Assembly: GCA_009886205.1 (NCBI GenBank) | Contig: QXZU01000119.1 | Location: 1 to 46,954, forward strand | Length of the DNA stretch: 46,954 nt | From: K189A clade bacterium | GTDB lineage: Bacteria > Pseudomonadota > Gammaproteobacteria > Pseudomonadales > Azotimanducaceae | Direction: 5' to 3' | Part shown: positions 1 through 46,954 of the stretch, one piece after another | Position numbering within the stretch: position 1 is the first letter of the stretch | Layout of the letters: each line of letters starts with the position of its first letter | The notes under the pieces: generated by a model | The model's input: the letters and a program-made list of their open reading frames with translations, nothing else | What the model was told of the DNA's origin: nothing | Databases searched by the model: none | Made by a program: the position numbers and the translations under genes

Positions 1-1
1 C

Positions 2-538
2 CCCGCAATGTACGGTGCTGGCGTGGCAGCCTATGCCGCCAGTAAGGCTGGGCTGATTGGGCTTGCTAACTCGCTCCAGTTTGAAGCACGAAAACTAAAG
101 TTGGACATTAAGTGCAATATCTTGATTCCTCAGGCTGACACCAGAATGACCCAAGATTTTGCCTCTTCTGTTAACGAGCGGCGCGTCTCTCAAGGCAAGC
201 CTGCCGCCCGCGGCGCGCCCGCTGAAGTTATGCAACGGCTCTCTCCTGACAAGGTATCGGCAATGGTCGTTTGGCTTGCACATCCAAGTTGTCAGGCACA
301 AGCGAGCATTCACGAGGCTGGCGGGGGTTATTTCGCGCAACTGAATTGGGCGCGGTCCGCACCACTATTTGCTACTGAATTGGAGGGTGTGGAGAATGCG
401 CCCGTACCTGAAAACATTAGAGATGGTCAGGCGACGCTGGCAGACTTTAACAATGGCGACATGCCAAAATCCGGCGACGGCTCAATGGGGTCCCCTTCAG
501 CACTAGAACAAGTTTTTAACCACCTAAAGTCAGAATAA
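2..538 (+). CDS. SDR-family hydroxyacyl-CoA dehydrogenase, MFE-2 type (5' partial)
   Basis: The gene is open at the left edge of the window; 178 codons are visible. It begins just before the SDR active-site segment YAASKAG (catalytic Tyr and Lys), so the Rossmann nucleotide-binding half lies outside. The following NILIPQADTRMTQDF stretch and the tail with WLAHPSC and EAGGGYFAQLNWAR resemble the (3R)-hydroxyacyl-CoA dehydrogenase domain of peroxisomal multifunctional enzyme type 2 / 17-beta-HSD type 4, which oxidises 3-hydroxyacyl-CoA with NAD in beta-oxidation. The family is seen from motifs; the exact substrate is inference. A small perfect inverted repeat follows the stop codon, and the next gene is convergent. 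Confidence 0.82.
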   Translation, partial: PAMYGAGVAAYAASKAGLIGLANSLQFEARKLKLDIKCNILIPQADTRMTQDFASSVNERRVSQGKPAARGAPAEVMQRLSPDKVSAMVVWLAHPSCQAQASIHEAGGGYFAQLNWARSAPLFATELEGVENAPVPENIRDGQATLADFNNGDMPKSGDGSMGSPSALEQVFNHLKSE

Positions 539-553
539 CTCAGCTGGCTGAGT
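538..553. terminator. Short hairpin after the SDR stop codon
   Basis: A perfect 6-bp inverted repeat (ACTCAG, loop CTGG, CTGAGT) starts at the last base of the stop codon. There is no T tract, so terminator function is uncertain. It lies between two convergent genes. Confidence 0.25.
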
Positions 554-621
554 GCCGGGCAAGCAAAGCCTAGCCTTGTTTCAGCGCCAACACCCTGAGG
601 AATTGGCGCGTTGTGGCCACC

Positions 622-981
622 TTACCTTGATGACCCAGCGGTGCCAGCCCGCAAACATAACCCAACAATTAGCAACCCTACCAAGGCTTCAGCAAGCAGA
701 AGGGTCAAAGCAAATACAGGCTCGCTTGTGTCTCGAGCCGGGTCTAGGCGCACAAATACCAAAGTGTAGAACTTCCCACTTAAATACGCCCATGTTGCCA
801 ATTGCAGCAGCTGCCCTTGGAGACGTTCGAGTGCGCGCAAGGACCACAGCAACACTGCAATAGCAATATAGTCGTCTGCCGACAGCGGCCAAAATTTATC
901 GGTTGTTAACAACACCGCGGTTTCACCAAGAAAGAGTAAAACGCAAAAAGCGATAGTGTAAATTCGAAGCGTTTTAATCAT
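622..981 (-). CDS. Small integral membrane protein, unknown function
   Basis: Predicted 119-residue protein with about three hydrophobic segments: residues 5-26, roughly 36-62, and 88-110. I recognise no family. The start MIKTLRIYTIAF gives a natural N-terminal membrane helix. It lies about 70 bp downstream of the sterol-desaturase-family gene on the same strand, so the two may share a transcript. No ribosome binding site of note is visible. It could be an accessory membrane protein for the neighbouring hydroxylase, but this is only guilt by association. Confidence 0.55.
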   Translation of the reverse strand: MIKTLRIYTIAFCVLLFLGETAVLLTTDKFWPLSADDYIAIAVLLWSLRALERLQGQLLQLATWAYLSGKFYTLVFVRLDPARDTSEPVFALTLLLAEALVGLLIVGLCLRAGTAGSSR

Positions 982-1052
982 ACTTTGCTCGGTTGCTCGG
1001 CCTTCAAAGCCGCGCTTGATTTAGCCCATATCCAGTCAACTCTAGCGCCACT

Positions 1053-1991
1053 CTAATCGGCTTCTTTTTCTGCACTGCCAACCTTCAACATTGACTGCCA
1101 GCGAAACGGCAGCAAGGACTGCCGCCACCAAGTTTGCGGGTATGCAGAATCGTGCTCGCCTAATCCAAACTCATCTATATTCTGCTCAGACTTTGGCAAA
1201 CAACGCGTACCGAATAAAATGTCGAAAAGAATCAGGTTATTGCCGTAGTTGCTGTTGCTGTGCCTGATGATTGACGAGTGGTGCCAGCGGTGCAATTCAG
1301 CACCGGCAAAAATCCAGTTCAACCACCCTAACTTGTAGCGCACATTGGCGTGCTGCCAATTGCCATGTAAGGCCGTGAAGACGGCGACTAAAACCACCAC
1401 TTGTGGGGTTGCACCCACCAGCGCCAGTGGTATTGCCGAGGCCAGGCCACTGAGGCAAAGATCAATAAAGTGAAAGCGCGGGGCATTCAAAAAATACAGG
1501 CGTCTTGAACTGTGGTGTACCGAGTGAAAACGCCAGGTGAGGTGCCATTCGTGAAAAATGCGGTGCCGCCAGTAGGTACCAAACTCGCTCACTACAAGAC
1601 CCAGCGCCACTTGGCACCACAGCGGCCACTGCGTTGGCCAGGTTATTAACGCAAAGGCCGCCGCTGGATAAGTAATGGCTGTGAAGAACAAATAAATTAG
1701 CGCGGCTCGAAGCAACAATGACAACGGCAGCGACAAAAACTGATGAATTATGTCAGTACGGATATCGTTGAATGACTTTCGCCATTGCAAAGTGTGCGGA
1801 TGCACCCACTCCATTATCCCAGCGGTAAATAAGCTTAAAACGCCAAGGGGAAGAACAGCCGCGGGATTGCCTGGGTCGATGATGATCAATGCCACAGCGA
1901 AAGGCACTAGAACGCACAAAGGGTAAATCCCCCATGTCAGAACTGCTCTGAACAAGGAGGGTCCATAATCTACTGTTTTCGACTCAGCCAT
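1053..1991 (-). CDS. Sterol desaturase / fatty acid hydroxylase superfamily protein
   Basis: 312-residue membrane protein with the eight-histidine di-iron signature of the fatty acid hydroxylase superfamily: HRIFHE, then HSVHHSS, then HGNWQH, then HRWHHS near residue 240. Hydrophobic segments lie at about 14-38, 45-60, 88-110 and 125-140. Members use a membrane-embedded di-iron centre and O2 to hydroxylate or desaturate sterols, carotenoids or fatty acids, or to cleave alkylglycerol ethers. The substrate cannot be read from the sequence. AGGA lies just before the ATG. A small membrane protein follows on the same strand, and the upstream neighbour (Sel1 protein) is divergent. Confidence 0.88.
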   Translation of the reverse strand: MAESKTVDYGPSLFRAVLTWGIYPLCVLVPFAVALIIIDPGNPAAVLPLGVLSLFTAGIMEWVHPHTLQWRKSFNDIRTDIIHQFLSLPLSLLLRAALIYLFFTAITYPAAAFALITWPTQWPLWCQVALGLVVSEFGTYWRHRIFHEWHLTWRFHSVHHSSRRLYFLNAPRFHFIDLCLSGLASAIPLALVGATPQVVVLVAVFTALHGNWQHANVRYKLGWLNWIFAGAELHRWHHSSIIRHSNSNYGNNLILFDILFGTRCLPKSEQNIDEFGLGEHDSAYPQTWWRQSLLPFRWQSMLKVGSAEKEAD

Positions 1992-2218
1992 AGTGGTCCT
2001 ACTTCCAACTCGCTGATTTTAATTTGAAGACGCTAATCTGCCCGACGCATTCAACGCGAGTCAATGAATGATGTTCAGTTATTATGAGAGTGTACCGAAG
2101 AGTACTTTCTGACCTCAAGTAACAGTTCCTATTCCCTGCCAATGCAGGTAAGAAAATGCCGTTAGGAGACAACTTTTGGGCAAACGTAAAAGTTGCGTGA
2201 ACACCTGAATACCTATCT

Positions 2219-2228
2219 TTGCTATAGT
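2219..2228 (+). promoter_or_regulatory. Candidate extended -10 promoter for the Sel1-repeat gene
   Basis: TTGCTATAGT contains an extended -10 element (TGC-TATAGT) 30 bp before the ATG of the Sel1 gene. No convincing -35 hexamer is present at 16-18 bp spacing, which fits extended -10 promoters. Confidence 0.4.
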
Positions 2229-2257
2229 CGAAAAAAAATAACAAAAGATTCGCCATC

Positions 2258-2779
2258 ATGAAGAAACTTACCCTCATCGTCCTCCTTTCTTGCTCTTTTG
2301 CGACTCCAGCCTCATGGAGTGCTGACTTCAATAAAGGCGTGACTGCCTACCAAGCTGGCAATTACAAAGCCGCCTTAGCCGAATGGCGGCCTTTGGCTCA
2401 GGCCGGCAACGCTCGCGCACAGAATTTCCTAGGCTTTATGTATGACAATGGCGAAGGTGTTCTAGAGGACGATTTGGAGGCAGTCAAATGGTATCGACTG
2501 GCCGCCGAGCAGGGCAACCCGAAAGCGCAATACGGCCTTGGGGTTATGTTTGCCAACGGCGAGGGCGTTACCCAAAGCAATGTCTACGCGCACATGTGGT
2601 GGAATATCGCGGCTTCTAATGGCGACAGACAAGCTAATGAAAATAAGGCTGTCATTGCCAGCCAAATGACTGCACAGGAACTCTCCAATGCGCAATCCCT
2701 TGCACGAGCGTGTGTCAGCAAAAGCTACAAAAATTGTTACAAGAAAAGATCGTCAACCAAGACGAAAAAGTCGACCTAA
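2258..2779 (+). CDS. Secreted Sel1-repeat (TPR-like) protein
   Basis: 173-residue protein with an N-terminal signal peptide (MKKLTLIVLLSCSFATPASWSA, cleavage likely after residue 22). It then has three Sel1-like repeats of about 36 residues, marked by AQAGNARAQNFLGFMYDNGEGV, AAEQGNPKAQYGLGVMFANGEGV and AHMWWNIAASNGD. Sel1 repeats are helical solenoids that mediate protein-protein contacts, often in the periplasm or cell envelope. The C-terminus is Lys/Ser/Thr-rich (KKRSSTKTKKST), an unusual basic tail. It is followed by another exported protein on the same strand, 67 bp downstream. The partner is unknown. Confidence 0.82.
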   Translation: MKKLTLIVLLSCSFATPASWSADFNKGVTAYQAGNYKAALAEWRPLAQAGNARAQNFLGFMYDNGEGVLEDDLEAVKWYRLAAEQGNPKAQYGLGVMFANGEGVTQSNVYAHMWWNIAASNGDRQANENKAVIASQMTAQELSNAQSLARACVSKSYKNCYKKRSSTKTKKST

Positions 2780-2846
2780 GGCACGGTATTGCCCACGCAA
2801 ACAGTGTCACCGTCGTGCTTAATCAAACAATAACAAATAGGTCCCA

Positions 2847-3326
2847 ATGAAAAGAATAACAATCGCCCTACTTACCCTATTCGCCCTATTCGCCCTATTC
2901 GCCAGCGCATCTGCCAACGTAATGGCAAATGAAGACTCCGACATAGCGCTCATCACAAAGACGTATAAGGCTTACGTAGCAGATTTTATTGAAGGCGACA
3001 TTGCAGCCATAACAAATAAATTCACCTATCCAGTGACGTTCAAAATGAAACTCCTTGGGATCATTCCCGTACACAGGACTTTTACTAACGAAGCGGAATT
3101 AGCAGAACAATACCGTGACATGAAAGCTGACATTCAGGAGGGTTACGCCTATAGCACCGTTGACAACATCACAATACGACGTGAGGAAAATACCTATGTG
3201 GCAGATGTTCTTTACTCTCGATTCAACGCCGAGGACGACCTGTTATTTTCCGGCAGAGGCCTCTATTCTTTTAAAGATGATGACGGTCAGTGGAAGATGT
3301 TTGTGGTTGAGCAAGTTGAGAAGTAA
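2847..3326 (+). CDS. Exported NTF2-like fold protein, unknown function
   Basis: 159-residue protein with a signal peptide whose hydrophobic core is built from an in-frame 9-bp repeat (LFALFALFA). The mature part has the pattern of a SnoaL/NTF2-like (DUF4440-type) domain: an N-terminal helix with ITKTYKAYVADFIEGDIAAI, a beta strand around YPVTFKM, and C-terminal strands ending in DDGQWKMFVVEQ. No catalytic motif is visible. NTF2-like domains serve as enzymes or ligand-binding modules, so function is open. It may be co-transcribed with the Sel1 gene just upstream. Confidence 0.7.
   Translation: MKRITIALLTLFALFALFASASANVMANEDSDIALITKTYKAYVADFIEGDIAAITNKFTYPVTFKMKLLGIIPVHRTFTNEAELAEQYRDMKADIQEGYAYSTVDNITIRREENTYVADVLYSRFNAEDDLLFSGRGLYSFKDDDGQWKMFVVEQVEK
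2875..2901 (+). repeat. Three exact 9-bp tandem repeats in a signal-peptide coding region
   Basis: CCCTATTCG occurs three times in tandem, in frame, and encodes the hydrophobic LFALFALFA core of the signal peptide. Copy-number change would lengthen or shorten the h-region by three residues without frameshift. Confidence 0.85.
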
Positions 3327-3489
3327 TTTGGCTGCCTTGCAAAAGCTGATGTCCGCCCGGGGGTTGGTTACCGCGTAAATATTCTACACCGCGTCCAACA
3401 TGACTCTGACAACCAATAATGAAGAACACCGCTAGCGATCAAACCATCTGCGCTCTTCGCACGATATTGCTGCACTGATGCGGCTCCTC

Positions 3490-3519
3490 TTGCAGCTGAC
3501 CAACTTACAGCTGACCAAC
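3490..3519 (+). repeat. 15-bp direct repeat, two copies
   Basis: TTGCAGCTGACCAAC is followed immediately by TTACAGCTGACCAAC (one mismatch). It lies in the 279-bp gap before the MAPEG gene, with no gene in that gap. Confidence 0.7.
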
Positions 3520-3605
3520 GCGGCTTACTCAGTTGCGCAGACATTAGGCACCAACTAGTATGCCTCGTCGGAGAAAGAGAAAATCAAAATTTTGAGGGAT
3601 AAAGA

Positions 3606-3971
3606 ATGACGTACCTAATTGTAATGGCCCTACTGCTCACTCTTGTGCAGATTAGCTTACTGCCGCTGATGTTCAATCTTAGCAATATTGAGTACCTACT
3701 GGGCAACAGAGACGAGCCTAACCCCGAGAGCGTTCTCGTGAGTAGAGCTAAAAGAGCTGCAAACAATCTACTGGAGAGCTTGCCCAGCTTTCTCGCCTTG
3801 GCCATTTTGTCCATCGTCCTGTCAGTAGACAACTCTGACCTCATGCTTTACTGGCTTGTGTTGCGGGCCGCTTACACCGTCAGTTACTTAATCGGCATAA
3901 CCTACTTAAGAACTCTACTCTGGTTTGGTTCAGTGGGTTGCTTGATTATGATGGCCCTGGCATTGCTTTGA
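3606..3971 (+). CDS. MAPEG-family membrane protein
   Basis: 121-residue protein with four hydrophobic segments (about 3-24, 56-77, 79-98, 101-120), matching the four-helix MAPEG fold in size and topology. Typical marks are the N-terminal helix followed by a polar loop, then RAKRAANNLLESLPSFLALAIL, corresponding to the family's R-x-x-x-A-x-x-N-x-x-E-x-x-P core. Bacterial MAPEG proteins are often annotated as glutathione-dependent membrane enzymes, but most are uncharacterised. GAGGGA six bases upstream supports the ATG. A good intrinsic terminator follows. Confidence 0.8.
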   Translation: MTYLIVMALLLTLVQISLLPLMFNLSNIEYLLGNRDEPNPESVLVSRAKRAANNLLESLPSFLALAILSIVLSVDNSDLMLYWLVLRAAYTVSYLIGITYLRTLLWFGSVGCLIMMALALL

Positions 3972-4000
3972 TGCGCTAGTTCGCTCTTCACTGTTTAGCA

Positions 4001-4032
4001 AAAGCCGCTCTAGCAATAGCGCGGTTTTTTTT
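4001..4032. terminator. Intrinsic terminator, probably bidirectional
   Basis: CCGCTCTA pairs with TAGCGCGG (one mismatch) around a GCAA tetraloop, followed by eight T and preceded by AAAAG that extends pairing into the T tract. It lies between the MAPEG gene and the convergent methyltransferase. Confidence 0.85.
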
Positions 4033-4122
4033 CGCATTCGAAAAAAAAGCCCGATCAGCGCCCTTAGAATGCAGGTGACAATCGCGCACAAACTGTCCAA
4101 CCCGCTTTCGCCTGAAGCGCGA

Positions 4123-4839
4123 CTATGCCGCGCCTTCTCCTCCCGTCCAATTCACCACACCGATGCCATAGCCATCTTGGAATGGGTCAGAAATAAGGTC
4201 CTCGGTATCCAAACCTGACGCTTTAAGTTCTTGCCAAAACTGCGGCACACCCCCAGCCCAAGAATTAGTTTGAACATCGAATCTCGTTTTGTAATCTTGC
4301 TGAATATCATGCAATGCAATAATTCCGCCAGCTCGGACATAGCGAGAATAACGAATGAAGTCTTCTTTTGCGCCCTCATAACTGTGGTCGCCATCTATGA
4401 ACAAAAAGTCGAGTTTGTTACCATCAAGGTGTCGTTCAAGCCTCTGCGCTGTTTCATCAAGATGGCTATCGCCTTGCCAGAACGTAACGTCTTTGTCGTG
4501 ACATAGCTTCTGCAAACGCTCTATTCGTGAACCACTGTTGTCCAAATCAATAGACAAAATGCTCGCCTGCTCACCAGCAGCAATAGAAAACAGCAATGCA
4601 CTACCGCCCCGTCGCCCGCCAATCTCTAACGCCTGCTGGGGGGCCAAAGCATTCACTCGGCGAAGCAGTTCCAGAAACTCCGGCTTCTGCTGATCAACCC
4701 GATACTGGCGATTATTTTTCATGTACTCCAGCTTTGCACTTAATTCAGGCAGCTTATCAAGCGCATCACGCACCTCTGTTATGTACTCTTTTGAAGTGGC
4801 ATAAAGTTTTTTCGAAAGGCGTTTAAAAGGGTTTTTCAC
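4123..4839 (-). CDS. Class I SAM-dependent methyltransferase (Methyltransf_24 type)
   Basis: 238-residue protein. After a helical, basic N-terminus of about 60 residues comes a class I methyltransferase core: motif I at ALEIGGRRGGSALLFS, an acidic end of strand 2 at ILSIDLDNS, and the FIDGDHSYEGAKED signature typical of Methyltransf_24 / cephalosporin-hydroxylase-like enzymes that often act on glycans or small molecules. The GTG start is preceded by GAGGA at suitable spacing. It stands alone between the convergent MAPEG gene and the divergent nitroreductase, so context gives no substrate. Confidence 0.8.
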   Translation of the reverse strand: MKNPFKRLSKKLYATSKEYITEVRDALDKLPELSAKLEYMKNNRQYRVDQQKPEFLELLRRVNALAPQQALEIGGRRGGSALLFSIAAGEQASILSIDLDNSGSRIERLQKLCHDKDVTFWQGDSHLDETAQRLERHLDGNKLDFLFIDGDHSYEGAKEDFIRYSRYVRAGGIIALHDIQQDYKTRFDVQTNSWAGGVPQFWQELKASGLDTEDLISDPFQDGYGIGVVNWTGGEGAA

Positions 4840-5057
4840 TGAGATCCTCTTTATTCTTATTTTTTTCTAATTCGCGACGAATCGCCGGTGGCAATCCTAG
4901 CGTATCTGCGACTGCCGAACATCTAAACAATAATACCATTCACACTTTTTGAGTACTTCCAACTTGCCCAATAAAACGCATCAAAACAAAGTTACGATAA
5001 TCAACTAGAATTTTGGTCAAATTTAGGCGATGTTTAGGCCCAAGAGAGGAGATTGAA

Positions 5058-5693
5058 ATGGATTTATACGATGCGATGAGCACTTTGCGTGCTGTGCGTA
5101 GATTGCGCCCAGACCCCATCGATGACGAGGTCATTGAACGAGTGCTAACAGCAGCTACCTGGGCGCCTACGGGTGGCAACACACAGCCTTGGCGCATTGT
5201 TGCAGTCACAGACCCGGCAAAAAAACAGGCACTACAAGATCTATACAGCCCGCATTGGGATGCGTACATCCCAGGCTACGAGGCCAGACTTGAACATATG
5301 CCCGAGGACGCCAAAACCTCCAGCATTAAAGCCATGGAGGCTGGCAACTATCTTGCCAGCCACATGCACGAAGTACCCATGATTGCGGTATTTTGTTTTA
5401 ACCCCAAATTAATGGCGATTACCGATGCAGAGCTAGACCGGCCCAGCGTAGTCGGCGGCGGATCTGTTTATCCCGCTGTACAAAACTTTTTACTCGCCTG
5501 TCGCAATGAAGGACTCGGCTGCGTACTGACCACCCTGCTTTGCTACGAAGAGGACTCAGTTAAGGCGCTACTTAATTTGCCCGAGGACTGGTATACCTGC
5601 GCACATGTGCCGATTGGTTATCCAGTGCTAGGCGGCCACGGCAGCATAAGACGCCGCGACATGAAACAAATGGTTCGTTTTAATGAGTGGTAG
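5058..5693 (+). CDS. Nitroreductase-family FMN oxidoreductase
   Basis: 211 residues. The N-terminal MSTLRAVRRLRPDPIDDEVIERVLTAA followed by WAPTGGNTQPWRIV is the classic FMN phosphate/ring-binding start of the nitroreductase fold. GSVYPAVQNFLLACRNEGLGC in the middle and the C-terminal VPIGYP...KQMVRFN complete the family pattern. Members reduce nitro groups, quinones, flavins or enoates with NAD(P)H as homodimers. ATG at 5058 is chosen because AGAGGAG precedes it; an upstream in-frame ATG at 5013 would add residues unlike the family. It is first in a run of three same-strand genes with the dioxygenase and symporter. Confidence 0.88.
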   Translation: MDLYDAMSTLRAVRRLRPDPIDDEVIERVLTAATWAPTGGNTQPWRIVAVTDPAKKQALQDLYSPHWDAYIPGYEARLEHMPEDAKTSSIKAMEAGNYLASHMHEVPMIAVFCFNPKLMAITDAELDRPSVVGGGSVYPAVQNFLLACRNEGLGCVLTTLLCYEEDSVKALLNLPEDWYTCAHVPIGYPVLGGHGSIRRRDMKQMVRFNEW

Positions 5694-5740
5694 CCGCCCT
5701 CAATGGCCAGACCAAATGAGCATTGAGGGTAATGCATAAA

Positions 5741-6685
5741 ATGGATAACTCAGACGAAAAACACACTCGTTATCAACAAGCTGAAGCACTTGATGGTCCT
5801 GTAGTGTTACCACTGCCTCAAGCCACCCAAGACTTACACCAAGCGCAGGAGGATTTACGCACACACGGTTGCTGCATTGTTAACAACGTACTAGATGACA
5901 ACGCGATCAGCGATCTAAAAGCCCGCATGGATCGTCAATTTGCAGCAGAACTTGCGCTGGGCGAACAATGCCCTGACCGGGGTTCAAGCAACAAAATTGT
6001 TATCCCCAACCTTGTGAATAAGGGTAAGCATTACCTCGATTTAGTGGAGCGGCATGAGACAGAGGCGTTAGCCGGATTTTTATTGGGCAAAGACTTTTTG
6101 CTCTCCAGCCTCACTGCCCACATGTTCCTAGGCACTACCCCTGCGATAGAGTTGATTCACCGAGACCAAGGCCAAATACCTGCGTCCGTAGAATTTCCTG
6201 CCATTTTCAATCTCTTTTATACCTTGGACGACTTCACGCCCCAACGCGGCAGCACAGTGGTCTTTCCCGGCAGCCATCGCTGGCCACTGGGTTACAGAGT
6301 ACATCCCCCCAAAGCTGAACTAGGTCATCAAGTGACTTTAACGGCTGGCAGCCTTTTTGCTTTTGATGGCAGGCTTTGGCATGGCACCGGTGCGAATCAC
6401 GAGGGTCATAGGAGGCGGGCTATCTCTATATTTTGCTGCGCGCCTTGGGTACGCCAACAAGAGAACGCGGCGGCGGCAACATCCCATGACGTATTCGATA
6501 CTGCCAGCCCCAAACTTAGGGCACGACTAGGGCTAAAAACCTACGGCACCCTGGGCAATATCAATGGCACCCGAATAGAGCACCAGCGCATTGCCTTTGG
6601 CAATGTGGATGTGGCTTTTCCCGATGAGCTAATTGGTGAAAACGCCGAACTTATTCCACTGCAAAAATCTAGAAAGCTCGATTAA
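5741..6685 (+). CDS. Phytanoyl-CoA dioxygenase (PhyH) family protein
   Basis: 314 residues from the ATG at 5741, which has GAGGGT about 10 bases upstream; ATG 5732 and TTG 5723 are alternatives. The double-stranded beta-helix Fe(II)/2-oxoglutarate site is visible: HRDQG supplies the His-x-Asp pair, LWHGTGAN the distal His, and a downstream Arg (GHRRRAIS) would bind 2-oxoglutarate. GSTVVFPGSHRWPLG is the conserved PhyH segment. These enzymes hydroxylate acyl-CoAs, terpenoids or other small molecules. The gene sits between the nitroreductase and a GPH-type symporter, suggesting a catabolic or modification role on the imported compound (inference). Confidence 0.87.
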   Translation: MDNSDEKHTRYQQAEALDGPVVLPLPQATQDLHQAQEDLRTHGCCIVNNVLDDNAISDLKARMDRQFAAELALGEQCPDRGSSNKIVIPNLVNKGKHYLDLVERHETEALAGFLLGKDFLLSSLTAHMFLGTTPAIELIHRDQGQIPASVEFPAIFNLFYTLDDFTPQRGSTVVFPGSHRWPLGYRVHPPKAELGHQVTLTAGSLFAFDGRLWHGTGANHEGHRRRAISIFCCAPWVRQQENAAAATSHDVFDTASPKLRARLGLKTYGTLGNINGTRIEHQRIAFGNVDVAFPDELIGENAELIPLQKSRKLD

Positions 6686-6775
6686 TGCATCACAAAGCGT
6701 TTATTCGTAACGCACAGAACAACAGGCTAACTCGAAGTTGAACATCTGACCGTAAACTAATTTGAGGGGAAGGTT

Positions 6776-8281
6776 TTGTCACAATACAAACCGTTGAGTA
6801 CTTATCAGCTTGCATCTTATGGCGCACCGGCAATGCCGTTATCTATGGTTGCACTGCCGCTGGCCGTTTATCTAACCCCGGTGTACGCAGATTCTGCGGG
6901 CTTTGGACTAAGCCTCGCTTTTGTCGGTCTGATGCTCGCACTCTCTAGAGTATTTGATGGATTAACAGACCCCATTGTAGGTTTCATATCTGATCGCATT
7001 CGCACCCGTTGGGGGCGACGTAAACCTTTTATTTTAATTGGTATGCCCATTTTCATGGCGGGCGTTTGGCTCCTTTGGATACCCCCCATAGAATTTACCG
7101 AAGTAACTTGGCTAGGCCTGACTTTCAATACAGGCTACCCCTATTTGTTAGGCGCGCTAGTGGTACTTTATATCGGCGCAACCATTCAAGACGTACCGTA
7201 CTCGGCCTGGGGTGCAGAGCTTGCTAGAGACTACAACGAGCGAACCCTCGTCATGAGCTGGAAAGAGGCTTTTACGGTATCCGGTTCTCTGATCGGCGCG
7301 CTCTGCCCGGCCATCATCGTTTTCTGGGGCTTTACTGCGCCTGCCGATAACGTCTACTTTTTAACCATTGGTCTAGTCCTAGTGATGCCCTTCTTGGTCT
7401 TCAACCAGCTTAAAGTAGTGCCTGAATATCCAGTCAAAGAAACCAATTCAGAGCGTCTGCCCTTGCGGGAAAGCTTCAAATACGTGTGGGCCAATGAACC
7501 CTATCGTAAATTGGTCATCATATTCCTGTTCTCTACCATTGGCTCAGCAATGACCAATTCGCTAAGCTTTTTCTTTGTTAAACACGTCTTACTGGCGGGG
7601 GATTTATACGGTTTTTATCTCGCCCCTTACTTTATCTCACAAATTGTCGCCATACCGCTGTGGTTTAAACTGTCCGCCAAAATCGGTAAACACCGCGCAA
7701 CGATGGTCGCTATTTTTTGGTACGCATTGTGGTCGTGCTTTATTCCACTCATCGCCATAGCACCACAAATTTGGTTTGAGGCATTCGAGCTAAGCAAAAC
7801 CCTCGCCTTTTTACCTGACAGTTGGTTATCGGGTTTGAACGACCGCTTTGAGGGCATTCCCACGGGCAAGTTCGCTTTTTTCATTGGTGTGATGTGCCTT
7901 AAAGGCAGCGCCATTGGCGCTCTAAGCGCCCTGCCCTATGCAATGGCCGCAGATGTGATTGACCTAGACAGCTCTCGTACTGGCAAACGTCAGGGCGGTG
8001 CATACTTTAGCATTTGGACCATGACCCGCAAGCTTGCTTATGCGGCGGGTTTGATAGTGGGCACCACCGCGGCGACCGTCGTTGGCTTTAACTCATTGGC
8101 TGATCCAATCGATGCACCAAATACAGCTTATTCATTACTGTTGCTGGCGTGTTTGTATTCTATCGTCCCTGCCATCTTCAAGTTTGTGGCAATGCCATTG
8201 CTGTGGAATTACTCGTTGACCGAGGAAAAGCTAGCAGAAATTCAAAAGGAGATTGACGACGCCAAGGTTGTAGCAACCTAA
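6776..8281 (+). CDS. MFS transporter of the GPH (glycoside-pentoside-hexuronide):cation symporter family
   Basis: 501 residues with about 12 hydrophobic segments. The GPH signature is clear: RVFDGLTDPIVGFISDR followed by RWGRRKPFIL. A second typical block is ISQIVAIPLWFKLSAKIGKHR. Family members take up sugars or glycosides with Na+ or H+. The start is TTG, chosen because a strong GAGGGGAAGG sits right upstream and no ATG fits. It follows PhyH by 90 bp and faces the convergent GMC dehydrogenase pair, so it may import the substrate of these oxidoreductases (inference). Confidence 0.87.
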   Translation: MSQYKPLSTYQLASYGAPAMPLSMVALPLAVYLTPVYADSAGFGLSLAFVGLMLALSRVFDGLTDPIVGFISDRIRTRWGRRKPFILIGMPIFMAGVWLLWIPPIEFTEVTWLGLTFNTGYPYLLGALVVLYIGATIQDVPYSAWGAELARDYNERTLVMSWKEAFTVSGSLIGALCPAIIVFWGFTAPADNVYFLTIGLVLVMPFLVFNQLKVVPEYPVKETNSERLPLRESFKYVWANEPYRKLVIIFLFSTIGSAMTNSLSFFFVKHVLLAGDLYGFYLAPYFISQIVAIPLWFKLSAKIGKHRATMVAIFWYALWSCFIPLIAIAPQIWFEAFELSKTLAFLPDSWLSGLNDRFEGIPTGKFAFFIGVMCLKGSAIGALSALPYAMAADVIDLDSSRTGKRQGGAYFSIWTMTRKLAYAAGLIVGTTAATVVGFNSLADPIDAPNTAYSLLLLACLYSIVPAIFKFVAMPLLWNYSLTEEKLAEIQKEIDDAKVVAT

Positions 8282-8358
8282 CGGTTGCCTTATCTTATAT
8301 TTGTTGCGCGGCTGGCGTGGGCTAACTTGGCCGCTTTTAAATGGTCAGTAGCAAAGCC

Positions 8359-8379
8359 CTAGGTTTAAGAAAAACCTAG
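8359..8379. terminator. Hairpin between convergent genes, possible terminator
   Basis: CTAGGTTT pairs perfectly with AAACCTAG around a 5-base loop, with flanking AGCC/GGCT that can extend the structure. T runs are short. It lies between the symporter and the subunit-3-like gene. Confidence 0.45.
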
Positions 8380-8389
8380 TATAAAAGGC

Positions 8390-8827
8390 TCAGACATCGC
8401 GCCAAATCTTGCCACGCTTTTGCACAGCATCAAGCATCGACCAATCACCTTGGGGCACCTCGAAGCCTTTAGGAAACGGTGCTCTGGGCTCCACCTCTAA
8501 TGACACCATTACCCGATCATCCCGGTAGTAACATTGCATAACCAAACTCACTAAGGGTGCCATTACTGGGTGACCCTCTAGCTCAGGCAACACCTGTTCA
8601 AGTGGCAGGCCATCACCTAGGCCAGAAGACACTGCGTGCTCAACGCATTTGCGAATCTGCGCCTCATTAGCTTTAGCAGAATCTAAAATGTCGGCAAAAA
8701 TCAGCTCATCATCTGCACCGGGCACATTATGAACTGCGCTTGCTGGAATGATCATTCCAACCAAAATCTTTAGCGCATCTCTTTCGTCAGCGCTAAACAA
8801 GCTATCTGTGGCAATAGTATTGCTCAT
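8390..8827 (-). CDS. Gluconate 2-dehydrogenase subunit 3-like protein
   Basis: 145 residues. The N-terminal pattern FSADERDALKILVGMIIPAS is typical of the gluconate 2-dehydrogenase subunit 3 family (PF13618 type), small partners of GMC flavoprotein dehydrogenases. It lies 109 bp downstream of a GMC oxidoreductase on the same strand, the usual pairing. Unlike many members it shows no twin-arginine or Sec signal peptide, so the complex may be cytoplasmic. No cytochrome subunit is nearby. The family call rests on the N-terminal motif and the context. Confidence 0.7.
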   Translation of the reverse strand: MSNTIATDSLFSADERDALKILVGMIIPASAVHNVPGADDELIFADILDSAKANEAQIRKCVEHAVSSGLGDGLPLEQVLPELEGHPVMAPLVSLVMQCYYRDDRVMVSLEVEPRAPFPKGFEVPQGDWSMLDAVQKRGKIWRDV

Positions 8828-8936
8828 AAGTCTTTCTTCTCTTCTTTTGGCTGCCTTCTTTTCGCTGCCTTTTTTGCTAACGCCTCTTGTCTACCGCCTA
8901 GGCAAAAGCTGACAACCGTAAAACCTGATTTTGAAT

Positions 8937-10556
8937 TCAGTCAAACAAATGCGTTAAACGCTTTTTAATTTGGTCAGTAATGTATAGCGCCAAGGTCTGG
9001 ATGGTCCGAGTGGGGTTCACACCAGCACTGGTCACAAAGATACTGCCATCTACGATGAACAGATTCTTGACGTCGTGACTGCGCCCCCACTCGTTAACAA
9101 CAGACTTTTGGGGGTCCTTGCCCATTCTTGCAGTGCCCATCAAATGCCAGCCACCACTGGCCAAAGGCGACTCAATAATCACATCCGTAGCACCGGCGGC
9201 GCGCAGGGTTTCTGTGGCGCGAGCAACAGCGAAGTCCAACATCTTCTGGGAATTATCGCTGATGCTGTAGGTCATCTTAGGTGCAGGAATGCCGTGAGCG
9301 TCTTTAATGCTCGGATCTAACGTCACTGAGTTGTGTTCCTCTGGCAGATCTTCACAAATAGCCACCATGCCAGCGATGCGGTTATGCAATTTGCGGTAAG
9401 CATCGTGATGACCCGCGCCCCAAGGAATACGCCCTGAGTGCACACCGGTCAGAGCAGTTGCTACTAAACCTCGACCTCGAGTGGTCTCATAGGTGAAGCC
9501 ACGGATAAAGTCTCTTTCTTCACCCGTTTCATAAAACTCCTGACTCCAAATACTGTCGTGAGGTCCCCGGTAACCATCTAAAGGTTCTTCGAACACACCC
9601 TGAATAGATGCATAGGGGTGAAGCATTAAGTTTTTACCGACCAAGCCTGAGCTATTGGCCAGCCCATCTGGAAATTGCTCGGATACGGAATTGAGCAATA
9701 TCCGCGGCGTACCCACGCCGTTACAGGCCATGATAACCACATGAGCAGGCTGAAATTGCTCAACGCCGTCCTCGTCAAAATAAGTTACGCCAGAGGCTAA
9801 ACCGTCATCGCCGACATTGATTTCTTTCACACGGCACCAGGTGCGCAATTCCACGCCTGCGCGAACTGCCTCAGGCCAATAGGTGATATCAGTACTGGCT
9901 TTAGCGCCTTGGGCGCAGCCATAAATGCAAGCACCAAGGTTTATACACTGATCCCTGCCGTTGTAAGGCTGTGTTGCAATAGCTGAATCTGAAGGCCACC
10001 AATGCCAACCCAGCTGATTAAAACCCTCCGCCAACTTCTGCCCAGACTTACCCATAGGCAACGGCGGCATGAGTGATTGTTTGGCGGGATACGCTGGATC
10101 ACCAGCAAGGCCAGAAACGCCGGTAATACGATCATTTTCTGCATAAAAGGGTTCAAGGTCGCCGTAATCTATGGGCCAATCATCAGCCACACCATCTAAA
10201 GACTTAACCTTAAAGTCAGAGGGGTGAAAACGAGGATAGTGACCGGCATACAAAACGGTTCCACCACCGACGCCGTTAAAGTTGGCAATTTTGATCGGTG
10301 AATCATCATCATTTACAGGGTAATCACCAGGCTGCTGGCGGCGATTAGGATTAATACTGAAATCCGATTGCGCCCGACTCTCCCAGTCTCGCCCAGTAGT
10401 TGGGTAGTTTGAAGGGTTAGTCCACCCTCCCTGCTCTAAGCAGACAATGCGCATTTTGGTTTCGGCTAAATTCCAAGCCGCAGTGGCGCCAGATGCCCCT
10501 GCACCAATAATCAGAACGTCGGCTGGCGAAAAATCGATATCGCTGCTCACGCTCAT
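8937..10556 (-). CDS. GMC-family FAD oxidoreductase (large subunit)
   Basis: 539 residues. The FAD-binding Rossmann motif is DVLIIGAGASGATAAWNLAE (about residues 14-33), then GGGTVLYAGHYPRF, the GMC substrate-side block. The C-terminal active site has GGWHLMGTARMG (His) and SAGVNPTRTIQTLAL (Asn), which are the catalytic pair and FAD contacts. GMC enzymes oxidise alcohols, sugars or sterols; the gluconate-dehydrogenase-like subclass passes electrons on through partner subunits. CGQC-like clusters (CINLGACIYGCAQG) are present near residue 205, as in this subclass. No export signal is visible. It is paired with a subunit-3-like gene and is divergent from a thiolase-like gene. Confidence 0.88.
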   Translation of the reverse strand: MSVSSDIDFSPADVLIIGAGASGATAAWNLAETKMRIVCLEQGGWTNPSNYPTTGRDWESRAQSDFSINPNRRQQPGDYPVNDDDSPIKIANFNGVGGGTVLYAGHYPRFHPSDFKVKSLDGVADDWPIDYGDLEPFYAENDRITGVSGLAGDPAYPAKQSLMPPLPMGKSGQKLAEGFNQLGWHWWPSDSAIATQPYNGRDQCINLGACIYGCAQGAKASTDITYWPEAVRAGVELRTWCRVKEINVGDDGLASGVTYFDEDGVEQFQPAHVVIMACNGVGTPRILLNSVSEQFPDGLANSSGLVGKNLMLHPYASIQGVFEEPLDGYRGPHDSIWSQEFYETGEERDFIRGFTYETTRGRGLVATALTGVHSGRIPWGAGHHDAYRKLHNRIAGMVAICEDLPEEHNSVTLDPSIKDAHGIPAPKMTYSISDNSQKMLDFAVARATETLRAAGATDVIIESPLASGGWHLMGTARMGKDPQKSVVNEWGRSHDVKNLFIVDGSIFVTSAGVNPTRTIQTLALYITDQIKKRLTHLFD

Positions 10557-10766
10557 TCCACCGCCCTGCTCAAACTGTATGTACGGTGCTTAACAATGCT
10601 CACCAAATTCCCCCCAAATGAAAATATCTCTAGGCGACATAATGCAATGATTAACAAGTCTTCGCCAGACTACCCAGATGGCAGGCTGATCAACACTTAT
10701 TAACCTCCTAACAAAAAAAGAGCAAAGAGCGAACAAACACAGATCACGCGCAGTAAACGCCAGTTA

Positions 10767-10774
10767 TGTATAAT
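10767..10774 (+). promoter_or_regulatory. Candidate promoter -10 for the thiolase-like gene
   Basis: TGTATAAT contains a perfect TATAAT hexamer 79 bp before the ATG, in the 297-bp gap between divergent GMC and thiolase-like genes. No clear -35 is present. The rest of this gap shows no further feature. Confidence 0.45.
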
Positions 10775-10853
10775 CGTCGGCAAATTGATCGGGCCGCTCT
10801 GCAGCGGTTCGCTTAGATTGCAAAAGAAAAAAGCTATTTTGGGGAGTAATAAA

Positions 10854-12311
10854 ATGAGTCAAGCAACACCAGTGTTAGTTGGCATTAGCCACCTTGAGCA
10901 GCGTTTCCAAGATTTTGCCTCGGCAAAGGAACCTGTAGAACTCATGATTGATGCAGTCAAAGCCGCCGCGGCAGACGCAGGCAGCAATGAACTACTTAAT
11001 GCCAATTCAGTGCGCGTTATCAAAGGCATTTGGGGCTATCAAAATCCTGCAAAAGCCGTGGCTGAAGCCATAGGCTGCCCAAACGCACAATCTGCTTTAT
11101 CGCCATATGGTGGCAACTACGTGCAATCAGTATTGAACGTCAGCGCGTTAGACATTCAAAGCGGCGCCCACGACATAATTATTCTTACCGGCGCAGAGTG
11201 CGGCAACACCCAAGCAAAGGCAGCCAAAGCTCAGCATGATCTAGGCTGGGCAGAGCTACCGGGTACCCCTGACCTAATGATCGGCGAAGAGAAAGATATG
11301 CGCCACGAGGCCGAGATCGCTATTAGATTAGGCCGCCCGATCCAAATTTATCCCATTATGGAAACAGCCCTACGCAACGAATTGGGCATCAAAGTCGATG
11401 ACCACATGAAGCATATTTCTGAGCTTTGGGCTGGCTTTAGTGCAGTGGCTGCGAACAACCCTAATGCATGGATTCGCGACGCCAAAACTGCCGAAGAAAT
11501 TCGCACAGTTTCAGCCATCAACCGTCCGGTATCGTTCCCTTATCCTAAATTTTTAAACTCCAATAGTGCCGTGGACCAAGCTGCAGCGTTGATTTTGTGT
11601 TCAGAGGCAAAAGCAGAAGCGCTGGGCATTGCGAAAGAAAAGTGGGTTTATCCTTGGGCGGGTAGCGACGCTCAAGACCATTTCCACTTCTCAAACCGAG
11701 ACAATTTGCACAGCTCCCCCGCCATTCGCCTTGCGGGCAAAAAATGTCTAGAAATGTCGGGGATGACACCGGCTGATATCGACTTGGTCGATGTATACAG
11801 CTGCTTCCCCGTCGCCGTGCAAATTGCCTGTAGAGAGCTCGGCTTAGACACCAGCAAGCCTTTAACCGTCACCGGCGGCTTAACCTGGGCAGGCGGCCCT
11901 TTGAATAACTACGTTATGCACTCCATTGTGCGTATGGCGGAGTTACTTCGAGCCCAACCAGGCGACAAGGGAATGATCACCGCGAACGGCGGTTATATTA
12001 CTAAGCATGCTTTTGGCACCTATTCTACTCAGCGCCCAGAAAAGCCTTTCCAGCACGCGAACCTACAAGATCAGGTAGATGCATTACCCAAGCGAGAAGT
12101 CGCTATGGCGCACGTTGGCGAAGGTGTTGTCGAGGGTTACTCGGTTATGTATGGCCCTAAAGGTCTGGACAAAGCCTTTGTGGCGACGCGGTTGTCTGAT
12201 GGACGCAGAGCCTGGGGCACTTCTCAAGATACAGATCTATTGCAAAGTATGACTACGGAGGAATTTGTCGGCCGCCCGGTGAAATTAGCCGACCATGTAG
12301 CCACATTTTAG
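10854..12311 (+). CDS. Thiolase-superfamily protein lacking the nucleophilic cysteine
   Basis: 485 residues from ATG 10854, supported by GGGGAG upstream. The overall thiolase fold is recognisable (ILTGAECGNTQ, VDLVDVYSCFPVAVQ, GGLTWAGGPLNNYVMHS, ANGGYITKHAFG). A C-terminal extra domain of roughly 100 residues ends in LADHVATF. At the place where degradative and biosynthetic thiolases have NxxCxSG, this protein has GGNYVQSVLN, without Cys. Annotated relatives of about 500 residues are usually called acetyl-CoA acetyltransferase, but classical ping-pong thiolysis seems unlikely. CoA binding or another C-C bond reaction is possible. It is divergent from the GMC gene and is followed by an RDD protein. 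Confidence 0.78.
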   Translation: MSQATPVLVGISHLEQRFQDFASAKEPVELMIDAVKAAAADAGSNELLNANSVRVIKGIWGYQNPAKAVAEAIGCPNAQSALSPYGGNYVQSVLNVSALDIQSGAHDIIILTGAECGNTQAKAAKAQHDLGWAELPGTPDLMIGEEKDMRHEAEIAIRLGRPIQIYPIMETALRNELGIKVDDHMKHISELWAGFSAVAANNPNAWIRDAKTAEEIRTVSAINRPVSFPYPKFLNSNSAVDQAAALILCSEAKAEALGIAKEKWVYPWAGSDAQDHFHFSNRDNLHSSPAIRLAGKKCLEMSGMTPADIDLVDVYSCFPVAVQIACRELGLDTSKPLTVTGGLTWAGGPLNNYVMHSIVRMAELLRAQPGDKGMITANGGYITKHAFGTYSTQRPEKPFQHANLQDQVDALPKREVAMAHVGEGVVEGYSVMYGPKGLDKAFVATRLSDGRRAWGTSQDTDLLQSMTTEEFVGRPVKLADHVATF

Positions 12312-12366
12312 ATAGCGGTTTAGGTAGCGGCATTTTAACTAGCATTCCAACAAGCGGTCAGAGCCA

Positions 12367-12804
12367 TTGAGCAACCCAGAAGAAATACACAGCCCTGAAG
12401 CGGGATTTCCAGCCGGCATAGGCCGGCGCTTGGGCGCCCTGATGTATGACAGTTTGCTGATTTTAGCGCTGTGGTTTTTAACAGGATTTATCTGGGTACC
12501 ACTCAGTGGCGACGTGGTTACAGGCTTTGCATTTCAGCTGACTTTGCTTGTTGAAACTGTTGGTTTCTACGCGTATTGCTGGCACAAAAATGGCGAAACA
12601 CTGGGCATGCGAGCATGGCATATTCGTTTGGTAGACGAGTCTGGCAACAGCGTAAGTGTTAAACAAATAGCCCTCCGCGCCATGGTTGCACCATTCTCGC
12701 TGGCGTGCGCTGGCCTAGGCTACCTTTGGCTGTTTATCGGTGACGACAAGCAAACTTGGCATGACAAAGCCAGTAAGACACTGGTTGTGCACCTGCCACG
12801 ATAG
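12367..12804 (+). CDS. RDD-family membrane protein
   Basis: 145 residues. After a polar N-terminus of about 20 residues comes GRRLGALMYDSLLILALWF, carrying the R..D part of the RDD signature, then a second helix (about 55-72), the motif GETLGMRAWHIRLVDESG, and a third helix, ending with DKQTWHDKASKTLVV. RDD proteins are small three-helix membrane proteins, some linked to ion exchange. The start is TTG, because no other start fits. In many gammaproteobacteria an RDD gene lies next to pepA, as here. A 248-bp gap to pepA holds nothing recognisable. Confidence 0.85.
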   Translation: MSNPEEIHSPEAGFPAGIGRRLGALMYDSLLILALWFLTGFIWVPLSGDVVTGFAFQLTLLVETVGFYAYCWHKNGETLGMRAWHIRLVDESGNSVSVKQIALRAMVAPFSLACAGLGYLWLFIGDDKQTWHDKASKTLVVHLPR

Positions 12805-13052
12805 TTCCCCGTCCTGTTATCGACCATTAAGCGAACCTTTGGCGATTTTTTGGCGTTTTGTTGGCACCGTGTGGCCCCACTCCGACCCGTCCTCTTAATC
12901 TAGCAGCCAGTAATCTAGCACCCAGCTCGCTCAAACTAGATTGCGACATGGGCATCTTGGCCTATTTTGTCTCATTTCTTTCCAGCCTTTTTCCTCCAAT
13001 AACGCTAAACTTACACCTCACAACTTAAATTACTGATGTGGATAAATCGAAC

Positions 13053-14498
13053 ATGAATTTTACCCTTGCAAGTGGCGCGCTATCTGCCGCCCGAACCCCC
13101 TGCCTCGTGACTAGCTTTCAGATTGCCAAGAAAGTAGCAAAGGCGTCAGGAAACCAAAGCACGTTCAACCGTGCTACCCAGGATTTCAAAGACAGCATTG
13201 GCAACACGCTGTGCATTCAAATGGAAGGCGCAGTGGCAAGGTTGTTAATTATTGGTGGTACCAGCGAAGCCTCTGCAGCAAATTTTGCAAAAGCTTGCGA
13301 TGTAGCGGCAAAGACATTGATCAAACTACCCATAGGCCAAGCACTAGTTGCGCTACTAGACGCTAAAGTGAAAGGCAAGGATGCGCCATGGAAAGCACAA
13401 ACCTTGCTGCAAGCCATTAGCCATGCCGCCTATCAATTCAACCGCTACAAGAGTAAGCCAAAGCCCCCTCACCTATTGAAGCGCGTGCGTATTCAAGCAC
13501 CGGCAAAAAATACGCCGTCAGTGCAACGCACCATCACTTTGGGCAACGCCCTGGACGCGGGCATGGCGCTGACAAAGGACTTAGGCAACGAGCCACCAAA
13601 CGTTTGTACACCCCTCTACCTGTTGGCTGAAGCACGTAAAATGGCGCGCAACCCAAAGGTAAAAGTCAGCCACTTAGACGAGAAGAAAATGCTCTCCATG
13701 GGCATGGGTGCATTTATGGCTGTCTCCCAGGGTAGCGACAATCCAGGCCGAATGATCATAATCAATTACAGCGGTGGCCCAAAGAATCAGGCCCCCATAG
13801 CGCTAGTGGGCAAGGGTATAACCTTTGATACCGGCGGCATTTCCCTTAAGCCACCGCCCACAATGGACGAAATGAAATACGACATGGGCGGCGCAGCGGC
13901 AGTTTTAGGCGCCACGAAGGCAGCCATTGAAGCCAAGCTTCCAATCAATCTCTTAACTATTGTTGCAGCGGCTGAGAACATGCCGAGCGGCGGCGCTACT
14001 CGCCCTGGCGATATTGTGACCACCAGCTCAGGCAAAACCGTAGAAATTTTGAATACCGATGCTGAAGGCCGGTTGGTTTTATGTGATGCCCTCACCCATG
14101 CGCAGACCTTTAAGCCCCGCACAATCATCGACGTAGCTACGCTGACTGGCGCATGCATTATGGCGCTGGGCAGCCATGCCAGCGGACTTTTCGCCAACGA
14201 CGATGCCTTGGCAGACGACCTCTTAGAAGCAGGCCAAGACACTGGAGACCGCAACTGGCGGCTGCCTTTATGGGACGACTACCAAGCAGGTCTTAACTCA
14301 AACTTTGCGGATATGGCCAATGTTGGCGGACGCGGTGCAGGCAGTGTTACCGCTGCGTGTTTCCTTGCGCGCTTTGTTGATGACACGCCATGGGCCCACT
14401 TAGACATTGCTGGCAGCGCTTTTCATGGCGGTGCAAACAAGGGTTCTAGTGGCCGTCCAGTACCAATGCTGTTCAAATATTTGGTTAACCAAAGCTAG
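13053..14498 (+). CDS. pepA: Leucyl aminopeptidase (cytosol aminopeptidase, M17)
   Basis: 481 residues from ATG 13053, whose MNFTLASGALSA start matches the family N-terminus; a GTG 15 bp upstream is an alternative. The M17 di-metal site is clear: VGKGITFDTGGISLKP (Lys and Asp ligands), KYDMGGAAAV, and the signature NTDAEGRLVL. It removes N-terminal residues from peptides in the cytoplasm as a hexamer. In some gammaproteobacteria PepA also binds DNA; that cannot be judged here. It heads the conserved pepA-holC-valS order, with 14 bp to holC. The N-terminal domain is basic and somewhat divergent. Confidence 0.95.
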   Translation: MNFTLASGALSAARTPCLVTSFQIAKKVAKASGNQSTFNRATQDFKDSIGNTLCIQMEGAVARLLIIGGTSEASAANFAKACDVAAKTLIKLPIGQALVALLDAKVKGKDAPWKAQTLLQAISHAAYQFNRYKSKPKPPHLLKRVRIQAPAKNTPSVQRTITLGNALDAGMALTKDLGNEPPNVCTPLYLLAEARKMARNPKVKVSHLDEKKMLSMGMGAFMAVSQGSDNPGRMIIINYSGGPKNQAPIALVGKGITFDTGGISLKPPPTMDEMKYDMGGAAAVLGATKAAIEAKLPINLLTIVAAAENMPSGGATRPGDIVTTSSGKTVEILNTDAEGRLVLCDALTHAQTFKPRTIIDVATLTGACIMALGSHASGLFANDDALADDLLEAGQDTGDRNWRLPLWDDYQAGLNSNFADMANVGGRGAGSVTAACFLARFVDDTPWAHLDIAGSAFHGGANKGSSGRPVPMLFKYLVNQS

Positions 14499-14512
14499 CG
14501 CGGGCTGCATAA

Positions 14513-15055
14513 GTGACTCGGGTAGATTTTTACGTCTTAGAAGACCTCAGCGAAGATGCAGCAATGCGCTTCGCCTGCAGGCTGTGCCTTAAGGCCATAC
14601 AAGGTGGTATGCCCGTGCACGTGCAACTTGAGGATAAAACCCAAGTTGCAGCAATGGACACATTACTTTGGGACTACCCGAAACACCGCTTTTTACCGCA
14701 CCAGTTAATAACCGAGACCGGTGAAACAACTGCAGCCCAAGCTGAAACTGCCAGTGAGGCCCAATCAACTGAAAAGCCGGCTGATGCAACAACTGATAAC
14801 GAGGCAAGCAAAGATCAAAGCAAGGACCGAGGCGGCGTGAAAAGCCCAATCCACCTTGGCTGCGATGGCCCACTCCATGACAGCGGGTTATTGATTAATC
14901 TGGCTACTCAGGTACCCAGTTTTTTTGGGCGCTTCGACCGAGTTGCAGAAATCATAGTCGGCGAAAGCAAAGACCAGGGGCGCGAGCACTACAAATTTTA
15001 TCGTGATCGTGGCTACCCGCTGCATCACCATGACCTGAAAGATTGGGAAAATTAA
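14513..15055 (+). CDS. holC: DNA polymerase III chi subunit
   Basis: 180 residues from a GTG start. The N-terminal VDFYVLEDLSEDAAMRFACRLCLKA and TLLWDYPKHRFLPHQL, plus the C-terminal RFDRVAEIIVG and REHYKFYRDRGY, match HolC, the clamp-loader accessory that binds SSB. It lies between pepA and valS, the standard place. E. coli chi has 147 residues; the excess here is an insertion at about residues 68-113 rich in Glu, Ala, Thr and Ser, at the position of a normally short loop. Most likely a disordered linker. Function is probably retained because both flanking conserved halves are intact. Confidence 0.87.
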   Translation: MTRVDFYVLEDLSEDAAMRFACRLCLKAIQGGMPVHVQLEDKTQVAAMDTLLWDYPKHRFLPHQLITETGETTAAQAETASEAQSTEKPADATTDNEASKDQSKDRGGVKSPIHLGCDGPLHDSGLLINLATQVPSFFGRFDRVAEIIVGESKDQGREHYKFYRDRGYPLHHHDLKDWEN

Positions 15056-15143
15056 GCTAATGTCGCCAACACCATTTTATGAGGGTTTGCGCCAAGCAAC
15101 CCCAAGCCCAACAAAAGCCCAACGAAAGTAGATATATAGAAAC

Positions 15144-17951
15144 ATGGACACTAGTTTTAATCCGGAAAAAATAGAACAAGACCTTTACCAAAGCTGGGAG
15201 AAGGCTGGTCATTTTGCACCCAAGGGAGAAGGCGACGGTTATTGCATTCTTATCCCACCGCCTAACGTCACCGGCACGCTGCACATGGGCCACGCGTTTA
15301 ACCAAACATTGATGGATTCGCTCATTCGCTACCAGCGTATGTTAGGCAATCGCACCTTGTGGCAAATGGGCACAGACCATGCGGGCATCGCCACACAAAT
15401 GTTGGTGGAGCGGCAAATTGCCAGCGAAGGCAGCAGCAGACATGAATTGGGAAGGGAAGCTTTTATTGAGCGCGTTTGGGATTGGAAAAAACAATCTGGC
15501 GGCACAATTTCCAAGCAAATCAGACGCATGGGCTCCAGTATCGATTGGACCCGCGAACGTTTCACGATGGATGACGGTTATGCTGAGGCAGTACAAACAG
15601 CATTCATTCAACTGTTCGACCAGGGCCTCATTTATCGCGGTACTCGGCTAGTCAACTGGGATCCAGAATTGGGTACCGCTATATCTGACTTAGAGGTAGA
15701 GAACAAAGAAGAGCAAGGGTTTCTTTGGCATTTCCGCTACCCCTTAGCTGGTGGCGTGAAAACTAAGGAAGGCGACGACTTTTTGGTGGTTGCCACAACA
15801 AGACCTGAAACCATGTTGGGAGATACCGCAGTAGCCGTACACCCAGACGATGAGCGTTACGCACACCTTATTGGAGCGACCATTACCCTGCCCTTGGTTG
15901 GACGACAAATTCCTGTCATTGCAGATGATTATGTAGATATGGCATTCGGCACGGGCTGCGTAAAAATCACCCCCGCCCACGACTTCAATGACAATGAAAT
16001 GGGCGCTCGACACAACCTTGAGTCTATTAACATCTTAACGCCAGAAGCCAAGATCAACGACGACGCACCTGAACCCTATCGTGGCCTAGATCGCGTTGTT
16101 GCGCGCAAGCAGATTGTTGCCGACCTTGACGCACTCGATTTGCTGGCTGCCGTTGAAGACCACAAACTCATGGTACCTAGAGGCGATAGATCTAACGCAA
16201 TCATTGAGCCATACCTCACAGATCAATGGTTTGTGAAAATAGCGCCACTCGCTGAACCCGCTATAAAAGCGGTTGAAGATGGCAGCATCAAGTTTGTACC
16301 CAAACAGTATGAGAACACCTATTTTTCGTGGATGAGGGATATCCAAGACTGGTGCATTAGCCGCCAGCAATGGTGGGGCCACAGAATTCCAGCATTTTAT
16401 GACGAAGCAGGCAATATCTACGCAGCTGAAGACGAAGTCAGTGCGCGCAAAAAATATGCTTTGAGTGATGAGATCAAACTCAGCCAAGACAATGATGTGT
16501 TGGAAACTTGGTTTTCATCAGCCTTATGGCCAATGGCCACATTAGGCTGGCCCGAAAAACACCCAGATTTAGAAGACTACTTACCGTCCAGCACACTGGT
16601 CACAGGCCACGATATTATTTTCTTCTGGGTTGCCAGAATGATCATGATGACCCTGCACTTTGAAAAGAAAGTACCCTTCGACACGGTATATATTCACGGC
16701 TTAGTGCGTGACTTTGAAGGGCAGAAAATGTCTAAATCGAAGGGCAATGGCTTAGATCCGTTAGACTTCATTGACGGCGTTGACCTTGAGACACTAGTTA
16801 CCAAGCGCACCAGCAACCTCACGCAACCAAAAATGGCTAAGCGCATTGAAAAGCAAACGCGCAAAGATTTCCCTGAAGGCGTAGCCGCATATGGCACAGA
16901 CGCCTTAAGGTTCACGTTTTGTGCGCTCGCCACAACCGGCAGAGATGTGCGCTTTGATACCAATCGTATTGAAGGCTATAGAAATTTCTGCAACAAACTG
17001 TGGAATGCGAGCAAGTTTGTCTTAATGAACACCGAAAACGTCGATCTAACACAGGCCGTTGACGAATCTACCCTCAGCTCTGCTGACCGCTGGATTTTGA
17101 GCAAAACCAGGCGCATGGTAGAAGATGCCAAGTTCGCATTGGAAACTTATCGCTTTGATATTTTCGCCAGTAGTATTTATGAATTTGCTTGGCACGAATA
17201 CTGTGATTGGTACTTGGAACTCACCAAGTCACTGCTCTGGAATGAAGACATTGACCCGGCTCTGAAAAAGGCTACCCAGCGCACATTACTAGAAGTATTA
17301 GACACAATGCTGCGCACCGCGCATCCTGTTATGCCCTTTATTACAGAAACACTATGGCAGCAAGTTGCACCGCGTTTGGGGATCATTCCTGCCTCTGACA
17401 ATGCAGCAGAAAACAGCATCATGCTGCAAAGTTTTCCTGATCCAGAAAAAATCATTAATGACCCCGCAGCTGAAGAACAAATTGAGTGGCTCAAGGCTGT
17501 AATAACTGGCATTCGTAACATTCGAGGCGAGGCGAACATTAAGCCGAGCAAAGAGATCACCGTGCTACTGCAAGGGGGCAGCCCCGCCGACCGCGTTGGC
17601 GCAACCGAGAGCAGCGAGATGCTCATGCGTTTAGCTAACATAGCGGAAATCACCTGGTTAGAGGACGGAGATACCCCACCAGCAAACGCTTTAAGCTTGG
17701 TAGGTGAGCTAAAAGTCATGGTGCCGTTAGCGGGACTCATCGACGTAGCCGCTGAACAAGCGCGCATAAACAAAGAGGTGGAACGCATCCGCGGTGAGAT
17801 AGAGCGCATAGACAAAAAACTCAGCAATGAGTCATTTGTTGCCAAAGCGCCTAGTGAGGTAGTTGAGAAAGAACGAGCAAGAGCTGCTGAATTCAATGCA
17901 ACACTTGGCACCTTATCCGAACAGATGGAGCAGCTTGCCTCTCTAGCTTAA
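15144..17951 (+). CDS. valS: Valyl-tRNA synthetase
   Basis: 935 residues, the usual length. Class Ia signatures are present: [16 protein letters not shown] (HIGH variant, HMGH) near residue 45 and KMSKSKGN near residue 531. [17 protein letters not shown] belongs to the CP1 editing domain, and the C-terminal coiled coil ([24 protein letters not shown]...) is typical of ValRS. It charges tRNA-Val and edits threonine. It is third in the pepA-holC-valS cluster, 88 bp after holC. A 244-codon open frame on the opposite strand near its end is a shadow. No clear terminator follows; instead there is a CCTTG repeat tract. Confidence 0.97.
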
Positions 17952-17981
17952 GGAACTTTCCAGAGGCTGGGGCGATGGCGC

Positions 17982-18031
17982 CCTTGCCTTGCCTTGCCTT
18001 GCCTTGCCTTGCCTTGCCTTGCCTTGCCTTG
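17982..18031 (+). repeat. Pentanucleotide microsatellite, ten exact CCTTG copies
   Basis: CCTTG is repeated ten times without interruption (plus a partial CCT), 31 bp after the valS stop. It lies in the 261-bp gap between valS and the convergent pilX-type gene. Exact long pentamer tracts mutate by slipped-strand mispairing. No credible protein reads through it. Confidence 0.97.
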
Positions 18032-18136
18032 CCTAAACAGTATGAGCGACCATGTAATCGTCAAGCCAATCGGCTTTACAGCACAAAAAAACAACGCCTC
18101 GATTCTAAGTCTTTAGTTTTTGATTTCTGGTTTCTC

Positions 18137-18178
18137 GCTTTTGATTTCCGGCTTTTGGTTTCCGGCTTTTGGTTTCCA
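18137..18178 (+). repeat. Three 14-bp tandem repeats downstream of valS
   Basis: Units GCTTTTGATTTCCG, GCTTTTGGTTTCCG and GCTTTTGGTTTCCA are consecutive, with a more degenerate copy upstream. The tract lies between the CCTTG tract and the end of the pilX-type gene. Confidence 0.85.
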
Positions 18179-18212
18179 GATAACTCACCTGACTAATGCT
18201 TTTTGCCAGATC

Positions 18213-18797
18213 TTAAAGCACTTTCAACCCTCTTAGTTCAGTTATCCACTCAGTGACTTCACCTGCCTCGCCTGCCTCGCCTGCCAGACGATATTGATAT
18301 ACCCATGCTTGGACAACCACATGAGTTTGGGCAACAGACCCAATACCTAAAGCGCTCACCCTAAACACAAGATTTTCGGATATATCAGATGAATTCAAAA
18401 TCTCCACCAACACGCACGGAGACTCCGCCGCTGCTTCAGGGACCAATTCAATGGGTAGACAATTCGCTGATGACCAAACAGATATATTCTGCCAATTACG
18501 ATCAAATGCAGACACCAAGTACATGCCCTGCGACCCAGAACCACTGAACTGCGTGGGGTGAAAACGATGTATATCATCAAGGGCGTTATCCAAGGCAGCA
18601 AAAGCTGCATTGCTGGCCACATAGGCATCTACAAAACTCTGACTTGAATAGACACCTAACCGACTTACCGACACGCTGGAGACGGCAATTAGCGACAGTA
18701 AAAACAAAAGAAATAGGCTGACCATAAGCACAAGGCCTTTTTGACGGACTAAGAGCGAGGAGCGATGCAACCCTACTTTGTGAGTGCGCTTGGGCAT
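18213..18797 (-). CDS. pilX: Type IV pilus assembly PilX-like minor pilin
   Basis: 194 residues from ATG 18797, chosen because AAGGCG lies upstream; a TTG at 18824 would add nine residues. After a basic leader comes RQKGLVLMVSLFLLFLLSLIAV, the PilX-type prepilin junction and long hydrophobic helix. The rest is a poorly conserved globular domain with few cysteines. PilX minor pilins prime pilus assembly together with PilV, PilW and PilY1. The C-terminus contains AGEAGEAGE, encoded by a 9-bp tandem repeat. It is last in the pilin operon. pilY1, normally next, is absent; the gene ends against the repeat tracts after valS. Confidence 0.75.
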   Translation of the reverse strand: MPKRTHKVGLHRSSLLVRQKGLVLMVSLFLLFLLSLIAVSSVSVSRLGVYSSQSFVDAYVASNAAFAALDNALDDIHRFHPTQFSGSGSQGMYLVSAFDRNWQNISVWSSANCLPIELVPEAAAESPCVLVEILNSSDISENLVFRVSALGIGSVAQTHVVVQAWVYQYRLAGEAGEAGEVTEWITELRGLKVL

Positions 18798-19002
18798 CAA
18801 TTGCGCCTTGCCCAATAGCTGCAAACTCCAAGATATACCTGAGGATCCGGCGTTTCTTCGAGTTTTAGACTCCGATTTGCCAACACTTTCGCCTTAGCGC
18901 TGGTTTTGGTTTTGATTGTGGTCATGGTCATGGCCGTAGTTGTGATACTGCTATTGCCAATGATCAAGAATCTGGATGTAACATCACTTGCACCGCAACA
19001 AC

Positions 19003-20256
19003 TCAACGCGAAACTTCCAACACGCTTGGCCGCATATTTTGCAACGCGTAAGTCAGGCTAAAACTGCGCGCTAAAGCGTAGTTCTCTTCATCAACAAACC
19101 CATAAACACTCTGAAGTACAAAAGAAATCCAGATAGATGCGACAGTTGCATCCACTGGAATTTGGTCCCACTGGTAATAACCGACCACCCCACCTTCAAC
19201 GAACAACGGCGGGACACTGCTTTCATCAGTGGCACGGGGACCATACTTTACCCCGTACAAAACCTGCATATCTCTAACGCCTCTAACCAATTCAGACGGC
19301 CTTGAGTTACCCTCCTTCCACCACAACGAGTAAAGGGTATTGCCACGAACATCTGGAACTTGGCTAAGACCTATAAAGAAAACCGTAGTACGCACATGAG
19401 CCAAGATACTTGAAGCCGCAAAACCTTCTGGAGACAAAGACAAGCCCACAGAAGTTTCAGCACCTAGGCCTGATGTACCAACAGGCCCGTTAGCAAATGA
19501 TCCGCTGCCTTCACCCCAGCTTAAGCTCACCATGGCACCAGAACGCCTACGGTTAGTGGTGTTAAACAATGCGCCTTGATCACAGTCGGCGATCATCAGA
19601 ATATCGCCATTCTCGGGTTCCAAATGTTGTTCACCCACCTCAATGAGGAGGGACCCGTCGTGGGGCAATTGCCTGACATGCCCTGCCGCATCCCCCATAC
19701 CCCGTAACACCAATATGTCTGCTTCAGGCGCGAGAATATTTTCCCTAATGCCATTATTCGGTTTGTGTAACCGGTGCCGATTAGACGTTAACGGTAGGCT
19801 TTCTATGTTTGGTCGAAAACGCCCACTGCCAATATTTTCATATCCTTCAACGGGGCGACTCAAATCGTATTCAGGCAGGTCTTGCCATGTGCCGCGCAGA
19901 AAATTAGCGATACTAGTGTGGTTACCCAAACACCCCATATAACCCGCACGAGCAGCAGCACGACTTAGAAACGTATCAATAAGCCGCATACTTTCATGCA
20001 GATTAGCCGTTGCTAGAGTTCGCCCGTGGGTTCGTATAGTGCTGGAAAATACCTGCCCAAGGGCCGCTATAACCAGCAAACCCAGAGAAAGTGATATCAG
20101 CAACTCAACTAAACTGAATCCCCCGCTTCGCTTAGGTGGCCTATGCTTTGTAATACCAACACCCCTAGTTCGGAAAGTCGCTGCCCTGACTGTATGACCA
20201 GCATCCCAGCGACCAAGTGCGCGGCTAACGGGGCCTTGGGTTGGCACATGCCTCAC
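19003..20256 (-). CDS. pilW: Type IV pilus assembly PilW-like minor pilin
   Basis: 417 residues. The prepilin junction is GGFSLVELLISLSLGLLV with cleavage after Gly at about residue 46, and the conserved Glu5 is present. The block after it (AALGQVFSSTIRTHGRTLATANLHESMRLIDTFLSRAAARAGYMGC) is typical of PilW. The long basic leader suggests the true start may lie further in. The GTG start overlaps the pilV stop codon by one base, implying translational coupling. PilW helps anchor PilY1 and minor pilins at the pilus tip. It is followed by a 178-200 bp spacer before the pilX-type gene. Confidence 0.85.
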   Translation of the reverse strand: MRHVPTQGPVSRALGRWDAGHTVRAATFRTRGVGITKHRPPKRSGGFSLVELLISLSLGLLVIAALGQVFSSTIRTHGRTLATANLHESMRLIDTFLSRAAARAGYMGCLGNHTSIANFLRGTWQDLPEYDLSRPVEGYENIGSGRFRPNIESLPLTSNRHRLHKPNNGIRENILAPEADILVLRGMGDAAGHVRQLPHDGSLLIEVGEQHLEPENGDILMIADCDQGALFNTTNRRRSGAMVSLSWGEGSGSFANGPVGTSGLGAETSVGLSLSPEGFAASSILAHVRTTVFFIGLSQVPDVRGNTLYSLWWKEGNSRPSELVRGVRDMQVLYGVKYGPRATDESSVPPLFVEGGVVGYYQWDQIPVDATVASIWISFVLQSVYGFVDEENYALARSFSLTYALQNMRPSVLEVSR

Positions 20257-20858
20257 TACCTCACCCCAAAATCTAGCATCTGCTCACGTGCACCCGCGCC
20301 CTGCCAGCGAATCTGTGTCAGCACCCTTGCTGACGAGCTCGCCTCCCCGTTTATAGTCAACGCCAGCCTGCTCTCAGGCAACTGCAAAAAAGACTGATCG
20401 GCATTTAAACTGAAGGGTCTGAGCCCCTCACACCCATCGTTTTCAACCCCGCCGCCAGTTAAAGCGCAGTGCCACAAAGCCACATCAAAATCGGCTAGCG
20501 CAGATTCTGAGCACGTTCGATTGATACATGATGTTAACGCTGGGGAAGACTGCTGAAATCCGACATTTGAATAATGTTGGCCAAACTCGCCCAAACTACT
20601 TTGATGACTTTTTATTCTCTGAAACAAGTTCTTACTTTCAAGTACGGCAAGAGTACGACTCAAGCCGTCACTGTTTTGCTCGAAACTGCTCACCGTAGAT
20701 TGGGTTAAGCCCAAGATGCCAAAACTCAAAACAACAGTGGCAACCTGCAAATCCAAAAGCGAAAAGCCTTTATTATGGCGCCTGCTATTGAACAACCTCT
20801 TATTATGAAAACTTTTGCCACGAAAGCAGTAGAACAGAAAGTGCAACTTAGGATTCAT
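20256..20858 (-). CDS. pilV: Type IV pilus PilV-like minor pilin
   Basis: 200 residues. The prepilin junction is NKGFSLLDLQVATVVLSFGILGL, with cleavage after Gly31. Position 5 of the mature protein is Asp instead of the nearly invariant Glu. The hydrophobic helix with FGILGL is characteristic of PilV. The C-terminal globular part contains several cysteines (CINRTC, WHC, DGC) that may form disulphides. The gene overlaps the stop of the upstream pilin by 11 bases and pilW by one base, so the cluster is a tight operon. Confidence 0.8.
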   Translation of the reverse strand: MNPKLHFLFYCFRGKSFHNKRLFNSRRHNKGFSLLDLQVATVVLSFGILGLTQSTVSSFEQNSDGLSRTLAVLESKNLFQRIKSHQSSLGEFGQHYSNVGFQQSSPALTSCINRTCSESALADFDVALWHCALTGGGVENDGCEGLRPFSLNADQSFLQLPESRLALTINGEASSSARVLTQIRWQGAGAREQMLDFGVR

Positions 20859-21357
20859 CAGCTACAATCCAGTCGTTTTCATCTACCCCAACCACACCAT
20901 CTGCATTTTCATCCCAAAACTTTGCTCCTGAACTACTTAAACCAAGCGCACCGGCACTGAGGCTATCATTCACACTTGTCGCTGTAAGTGCGAACTCAGA
21001 TGAGGTGCCATTAATAGACAGTTGGTAATTCCCTTGCACATGACTGACGGGTTGACAAACGTCGCGAGCAATTGGACCGACGCTTGCGTCCCCAAGGCCA
21101 TCCTCATTCGTGTCGGCAAAATTCAGATAAGACCGCGCACTACCCGCCCTACCTCTTAGAGATTGGGCACAAGCCGTTAAATCCGTCTGTGCCGTGACTC
21201 GATAGCTTTGCTGCACATAGGCTTGATAACTTGGCACTACAACCAGCGACAAAATTGCTGCAATTGCTAAGGCCACCAACAGCTCTATCAACGTAAAACC
21301 ACGCGCGCCTAAAACAAAAAATCTCTCTGCACGGGACTGGGGCCCACCCACCTGCAC
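20848..21357 (-). CDS. PilE-like minor pilin with putative calcium-binding loops
   Basis: The mature part starts at the RGFTLIELLVALAIAA junction and continues PSYQAYVQQSYRVTAQTDLTACAQSL, as in PilE-type pilins. The start is uncertain. GTG at 21357 gives a 20-residue leader; the open frame extends to TTG 21552, but that part looks non-coding. Two acidic loops are striking: DTNEDGLGD, and DENADGVVGVDE close to the C-terminus. The second fits a 12-residue EF-hand loop (D1, N3, D5, G6, E12). The gene is first of the pilin operon, a place held by fimT/fimU in Pseudomonas. Calcium binding is inference. Confidence 0.75.
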   Translation of the reverse strand: MQVGGPQSRAERFFVLGARGFTLIELLVALAIAAILSLVVVPSYQAYVQQSYRVTAQTDLTACAQSLRGRAGSARSYLNFADTNEDGLGDASVGPIARDVCQPVSHVQGNYQLSINGTSSEFALTATSVNDSLSAGALGLSSSGAKFWDENADGVVGVDENDWIVADES

Positions 21358-21616
21358 CGGAGAATTGATATCCGTTACACCTTCACAGATAAGTCTGCCT
21401 ATATATGCACAAAAGTATGTGTAAACGTATGCGCAAAGAAATTGCGGTTCTGATTTTCGATTTTGCATAGCCATAGACATTGCTATCTTTAGGAAAGGTA
21501 TCAAAGGGCCAAAGACTGAAAAGTAGGTAAGCGAACGCCTAGTGAAGGGCAACAGGGCGACAAATAAACCCAGGAGAAGAAGCTGCGGAGTCAGCAGTTA
21601 ATTTTACCCGCGACTC

Positions 21617-21639
21617 ACTGGTCAGCTAGCCTGACCAGT
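21617..21639. terminator. Perfect 9-bp inverted repeat, terminator or operator
   Basis: ACTGGTCAG, loop CTAGC, CTGACCAGT. It lies between the minus-strand membrane-protein gene (end 21707) and the pilin operon. No T tract follows on either strand, so it may be a weak terminator or a dyad binding site for pilin expression. Confidence 0.5.
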
Positions 21640-21706
21640 TATTAGGTGATTCGCACTTACCCTCTACCAACAGACAGTAAGGGGGGCAAATTATTGAGGA
21701 GAGTTG

Positions 21707-22183
21707 TTAGACACTGCCTTGTATAACGTCTTTAGTAATGTCTTTAACATTGTCTTTTGAATTTGCTGTGATTAGGGCGAAAACAAAACCGCCCACTGCG
21801 CCAGCGGCTACTTGAGAAAGCAATCCACCGGCGCTTCTGGTTACTGCTATTGGGTTGGTACCCATCATCAATCCAAGACACACAATTACGGCATAAATAC
21901 CCATGGTGCCCGCTAACACATAACCTATGGTACGCAGATGCGGCACTCGACGAATGATTAACGCAGCGACCCCAAAAGCCAAAAGCAGAGCGACAATTAC
22001 GATAGGTAAAAACAGGTCCAACATTCCCACCAAATCATGCTGCAAGGTTTGTGCGCGCAGTGCGAAATCTACCGCTATGCCCATATCCACCAAATTCAGC
22101 AAATTAATTTGCGAATAGCCAATGACTGCGACAATGTAGGTTGCAACTACTGCTGCTAAAAATCCGTATGTCCGTAATAACAA
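21707..22183 (-). CDS. Four-helix integral membrane protein, unknown function
   Basis: 158 residues with hydrophobic segments at about 5-25, 57-78, 85-106 and 118-138, then a polar C-terminal tail (NSKDNVKDITKDVIQGSV). Between helices 1 and 2 lies a long soluble loop with LVDMGIAVDFALRAQTLQHDL. I do not recognise the family. It stands between the divergent PQQ-type dehydrogenase and the pilin operon, with no obvious functional link. Confidence 0.6.
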   Translation of the reverse strand: MLLRTYGFLAAVVATYIVAVIGYSQINLLNLVDMGIAVDFALRAQTLQHDLVGMLDLFLPIVIVALLLAFGVAALIIRRVPHLRTIGYVLAGTMGIYAVIVCLGLMMGTNPIAVTRSAGGLLSQVAAGAVGGFVFALITANSKDNVKDITKDVIQGSV

Positions 22184-22308
22184 AACTCTACTCCCGTGAT
22201 AAAATTCAGACGCGAACGCGGCGTCAAATGATCGACCGTTCCTACAATTCGATGTGGCACAATACCACTATTAAGCATTTGACCAAACCCAGTGACCAAG
22301 GAACGTAA

Positions 22309-23451
22309 ATGAAAAAAGCGCAGGAACCGTTTAGAAAAATATCTCTCAATTTTCAAATCATTGGCACCCGCCTAGCTAAATCTTTTGCGTTAGCTGCTAT
22401 CATTTTGTTCACACTGCCAACCAATGCTGAAGAGCAAACTTATCGACTTGAGACACTGGCTAAAGGCCTGAACTTTCCGTGGAGTGTTGATTTTTTACCC
22501 AACGGGGATTTGTTGGTTGCAGAGCTAGAAGGCACGCTCAAGCGAATTAGTAAAGACGGCAGTTCTAGCAACTCTGTTAGCGCAGTGCCAACAGTATATC
22601 GTGCCAGCCAAGGCGGGCTTTTCGACGTGCTGCTAGACAAAGATTTCGCAACCAACAGTACCTTGTACCTTTCCTATGCAGAAGGCGATAGCGAAGAAAA
22701 TGGCACTACGGTGGCTCGCGCAACGCTAACCGGCAATGCCCTGACTGATGTAGAAGTCATATTTACCGCTAGTCCGCGCAAGTATGCGCCCCTGCACTAC
22801 GGTGGCCGCATGGCCTTCACCAGCGATGACTTGTTATTAATCACCACAGGTGACGGCTTCGACTTCAGAGAACACGCCCAAGACCTCAATTCGCACTTAG
22901 GCAAAACCATCCGCATTAACAAAGATGGCAGCCCTGCCCAAGGCAACCCGTTTCCAGAAGCACCAAAAGTTTGGACCTACGGCCATCGCAACCCTCAAGG
23001 TTTGGCTATTGCCCTAGATGGCACCGTATACCTGAACGAACATGGACCAAAAGGCGGTGACGAACTGAACGTCATTACTAAAGCTAACAACTATGGTTGG
23101 CCCGCTATCACTTACGGCATGGACTACAACGGGGCCTATGTTTCGCCGCTCACAGAGTATCCGGGTATGCAACAACCCCAGTATGTTTGGACGCCTTCTA
23201 TCGGACCTTCGGGCATGGCATTTTATGAGGGCAACAAATTTCCCAAGTGGCAAAACAGTTTGTTCGTGGGCGCATTGGTGAATAAGGAAGTACGCCGCTT
23301 GACCGTCGAGAACCAGCAAGTAACCGCAGAAGAGACAGTGTTTGCAGAGTTAGATGCAAGAATACGTGACATTCGGGTGGGCCCAGATGGGTTGCTGTAT
23401 ATCGTTACCGACGGTGACCCAGGCACAGTGATCAGAGTTCACCCAGAGTAG
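22309..23451 (+). CDS. PQQ-dependent sugar dehydrogenase (aldose sugar dehydrogenase type)
   Basis: 380 residues with a signal peptide (hydrophobic core SFALAAIILFTLP, cleavage near NAEE). The soluble glucose dehydrogenase beta-propeller motifs follow: GLNFPWSVDFLPNGDLLVAE, HYGGRMAF, TTGDGFD, YGHRNPQGLA, NEHGPKGGDELN and NNYGWP. These are typical of the periplasmic Asd/YliI branch, which oxidises aldoses using PQQ. AAGGA six bases before the ATG supports the start. No PQQ biosynthesis genes lie in the window, so PQQ would come from elsewhere in the genome or from outside. A hairpin terminator follows. Confidence 0.9.
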   Translation: MKKAQEPFRKISLNFQIIGTRLAKSFALAAIILFTLPTNAEEQTYRLETLAKGLNFPWSVDFLPNGDLLVAELEGTLKRISKDGSSSNSVSAVPTVYRASQGGLFDVLLDKDFATNSTLYLSYAEGDSEENGTTVARATLTGNALTDVEVIFTASPRKYAPLHYGGRMAFTSDDLLLITTGDGFDFREHAQDLNSHLGKTIRINKDGSPAQGNPFPEAPKVWTYGHRNPQGLAIALDGTVYLNEHGPKGGDELNVITKANNYGWPAITYGMDYNGAYVSPLTEYPGMQQPQYVWTPSIGPSGMAFYEGNKFPKWQNSLFVGALVNKEVRRLTVENQQVTAEETVFAELDARIRDIRVGPDGLLYIVTDGDPGTVIRVHPE

Positions 23452-23478
23452 GCATTGCGCGCACCAGTCCATTGCCGG

Positions 23479-23503
23479 GCCTTAGTTGTCTGACTAAGGC
23501 TTT
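23479..23503 (+). terminator. Probable intrinsic terminator of the sugar dehydrogenase gene
   Basis: GCCTTAGT pairs perfectly with ACTAAGGC around a 6-base loop and is followed by TTT, 28 bp after the stop codon. Confidence 0.6.
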
Positions 23504-23600
23504 CAAACCTTCACTCAGCACAACGCCTTCGCATAAACTTTTGGAGTAGATCTTTAGCTTAGGCCCTCCTTCCTAATAGACATTGCGCCTTTTTCTAGAA

Positions 23601-23640
23601 TCTAATGCGATCTATTACGATCTATTACGATCTAAAAATC
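23601..23640 (-). repeat. Degenerate 10-bp tandem repeats over the permease stop codon
   Basis: TCTAATGCGA, TCTATTACGA, TCTATTACGA and TCTAAAAATC are consecutive. The permease stop codon lies inside the third unit. Confidence 0.75.
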
Positions 23641-24980
23641 TCCTCATCCGTTGTTAGCACATCCAAATCTATCCCCTTACTGGCAAGGTAACGCTTGCGC
23701 AGTGGATAATAGGCAACAGCAATGGCTATCCATAGCATCAATACAACAATCACTGTGGTGGATAAATCCTGGGCCAGGAAGTACACGCCGACCACGCTAG
23801 CGAATTCTGAAAACAAAAACAGCGCCCACATCCAACCTTGACTGAGCTGAAACACCGACTGCTTATAAGCTTCGGGATATTTTTTAGGAATTTGCGTGAC
23901 GACCCAAAATACTACGAACGCTGGGAAACTTGCAGAAATAGTGGCGGCTCTGGCGTTGTCCCCGATATCTAGGCCAAAAATCAGCGGCATTGCGCCCACC
24001 GCCAACATGCCGAGAATGATCACATAAGGTGCGCCATAGCGATTTAAAACCCCTACCCACTCAGGCAGCAACTTGTCCCAACTGGCGACCATAAATGATC
24101 TCGGCAATTGAATGAACTGTGAATTCAAAGTTGTGCAGATAGCCAGCCCCGCGCCCGCAATCAAAAAATACGTCATCGCCCAGCCCGGCAAAAACGCACG
24201 GCCAGCAACTGTCAGCGGTTGGTTAATCATTTCCTGCCACGGGATAACACCCACACTGGCCAAAGCAACAAACCCGTAGACCACCACAACGGCGAGTGTT
24301 GCGGAAATCATAACCACAACAACCGTACGCCGCGGATTAATCATCTCACCGCTAAGACCCACCACAAGGTAAGCGCCGCCTGTAGCGAACTTAAGCAAGA
24401 AAACCGCGGTAATAAATCCGACAATGCCCTTGGGGAACATAGGCGTAAGCAACGCGGTATCAAGCTGAGGAATGGCAAACCCTGCGTAGAGTGCCAACGC
24501 AGACATAAGTAATAGCACCAAAAACATTTGCACTTTAGAGGCCAATTGCAGTCCAAACAGATTCGCACAACCCAATACTACAATGATCAGCAAACCCCAT
24601 TGGTTAACTGACAACGCAGGGAATAACGGATTTAGATAAAGGCCAAAGGAACTGCCATACAAACTGAGCGAAATAGTGGCGAGCAGAATGAGCAAAAGCA
24701 CAATAGAGCCCAGCCAACCGCCGCCGACTCTAGAAGACCAAGTGTAATAAGCGCCCGTAGCAGGGAGCGAAGTACCCGCGATCATAATGGGTATGGAAAC
24801 AACCAGAACAAGAATGCCGGCGAAGAAATAAGCAAGGATCACAGAGGGACCTGTCATGCCGATGGCGATACCGGTAAGGGCCACAACCCCAGCCCCGATG
24901 ATCTGGCCAACAGCGATAAAGAACACATCCCAAAAGCCGAGTACTCGGCGAAGTTTATTCGTCTGCAAAGCTGCCCTCAC
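23625..24980 (-). CDS. APC-family amino acid/polyamine permease
   Basis: 451 residues with about 12 hydrophobic segments. The N-terminal LGFWDVFFIAVGQIIGAGVVALTG carries the APC helix 1 unwound glycine motif (IIGAG), and GLSGEMINPRRTV in the middle is the usual E-x-x-NPRR loop. Such proteins import amino acids or related amines with H+. The GTG start at 24980 is poorly supported; TTG at 24968 has GAGGG five bases upstream and may be the real start. It stands alone, convergent with the sugar dehydrogenase gene. Substrate cannot be read. The 293-bp gap behind it holds no recognised feature. Confidence 0.87.
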   Translation of the reverse strand: MRAALQTNKLRRVLGFWDVFFIAVGQIIGAGVVALTGIAIGMTGPSVILAYFFAGILVLVVSIPIMIAGTSLPATGAYYTWSSRVGGGWLGSIVLLLILLATISLSLYGSSFGLYLNPLFPALSVNQWGLLIIVVLGCANLFGLQLASKVQMFLVLLLMSALALYAGFAIPQLDTALLTPMFPKGIVGFITAVFLLKFATGGAYLVVGLSGEMINPRRTVVVVMISATLAVVVVYGFVALASVGVIPWQEMINQPLTVAGRAFLPGWAMTYFLIAGAGLAICTTLNSQFIQLPRSFMVASWDKLLPEWVGVLNRYGAPYVIILGMLAVGAMPLIFGLDIGDNARAATISASFPAFVVFWVVTQIPKKYPEAYKQSVFQLSQGWMWALFLFSEFASVVGVYFLAQDLSTTVIVVLMLWIAIAVAYYPLRKRYLASKGIDLDVLTTDEEIFRS

Positions 24981-25274
24981 TGAATATGTAAATCATGCCG
25001 CCAACCAGATCACGCCAAAAAATAAACGGTCACTACGTTCACTTGGGACTATCCTAGCGGAAACACAAGCCACCTGAACATCGCAAATTTAGGCGCGACA
25101 TCGACTATGGTATTCTAGAAACATCTCGCCCCAAAAATCATAAAACCTCAGTGCTGATTATCGACTAAATAGCTCCGTTTATCTTGAAGGGTGAAAAATT
25201 CGATTAAATACAAGCATTGTGGAAAAGAAACGCCAGCATTAATGGATAACCAATTGAGAAAATAAGAGGCGATT

Positions 25275-25763
25275 ATGCTATTTCGAGTGAGTGAAAAAAT
25301 TTTGAGTCTGAGCGACAACTTTACGATCACTGATGGTCAGGGCACGCCAAAATATATTGTAATTGGCCAAACCTTTTCCTTGGCCGACAAACTCTCTTTC
25401 CAAAACCCTCAGGGCGAAGAGCTAGCGTTTATTCAACAAAAATTCCTTTCACTCAAATCCAAATATCAGATATTCGTTAAAGGCGAATTGTTTGCAGAGG
25501 TTGTAGAAGCGCTTAGTTGGTTTAAGGAAAATTATAGGTTAGATGTTCCTGGCCCTAATGACTACGAAATTGCAGGCTCATTTTGGGGCCACGAATATAT
25601 TTTCACTCGATCCGGCAGACACGTTGCGTCTGTGCAAAAAAAGCTTTGGGCATGGCGCGACAGCTATGGCGTAGAGATTGCTGATGGTGAAGATGAAGTC
25701 GCAATTTTGTGTACCTGCATCGCTATTGATCAAATACATAAATTCGCTCAACAGATTCAATAA
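25275..25763 (+). CDS. LURP-one-related / tubby-like fold protein
   Basis: 162 residues. The pattern of beta strands MLFRVSEKILSLSDNFTITD, YIVIGQTFSLADKLSF, FIQQKFLSLKSKYQIF, then YEIAGSFWGHEYIF and VASVQKKLWAWRDSYGVEI, matches the LOR (LURP-one-related, YxjI-like) family, a 12-strand barrel around a central helix related to Tubby/scramblase proteins. Biochemical function in bacteria is unknown. AAGAGGCG before the ATG supports the start. It stands alone upstream of the GyrI-like gene. Confidence 0.82.
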   Translation: MLFRVSEKILSLSDNFTITDGQGTPKYIVIGQTFSLADKLSFQNPQGEELAFIQQKFLSLKSKYQIFVKGELFAEVVEALSWFKENYRLDVPGPNDYEIAGSFWGHEYIFTRSGRHVASVQKKLWAWRDSYGVEIADGEDEVAILCTCIAIDQIHKFAQQIQ

Positions 25764-25965
25764 CTCAGTGCATGGATCAATGTACTCATGTACTAATCTG
25801 CTAAAGTGGACTCGAAGCGCTGAGCACCAAGTGCATACACTCAACCCTATAAAACCTACAAATAGCCACAAACAAATCTATTAACAGTTTTCCACCATAC
25901 AAAAAATTGATTACAAAAAACAACTGAAAGAACTCTACCGCCCTTCTGCAAGGCGCATTGACATA

Positions 25966-26505
25966 GTGAATGTGCCTAAGATGAATTTCTTAATGGTAGA
26001 GGGCACCGGCACACCCGGCAGCGGGGAATATACTGCGGCTGTAGAAGCATTGTACGCGGTGGCCTATACGTTAAAGTTTATGATAAAAAAACGAGAAAGC
26101 GGCTTTGATTACGGCGTAATGCCGTTAGAGGGTTTATGGTGGGCCGAGGATATGGCTGATTTTGTCAACGACAATAAATCAAACTGGATCTGGACCATGA
26201 TGATTATGCAGCCAGAACTGATTACTAAAACATTAGCTAAAACGGCAATTAAACAGGTTGCGGAGAAAAAGCAGTTACCCGCGTTGGCGAAAATTAAATT
26301 TGAGTCTTTCAGTGAGGGTAGGTGCGCGCAAACCCTACACATTGGCCCGTTCTCTGAAGAGGGCCCGACTATAGAGCGCATCCACGCACACATTTGGCAA
26401 AATGGCGCAGAACTCGCTGGCAAGCATCATGAGATTTACCTAACGGATATTCGTCGTGCGGCGCCTACAAATTGGAAAACAATTATCCGGCAACCAATGG
26501 CTTAA
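25966..26505 (+). CDS. GyrI-like small-molecule-binding domain protein; N-terminus lacks a start codon
   Basis: From the first normal start (GTG 25966) the protein has 179 residues with VPKMNFLMVEGTGTPGS, GLWWAEDMADF, LHIGPFSEEGPTIERIH and KHHEIYLTDIRRAAPTNWKTIIRQP, all typical of stand-alone GyrI-like (AraC effector-binding fold) proteins. The reading frame continues upstream to 25885 and encodes KIDYKKQLKELYRPSARRID, the conserved N-terminus of the family, so the gene should begin near 25897-25906. No ATG, GTG or TTG exists there; ATA at 25897 is where an ATG would be expected. Either a non-AUG start is used or the start codon is mutated. Family members bind or hydrolyse small hydrophobic ligands. 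Confidence 0.8.
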   Translation: MNVPKMNFLMVEGTGTPGSGEYTAAVEALYAVAYTLKFMIKKRESGFDYGVMPLEGLWWAEDMADFVNDNKSNWIWTMMIMQPELITKTLAKTAIKQVAEKKQLPALAKIKFESFSEGRCAQTLHIGPFSEEGPTIERIHAHIWQNGAELAGKHHEIYLTDIRRAAPTNWKTIIRQPMA

Positions 26506-26663
26506 TTCGGCAGCCCAGTTTACAGCACACTCTTACACCATTGCTTTGGGGTGTTGTTTTGCGCCGATTGCACAACCGTCGTGGGTCTTTGCCACTTTTT
26601 CTTTGCCTTTTTTCAACATCTTCTTGCAGGCGTCTCATTGTCCACCAGCCACGCCAATGTTAA

Positions 26664-27641
26664 TCAGACACTCAGCACAACTTTACCAACGGTGCCATTG
26701 CCAGCCATCAAGGTGTGAGCCGCTTGCATTTCTTGTATAGGAAATTGGGCGTCAATGATTGGGCGGATGTCACCCGTCGCTATTTTAGGCCAAACGTCTT
26801 TTAATAGCCCCTGCATAACAGCGGTTTTTTCTGCGATGGGTCGCGCGCGTAGCGTAGAGCCGATGACTCGGGTGCGCTTCATCATCAACATAGCTAGATT
26901 AATTTCTGACTGTATACCACTCATCAAACCGATGAGTACCAAGCGTCCGCCTAACCCTAATACCGTTAGATTGTCGCAGAGGTACTGAGCACCGACGGGA
27001 TCTAGGATCATATCCACACCACTTGGCCCAGCCCACTCTTGAGCCTTGGCTAAGAATGATCCGTCATGCCGGATAGAGCCACCTTCAGCACCGAGTGCCA
27101 CGCACTGAGCAAGTTTGTCCTCGCTGCCCACAGTGACGAAACTTGGGTTATTGGTGTGTTTAAGCATTTGGATTGCAGCAGTACCTACGCCACTGGCGCC
27201 GGCATGCAAAATAACGCGTTCGCCGTCTTGCAAAGCACCTTCCATGTACAGGTTCAAATATGCGGTGGCAAACACTTCTGGTAACGCGGTGGCTTCAACA
27301 AAGTTAAGACCGCTGGGAATAGGTAGCACCTGCCCTGCTGGCACTACTACTTGCTCGGCATATCCGCCGCCCGCTAACAGCGCACATACGCCATCACCTA
27401 ACTCAAAACCGTCAACGCCCGCTCCTAGCTCTACTACTTCACCAGCACATTCTAACCCCATGATCTCACTGGCACCTGGAGGAGGCGCGTAGCCGCCGGC
27501 CCTCTGCATTAGGTCTGCGCGATTAATTGCCGTGGCTTTTACCTGAATACGAATTTCGCCCGGTCCACATTCGGGGGCTGCGTAATCGGCCCAAACCAAC
27601 CCTTCACCGTCTACTTGTATCGCCTTCATATTATTCCCCAT
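26664..27641 (-). CDS. Quinone oxidoreductase, zinc-free MDR family (PIG3-like)
   Basis: 325 residues. MKAIQVDGEG, INRADLMQRAGGYAPPPGASEIMGLE and LHAGASGVGTAAIQMLK (NADPH-binding glycine motif) identify the PIG3/TP53I3-like NAD(P)H:quinone oxidoreductase branch of medium-chain dehydrogenases. The catalytic zinc ligands of alcohol dehydrogenases are missing. It reduces quinones by one electron in characterised homologues. Two starts are possible: ATG 27641 with AGAGGG seven bases upstream, and ATG 27629 with GGGGA. It is convergent with the GyrI-like gene and lies on the same strand as hisH-hisF. Confidence 0.88.
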   Translation of the reverse strand: MGNNMKAIQVDGEGLVWADYAAPECGPGEIRIQVKATAINRADLMQRAGGYAPPPGASEIMGLECAGEVVELGAGVDGFELGDGVCALLAGGGYAEQVVVPAGQVLPIPSGLNFVEATALPEVFATAYLNLYMEGALQDGERVILHAGASGVGTAAIQMLKHTNNPSFVTVGSEDKLAQCVALGAEGGSIRHDGSFLAKAQEWAGPSGVDMILDPVGAQYLCDNLTVLGLGGRLVLIGLMSGIQSEINLAMLMMKRTRVIGSTLRARPIAEKTAVMQGLLKDVWPKIATGDIRPIIDAQFPIQEMQAAHTLMAGNGTVGKVVLSV

Positions 27642-27717
27642 CAGGTAACCCTCTTTAAATTCTCAGCTTATTTGCCAGCCTGCTATAAACTTTCTGCAGC
27701 TTCACATGCACCCAGCA

Positions 27718-28497
27718 CTACCAAGACATACGTATTTTCAAACCTTGATCGTGTAGGTAGCCCTTAAGCTCGCTCACTTTGTAATCACCGTAGTGCACCA
27801 TAGACGCGACCAGCGCAGCATCTGCATGTCCTTTAGTTAACACTTCGTATAAATGTTCTGGCAAACCTGCGCCACCTGACGCAATAACGGGTATGCGCAC
27901 AGCCTGAGCGATCATTGAGGTTAGCTCAATTTCGTACCCGTCTTTAGTGCCGTCGGCATCAATAGAATTAATCACCAACTCGCCAGCACCGCGCTTCTCA
28001 CCGTCTAAGGCCCAAACAAGGGCATCTAACCCCATTGGTGAGCGGCCGCCGTTAATGACAATTTCGTAACCGCTGGGTATATCGCTAGATTTAGTGACTT
28101 TGCGGATATCCATAGACAACACAACATTTTGGTTACCAATGGCCGAGGCGCATTCGTCAATCAACTCGGGACGCTTTACCGCGGCTGAATTGACGTTGAT
28201 TTTTTCTGCACCTGCTAAACGTAAGTCGGTAGCGTCGCTGACGCTGCGAATACCGCCACCCACAGACAACGGAATAAATACTTGGCTTGCAACGGACTCA
28301 ACCACATCGAGCATGATATTGCGCTTATCGCTTGAGGCGGTGATGTCATAAAAAACTAACTCATCCAGCCCATCAATATAGTACTCATGGGCTTTCTCTA
28401 CTGGGTCACCAATATTCTGCGTGTTTACAAATTTAACACTCTTGGCTAGGTGCCCATCTCTTACATCCAAACAGGCGATAACACGTTTGCTTAACAT
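27718..28497 (-). CDS. hisF: Imidazole glycerol phosphate synthase cyclase subunit
   Basis: 259 residues from ATG 28497. CLDVRDG (catalytic Asp11), [37 protein letters not shown] (second catalytic Asp) and IASGGAG are the HisF half-barrel motifs. Together with HisH it turns PRFAR and ammonia into IGP and AICAR for histidine and purine metabolism. The start overlaps the hisH stop by seven bases, so the two subunits are translationally coupled. hisA and hisB, often adjacent, are not here. SVKFVN replaces the more usual KGVNFV. Confidence 0.92.
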
Positions 28498-29108
28498 TGA
28501 CCGTCCCACTGCGCAAAATTACTCAATAACCGTAGCCCAACTCGTCCACTCTTTTCCGGGTGAAACTGAGTGCCGATATAACTGTCTTTACCAATTGCGC
28601 TGGCAAAGTGGCCTTCATAATCTGTGGTGGCTAAAATGGCGGCGTTGTCTTTGGGGGTGGGAAAATAGCCGTGCACGAAGTAGAACTCGTCCCCCGCCTC
28701 TATGCCTTCAAGCACTGGGTGCGCCTGCTGCACGCAGACCTCGTTCCACCCCATGTGCGGGACCTTAAGATCTGGGCGATCCATACGAAAGCGCGTTACC
28801 TCGCCGGCAATAAGGCCAAGTGTTGGCGTATCGTTTTCTTCGGAATAATCCAAGGAGATCTGCATACCGAGGCAAATGCCCAACACCGGACAACCATTGC
28901 TGATCACCTCGCGCAGGGCTTCGTCTAAGCCGCGCGCTTTGACACTGGCCATGGCACTGCCTGCCGCCCCGACACCAGGGAAAATCACGCGCTTGGCATG
29001 TCGCAATTGATCTGGGTCTGCACAAAATTCTGCGTCCAAACCGACCTGCTGACAGGCTCTTTTGACGCTGGCCAAATTTCCCGCGTCATAGTCTACAATT
29101 AGTGTCAC
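28491..29108 (-). CDS. hisH: Imidazole glycerol phosphate synthase glutaminase subunit
   Basis: 205 residues from GTG 29108, whose [11 protein letters not shown] start matches HisH; an upstream TTG at 29141 adds 11 residues of no family resemblance. The class I glutamine amidotransferase triad is visible: Cys in GICLGMQ and His/Glu in [14 protein letters not shown] is the usual strand before it. It supplies ammonia to HisF, whose gene it overlaps. The gene is divergent from hemH with about 160 bp between, where no clear promoter was found. Confidence 0.92.
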
Positions 29109-29269
29109 GATGCTCGCTTTGTTGTTCCTAGAAAGGGGCAAGATACTATCTCAATGCATGCAAATTCACTAGATATACACAGGGCCGATGCTAAAAAAGC
29201 ATCGTCAAATCGAGTACTCAACCACTCTTAAGCCATTAACCTATTAACCTAGTAAAGAAGAGTCCTTTC

Positions 29270-30301
29270 ATGCAAACAGCCCAGTCGACGAAGAACGGTT
29301 TTCTACTTATCAATTTGGGTACGCCCAGATCGCCGTCAGTAAAGGATGTGCGAGAGTATCTGGGTGAGTTTCTTATGGACCGTCACGTTTTGGACGTGCC
29401 ATGGTTTTTACGCAAAATTATTGTCAGTGGCTTTATTCTGCCCTTTAGACCCAAAGACAGCGCAGAAGCTTACGGCAAAATTTGGACAGATGCCGGTTCG
29501 CCATTGCTAGTCAAAAGCCAGACCCTTGCTGACAGCTTAGAGGCAGCTCTCGGAGAGCCTGTGGCGCTGAGTATGCGCTATGGCAGCCCAAGCATTCACG
29601 ACGGCATACAGGCACTGAAAGCGCGTGCTGTAGATAACGTTTGTATCATCCCCCTCTATCCGCAACATGCTGACTCAACCATCACCACTTCTATTGAAGC
29701 GGCTGTTGGCGCACTGCCAGAAGGCATGTCCTCCTTTGTGATGCCCCCTTTCTATAAAGAACCACAGCACGTTAAAGCGTGGGGCGAAGTTATTCGCGAG
29801 CACCTGCCTGAGCAGTGGGACCACTTGTTGTTTAGCTACCACGGCCTGCCCGAACGCCACCTAGAAACAGCAGACCCAACCAAAAAACATTGCTTGAATT
29901 GTGACGACTGCTGCAATGTGCCGTCCCCTGCTCATGAAACCTGTTATCGGCACCAGGTTTATGAGACCTCTAAGGAAATTGTGAAGTATCTGGGCCTAAG
30001 CGACGACCAATATGGCGTGAGCTTTCAGTCTCGATTGGGACGCCTGCCTTGGCTTACCCCCTATACCGACAAGGTACTGGAGGAGCTGCCAGGAAAAGGT
30101 ATCAAAAATGTGGCGGTGGTCTGCCCCGCTTTTGTAGTGGACAACTTGGAGACGCTTGAAGAAATGGGCATGCAGGGTCACGAAACCTTTATGGAGGCAG
30201 GCGGCGAAACTTTCACCTTAATTCCGTGCATTAACGACAGCCCTGTTTGGGTAGAGGGTCTCGCTGACCTATGCCGCAAGGAGAGCGAAGCTCACGCCTA
30301 G
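29270..30301 (+). CDS. hemH: Ferrochelatase
   Basis: 343 residues. GFLLINLGTPRSPSVKDVREYL, the SYHGLPERHL signature (catalytic His), the conserved FQSRLGRLPWLTPYT and CPAFVVDNLETLEE define HemH, which inserts Fe2+ into protoporphyrin IX at the membrane face. The segment after the signature is rich in cysteine (HCLNCDDCCNV...ETC), a region that in some bacterial ferrochelatases carries an iron-sulphur cluster; four or five Cys here could do the same. The gene stands alone, convergent with a LysR regulator. Confidence 0.95.
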   Translation: MQTAQSTKNGFLLINLGTPRSPSVKDVREYLGEFLMDRHVLDVPWFLRKIIVSGFILPFRPKDSAEAYGKIWTDAGSPLLVKSQTLADSLEAALGEPVALSMRYGSPSIHDGIQALKARAVDNVCIIPLYPQHADSTITTSIEAAVGALPEGMSSFVMPPFYKEPQHVKAWGEVIREHLPEQWDHLLFSYHGLPERHLETADPTKKHCLNCDDCCNVPSPAHETCYRHQVYETSKEIVKYLGLSDDQYGVSFQSRLGRLPWLTPYTDKVLEELPGKGIKNVAVVCPAFVVDNLETLEEMGMQGHETFMEAGGETFTLIPCINDSPVWVEGLADLCRKESEAHA

Positions 30302-30318
30302 TTTTAAGTATTGCCGCA

Positions 30319-30335
30319 GGCCCTAATTTAGGGCC
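30319..30335. terminator. GC-rich hairpin between hemH and the LysR gene
   Basis: GGCCCTA pairs perfectly with TAGGGCC around a 3-base loop, 18 bp after the hemH stop. The T tract is poor. It probably ends transcription from both sides. Confidence 0.45.
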
Positions 30336-30375
30336 GCAGCTGCTTCTTCGCACCCAGTTGCTGGCTCAGCGCTGG

Positions 30376-31239
30376 CTAATCGCCTTCTATCTCCCCCGCT
30401 AAACGCGAAACCTCATTGTAAAATGAACGCACCAGCTCTTGAGAAAACATAGACTTTCTTGCCACAAACCTGACCGGTCGGGTTAACCCAGATTTATCTA
30501 ACTCGAGGATTTGATCCATAGGCACTGCCAATGTGCGCGCGACGCCCACCGGCACCAGACCATGACCGAATCCAGCCAGCGCCATTTGCGCCACGGCAAA
30601 AAAGGACTCCAAAGACGCTACCCTATTGAGGTTCATGCGCTGCATATTTTCCTCAATAGACCCCCAAGCACCCGAGCGCGACTCAATGGTCATTACATCT
30701 AAGGGGTCACCGTTTTTGTACTTCAGCGCGCCAAGGCCAGAGGGAATGATAACCATGGGCTCTTGGCGAATAACCTCGGATACCAAGTCAGAGTCCGCGT
30801 CTGGGCTACCCGTACAAATACCCACCATATATTCACCCGAGCGCAAGCGATCAAGGACCACTGGTGAACGCTGAGCATGGAACTCAAACTCAACACTGGG
30901 CATTACATCGCGCACTTTAGAGAACAGATCGGAGCCCCAGCTGGCCAAAATAGCCTCAGAAACGCCGAGGATAATTTTACCTTTACGTAAGGCATTATCT
31001 TCCAAAAACACACTGCGAAGCTCTGACAAGAGCGGTGTCACGCGTTCAACCAAACGGGTTCCGTGATGGGTCAGTACTACGCGACGACCATGCCGCTCAA
31101 TCAACTCACGATCATAATAACGCTCCAGTGAGGCAATTCTTTTGCTCACCGCTGACTGGGAAATACGCAATGCAGTGCTGGCTTCCATCATGGTGCCGGC
31201 CTTGGACAGCGCGACTAATGTCTCTAGATTTTCTATCAT
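30376..31239 (-). CDS. LysR-family transcriptional regulator
   Basis: 287 residues. The N-terminal winged helix-turn-helix is typical: MIENLETLVALSKAGTMMEAS, then LRISQSAVSKRIASLER and the wing with HGRRVVLTHHG. From about residue 88 a periplasmic-binding-protein-like effector domain follows (GKIILGVSEAILASWGSDLF). It is divergent from the TSUP permease with 83 bp between the starts, the classic layout for a LysR regulator controlling its neighbour and itself. Effector unknown; an organosulphur or organic anion would fit the permease family (inference). Confidence 0.88.
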   Translation of the reverse strand: MIENLETLVALSKAGTMMEASTALRISQSAVSKRIASLERYYDRELIERHGRRVVLTHHGTRLVERVTPLLSELRSVFLEDNALRKGKIILGVSEAILASWGSDLFSKVRDVMPSVEFEFHAQRSPVVLDRLRSGEYMVGICTGSPDADSDLVSEVIRQEPMVIIPSGLGALKYKNGDPLDVMTIESRSGAWGSIEENMQRMNLNRVASLESFFAVAQMALAGFGHGLVPVGVARTLAVPMDQILELDKSGLTRPVRFVARKSMFSQELVRSFYNEVSRLAGEIEGD

Positions 31240-31322
31240 GGCTCATAATCTTGCGCGAGAAGACTTGATCATATTCTTATTCGTCGCTTTTTTCATGAAT
31301 CATATGAACTTATTGTCGCCCA

Positions 31323-32054
31323 ATGCTTTATATCGCAATCATCGTCACAGCCTTTCTCACCAGCGTGTTGTCTGGTTTAGTGGGTATGGCAGGCGGCGCG
31401 GTACTTATGGCGGTACTGATCACAATACTCCCCGTTTCAAGTGCCATGATATTGCACGGTGCAACCCAGGCCATGGCCAACGGCTCAAGAACCCTCCTGC
31501 TCAGAGAACATCTCATTTGGCGACTACTGCCCGGTTATGGCTTAGGGGCTGCTTGCGCCGTGGGCATCGCCACGTGGCTTGTACTCGTGCCTGACCCAGG
31601 CGTAGTGCTGATAGCCATTGGCGTCTTTCCTTGGGCGGCACAGTGGAGTAACAGACTAAAGGGCTTGGATATCACACAGCCACTGACCACAATTGCATGC
31701 GGCTTTATTGTGACCTTTGCGCAGCTAATTGCTGGCGCCGCTGGCCCTATCTTAGATGTGTTCTACCTCAACAGCGGATTGGGCAGACAAGCCATAGTTG
31801 CAAATAAGGCGCTCACCCAAACTGTCGGGCATTTACTGAGAATTTTGTACTACGGGGCGCTTATCTCACTGAGCAGCGAACTACCCGGCTGGATATTTGC
31901 GGCCTCACTGGGTGTGGCAATTCTGGGCACTCGCGTAGGGACAATGTTGCTGGCTAAGTGGAATGACGCAGATTTCACTAAACTCAGTCGCCGTATCATT
32001 TTGACCGTAGCAACAATTTGCATTTTTAGAGGGGTTTACGTTTTGACAAGCTGA
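31323..32054 (+). CDS. TSUP-family (TauE/SafE) permease
   Basis: 243 residues, almost entirely hydrophobic with about eight membrane segments. SGLVGMAGGAVLMAVL near the N-terminus and the internal second copy (QLIAGAAGPILDVFYL) are the two glycine-rich repeats of TauE/SafE. HGATQAMANGSRTLL is also typical. These permeases export sulphite, sulphoacetate or other small organic anions, and some import. The ATG start has no obvious Shine-Dalgarno site. It is likely controlled by the divergent LysR gene. The stop codon lies in the first unit of a 13-bp tandem repeat. Confidence 0.85.
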   Translation: MLYIAIIVTAFLTSVLSGLVGMAGGAVLMAVLITILPVSSAMILHGATQAMANGSRTLLLREHLIWRLLPGYGLGAACAVGIATWLVLVPDPGVVLIAIGVFPWAAQWSNRLKGLDITQPLTTIACGFIVTFAQLIAGAAGPILDVFYLNSGLGRQAIVANKALTQTVGHLLRILYYGALISLSSELPGWIFAASLGVAILGTRVGTMLLAKWNDADFTKLSRRIILTVATICIFRGVYVLTS

Positions 32055-32100
32055 CTTAGTTAGCTGATATAGTTAGCTGATTTAGCTACCTGATTTGGTT
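32049..32100 (+). repeat. Four degenerate 13-bp tandem repeats
   Basis: AGCTGACTTAGTT, AGCTGATATAGTT, AGCTGATTTAGCT and ACCTGATTTGGTT are consecutive, starting across the TSUP stop codon. Confidence 0.88.
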
Positions 32101-32176
32101 TGTTCACTCACCGTTGCGCTTACAAGCAGCTCTCAGGAGAGCCGCTTTCAATAGATAATTTTATTGAGTGTCGAGG

Positions 32177-32199
32177 GGCGTAACGTCAATGGTTACGCC
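32177..32199. terminator. Perfect 8-bp inverted repeat between TSUP and carboxylase genes
   Basis: GGCGTAAC, 7-base loop, GTTACGCC. It lies 33 bp beyond the carboxylase stop. No T tract is present, so terminator function is uncertain, but the position between convergent genes fits. Confidence 0.4.
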
Positions 32200-32218
32200 G
32201 CATTCATACTCTTCAACA

Positions 32219-32246
32219 GTGAAACCGAACCTTAGACCGGTTTCAC
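32219..32246 (-). repeat. Perfect 9-bp inverted repeat spanning the carboxylase stop codon
   Basis: GTGAAACCG and CGGTTTCAC are separated by 10 bases that contain the stop codon of the giant carboxylase. It could stabilise the mRNA end or act with the neighbouring dyad in termination. Confidence 0.6.
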
Positions 32247-35200
32247 TACGAAGAGCAGGTCCCCTACATTGACCTGCTGGCCATTACTGATATTCACCCG
32301 CGTCACCTGATAACTGCGGCTGGGGTCATACACCTCCCCGTCCAAGTTAAAGTCTTTCAGCGTCAATGGGTTGAATATCTTCATCGCTTCCAACTGACAG
32401 AGCGTTTCTGTCAAGCCAATCTTCTGCCCCACGGCCACATACTCTGGCTCTGAGGGAGATGGCGCGCTGTAGAAAATTGCCGTAGCGGGCGCAAGCACCT
32501 TCAACTCATCAGTGCCATCAATGCGCACCGCGTTGCTGTCAATGTTTTCACCCTTAGCACCGCTGTTAGACTCTATGTCGCTTATCAGCGCCTCGATATC
32601 AATACGCTGCAACATCTCTGGCAGATAATTGGTGTCGTATATACCCTTCCGGAAGGTTTCGTCAGCAAGGATCATGCGCAGCAGAGGAATGTTGGTGCAG
32701 ATACCGGTGATGACCACTCGGCTCAGATAGTCAATTAGCTTATCTGCCGCCGCATCTCTTGATTCAGCGTGAACCACCAGTTGCGCGACCATACTGTCAT
32801 AGTAAGGCGAAACAAACTTGCCCGGCCCTACTGTGGCAATGATTTCAACACCATCCTCTTCAGGGAATACACACTCGTCTATTTGCCCTGGGTGCGGTCT
32901 AAATACTACGTCACCGTTAGCTTGAACCACCAATCTTTCGGCAGTGACTCGCGCTTCAATTGAATAGCCATTGTCAGCAATTTTAAGGTCAGCGATGGAT
33001 TCGCCAGAAGCAATCCTAAACTGTTCCGCAACAATGTTTACACCGGAAGTCCACTCTGTGACCGGGTGCTCGACCTGCAAACGGGTATTCATTTCCATGA
33101 AATAAACAGCATTTGAGCGCAGGTCGTAAATAAATTCTACGGTGCCTGCACCCACGTACCCTACCTCATCAGCAATATCTGCCGTGGAACGTAAGACAGT
33201 GGCAAGCAAGTCTTCAGGCAGCATGGTGGAACCAGACTCCTCAATAACCTTTTGCTTGTCGCGCTGCACACTACAATCTCTAATACCCAACACGCGAGTA
33301 TTGCCATGGGTATCGCGCAACAATTGGGCCTCAATGTGTCGCAGTGAAGTAACGTATTTCTCTAAATACACATCGCCGTTACCAAAAGCGCTACGCGCCT
33401 CTAAACCCACACGATGAAACAGTTGCTCGAACTCTTGAGCACCTTCTACAACTTGAATACCTTTACCACCGCCACCGTGCACGGCTTTGATTAGAATCGG
33501 GTAACCTATATCCAGAGCAACCTCTGCCGCTCGTTCAACATTAGTCATGATGCCGTGGCTGCCGGGTACAACAGGGACCTTCAATCTCAATGCGGTGTTA
33601 ATAGCATTGGACTTATTACCCATAGTTTCCATGCTGGAAACTGGCGGCCCAATAAAGTTGATGCCTCTGCTTCGCACTAATTCAGCAAAACCTGAATTTT
33701 CAGAGAGGAATCCGATGCCCGGATGCAAACTGTCTACACCTTCATTTTCGGCAACGTTCAGAACACTCATAGCGTTCAGGTAACTTTCATCTGGAGTATT
33801 ACCGCCAATACATACAACGGTGTCTTGGGGGCGTAATTGGTCTACTGCCATGGACTCCATATCTGGGTCACTTTGCACCAACACAACGTCTACATTTTGC
33901 TGCTGCGCAATACGAATGAGTTTCGCAGCAGTACAACCTCGGGCATGAATCAATACTTTACGGGTTGGGCGAATCAATTCTTCGTCAGTAAAGACTGGCC
34001 TTTGTGCCACAACAATAGGACGCTGCTCTTCTAAGCCACCGGACAAAATCCCGGCAATAACGTCTTCTACAGAGTCCTTCGGATGAGGTATGTCCGCATC
34101 TACTTCAGCCAGATTGTCCTCTAACTCGGAATAAAATGGATGTTTAACCAAACCCTGCATAGAACCAGGAGTGGCGGACAGATAGTTGGAGAGGATGGAC
34201 TTCAAGGGCAAGTTTGAAGAAACAACAATTTGCCCAGCAAAAGGCATACTCGTACCTGAGAAATAGTAGGTCTGCACCAGTGGGTGCGTTACAAAACTTG
34301 CTTGCGCGCCACCTGTGCAATCGCCGTATCCAAAAATAATAACCGGCAGATCATGATCTCTGACAAATCGTGTAATTCGATCGTTTACCGCAGCCATTGA
34401 AAATAGCGCGCCCGCCCCTTCTTTGGTTTGCATACCTCCAGAGGATATAAAGCAAACCACTGGCAAGCTCTGTTCTGCACACTCTACCAATAAACGACAA
34501 ACCTTTTCCGCACTGGCCATATCAAAGGCGCCAGCTTGGAATTGCACATTGGAAATAACTACGCCAACACGTGGGTTAGCTATAGCGCCTTCGTTGGTTT
34601 CTTTTAACGTTCCAATACCGGTAACGACACCACAAGGCGGCAAATCGTTATTAAGAGCGCTCTCTATAGACAGTCTGAACCCGGGAAACGAACACGGATC
34701 AGAACTAAGCAAATCATCATAGCGGTTTTCCCATTGATCAAAATAGCGATCAATGATGTCTTGATAACCAAACTTATTGTTAGCTTTAACTTTACGTAAA
34801 ACGCCCTGCATTTGCAGGTCGTTATAAGCCATATCTAAGCGATTCCAAAAATCCTTACGCCGCCCAATATTGCGCGGCGTGATACGCCCTTGATAATTCT
34901 TTCCATCTCTTTCAGCAACAACATAAGAGTTAAACAACGTGCTAAAGAAATAAGTCACAATAACGAACAAGGCATCAGCCAGATGCGCAAAACTTAATTT
35001 CTTCCACTCTTCTACTGTGCGGAAAAACTCGCTACCTTTAGGCATCTTTAAAATGCGCTGATACCAATCAAATAGCTGATTTTTCAGAGCTGCCTGCTCG
35101 ACCGGATCACTCACAGAAATTTTGAGCATCAGACCCGCCGCAGACACAGCGCCGTCTATCAACTTCTCAGCACTTCCTAGTGACAACACTTGATCTGTTT

Positions 35201-37085
35201 GTGCTTCATGAGCGATGGTTTCTAAACGGCCAATTGCCTCATCGTAAAAGGCATCAAACAAGAGCAAGTTCTCGCACTCTTTAATGAAGTCTTGGCGCAA
35301 CTCATCGTTAAGTAAAACGTCGAGAATCGTCATATCCGCAATCGCAATGGGTTCACCACCATTTGCTAACGCGGCGATCATTCCTTCGGACAAGGCAACC
35401 AAATAACTTCTGTTAGCCTTAACATCAGAGCCTTCTCCACCCTCTACCAGGCGGGGACCAGTAATGAGCATGTTTAGCTCAGCGGTCAACTGTTTTGCCA
35501 CAAAGGTATCGGACAATCCAGCGACGCTTTGTTCCACCAAGAGTTTTTTGCCTTCGTAGGAAAAACGCTCTTGCAGCAACGATTGCAAACTAGCGTTGTT
35601 CGCGGCCACGACAAGAAACTCTCGTGGGCTCTTAACGTCTGTAATTTGCAATATATGACGAGTATCTTCGTGTTTCTCTAAATAGCTCTTCAGCGATTCT
35701 AGATTGCCCGCAGCCTCTTTCTTCCAACGATTATAAAGGAACGCCCCTACCGTTGAGAGAATGTTATGTCTGGCAAGCTCATAATTTTCTTTGGGTTCGC
35801 CAAAAATCATTTGCGCAATGCGACCACGCTCGTCGTTCATTGCTTGCCGCTTGTCTGTGTAGTTGCGCCACGATTTAGAAAGCGCTTCGTCATAAACCAC
35901 TTTGTCTGGGTCTTGTAACCAATAAAGGAAGGTCTGGCGACGTTCGCGATCGGCGCGAATATGCAGTTCACCAGAGGGAATCTCTTGGCTCGCTAGACGG
36001 CCATATTGTTGAACACTGGTCGCCTTGATACGTTTGCGTACTTGCAAGTAGCGCAGATACCGATAAGCGATACCAAAAACGTTGACGTATTCTGTTGGAT
36101 TTCTTGTCAACGTCAGTGAGGCGCTGTTTTCCATTGCCTGCAATTGGCTAGAAGGCTTCAGGTATCGCAAAAGGCTTTGCTTATAGTGATCTAAGATATA
36201 TGGGTTTTCCGCCACAAAGTCTTTGGTCAAGTTTTCAATATTTACAATACTGCCGACCAATGCGCTGCGCAGTTTTTCAATTTGTTGCGGTGGATCATTG
36301 GGGCTGTAGTCGACAATGGCGTCAATATTGCCCTGAGCATGGAGTTCAGGCGCTGACAAGCCGACGTACTTTGCACATTCCTGCCAAGATAAATTTAACC
36401 GCCTGGCAATATTCGCCAAACCAGCAGGTTGGATGGTACTGAAAACACCGTCGCGCAGACACAAGATCAAATTACTTGCAGCCAAAGGTATCGCGCCACC
36501 AGAGTACCCTACTCCGTAAATGACCCCTACTGTGGGTACGTCTACGTTACTCATTTCTGCAATAAGGCGACTGATACTGTGGGCTTGATTATTCGCGTTG
36601 GCTTCTTCGCCTGCGTCCGCGCCCGGAGTGTCCATAAAACTAACCAAGGGAATGGCTCTGGCAGAACAATATTCTGCGAAAGATGCAGCGCGCAAATGGT
36701 GCTGGGGCATCCAACTGCCTTTTTCACTGGATCTGTCTTGGGCAATAAACCCTACCGGGCGCTTTTCGCCGCCAGGAAAGTCCATAAGCAGCACGGCTTG
36801 ATAAAACGGCCCTAAGCTGTCCTCTTCTACCACTTTGCCTAATTGTCTGATTATCGCTGGCGCTGGTTCGCGACCTTGAGCTTCGGCGGGAGCAACAACA
36901 GACTCTATATAGGCGTCTATATCGAGCGCGGAGAGTTTGTCGTTGAGTTGTTCAATATCGTGTTTTGACAATAATCCGGGAACAGGTTGTTCCTCTTGCT
37001 TGATGTCAGGAAACGATGAAAAGTCTTTTGCTAGGTTCTCGGCGATAAAAAAAAGCCTATCCCCTTCAATGAGCTGTTTTTGCAC
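32232..37085 (-). CDS. Single-chain biotin-dependent acyl-CoA carboxylase (CT-alpha, linker, CT-beta, BC, BCCP)
   Basis: 1617 residues. Residues about 85-310 resemble AccA (SFMDTPGADAGEEANANNQ, YGVGYSGGAIP). About 330-780 is a mostly helical, uncharacterised stretch. About 800-1010 resembles AccD without its zinc ribbon (FISSGGMQTKEGAGAL, FGYGDCTGGAQASF). About 1040-1500 is biotin carboxylase (LHPGIGFLSEN, KAVHGGGGKGI, MEMNTRLQVEHPVTE). The C-terminus is a biotinyl domain with EAMKIF; Lys1569 should carry biotin. All residues needed for ATP use look intact. The acyl-CoA substrate is unknown. The order differs from the usual separate Acc subunits and from the known long-chain carboxylases. The start is GTG, without a clear ribosome site. 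It is divergent from moaB. Confidence 0.9.
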   Translation of the reverse strand: MQKQLIEGDRLFFIAENLAKDFSSFPDIKQEEQPVPGLLSKHDIEQLNDKLSALDIDAYIESVVAPAEAQGREPAPAIIRQLGKVVEEDSLGPFYQAVLLMDFPGGEKRPVGFIAQDRSSEKGSWMPQHHLRAASFAEYCSARAIPLVSFMDTPGADAGEEANANNQAHSISRLIAEMSNVDVPTVGVIYGVGYSGGAIPLAASNLILCLRDGVFSTIQPAGLANIARRLNLSWQECAKYVGLSAPELHAQGNIDAIVDYSPNDPPQQIEKLRSALVGSIVNIENLTKDFVAENPYILDHYKQSLLRYLKPSSQLQAMENSASLTLTRNPTEYVNVFGIAYRYLRYLQVRKRIKATSVQQYGRLASQEIPSGELHIRADRERRQTFLYWLQDPDKVVYDEALSKSWRNYTDKRQAMNDERGRIAQMIFGEPKENYELARHNILSTVGAFLYNRWKKEAAGNLESLKSYLEKHEDTRHILQITDVKSPREFLVVAANNASLQSLLQERFSYEGKKLLVEQSVAGLSDTFVAKQLTAELNMLITGPRLVEGGEGSDVKANRSYLVALSEGMIAALANGGEPIAIADMTILDVLLNDELRQDFIKECENLLLFDAFYDEAIGRLETIAHEAQTDQVLSLGSAEKLIDGAVSAAGLMLKISVSDPVEQAALKNQLFDWYQRILKMPKGSEFFRTVEEWKKLSFAHLADALFVIVTYFFSTLFNSYVVAERDGKNYQGRITPRNIGRRKDFWNRLDMAYNDLQMQGVLRKVKANNKFGYQDIIDRYFDQWENRYDDLLSSDPCSFPGFRLSIESALNNDLPPCGVVTGIGTLKETNEGAIANPRVGVVISNVQFQAGAFDMASAEKVCRLLVECAEQSLPVVCFISSGGMQTKEGAGALFSMAAVNDRITRFVRDHDLPVIIFGYGDCTGGAQASFVTHPLVQTYYFSGTSMPFAGQIVVSSNLPLKSILSNYLSATPGSMQGLVKHPFYSELEDNLAEVDADIPHPKDSVEDVIAGILSGGLEEQRPIVVAQRPVFTDEELIRPTRKVLIHARGCTAAKLIRIAQQQNVDVVLVQSDPDMESMAVDQLRPQDTVVCIGGNTPDESYLNAMSVLNVAENEGVDSLHPGIGFLSENSGFAELVRSRGINFIGPPVSSMETMGNKSNAINTALRLKVPVVPGSHGIMTNVERAAEVALDIGYPILIKAVHGGGGKGIQVVEGAQEFEQLFHRVGLEARSAFGNGDVYLEKYVTSLRHIEAQLLRDTHGNTRVLGIRDCSVQRDKQKVIEESGSTMLPEDLLATVLRSTADIADEVGYVGAGTVEFIYDLRSNAVYFMEMNTRLQVEHPVTEWTSGVNIVAEQFRIASGESIADLKIADNGYSIEARVTAERLVVQANGDVVFRPHPGQIDECVFPEEDGVEIIATVGPGKFVSPYYDSMVAQLVVHAESRDAAADKLIDYLSRVVITGICTNIPLLRMILADETFRKGIYDTNYLPEMLQRIDIEALISDIESNSGAKGENIDSNAVRIDGTDELKVLAPATAIFYSAPSPSEPEYVAVGQKIGLTETLCQLEAMKIFNPLTLKDFNLDGEVYDPSRSYQVTRVNISNGQQVNVGDLLFVVKPV

Positions 37086-37152
37086 TATTTTGGACTATCT
37101 AAGGATTCGCGCTACTCTAGCTACTTGTGCCGCTAATCGCAATTCTAGCAAT

Positions 37153-37665
37153 ATGAAAAATATGACAAAAATCACCTGTTCCGTACTGACTATTTCCGAC
37201 ACTCGCACACTTATAGATGACAAATCTGGCAACCTGTTGAGCCAATACATCCGCGAAGCCGGACATGAATTACACCACCGCGACATCGTCAAAGACGACA
37301 TCTACGCAATCAGATCAATCGTTTCCCAATGGATTGCTGCGCCAGAAGTTAACGTTGTTATCACTACAGGCGGCACCGGGTTTACCGGTAGAGACAGCAC
37401 TCCTGAGGCGCTTAAGCCATTGTTTGATAAGGACATTGAAGGCTTTGGAGAATTATTTCGGCAAATTTCCTTTGCTGAGATTGGCACCTCCACTATTCAG
37501 TCCAGAGCCGTAGGAGGGCTCGCGAACGGTACTTTGATCTTTAGCCTGCCAGGGTCTTCGGGCGCCGTAACTACTGGGTGGACAAAAATTCTGGTAAATC
37601 AGTTAGATATCAATTTTCGCCCCTGCAACTTCGCAGAACTGATTCCACGCTTTAACGAGGCCTAG
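37153..37665 (+). CDS. moaB: Molybdenum cofactor biosynthesis protein MoaB
   Basis: 170 residues from ATG 37153, the same length as E. coli MoaB; ATG 37162 is an alternative, and the longer open frame upstream runs antisense into the carboxylase gene. ITTGGTGFTGRDSTPEAL is the MPT-binding signature, and EIGTSTIQSRAVGGLANGTLIFSLPGSSGA is the conserved second half. MoaB/MogA proteins adenylylate molybdopterin. No other moa or mod gene is in the window. It is divergent from the carboxylase, 67 bp apart. Confidence 0.92.
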   Translation: MKNMTKITCSVLTISDTRTLIDDKSGNLLSQYIREAGHELHHRDIVKDDIYAIRSIVSQWIAAPEVNVVITTGGTGFTGRDSTPEALKPLFDKDIEGFGELFRQISFAEIGTSTIQSRAVGGLANGTLIFSLPGSSGAVTTGWTKILVNQLDINFRPCNFAELIPRFNEA

Positions 37666-37740
37666 CCCCCTCATTCATGACTTGGGGGTCGCCTTATACC
37701 GATATGATGGCGAAATCAGCGCACTCAAGAGTAGCCCTGA

Positions 37741-37833
37741 ACTGAGTCTCTCAGTAAACTCAGACCCACCGAGGACAAGTTTCAACAGATATGTATTTGT
37801 CATCTGGTCTCTAACTGAGACCAGAAATTTTTT
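37741..37833 (+). promoter_or_regulatory. Terminator/attenuator-like leader before the thiolase gene
   Basis: TCTGGTCTC, loop TAACT, GAGACCAGA (perfect 9 bp), then AATTTTTT, forms an intrinsic terminator ending 35 bp before the thiolase start. An upstream hairpin at 37741-37755 (ACTGAG, TCT, CTCAGT) contains TCTCAGT, which can instead pair with ACTGAGA (37814-37820) of the terminator stem. This gives mutually exclusive structures. It may simply terminate moaB, or attenuate the thiolase gene. Confidence 0.6.
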
Positions 37834-37867
37834 CCAATCTGCTTAGTAAAACAATAGGGACCATCCA

Positions 37868-39028
37868 GTGAGCGAATCAATCTACATTCTTGGTGCAGCA
37901 CGCACCCCAGTTGGCAGCTTTCAAGGCAGCCTTGCATCTCAATCAGCCCCGGAGCTAGGTGCTCACGCTATTGCTGCGGCGCTGGCCAATGGACAAGTTA
38001 ACGTCGATGAGGTCAACGAAGTCATTATTGGTAATGTAGTCAGCTCGGCCTTGAAGCAAGCCCCCGCACGCCAAGCCATGCGCATGGCTGACCTGCCGGA
38101 CAGCTGCGCTGCAACAACAATCAACAAAGTTTGCGGTTCAGGTATGAAAGCAACCATGTTGGCGATGGACCTCATTAAGGCTGGCAGCGCTGATACGGTA
38201 GTTGCCGGCGGCATGGAAAGCATGAGCAATGCCCCCTACTTAGTTGCTAAGGCACGTACCGGCTTGAGAATGGGTCACGCTGGCATGCTCGACTCGTTAT
38301 TTACAGATGGCTTAGAGGACGCAGAAACTGGCGGCTCGATGGGTTCTTTCGCGCAAAATACCGCTGACGAACACCAACTGACCCGCGAGGCCATGGACGC
38401 TTACGCCATTGAGTCAGTAAACCGCGCACGTGCAGCGATTGAAAACAAATCATTAGCATCTGAAATTGCTGGGATGGAAATTAACGGCACCATGGTGGAA
38501 AACGACGAACAGCCGGGCAAGGCTAAGATCGATAAAATCCCCAACCTACGCCCTGCATTTAAAGCAGACGGCACCATTACTGCTGCAAACGCGTCCTCCA
38601 TATCTGACGGCGCTTCAGCACTGGTGCTGACCCGCGAGAGCAGTCTTGCTGGAAGAGACCCGTTAGCGCAAATTGTTGCCCATGCCACACACTCTATTCA
38701 CCCAAGCGAATTCACCCTAGCGCCAATCGGCGCAATTGAAAAACTGCTAGCAAAGACCGGCTGGGATTTGGACAGCGTTGACCTCTTTGAAATTAACGAA
38801 GCATTCGCAATGGTGACTATGCTGACCTCTCAATCTTTGGGCTTAGACCCAGCTAAGGTCAACGTATTCGGCGGCGCTTGCGCTCAAGGCCATCCTATTG
38901 GCTCTACCGGCAGCAGACTTATTGTGACCCTCGCACACGCGATGAAAAACCAAGGCAAAAAACGCGGCATTGCTGCACTGTGCATTGGCGGTGGCGAAGC
39001 CACTGCAGTGGCGTTAGAACGCAACTAA
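37868..39028 (+). CDS. Acetyl-CoA C-acetyltransferase (biosynthetic-type thiolase)
   Basis: 386 residues. All catalytic elements are present: nucleophilic Cys89 in NKVCGSGMKAT, the NEAFA motif, and GGACAQGHPIGSTGSR with its His, plus ALCIGGGEA with the acid/base Cys. The length and GHPIGSTGSR fit AtoB/PhaA-type thiolases, which join two acetyl-CoA into acetoacetyl-CoA or run in reverse. The start is GTG. It lies 36 bp before fabY on the same strand, so the two are probably co-transcribed, behind an attenuator-like leader. PhaA versus AtoB role cannot be separated, as no phaB or phaC is here. Confidence 0.92.
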   Translation: MSESIYILGAARTPVGSFQGSLASQSAPELGAHAIAAALANGQVNVDEVNEVIIGNVVSSALKQAPARQAMRMADLPDSCAATTINKVCGSGMKATMLAMDLIKAGSADTVVAGGMESMSNAPYLVAKARTGLRMGHAGMLDSLFTDGLEDAETGGSMGSFAQNTADEHQLTREAMDAYAIESVNRARAAIENKSLASEIAGMEINGTMVENDEQPGKAKIDKIPNLRPAFKADGTITAANASSISDGASALVLTRESSLAGRDPLAQIVAHATHSIHPSEFTLAPIGAIEKLLAKTGWDLDSVDLFEINEAFAMVTMLTSQSLGLDPAKVNVFGGACAQGHPIGSTGSRLIVTLAHAMKNQGKKRGIAALCIGGGEATAVALERN

Positions 39029-39064
39029 AACAAGCACCTTATAACCCCGAAGTAGGAAAAATCA

Positions 39065-40936
39065 TTGAGTCAATTAAGTAATAAAAGTCGACTACCTGTA
39101 ATCGTTGGGTGCGGCGGAGTAAATTCCGCCGGCAGAGTATCCTTCAACCACAGCTATCGACGCATGGTCATTGACTCACTACCAGAGGCGAAACGCGACG
39201 CTACCTATCGCAGTCTCGCGCAAATGATGGGGCTAGATCCAGAAAGTGCTTCTCAAGACAGCCAACGAAAACACATACGCGATCACACCTTGGTCCGTCG
39301 TATTGAAAACTTCGACCCAGAGAGAGTTTACTGGCAATCCAGTGCGCAACTAAAAGGCGAAGGCAGCGAAGCTGTTAGTTTTGTGCTGGCAAAAAAGCAG
39401 TTACCGGTTGAGATTCCGCAGAACTGGGAAGTTAAAGCGCTTAGCGACAAAGAGGTGTTGATCACCACGACTGAACCGCTGAGCGTTATGTTGCCCGACT
39501 TTAGACCATCTAAAGTCACCAGCGCAGGTCAGCTTCCCTCAGGGTTCGACCCTGCAGCCCTTTACCAAAGCCGCAACCACCCACGCGGGCTGCAAATGAC
39601 AGTGTTTGCAGCCTCCGACGCACTCAGATCAACAGGCTTTACTATCCCCGAGTTAAAGACTTTGTGCCGCCCTGACCAGATTGCAGTTTATTCCGGCTCT
39701 GCCATGGGACAATTAGACGCCGAATCTTATGGCGGGCTAATGCAGAATTCGCTGATGGGCAAACGCCCTAGCTCTAAGCACGTGGCCCTAGGGCTACCAG
39801 AAATGCCTGGCGACTTTGTCAACGCCTACGTGCTCGGTTCAGTGGGCGAGACTGCCGGTATCATCGGCGCCTGCGCGACATTCCTCTACAACGTTAAAAG
39901 AGGCTTAGACGAGATCAGATCTGGCAACAAACGCATAGTCGTTGTTGGCAACTCTGAAGCACCTGTCGTTCCCGGAGTAATAGAGGGTTATCGCACCATG
40001 GGCGCGCTAGCAGAAGACGAGGCCTTAATGGCTCTCGACGGATCTACAAGCGTTGACAATCGCCGCGCATGCAGACCCTTTTCCTCTAACGCAGGTTTTA
40101 CCGTTGCCGAGTCTTCAGTTTGGATCGTATTGATGGACGACGAGCTTGCTATGGAGAGTGGCGCTCGCGTTCTAGGTTCAGTTGCAGATGTGGCCGTTAA
40201 CGCAGATGGCTATAAAAAATCCATTCCTGGCCCTGGCATTGGGAACTACGTGACGGTGGCTAAAACCATGGCTACTGCCCGCGCAATCCTTGGTGAAGAA
40301 GGCCTGCGCCAACACACCTATATGCAAGCCCATGGTACTGGCACACCACAAAACCGAGTCACCGAGTCGCAAATTCTTAACGAACTTGCCAGCAACTTCG
40401 GTATAGACAATTGGTTAGTGGGCGCAATCAAATGCTATGTAGGTCACTCAATGGCGCCAGCTGGCGGCGATCAACTTTCAGCAATATTGGGTGCTTGGGA
40501 AGATGGCTTGGTGCCTGGCATCAGTACTATTGACCACATTGCCGAAGATGTAGAGCAGAGCAACCTGCACTTACCCATGGAGCACGTGGAACATGCGCCA
40601 GATGCTATGAAGGGCGCATTTATTAACTCCAAAGGATTTGGTGGAAACAACGCCACCGGGCTGTTTTTATCGCCCTTCCAAACACGTGCGATGCTCGAGC
40701 AACGCTGGGGCAAAAAAGCTTTCTCCGCATTTTGCGCAAAGCAAGAACAAGCAGAAACCAATGCTCAGGACTACGACGACGTGGCAGATAGCGGAAGCAT
40801 TTCACCTATTTACAAGTTTGGCGAAGATGTTTTAAGTGGCACCGATCTAACGATTACCCCAAGTGCAATACACATACCTGGGTTCGGCAAACCAGTATCA
40901 CTAGACGCTGAAAATCCTTTTGAGGATATGACCTAG
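39065..40936 (+). CDS. fabY: FabY-type beta-ketoacyl-ACP synthase
   Basis: 623 residues from a TTG start with AGTAGGA upstream. The N-terminal LPVIVGCGGVNSAGRVSFNHSYRRMVIDSL closely resembles Pseudomonas FabY, a large ketoacyl synthase that starts fatty acid synthesis by condensing acetyl-CoA with malonyl-ACP. The KS triad is visible: Cys270 (IIGACATF), His423 (QAHGTGTPQN) and His461 (KCYVGHSMAPAGG), with Lys456. About 165 N-terminal residues lie before the main KS core. It follows a thiolase gene by 36 bp, linking acetoacetyl-CoA and fatty-acid initiation. The FabY assignment is by remembered similarity. Confidence 0.8.
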   Translation: MSQLSNKSRLPVIVGCGGVNSAGRVSFNHSYRRMVIDSLPEAKRDATYRSLAQMMGLDPESASQDSQRKHIRDHTLVRRIENFDPERVYWQSSAQLKGEGSEAVSFVLAKKQLPVEIPQNWEVKALSDKEVLITTTEPLSVMLPDFRPSKVTSAGQLPSGFDPAALYQSRNHPRGLQMTVFAASDALRSTGFTIPELKTLCRPDQIAVYSGSAMGQLDAESYGGLMQNSLMGKRPSSKHVALGLPEMPGDFVNAYVLGSVGETAGIIGACATFLYNVKRGLDEIRSGNKRIVVVGNSEAPVVPGVIEGYRTMGALAEDEALMALDGSTSVDNRRACRPFSSNAGFTVAESSVWIVLMDDELAMESGARVLGSVADVAVNADGYKKSIPGPGIGNYVTVAKTMATARAILGEEGLRQHTYMQAHGTGTPQNRVTESQILNELASNFGIDNWLVGAIKCYVGHSMAPAGGDQLSAILGAWEDGLVPGISTIDHIAEDVEQSNLHLPMEHVEHAPDAMKGAFINSKGFGGNNATGLFLSPFQTRAMLEQRWGKKAFSAFCAKQEQAETNAQDYDDVADSGSISPIYKFGEDVLSGTDLTITPSAIHIPGFGKPVSLDAENPFEDMT

Positions 40937-40965
40937 CAAATCCGACCTACTCTAACCGTTTGCAC

Positions 40966-41739
40966 CTAGTGAAGGGTTTCATTCTTCACCTCCAATCCCC
41001 GGGCCTTTTCTTCAGCCAAGGTTGTGAGTTCAGGGTAAGGGCAAATAGCTGCGCAAATTGTAAACTCCTCCCGCGCGGCACTTAGCACGCCTAACTTCTG
41101 CCAACACTCACCTCGCTCAAAATGCAAAGAAGCCATGACTTCCGGGCTATTGTTATCAATAGCAAATTGATAATCGATGATCTCCAAAACTTGCTGCCAA
41201 TTCTCCGCCTGCATATACATGGCCTTAATATTGTTCAGCATACGCAGCCCAACCATGATCGTTGTTGCCTCAATGAGCATCATTGGGGCGTTTGCCACAT
41301 CTAAATCGCCCGCCTCAATAACGCACATATTCATGGGATCTACGAGCACTCCCTCAATCCGCGCCAAAAAGTGTCCCGGGAAATTTATCCCACAAGCAGT
41401 CAAACCCAGCCGCCGCGCACCTTCAACCAACAGTATGCTCAGGGCTATTGGTATGCCTTGTTTTTGCCTTAAAACCCAATCCATACTGCTATGAGTTAAG
41501 TCAACTGCCGAGTGAGGCGTTTCGCCAAATCCAAATTGCCTGTACTTTTCTAACAATTGATCTACGCCATCAATCTTTGGCTCACTGATACTGGCGATAA
41601 ACTGCTCAAAATTCTCTCGAACCGCCTGCAAGTCCATGTCTGGATCAATCAACTTTCCCACCAGCAGCGCCATTTCGAACTCTTGAGCATCTAGGGCGCT
41701 CACATCTGCAAATGCTTTGATTAGTTGATTTTTACTCAT
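40966..41739 (-). CDS. SirB1-family protein (transglutaminase-like with TPR tail)
   Basis: 257 residues. RQKQGIPIALSILLVEGARRLGL followed by GINFPGHFLARIEG is the SirB1 core, a transglutaminase-like fold in which the His/Asp (GHFL, LVDPM) remain but the usual Cys is not obvious. The C-terminal 80 residues form two TPR-like helical pairs (AMYMQAENWQQVLEIIDYQFAID...). Function is unknown; in many gammaproteobacteria it sits near prfA/hemK. Here it follows prfC on the same strand by 53 bp. Confidence 0.85.
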   Translation of the reverse strand: MSKNQLIKAFADVSALDAQEFEMALLVGKLIDPDMDLQAVRENFEQFIASISEPKIDGVDQLLEKYRQFGFGETPHSAVDLTHSSMDWVLRQKQGIPIALSILLVEGARRLGLTACGINFPGHFLARIEGVLVDPMNMCVIEAGDLDVANAPMMLIEATTIMVGLRMLNNIKAMYMQAENWQQVLEIIDYQFAIDNNSPEVMASLHFERGECWQKLGVLSAAREEFTICAAICPYPELTTLAEEKARGLEVKNETLH

Positions 41740-41792
41740 CAGGCTTATTCATTAGAGCAAAACTCTGCATCGCTAGCGTTACAAACAGTCAT

Positions 41793-43385
41793 TTAGTGCT
41801 CACGCGTTTTACTGAAGTTAATGTCTGGCCAGCGGTCCTGAATGACACTGAGATTGACTCTACTTGTCGCCAGGTAGGTCAAGTACCCGCCACCATCTAT
41901 CGCAAGATTTTCTTGATTCTTATTGCGAAAGTCAGCAAGCATTTTTTCGTCATCACACTGTATCCAGCGCGCGGTAAAAATAGTCGAGTTCTCCCAAATA
42001 CACTCAGCCCTATATTCGTCTCGCAGACGAAATGAGACTAAGTCGAACTGCAGCACGCCCACTGCGCCGACAACAATTTCATTCTTCGACAATGGGATAA
42101 AGGCTTGGGTCGCGCCCTCCTCTGCCAACTGCTTAACACCTTTCTCAAGCTGTTTCCCACGCAATGGATCTTTGACTCTCACACGCCTAAACATCTCTGG
42201 CGCAAAGTTGGGAATACCAATAAATTCGTGCTTTTCCCCTTCTGAGAAAGCGTCGCCAATTTGAATAGTGCCATGATTATGCAAACCAATAATGTCGCCC
42301 GCAAAAGCCTCTTCGGTATGCACTCGGTCACCGGCCATAAAAGTCACTGCATCGGCAATCTTAATGTCTTTATTGGTACGCAGATGACGCATCTTCATAC
42401 CTTGACGGTAGGTGCCGGAACACACACGCATAAAGGCAATACGGTCTCTGTGCTTGGGATCCATATTCGCCTGTATCTTAAAAACAAAACCGCTGAACTT
42501 CTCTTCCGAAGGCAATACTTCCCGCGCCTGCGTCATTCTAGGTTGGGGCGATGGGGCCTGTTCAACAAACCCATCAAGCATTTGTCTAACACCAAAATTT
42601 CCTAACGCGGTACCAAAGTAGACTGGGCTGACCGTGGCGTTTTCAAAGTCTTCTTGGTTGTACTCATGGCTCGCGCCGCGGACCAACTCAATTTCATCAA
42701 CGTAATCTGCGTGCTCTAAGCCTAGGTATTCTTTCGCTTCATCACTCTCAAGACCTTCTATCACCCTGTATGGGAAAATATGATGCCCTTGGCTTTTTGC
42801 AAAACAAACAATGCGATCATCTGCTAGCTCGTAAATACCTTTAAAATGCTGACCCATACCAATGGGCCAATTCATGGGCGCGCATTGAATCTGCAAAATA
42901 TCTTCAATTTCGTCTAATACTTCTATCGGATCTCTGATTTCGCGATCCAATTTGTTGATAAAGGTGACAATGGGCGTGTCACGCAGACGACATACTTCCA
43001 TGAGCTTAATGGTACGCGGCTCTACACCCTTGGCACCGTCAATGACCATTAAGGCAGAATCCACAGCCGTGAGCGTTCTGTAAGTGTCTTCAGAAAAATC
43101 CTCGTGCCCCGGTGTGTCGAGCAGGTTCACCGTACGTCCCTCATAGGGAAACTGCATTACCGACGTGGTCACCGAGATGCCACGCTCTTGCTCCATGGTC
43201 ATCCAGTCAGAGGTCGCATGTCTGTCGGATTTTCTAGATTTCACCGTACCCGCCAATTTAATGGCGTTGCCAAATAACAGCAGTTTCTCAGTGATCGTGG
43301 TCTTACCCGCATCTGGGTGAGAAATTATCGCAAAGGTGCGTCTTTTTTTAACATGCTCAATACTCAAAACATCTGCCTTTGTCAT
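41793..43385 (-). CDS. prfC: Peptide chain release factor 3
   Basis: 530 residues, the normal length. GTPase motifs are complete: [15 protein letters not shown] (G1), the [11 protein letters not shown] switch [17 protein letters not shown] (G3) and FINKLDRE (G4). The RF3-specific middle and C-terminal domains follow ([43 protein letters not shown]). It recycles RF1/RF2 from the ribosome after termination. ATG start. Confidence 0.97.
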
Positions 43386-43943
43386 ATTCTGTTTATATAT
43401 TGTTTTAGATCAACTCCTAGGCACGCCTAAGGGATTAAGCGCGCCCATCCACTGATCAAATTGAAGCCGCCAATTGTATAGCCTTATCAGCGACGGTGTC
43501 AGATTTTCCACAGCAAAACCCGAAAGTCGCCTATTCTCAAACAGGACCAAGCTCGCGCTGAAAAGCTGCCGGCGAGGCGGCTTCTGAGTCGCATCTTGAG
43601 CTGACGAAATCCACCAAAAATATACAAATCCACATCAAACTGCCTCCAGCAAATTTAGCCAACTCGCGAAAAATGCCGCCACCGGGCCAAAACAAGATAT
43701 TCGCAGCTACCACTTGCGGCAATTCTTGCCGCTACTGTCGCCTAAGAACTACCGTCAATCGACACGTTAAATAAATGCCGACTAATTTAGTGAATAGTTC
43801 AGAAACATGATGATGGAACAAACACTCTCTCAAAGTTGATTTTTTCGCATCAGATAAAAGAGAACTTGTTAAGTCTCAATGAAACGAAAGTTAGGTAGAC
43901 AAAAGTTGAACCTAAAAAGTTAAACCTAAAAAGGATGACAATT
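43386..43943. other. 558-bp intergenic region before the bufferin-type operon
   Basis: No credible gene lies here; a 61-codon minus-strand frame has no support. It contains a perfect 7-bp hairpin at 43716-43732 (GCGGCAA, TTC, TTGCCGC) without a T tract. Near the end, 43901-43932 holds a direct repeat, AAAAGTTGAACCT / AAAAGTTAAACCT, directly before the ribosome site of the precursor gene. This is a likely place for the operon promoter and for a metal- or ECF-sigma-responsive control, but I could not assign -35/-10 boxes with confidence. Confidence 0.6.
43901..43927 (+). repeat. Direct repeat in the bufferin-type operon leader
   Basis: AAAAGTTGAACCT is followed at once by AAAAAGTTAAACCT (one mismatch over 13 shared bases), ending seven bases before the first ATG. 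It may be a regulator site or part of the untranslated leader. Confidence 0.7.
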
Positions 43944-44405
43944 GTGAATACACAAATGAAAACTAAATTGACCGGCATCGCATTAGCCGTAGCAGCTGCT
44001 GGATTAGTAGGCTGCGAGTCTTCTGGATCTTCTTCAGCGGCAGCATCAGCAAGCAACTCAACCGACCTTGTGCATTGCTATGGTGTGAACGCATGTAACG
44101 GTCACAACGACTGTAAAACTGCGAGCAACGCCTGTAAGGGTCAAGGCGCATGTAAAGGTCAAGGCTTCGTAGCATTGCCATCTAAGGCATGTGCTGACGT
44201 TGGCGGCGAGCGCAGAGACGACTGGAGTGGCAGCATTGCTTCTGCAGACCTTTCTCATTGTTATGGTGTCAACGTTTGTGGCGGCCACAACGATTGCAAG
44301 ACAGCTGGTAATGCCTGTAAAGGACAAGCTGGATGTAAAGGACAAGGTTTTGTTGCAGCTCCTGCTAAAGCCTGTGCTGATATCGGCGGCAAGGTTGGCG
44401 CTTAA
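43944..44405 (+). CDS. bufA: Bufferin-type RiPP metallophore precursor with two six-Cys cores
   Basis: 153 residues from GTG 43944, chosen because AAAGGA lies eight bases upstream; ATG 43935 (on top of the ribosome site) and ATG 43956 are alternatives. A signal peptide ([19 protein letters not shown]) ends in a lipobox-like LVGC with Cys24. A Ser/Ala linker follows, then two 48-residue copies of a core with Cys at relative positions 5, 11, 17, 24, 30 and 43 (HCYGVN, HNDCKTA, NACKGQ, KGQGFV, KACAD). The copies match at 39 of 48 residues. It is followed by MNIO and DUF2063 genes, as in bufferin operons, whose precursors bind copper after cysteine modification. The 6/12-Cys type fits this protein. 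Confidence 0.88.
44064..44207 (+). repeat. First 48-codon six-Cys core module
   Basis: Encodes residues 41-88 of the precursor (Cys45, 51, 57, 64, 70, 83). Same length as the second module, 39 of 48 residues identical; third codon positions have diverged, so the duplication is not recent. Confidence 0.9.
44247..44390 (+). repeat. Second 48-codon six-Cys core module
   Basis: Encodes residues 102-149 (Cys106, 112, 118, 125, 131, 144). It is separated from the first module by a 13-residue linker, [13 protein letters not shown]. Confidence 0.9.
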
Positions 44406-45306
44406 TAGCGGCCCAACGACTCCGACCAGTAGCTCTGCTAATGGTCGGAATCTCTCGTCCAATAAAAAAAACGCTAAGCCCTACCTCGGATTTGGTCTTG
44501 GCTTAAGAACTGAACACTTTCAAGAAGTCATTGATTCTGAACCGGCTGTTGATTGGTTCGAAATTATTTCTGAAAACTTTATGGTAAAAGGCGGCAAGCC
44601 TAAATATTACCTACACAAAATTCGTGAACGCTACCCTATGGTCATGCACGGTGTTTCGCTGTCTATCGGCACCACCGACCCAATCAACTTTGACTATCTA
44701 CGCAGCCTGAAAACTCTGGCCAACGAAGTTCAGCCTGAGTGGTTATCAGATCACCTATGTTGGACTCAACATGGCGGCATCAATAGTCACGACCTTTTGC
44801 CACTGCCCTATACAGAGGAAGCGCTCGAGCACGTAAGCGCCCGGATCAGCGCAACCCAAGATTTCCTCGGCCAACAAATACTTATAGAAAATGTCTCCAG
44901 CTACCTCACTTACAATGATTCTTCAATTAGTGAGTGGGAGTTTTTATCGGCTGTGGCGGAAAAAGCCGATTGCCTGATTTTGCTAGATCTAAACAACATC
45001 TACGTCAGCGCACGTAATCACGGTTTCAATACAGAGGAATATTTAAATGGTATTGATCCGGCGAGAGTTCAACAATTTCACCTTGCTGGCCATACCGACT
45101 ATGGCGATTACGTCATCGACACTCATGATCACGATGTGGTGGATTCGGTCTGGGACCTCTACGCAAAGGCCATCCTCCGTTTTGGCCCGGTCAGTACAAT
45201 GATCGAGAGAGACGACAACATTCCACCACTTGCTGATTTGATCAGTGAATTAGATATGGCCAGAGCCATCGCTGCCGAAAATCCTCTTCATCTGCAAGTA
45301 CGATAG
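44395..45306 (+). CDS. bufB: MNIO (DUF692) enzyme for precursor modification; start/frame ambiguous
   Basis: The body is a typical MNIO protein, a TIM-barrel multinuclear iron oxygenase that modifies cysteines: [72 protein letters not shown] and MIERDDNIP carry the conserved His, Asp and Glu ligands. The coordinates give the only uninterrupted option, TTG 44395, overlapping bufA by 11 bases and adding about 30 atypical residues. ATG 44441 is better placed but in the neighbouring frame; a -1 shift on the eight A at 44464-44471 would join [10 protein letters not shown] to NAKPYLGFG, giving a family-like N-terminus. The next gene, bufC, is 22 bp downstream. Confidence 0.88.
44421..44449 (+). promoter_or_regulatory. 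Intercistronic hairpin between bufA and bufB
   Basis: TCCGACCAGTAGC and GCTAATGGTCGGA pair over 13 positions with one mismatch around the loop TCT. The hairpin starts 15 bases after the bufA stop and buries ATG 44441. No T tract follows. It may be an mRNA processing or stabilising element that keeps the precursor message more abundant than the enzyme message. Confidence 0.75.
44464..44471 (+). other. A8 slippery run at the start of bufB
   Basis: In the frame of ATG 44441 the run reads ATA AAA AAA ACG, containing the heptamer A-AAA-AAA. A -1 shift yields AAA AAA AAC in the MNIO frame. A ninth A in the genome would also place the ATG in frame, so homopolymer error is an alternative. Confidence 0.6.
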
Positions 45307-45328
45307 TTCGGTCCTCGACAAACAGAAC

Positions 45329-46105
45329 ATGTTAGAACAACAGCAAAACCAACTCATGGCTTACTTGCGTAATGAAGAGAGCCAAATTGAAGCACATATT
45401 GCCGATCAAGGCGGCGTAGCCATTGAAGTGCGTCTAGGCATATATAGAAATGCTTACAACATGCGCTTAAGAGAAGCGATAGAAGTAGACCACCCTGTTT
45501 TAGGCGTTTACCTTGGCGATGATTTGTTCGACCTTATGGCCGCTGAGTATGTTAAGCACTGCCCCTCATCACGTACGTCATTGCGCCACTTTGCTGACCA
45601 GTTACCGGGATTCTTGGCGCGCACAGAGCCCTTTTGCGAACACGGGCAGATTCCTGAACTGGCTAGATTTGAGAGGCTGTTAATGACTGCCTTCGATGCA
45701 GCTGAGGCAAATAGAGTAGCCAACGAGGCGTTAGCTGAACTCCCGGTAGAGGAGTGGCCGGACACAACCCTACGCTTTCATCCGAGCATGCAAATCTTCA
45801 GTACGCAGTGGAATGTTGTGGAAATGTGGCAAGCCATACGCGAGGAGCGAGAACCCCCTCCGCCAATTGAGCGCACAAACCATTGGTTAGTGTGGCGAAA
45901 CTCAAAACGGCTAACAGAATTTGCTTCCATTACCGGTTTAGAAGCTGAGCTGCTGCAAAGAGCGCTTCAAGGCAAAAACTTAGCCGAACTCTGTGAATTT
46001 TTGGCAGAGCACCTCGAAGAAAACAGAGTGGCTGAAACCTTCCTACAGATCATGCGTTCTTGGCTAGGCAAAGGCACTATTACCTCGCTGCACTTAGCGA
46101 CATAG
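45329..46105 (+). CDS. bufC: DUF2063-family partner protein of the MNIO enzyme
   Basis: 258 residues. The N-terminal region (QLMAYLRNEESQIEAHI, then RLGIYRNAYNMRLREAIEVDHPVLGVYLGDDLFDLMAAEYV, and HCPSSRTSLRHFADQLPGFL) is the DUF2063 putative DNA-binding domain, which in RiPP systems acts as precursor-recognition partner of DUF692 enzymes. The C-terminal part (HWLVWRNSKRLTEFASITGLEAELLQ) fits the winged-helix-like second domain of BufC/HvfC proteins. It is third gene of the operon, 22 bp after bufB. No DoxX or ECF sigma gene follows, unlike many relatives. Confidence 0.9.
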   Translation: MLEQQQNQLMAYLRNEESQIEAHIADQGGVAIEVRLGIYRNAYNMRLREAIEVDHPVLGVYLGDDLFDLMAAEYVKHCPSSRTSLRHFADQLPGFLARTEPFCEHGQIPELARFERLLMTAFDAAEANRVANEALAELPVEEWPDTTLRFHPSMQIFSTQWNVVEMWQAIREEREPPPPIERTNHWLVWRNSKRLTEFASITGLEAELLQRALQGKNLAELCEFLAEHLEENRVAETFLQIMRSWLGKGTITSLHLAT

Positions 46106-46185
46106 CAAAAACTGAAAACACCCGTCAAACAATTTCCAGTCGGCGTACCCTTCCTTGGCAACCGGCGATGACACAAAAAGAGTGT

Positions 46186-46671
46186 CTATATTTCTGCGGC
46201 CTCTTGAATATCCAACTTAGCCAAATCTAACCCCATTACAACGGCATCTTCCCTGCCCAGCAACGAAGGGTAATAGTCCCGCCGTAAGCCGATTCTGCTA
46301 AATCCTACCGACTCATAAAGAGACAGCGCCACGAGGTTGCCCGACCGCACTTCCAAAAACATCCCTTGGGCGTTTTGCCTTACCCCCCAAGTAATTACCC
46401 AGTGTAGCCAACGCCGCCCTAAACCTAAGCCTTGGAACTGAGGGTCTATGGCAATATTCAATAGATGCGCTTCATCAGCCGCCGCGCTTAACATAGCGTA
46501 ACCAATAAGCTGGGTTTCATTAAGTACCACCTGGCAGACATAGCCTTTTGCTGCAGCGTCTAGGCAGTCAACAAATCCTTTCTCCGTCCAGGGATTTAGG
46601 TGCGCCGCGTTTTCAATGGCTAGTACTTCAACCAAATCGGCTACCGACATCGGGCGATGGGTCAACTTCAT
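46186..46671 (-). CDS. rimI: Ribosomal protein S18 alanine N-acetyltransferase
   Basis: 161 residues. GNAT-fold motifs are clear: AIENAAHLNPWTEKGF at the N-terminus (RimI has xxHxxPWs), LLNIAIDPQFQGLGLGRRWL (acetyl-CoA pyrophosphate loop) and LEVRSGNLVALSLYESVGF. RimI acetylates the N-terminal Ala of ribosomal protein S18. The ATG follows the stop codon of the upstream gene with no gap (TAGATG), which means strict translational coupling. It is convergent with the bufferin-type operon. Confidence 0.92.
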   Translation of the reverse strand: MKLTHRPMSVADLVEVLAIENAAHLNPWTEKGFVDCLDAAAKGYVCQVVLNETQLIGYAMLSAAADEAHLLNIAIDPQFQGLGLGRRWLHWVITWGVRQNAQGMFLEVRSGNLVALSLYESVGFSRIGLRRDYYPSLLGREDAVVMGLDLAKLDIQEAAEI

Positions 46672-46953
46672 CTAAAGACGCCCGAGTTCACCCCAGAGCT
46701 TTTCTTTGGCAAGCGCATTGGTAGCAAGCTCTGCTAGATCCGGTACTTCTATAAAGCGCGAGGTTGCGCTGGGCAGCCACGGTTTCAGCGCCTTCATGGC
46801 CCCAGCACTGAATAAGCCTAGGCCTTCAGGGGATGTTAATCCGTGCTTGTCTAGGAAGGCCGCTACTGCGCGCTCCGGCGTACCGCTTGTAGCGACAACT
46901 GGCCATTGAAACTCGCTCAGCAGAGACTTTTTGCTGGCGTCAAACTCGCCATT
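46672..46953 (-). CDS. Protein upstream of rimI (5' partial), possibly HolD-like
   Basis: Ninety-three codons plus stop are visible, open at the right edge. The sequence ends AKEKLWGELGRL; WPVVATSGTPERAVAAFLDKHGL and GLGLFSAGAMKALKPWLP are the best conserved-looking parts. I do not recognise the family with confidence. In other gammaproteobacteria the gene before rimI is often holD (DNA polymerase III psi) or an uncharacterised protein in that place, so HolD-like is only a context guess. It is read directly into rimI. Confidence 0.6.
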   Translation of the reverse strand, partial: NGEFDASKKSLLSEFQWPVVATSGTPERAVAAFLDKHGLTSPEGLGLFSAGAMKALKPWLPSATSRFIEVPDLAELATNALAKEKLWGELGRL

Positions 46954-46954
46954 G

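Follow-up and report, generated by a model that had tools for sequence, protein, structure and literature searches.

The bufABC set of the window, i.e., the whole analyzed stretch of 46,954 nucleotides from a contig of a K189A clade bacterium, is, judging by its sequence, a member of the Buf2 bufferin family in its doubled form, and consists of genes for a Cys-rich precursor with two six-Cys cores (BufA), an MNIO enzyme (BufB) and a partner protein (BufC). It is highly probable that BufB and BufC oxidise core Cys and that the precursor is exported, lipidated at Cys24 and binds excess copper. Both the doubling and the lipoprotein signal are already in print, and the locus is ordinary for the wider field; what it offers is a well-delimited chromosomal bufferin of the 12-Cys lipoprotein kind from the marine Gammaproteobacteria, together with an empty site in a sister genome. 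The modest additions of this work are the association of lipobox and doubling, the empty site, the unusual bufB start and, above all, the ladder variants described below. A three-gene set had been placed at positions 43944-46105 in the initial annotation of this DNA, and the genes were indeed found there, in the order bufA-bufB-bufC that is conserved in the relatives (Table 1).

Table 1. Coordinates of the features of the bufABC locus in the window.
Feature	Positions	Strand	Basis
bufA: Buf2 (BufA2) precursor, 153 residues, predicted lipoprotein, 12 core Cys	43944..44405	+	NF050166 match
Cys24, lipobox cysteine (LVG-C-E)	44013..44015	+	sequence and pattern test
N-terminal six-Cys core, residues 44-88	44073..44207	+	sequence
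C-terminal six-Cys core, residues 105-149	44256..44390	+	sequence
bufB: MNIO (DUF692) enzyme	44395..45306	+	start TTG 44395 inferred; NF050167, PF05114
bufC: PME-type 1 partner, DUF2063 + NGO1945_C domains, 258 residues	45329..46105	+	PF09836, PF22106
accessory segment: bufABC and its upstream region, missing from congener G091	43522..46172	.	G091 prfC-rimI gap alignment

GTG 43944 is most likely the start of bufA, because AAAAGG lies upstream at the usual distance and an ATG occupies the same place in the congener L027 (the alternative is an in-frame ATG at 43935); the stop codon is at 44403-44405. Comparison of the precursor with the bufferin and DUF2282 families, proposed in the initial annotation, gave a match in two stretches to NCBIfam BufA2 (NF050166), with 142.7 bits against a cut-off of 60 and E = 3.1e-42, and none to DUF2282 in Pfam at E up to 1. 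The earlier view that the core is unlike the four-Cys DUF2282 type and belongs to the 6/12-Cys type thus holds, and DUF2282 (Buf1) membership of this 12-Cys protein was rejected. The BufA2 E-value, reached in two stretches, and the E-values of the BufB, PF05114 and DUF2063 matches given below show that the set is not a product of chance. All 12 Cys of the two cores are kept, as had been claimed, with a spacing of 6-6-7-6-13 in each; the identity of 81% over 48 residues reported before is better given as 82% over 45 columns, or 37/48 when 48 residues are counted from each His. There are no EGKCG repeats in the BufA sequence.

Residues 1-23 of BufA resemble a signal peptide of the Sec type, judged by pattern only, and end in LVG, which is followed by Cys24 and Glu25. 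LVG-C24 fits a PROSITE-like lipobox pattern, applied here to BufA and its relatives alike. The precursor had been called secreted, but the lipobox had been missed and BufA is a predicted lipoprotein. An AlphaFold model built from 28 sequences (mean pLDDT 69.6; 39/153 residues at 90 or more) has two halves with a similar order of elements; a PDB search with this model gave no match at E up to 0.001, and no solved structure for BufA was found by sequence.

BufB, correctly described at the outset as a DUF692 MNIO enzyme, passes the cut-off of NCBIfam BufB (NF050167; 383.1 bits, cut-off 310, E = 5.7e-115) and matches PF05114 (373 bits, E = 9.4e-112), and the solved structures that match it are 3BWW, 8HCI and the MbnB entries. 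In a comparison of 80 MNIOs, polar positions were chosen by their conservation in 97% or more of the enzymes, and BufB keeps 31/31 of them (for this count and that of the partners, MNIOs shorter than 230 residues and partners shorter than 200 were dropped). Directly after the ERD motif, 70 of these 80 enzymes, BufB of the window included, have Asp; an Asp replacing Phe beside the catalytic Asp is given as typical of the Cys-Lys (BufB2-type) MNIO group in the available excerpts of PMC13097082.

The frame of BufB ends at 45306 and its conserved part begins near 44488, and no ATG, GTG or TTG stands between the bufA stop and the first conserved BufB residues, so that, with no usual start codon downstream of bufA, translation of BufB is not certain. 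The nearest in-frame start is TTG 44395, located inside the end of bufA, eight bases before its stop codon, and coupled translation of bufB from the bufA end would be the simplest reading. Conservation of this TTG proves little, because the GGKVG end of BufA already implies it. Among 14 loci examined, a downstream start is missing in the window, L028, L023, and L034, and at least one candidate is present in the other ten.

In the case of BufC, the DUF2063 assignment made earlier was borne out, both PF09836 (DUF2063; 66.3 bits, E = 3e-18) and PF22106 (NGO1945_C; 31.3 bits) being over their cut-offs. With 258 residues and a DUF2063 plus an RRE-type domain, the protein corresponds to a PME-type 1 partner (about 250-260 residues), and it keeps 8/8 polar positions shared by 97% or more of the 77 partners compared; a search by sequence found no solved structure for it. 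The set is assigned to the Buf2 bufferins because the BufA2, BufB, DUF2063, and NGO1945_C cut-offs are passed, DUF2282 is absent and HvfC reaches only 64 bits. From the layout of bufferin/HvfABC systems named in the initial annotation, the bufferin part therefore stands, with the curated cut-offs of BufA2 and BufB passed and the order bufABC, whereas the HvfABC part was the looser one, since the cut-offs of HvfB and HvfC are missed.

The set is flanked by prfC, encoding peptide chain release factor 3 (856 bits, cut-off 473), and rimI (TIGR01575; 112.8 bits, cut-off 86.4), both on the minus strand, and neither DoxX nor a regulator or metal transporter adjoins it in the window, which speaks against the proposed function. 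Upstream of bufA no known box of a metal-responsive promoter was recognised, and conserved blocks are common to the window and three congeners. Promoter- and terminator-like matches at the locus are at chance level, and Rfam gave no match there. Elsewhere in the window (32238-36785, minus strand), a 1516-residue protein joins acetyl-CoA-carboxylase-type carboxyltransferase domains to biotin carboxylase domains.

Within the genus, bufABC is accessory, a BufA2 match being present in 5 of 40 genomes. A single contig carries both prfC and rimI in 29 genomes of the genus, the window's included; between these genes, 22 of them have a gap of no more than 185 bases, three have 2753-2803 bases that contain bufABC, and four have a gap of another length. 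The gaps of the latter four congeners range from 670 to 2195 bases, that of G107 (L162) being about 1 kb. G125 has its set divided between two contigs, with prfC and rimI again as flanks, and in G105 BufA2 is found on another contig, its own prfC-rimI gap having 81 bases. According to prfC, the genome closest to the window is G091 (88.2% DNA identity), followed by G128 (86.8%), G125 (84.0%), and G094 (83.1%). The gap of G091 (L161), of 154 bases, aligns to window sequence that breaks off at 43521 and resumes at 46173, which makes it a clean empty site, and no BufA2 or MNIO match was found elsewhere in this genome (89% complete). As this closest congener has neither match, bufABC is dispensable, and as more distant congeners carry it at the same site, one gain with a later loss in G091 would be the shortest history.

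As to the chemistry, the modified Cys, the metal and the localisation, we infer the following course. Cytoplasmic BufB, together with BufC, would recognise BufA while it still bears its signal peptide and would oxidise Cys in its two six-Cys cores, the most likely products being 5-thiooxazoles, with the loss of four hydrogens per Cys; the inner four Cys of each core are predicted to be modified, and the first and last to form a disulphide. Sec would export the modified BufA, which would then receive its lipid at Cys24 and, having Glu at position +2, would probably move to the outer membrane, where the tethered protein would bind excess copper. In the excerpts available on Buf1, this bufferin is described as carrying thiooxazoles formed from Cys, which bind both Cu(I) and Cu(II). 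Lipidation of an MNIO-modified precursor was shown for DybA, and the same signal was predicted for some bufferins, as stated in excerpts of the preprint PMC12636315, in which bufferins with signal peptidase II signals are listed.

Compared with the Buf2 bufferins (Buf_6/12Cys) as presented in the accessible part of PMC12452194, nothing essential differs: the precursor family, the bufABC order, the duplicated domains, the Sec-type signal and the DUF2063 partner are the same, and the window has the lipobox and the duplication together on an accessory chromosomal segment. Two six-Cys cores are also found in the 12-Cys Buf2 of Cognaticolwellia aestuarii modelled in that paper (66% identity in the best segment), and a lipobox is likewise present in locus L079 of this species. 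Buf1 (DUF2282) shares an outer Cys pair and inner Cys, and the structural models are said there to be related, but it has four Cys and belongs to another family, in contrast to the 12-Cys BufA of the window. The RiPP-lipoprotein hybrids DybA and NedA, in the passages available from PMC12636315, similarly combine an MNIO-modified precursor with a signal peptidase II signal, although DybA is modified by a ChrH-like MNIO and NedA is an oxazolin, both unlike the bufferin of the window. In the captophorins (HvfABCX oxazolin and fontiphorin), an MNIO and a DUF2063 partner also act on a Cys-rich precursor with a signal peptide; however, their precursors have EGKCG repeats in place of the CYGVN-NDC-NAC-CKG core of BufA, and their MNIOs have Phe beside the catalytic Asp where BufB has Asp (PMC13097082, available excerpts).

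The same enzyme class and partner type might let one take the set for an HvfABC/oxazolin-type system, the probability of which is close to nil. HvfABC membership was rejected by the family scores (272.8 bits for BufB against HvfB, cut-off 360; 64.1 bits for BufC against HvfC, cut-off 142), EGKCG repeats are lacking, and the genome possesses a separate HvfABCX-like set on contig C171 (L126:5268-7806). The EGKCG precursor of the latter reaches 36.1 for the KCGExKCG domain (cut-off 19.5) and 36.4 for full HvfA, below the cut-off of 95, and its MNIO scores 422.7 with HvfB (cut-off 360); HvfC (260.5, cut-off 142) and HvfX (221.9, cut-off 80) are also encoded there. MNIOs 37-41% identical to BufB occur in 18 of 40 congeners, this genome included, among which only its own copy was typed. 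It is also worth mentioning, as a point against the function proposed for bufABC, that in Microbulbifer a related EGKCG cluster was undetected in the proteome with or without added copper, according to the part of PMC12538549 at hand.

A bufferin cluster serving another metal or stress (gold, zinc, mercury or oxidative stress), with copper binding incidental, is unlikely. In its favour, gold-induced gig operons were the first bufferin clusters to be noticed, there are fusions with MerC (excerpts of PMC12452194), and no copper gene adjoins bufABC; against it, the same excerpts report that Buf1 of Caulobacter and, in preliminary work, Buf2 act in copper homeostasis. Even less probable, in our estimation, is that BufA is exported with little or no modification, BufB being poorly translated or decaying, which would leave a plain Cys-rich lipoprotein. 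Such decay would agree with the start-codon situation of bufB and with the set missing from G091, but the BufB frame is open with every strongly conserved polar residue kept, coupled translation from TTG 44395 or another start would be easy, and the relatives without a downstream start also keep BufB. The modified, copper-binding Buf2 lipoprotein is the reading that we prefer.

For comparison with other Buf2 systems, 80 named loci were kept out of 130 confirmed relatives, found with stretches of the query in a search that favours close relatives. Seventy of them (L026-L095), many from Pseudoalteromonas, Colwelliaceae, and Shewanella, have two six-Cys cores and, with the window, L021, and L023, constitute 73 two-core loci. 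In these, the MNIO gene follows in 72/73 and the DUF2063 gene in 69/73 (window included), the exceptions being L083 with neither gene, L026 and L057 at contig ends, and L077 with an MNIO fragment only. The two-core Buf2 precursor of L083:3980-4444 (Shewanella sp. OPT22) has no MNIO or partner match in roughly 4 kb downstream. Loci L018, L019, L020, and L022, on the same contigs as L026, L028, L027, and L063, were dropped before the counts, L001-L017 and L106-L125 were left out of them, and L024 and L025 (G010 and G011; BufA2 matches under the cut-off), missed by the core profile, are in no count. The minus-strand ORF of L101 was dropped from the core comparison and the lipobox count. Across the class, 370 sampled genomes with a completeness of 90% or more include 70 that pass the BufA2 cut-off; among plasmids, 17 records contain relatives, none of which reaches 80% coverage of the query.

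The six Cys are present without exception in 146/146 cores. The nearest core outside its own protein is an N core for the N core in 69/73 and a C core for the C core in 63/73, many near-copies being among the 73. As N cores are nearest to N and C to C, and the doubled form is so widespread, a duplication private to this genome was rejected. One ancient duplication, which should separate N and C cores into clean clades, received no support either: in the tree of 69 cores (from 29 two-core proteins left after thinning, plus 11 single cores) it needs 16 and 17 changes, a single clade of C cores is rejected by the AU test (p 0.019), and the cores of L023, L091, L034, and L084 pair with the partner from their own protein. 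With its 45 columns, the alignment is too short to tell repeated duplication from gene conversion.

A lipobox of the PROSITE-like pattern is present in 59/73 two-core precursors and 9/43 six-Cys precursors (odds ratio 16, Fisher p 3e-10), a comparison that is not corrected for kinship and in which the 12-Cys precursors had been collected for their similarity to the query; with a narrower pattern the counts are 53/73 and 7/43. The 43 six-Cys precursors came from the 30 best-scoring class-wide loci and ten named loci without doubling, the four-Cys ORF of L142 being dropped. The sorting of lipoproteins follows the residue after the Cys, and this residue is never Asp in the 68 lipobox precursors; therefore, outer-membrane sorting is the default prediction. 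According to the available part of Antoine et al. 2025 (PMC12452194), 12 Cys occur in the 10% of Buf2 not having 6, and lipoprotein signals in about 16% of Buf2; no link between the two is drawn in that part.

Another way of enlarging the Cys content was found in single-core precursors with 10 Cys (L096:4258-4635, L097:4715-5059, L098:4218-4565, and L102:4258-4644, the sequence of the last also being in L164), which sit beside six-Cys lipobox precursors, before the MNIO gene. Their spacing, 6-6-7-6-7-6-7-6-13, has two additional 13-residue steps of inner Cys and a single outer pair, and the three that were scanned (L097, L098, and L102) pass the BufA2 cut-off. In L165:1272-2756, three tandem Buf2-like precursor genes are followed by one MNIO and one DUF2063 gene, and the third precursor (BufA2 66.1, over the cut-off) carries 12 Cys in one core with a spacing of 6-6-8-6-8-6-8-6-9-6-13, a lipobox-like Cys and a His-Gly-rich stretch. 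The available excerpts of PMC12452194, in which we found no mention of ladder-extended precursors (our literature search on them was brief), state that the modified Cys of Buf2 are unidentified and that Buf1 is modified at its central Cys, with a disulphide between the outer two.

As the ladder variants multiply the inner Cys with a single outer pair, like the Buf1 pattern, they suggest that the inner Cys of Buf2 may be the modified residues, and comparing them is a simple test of which Cys the enzyme modifies. It is conceivable, though we propose it tentatively, that Buf2 raises its load of modified Cys in two ways, by core doubling and by ladder steps of 13 to 15 residues, and that the doubled form is preferentially an outer-membrane-tethered copper sponge; if this is true, the inner Cys would be the MNIO substrate and the outer pair structural. 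BufA of the window has two outer Cys pairs and eight inner Cys, whereas the ladder precursors have one outer pair and a longer inner ladder.
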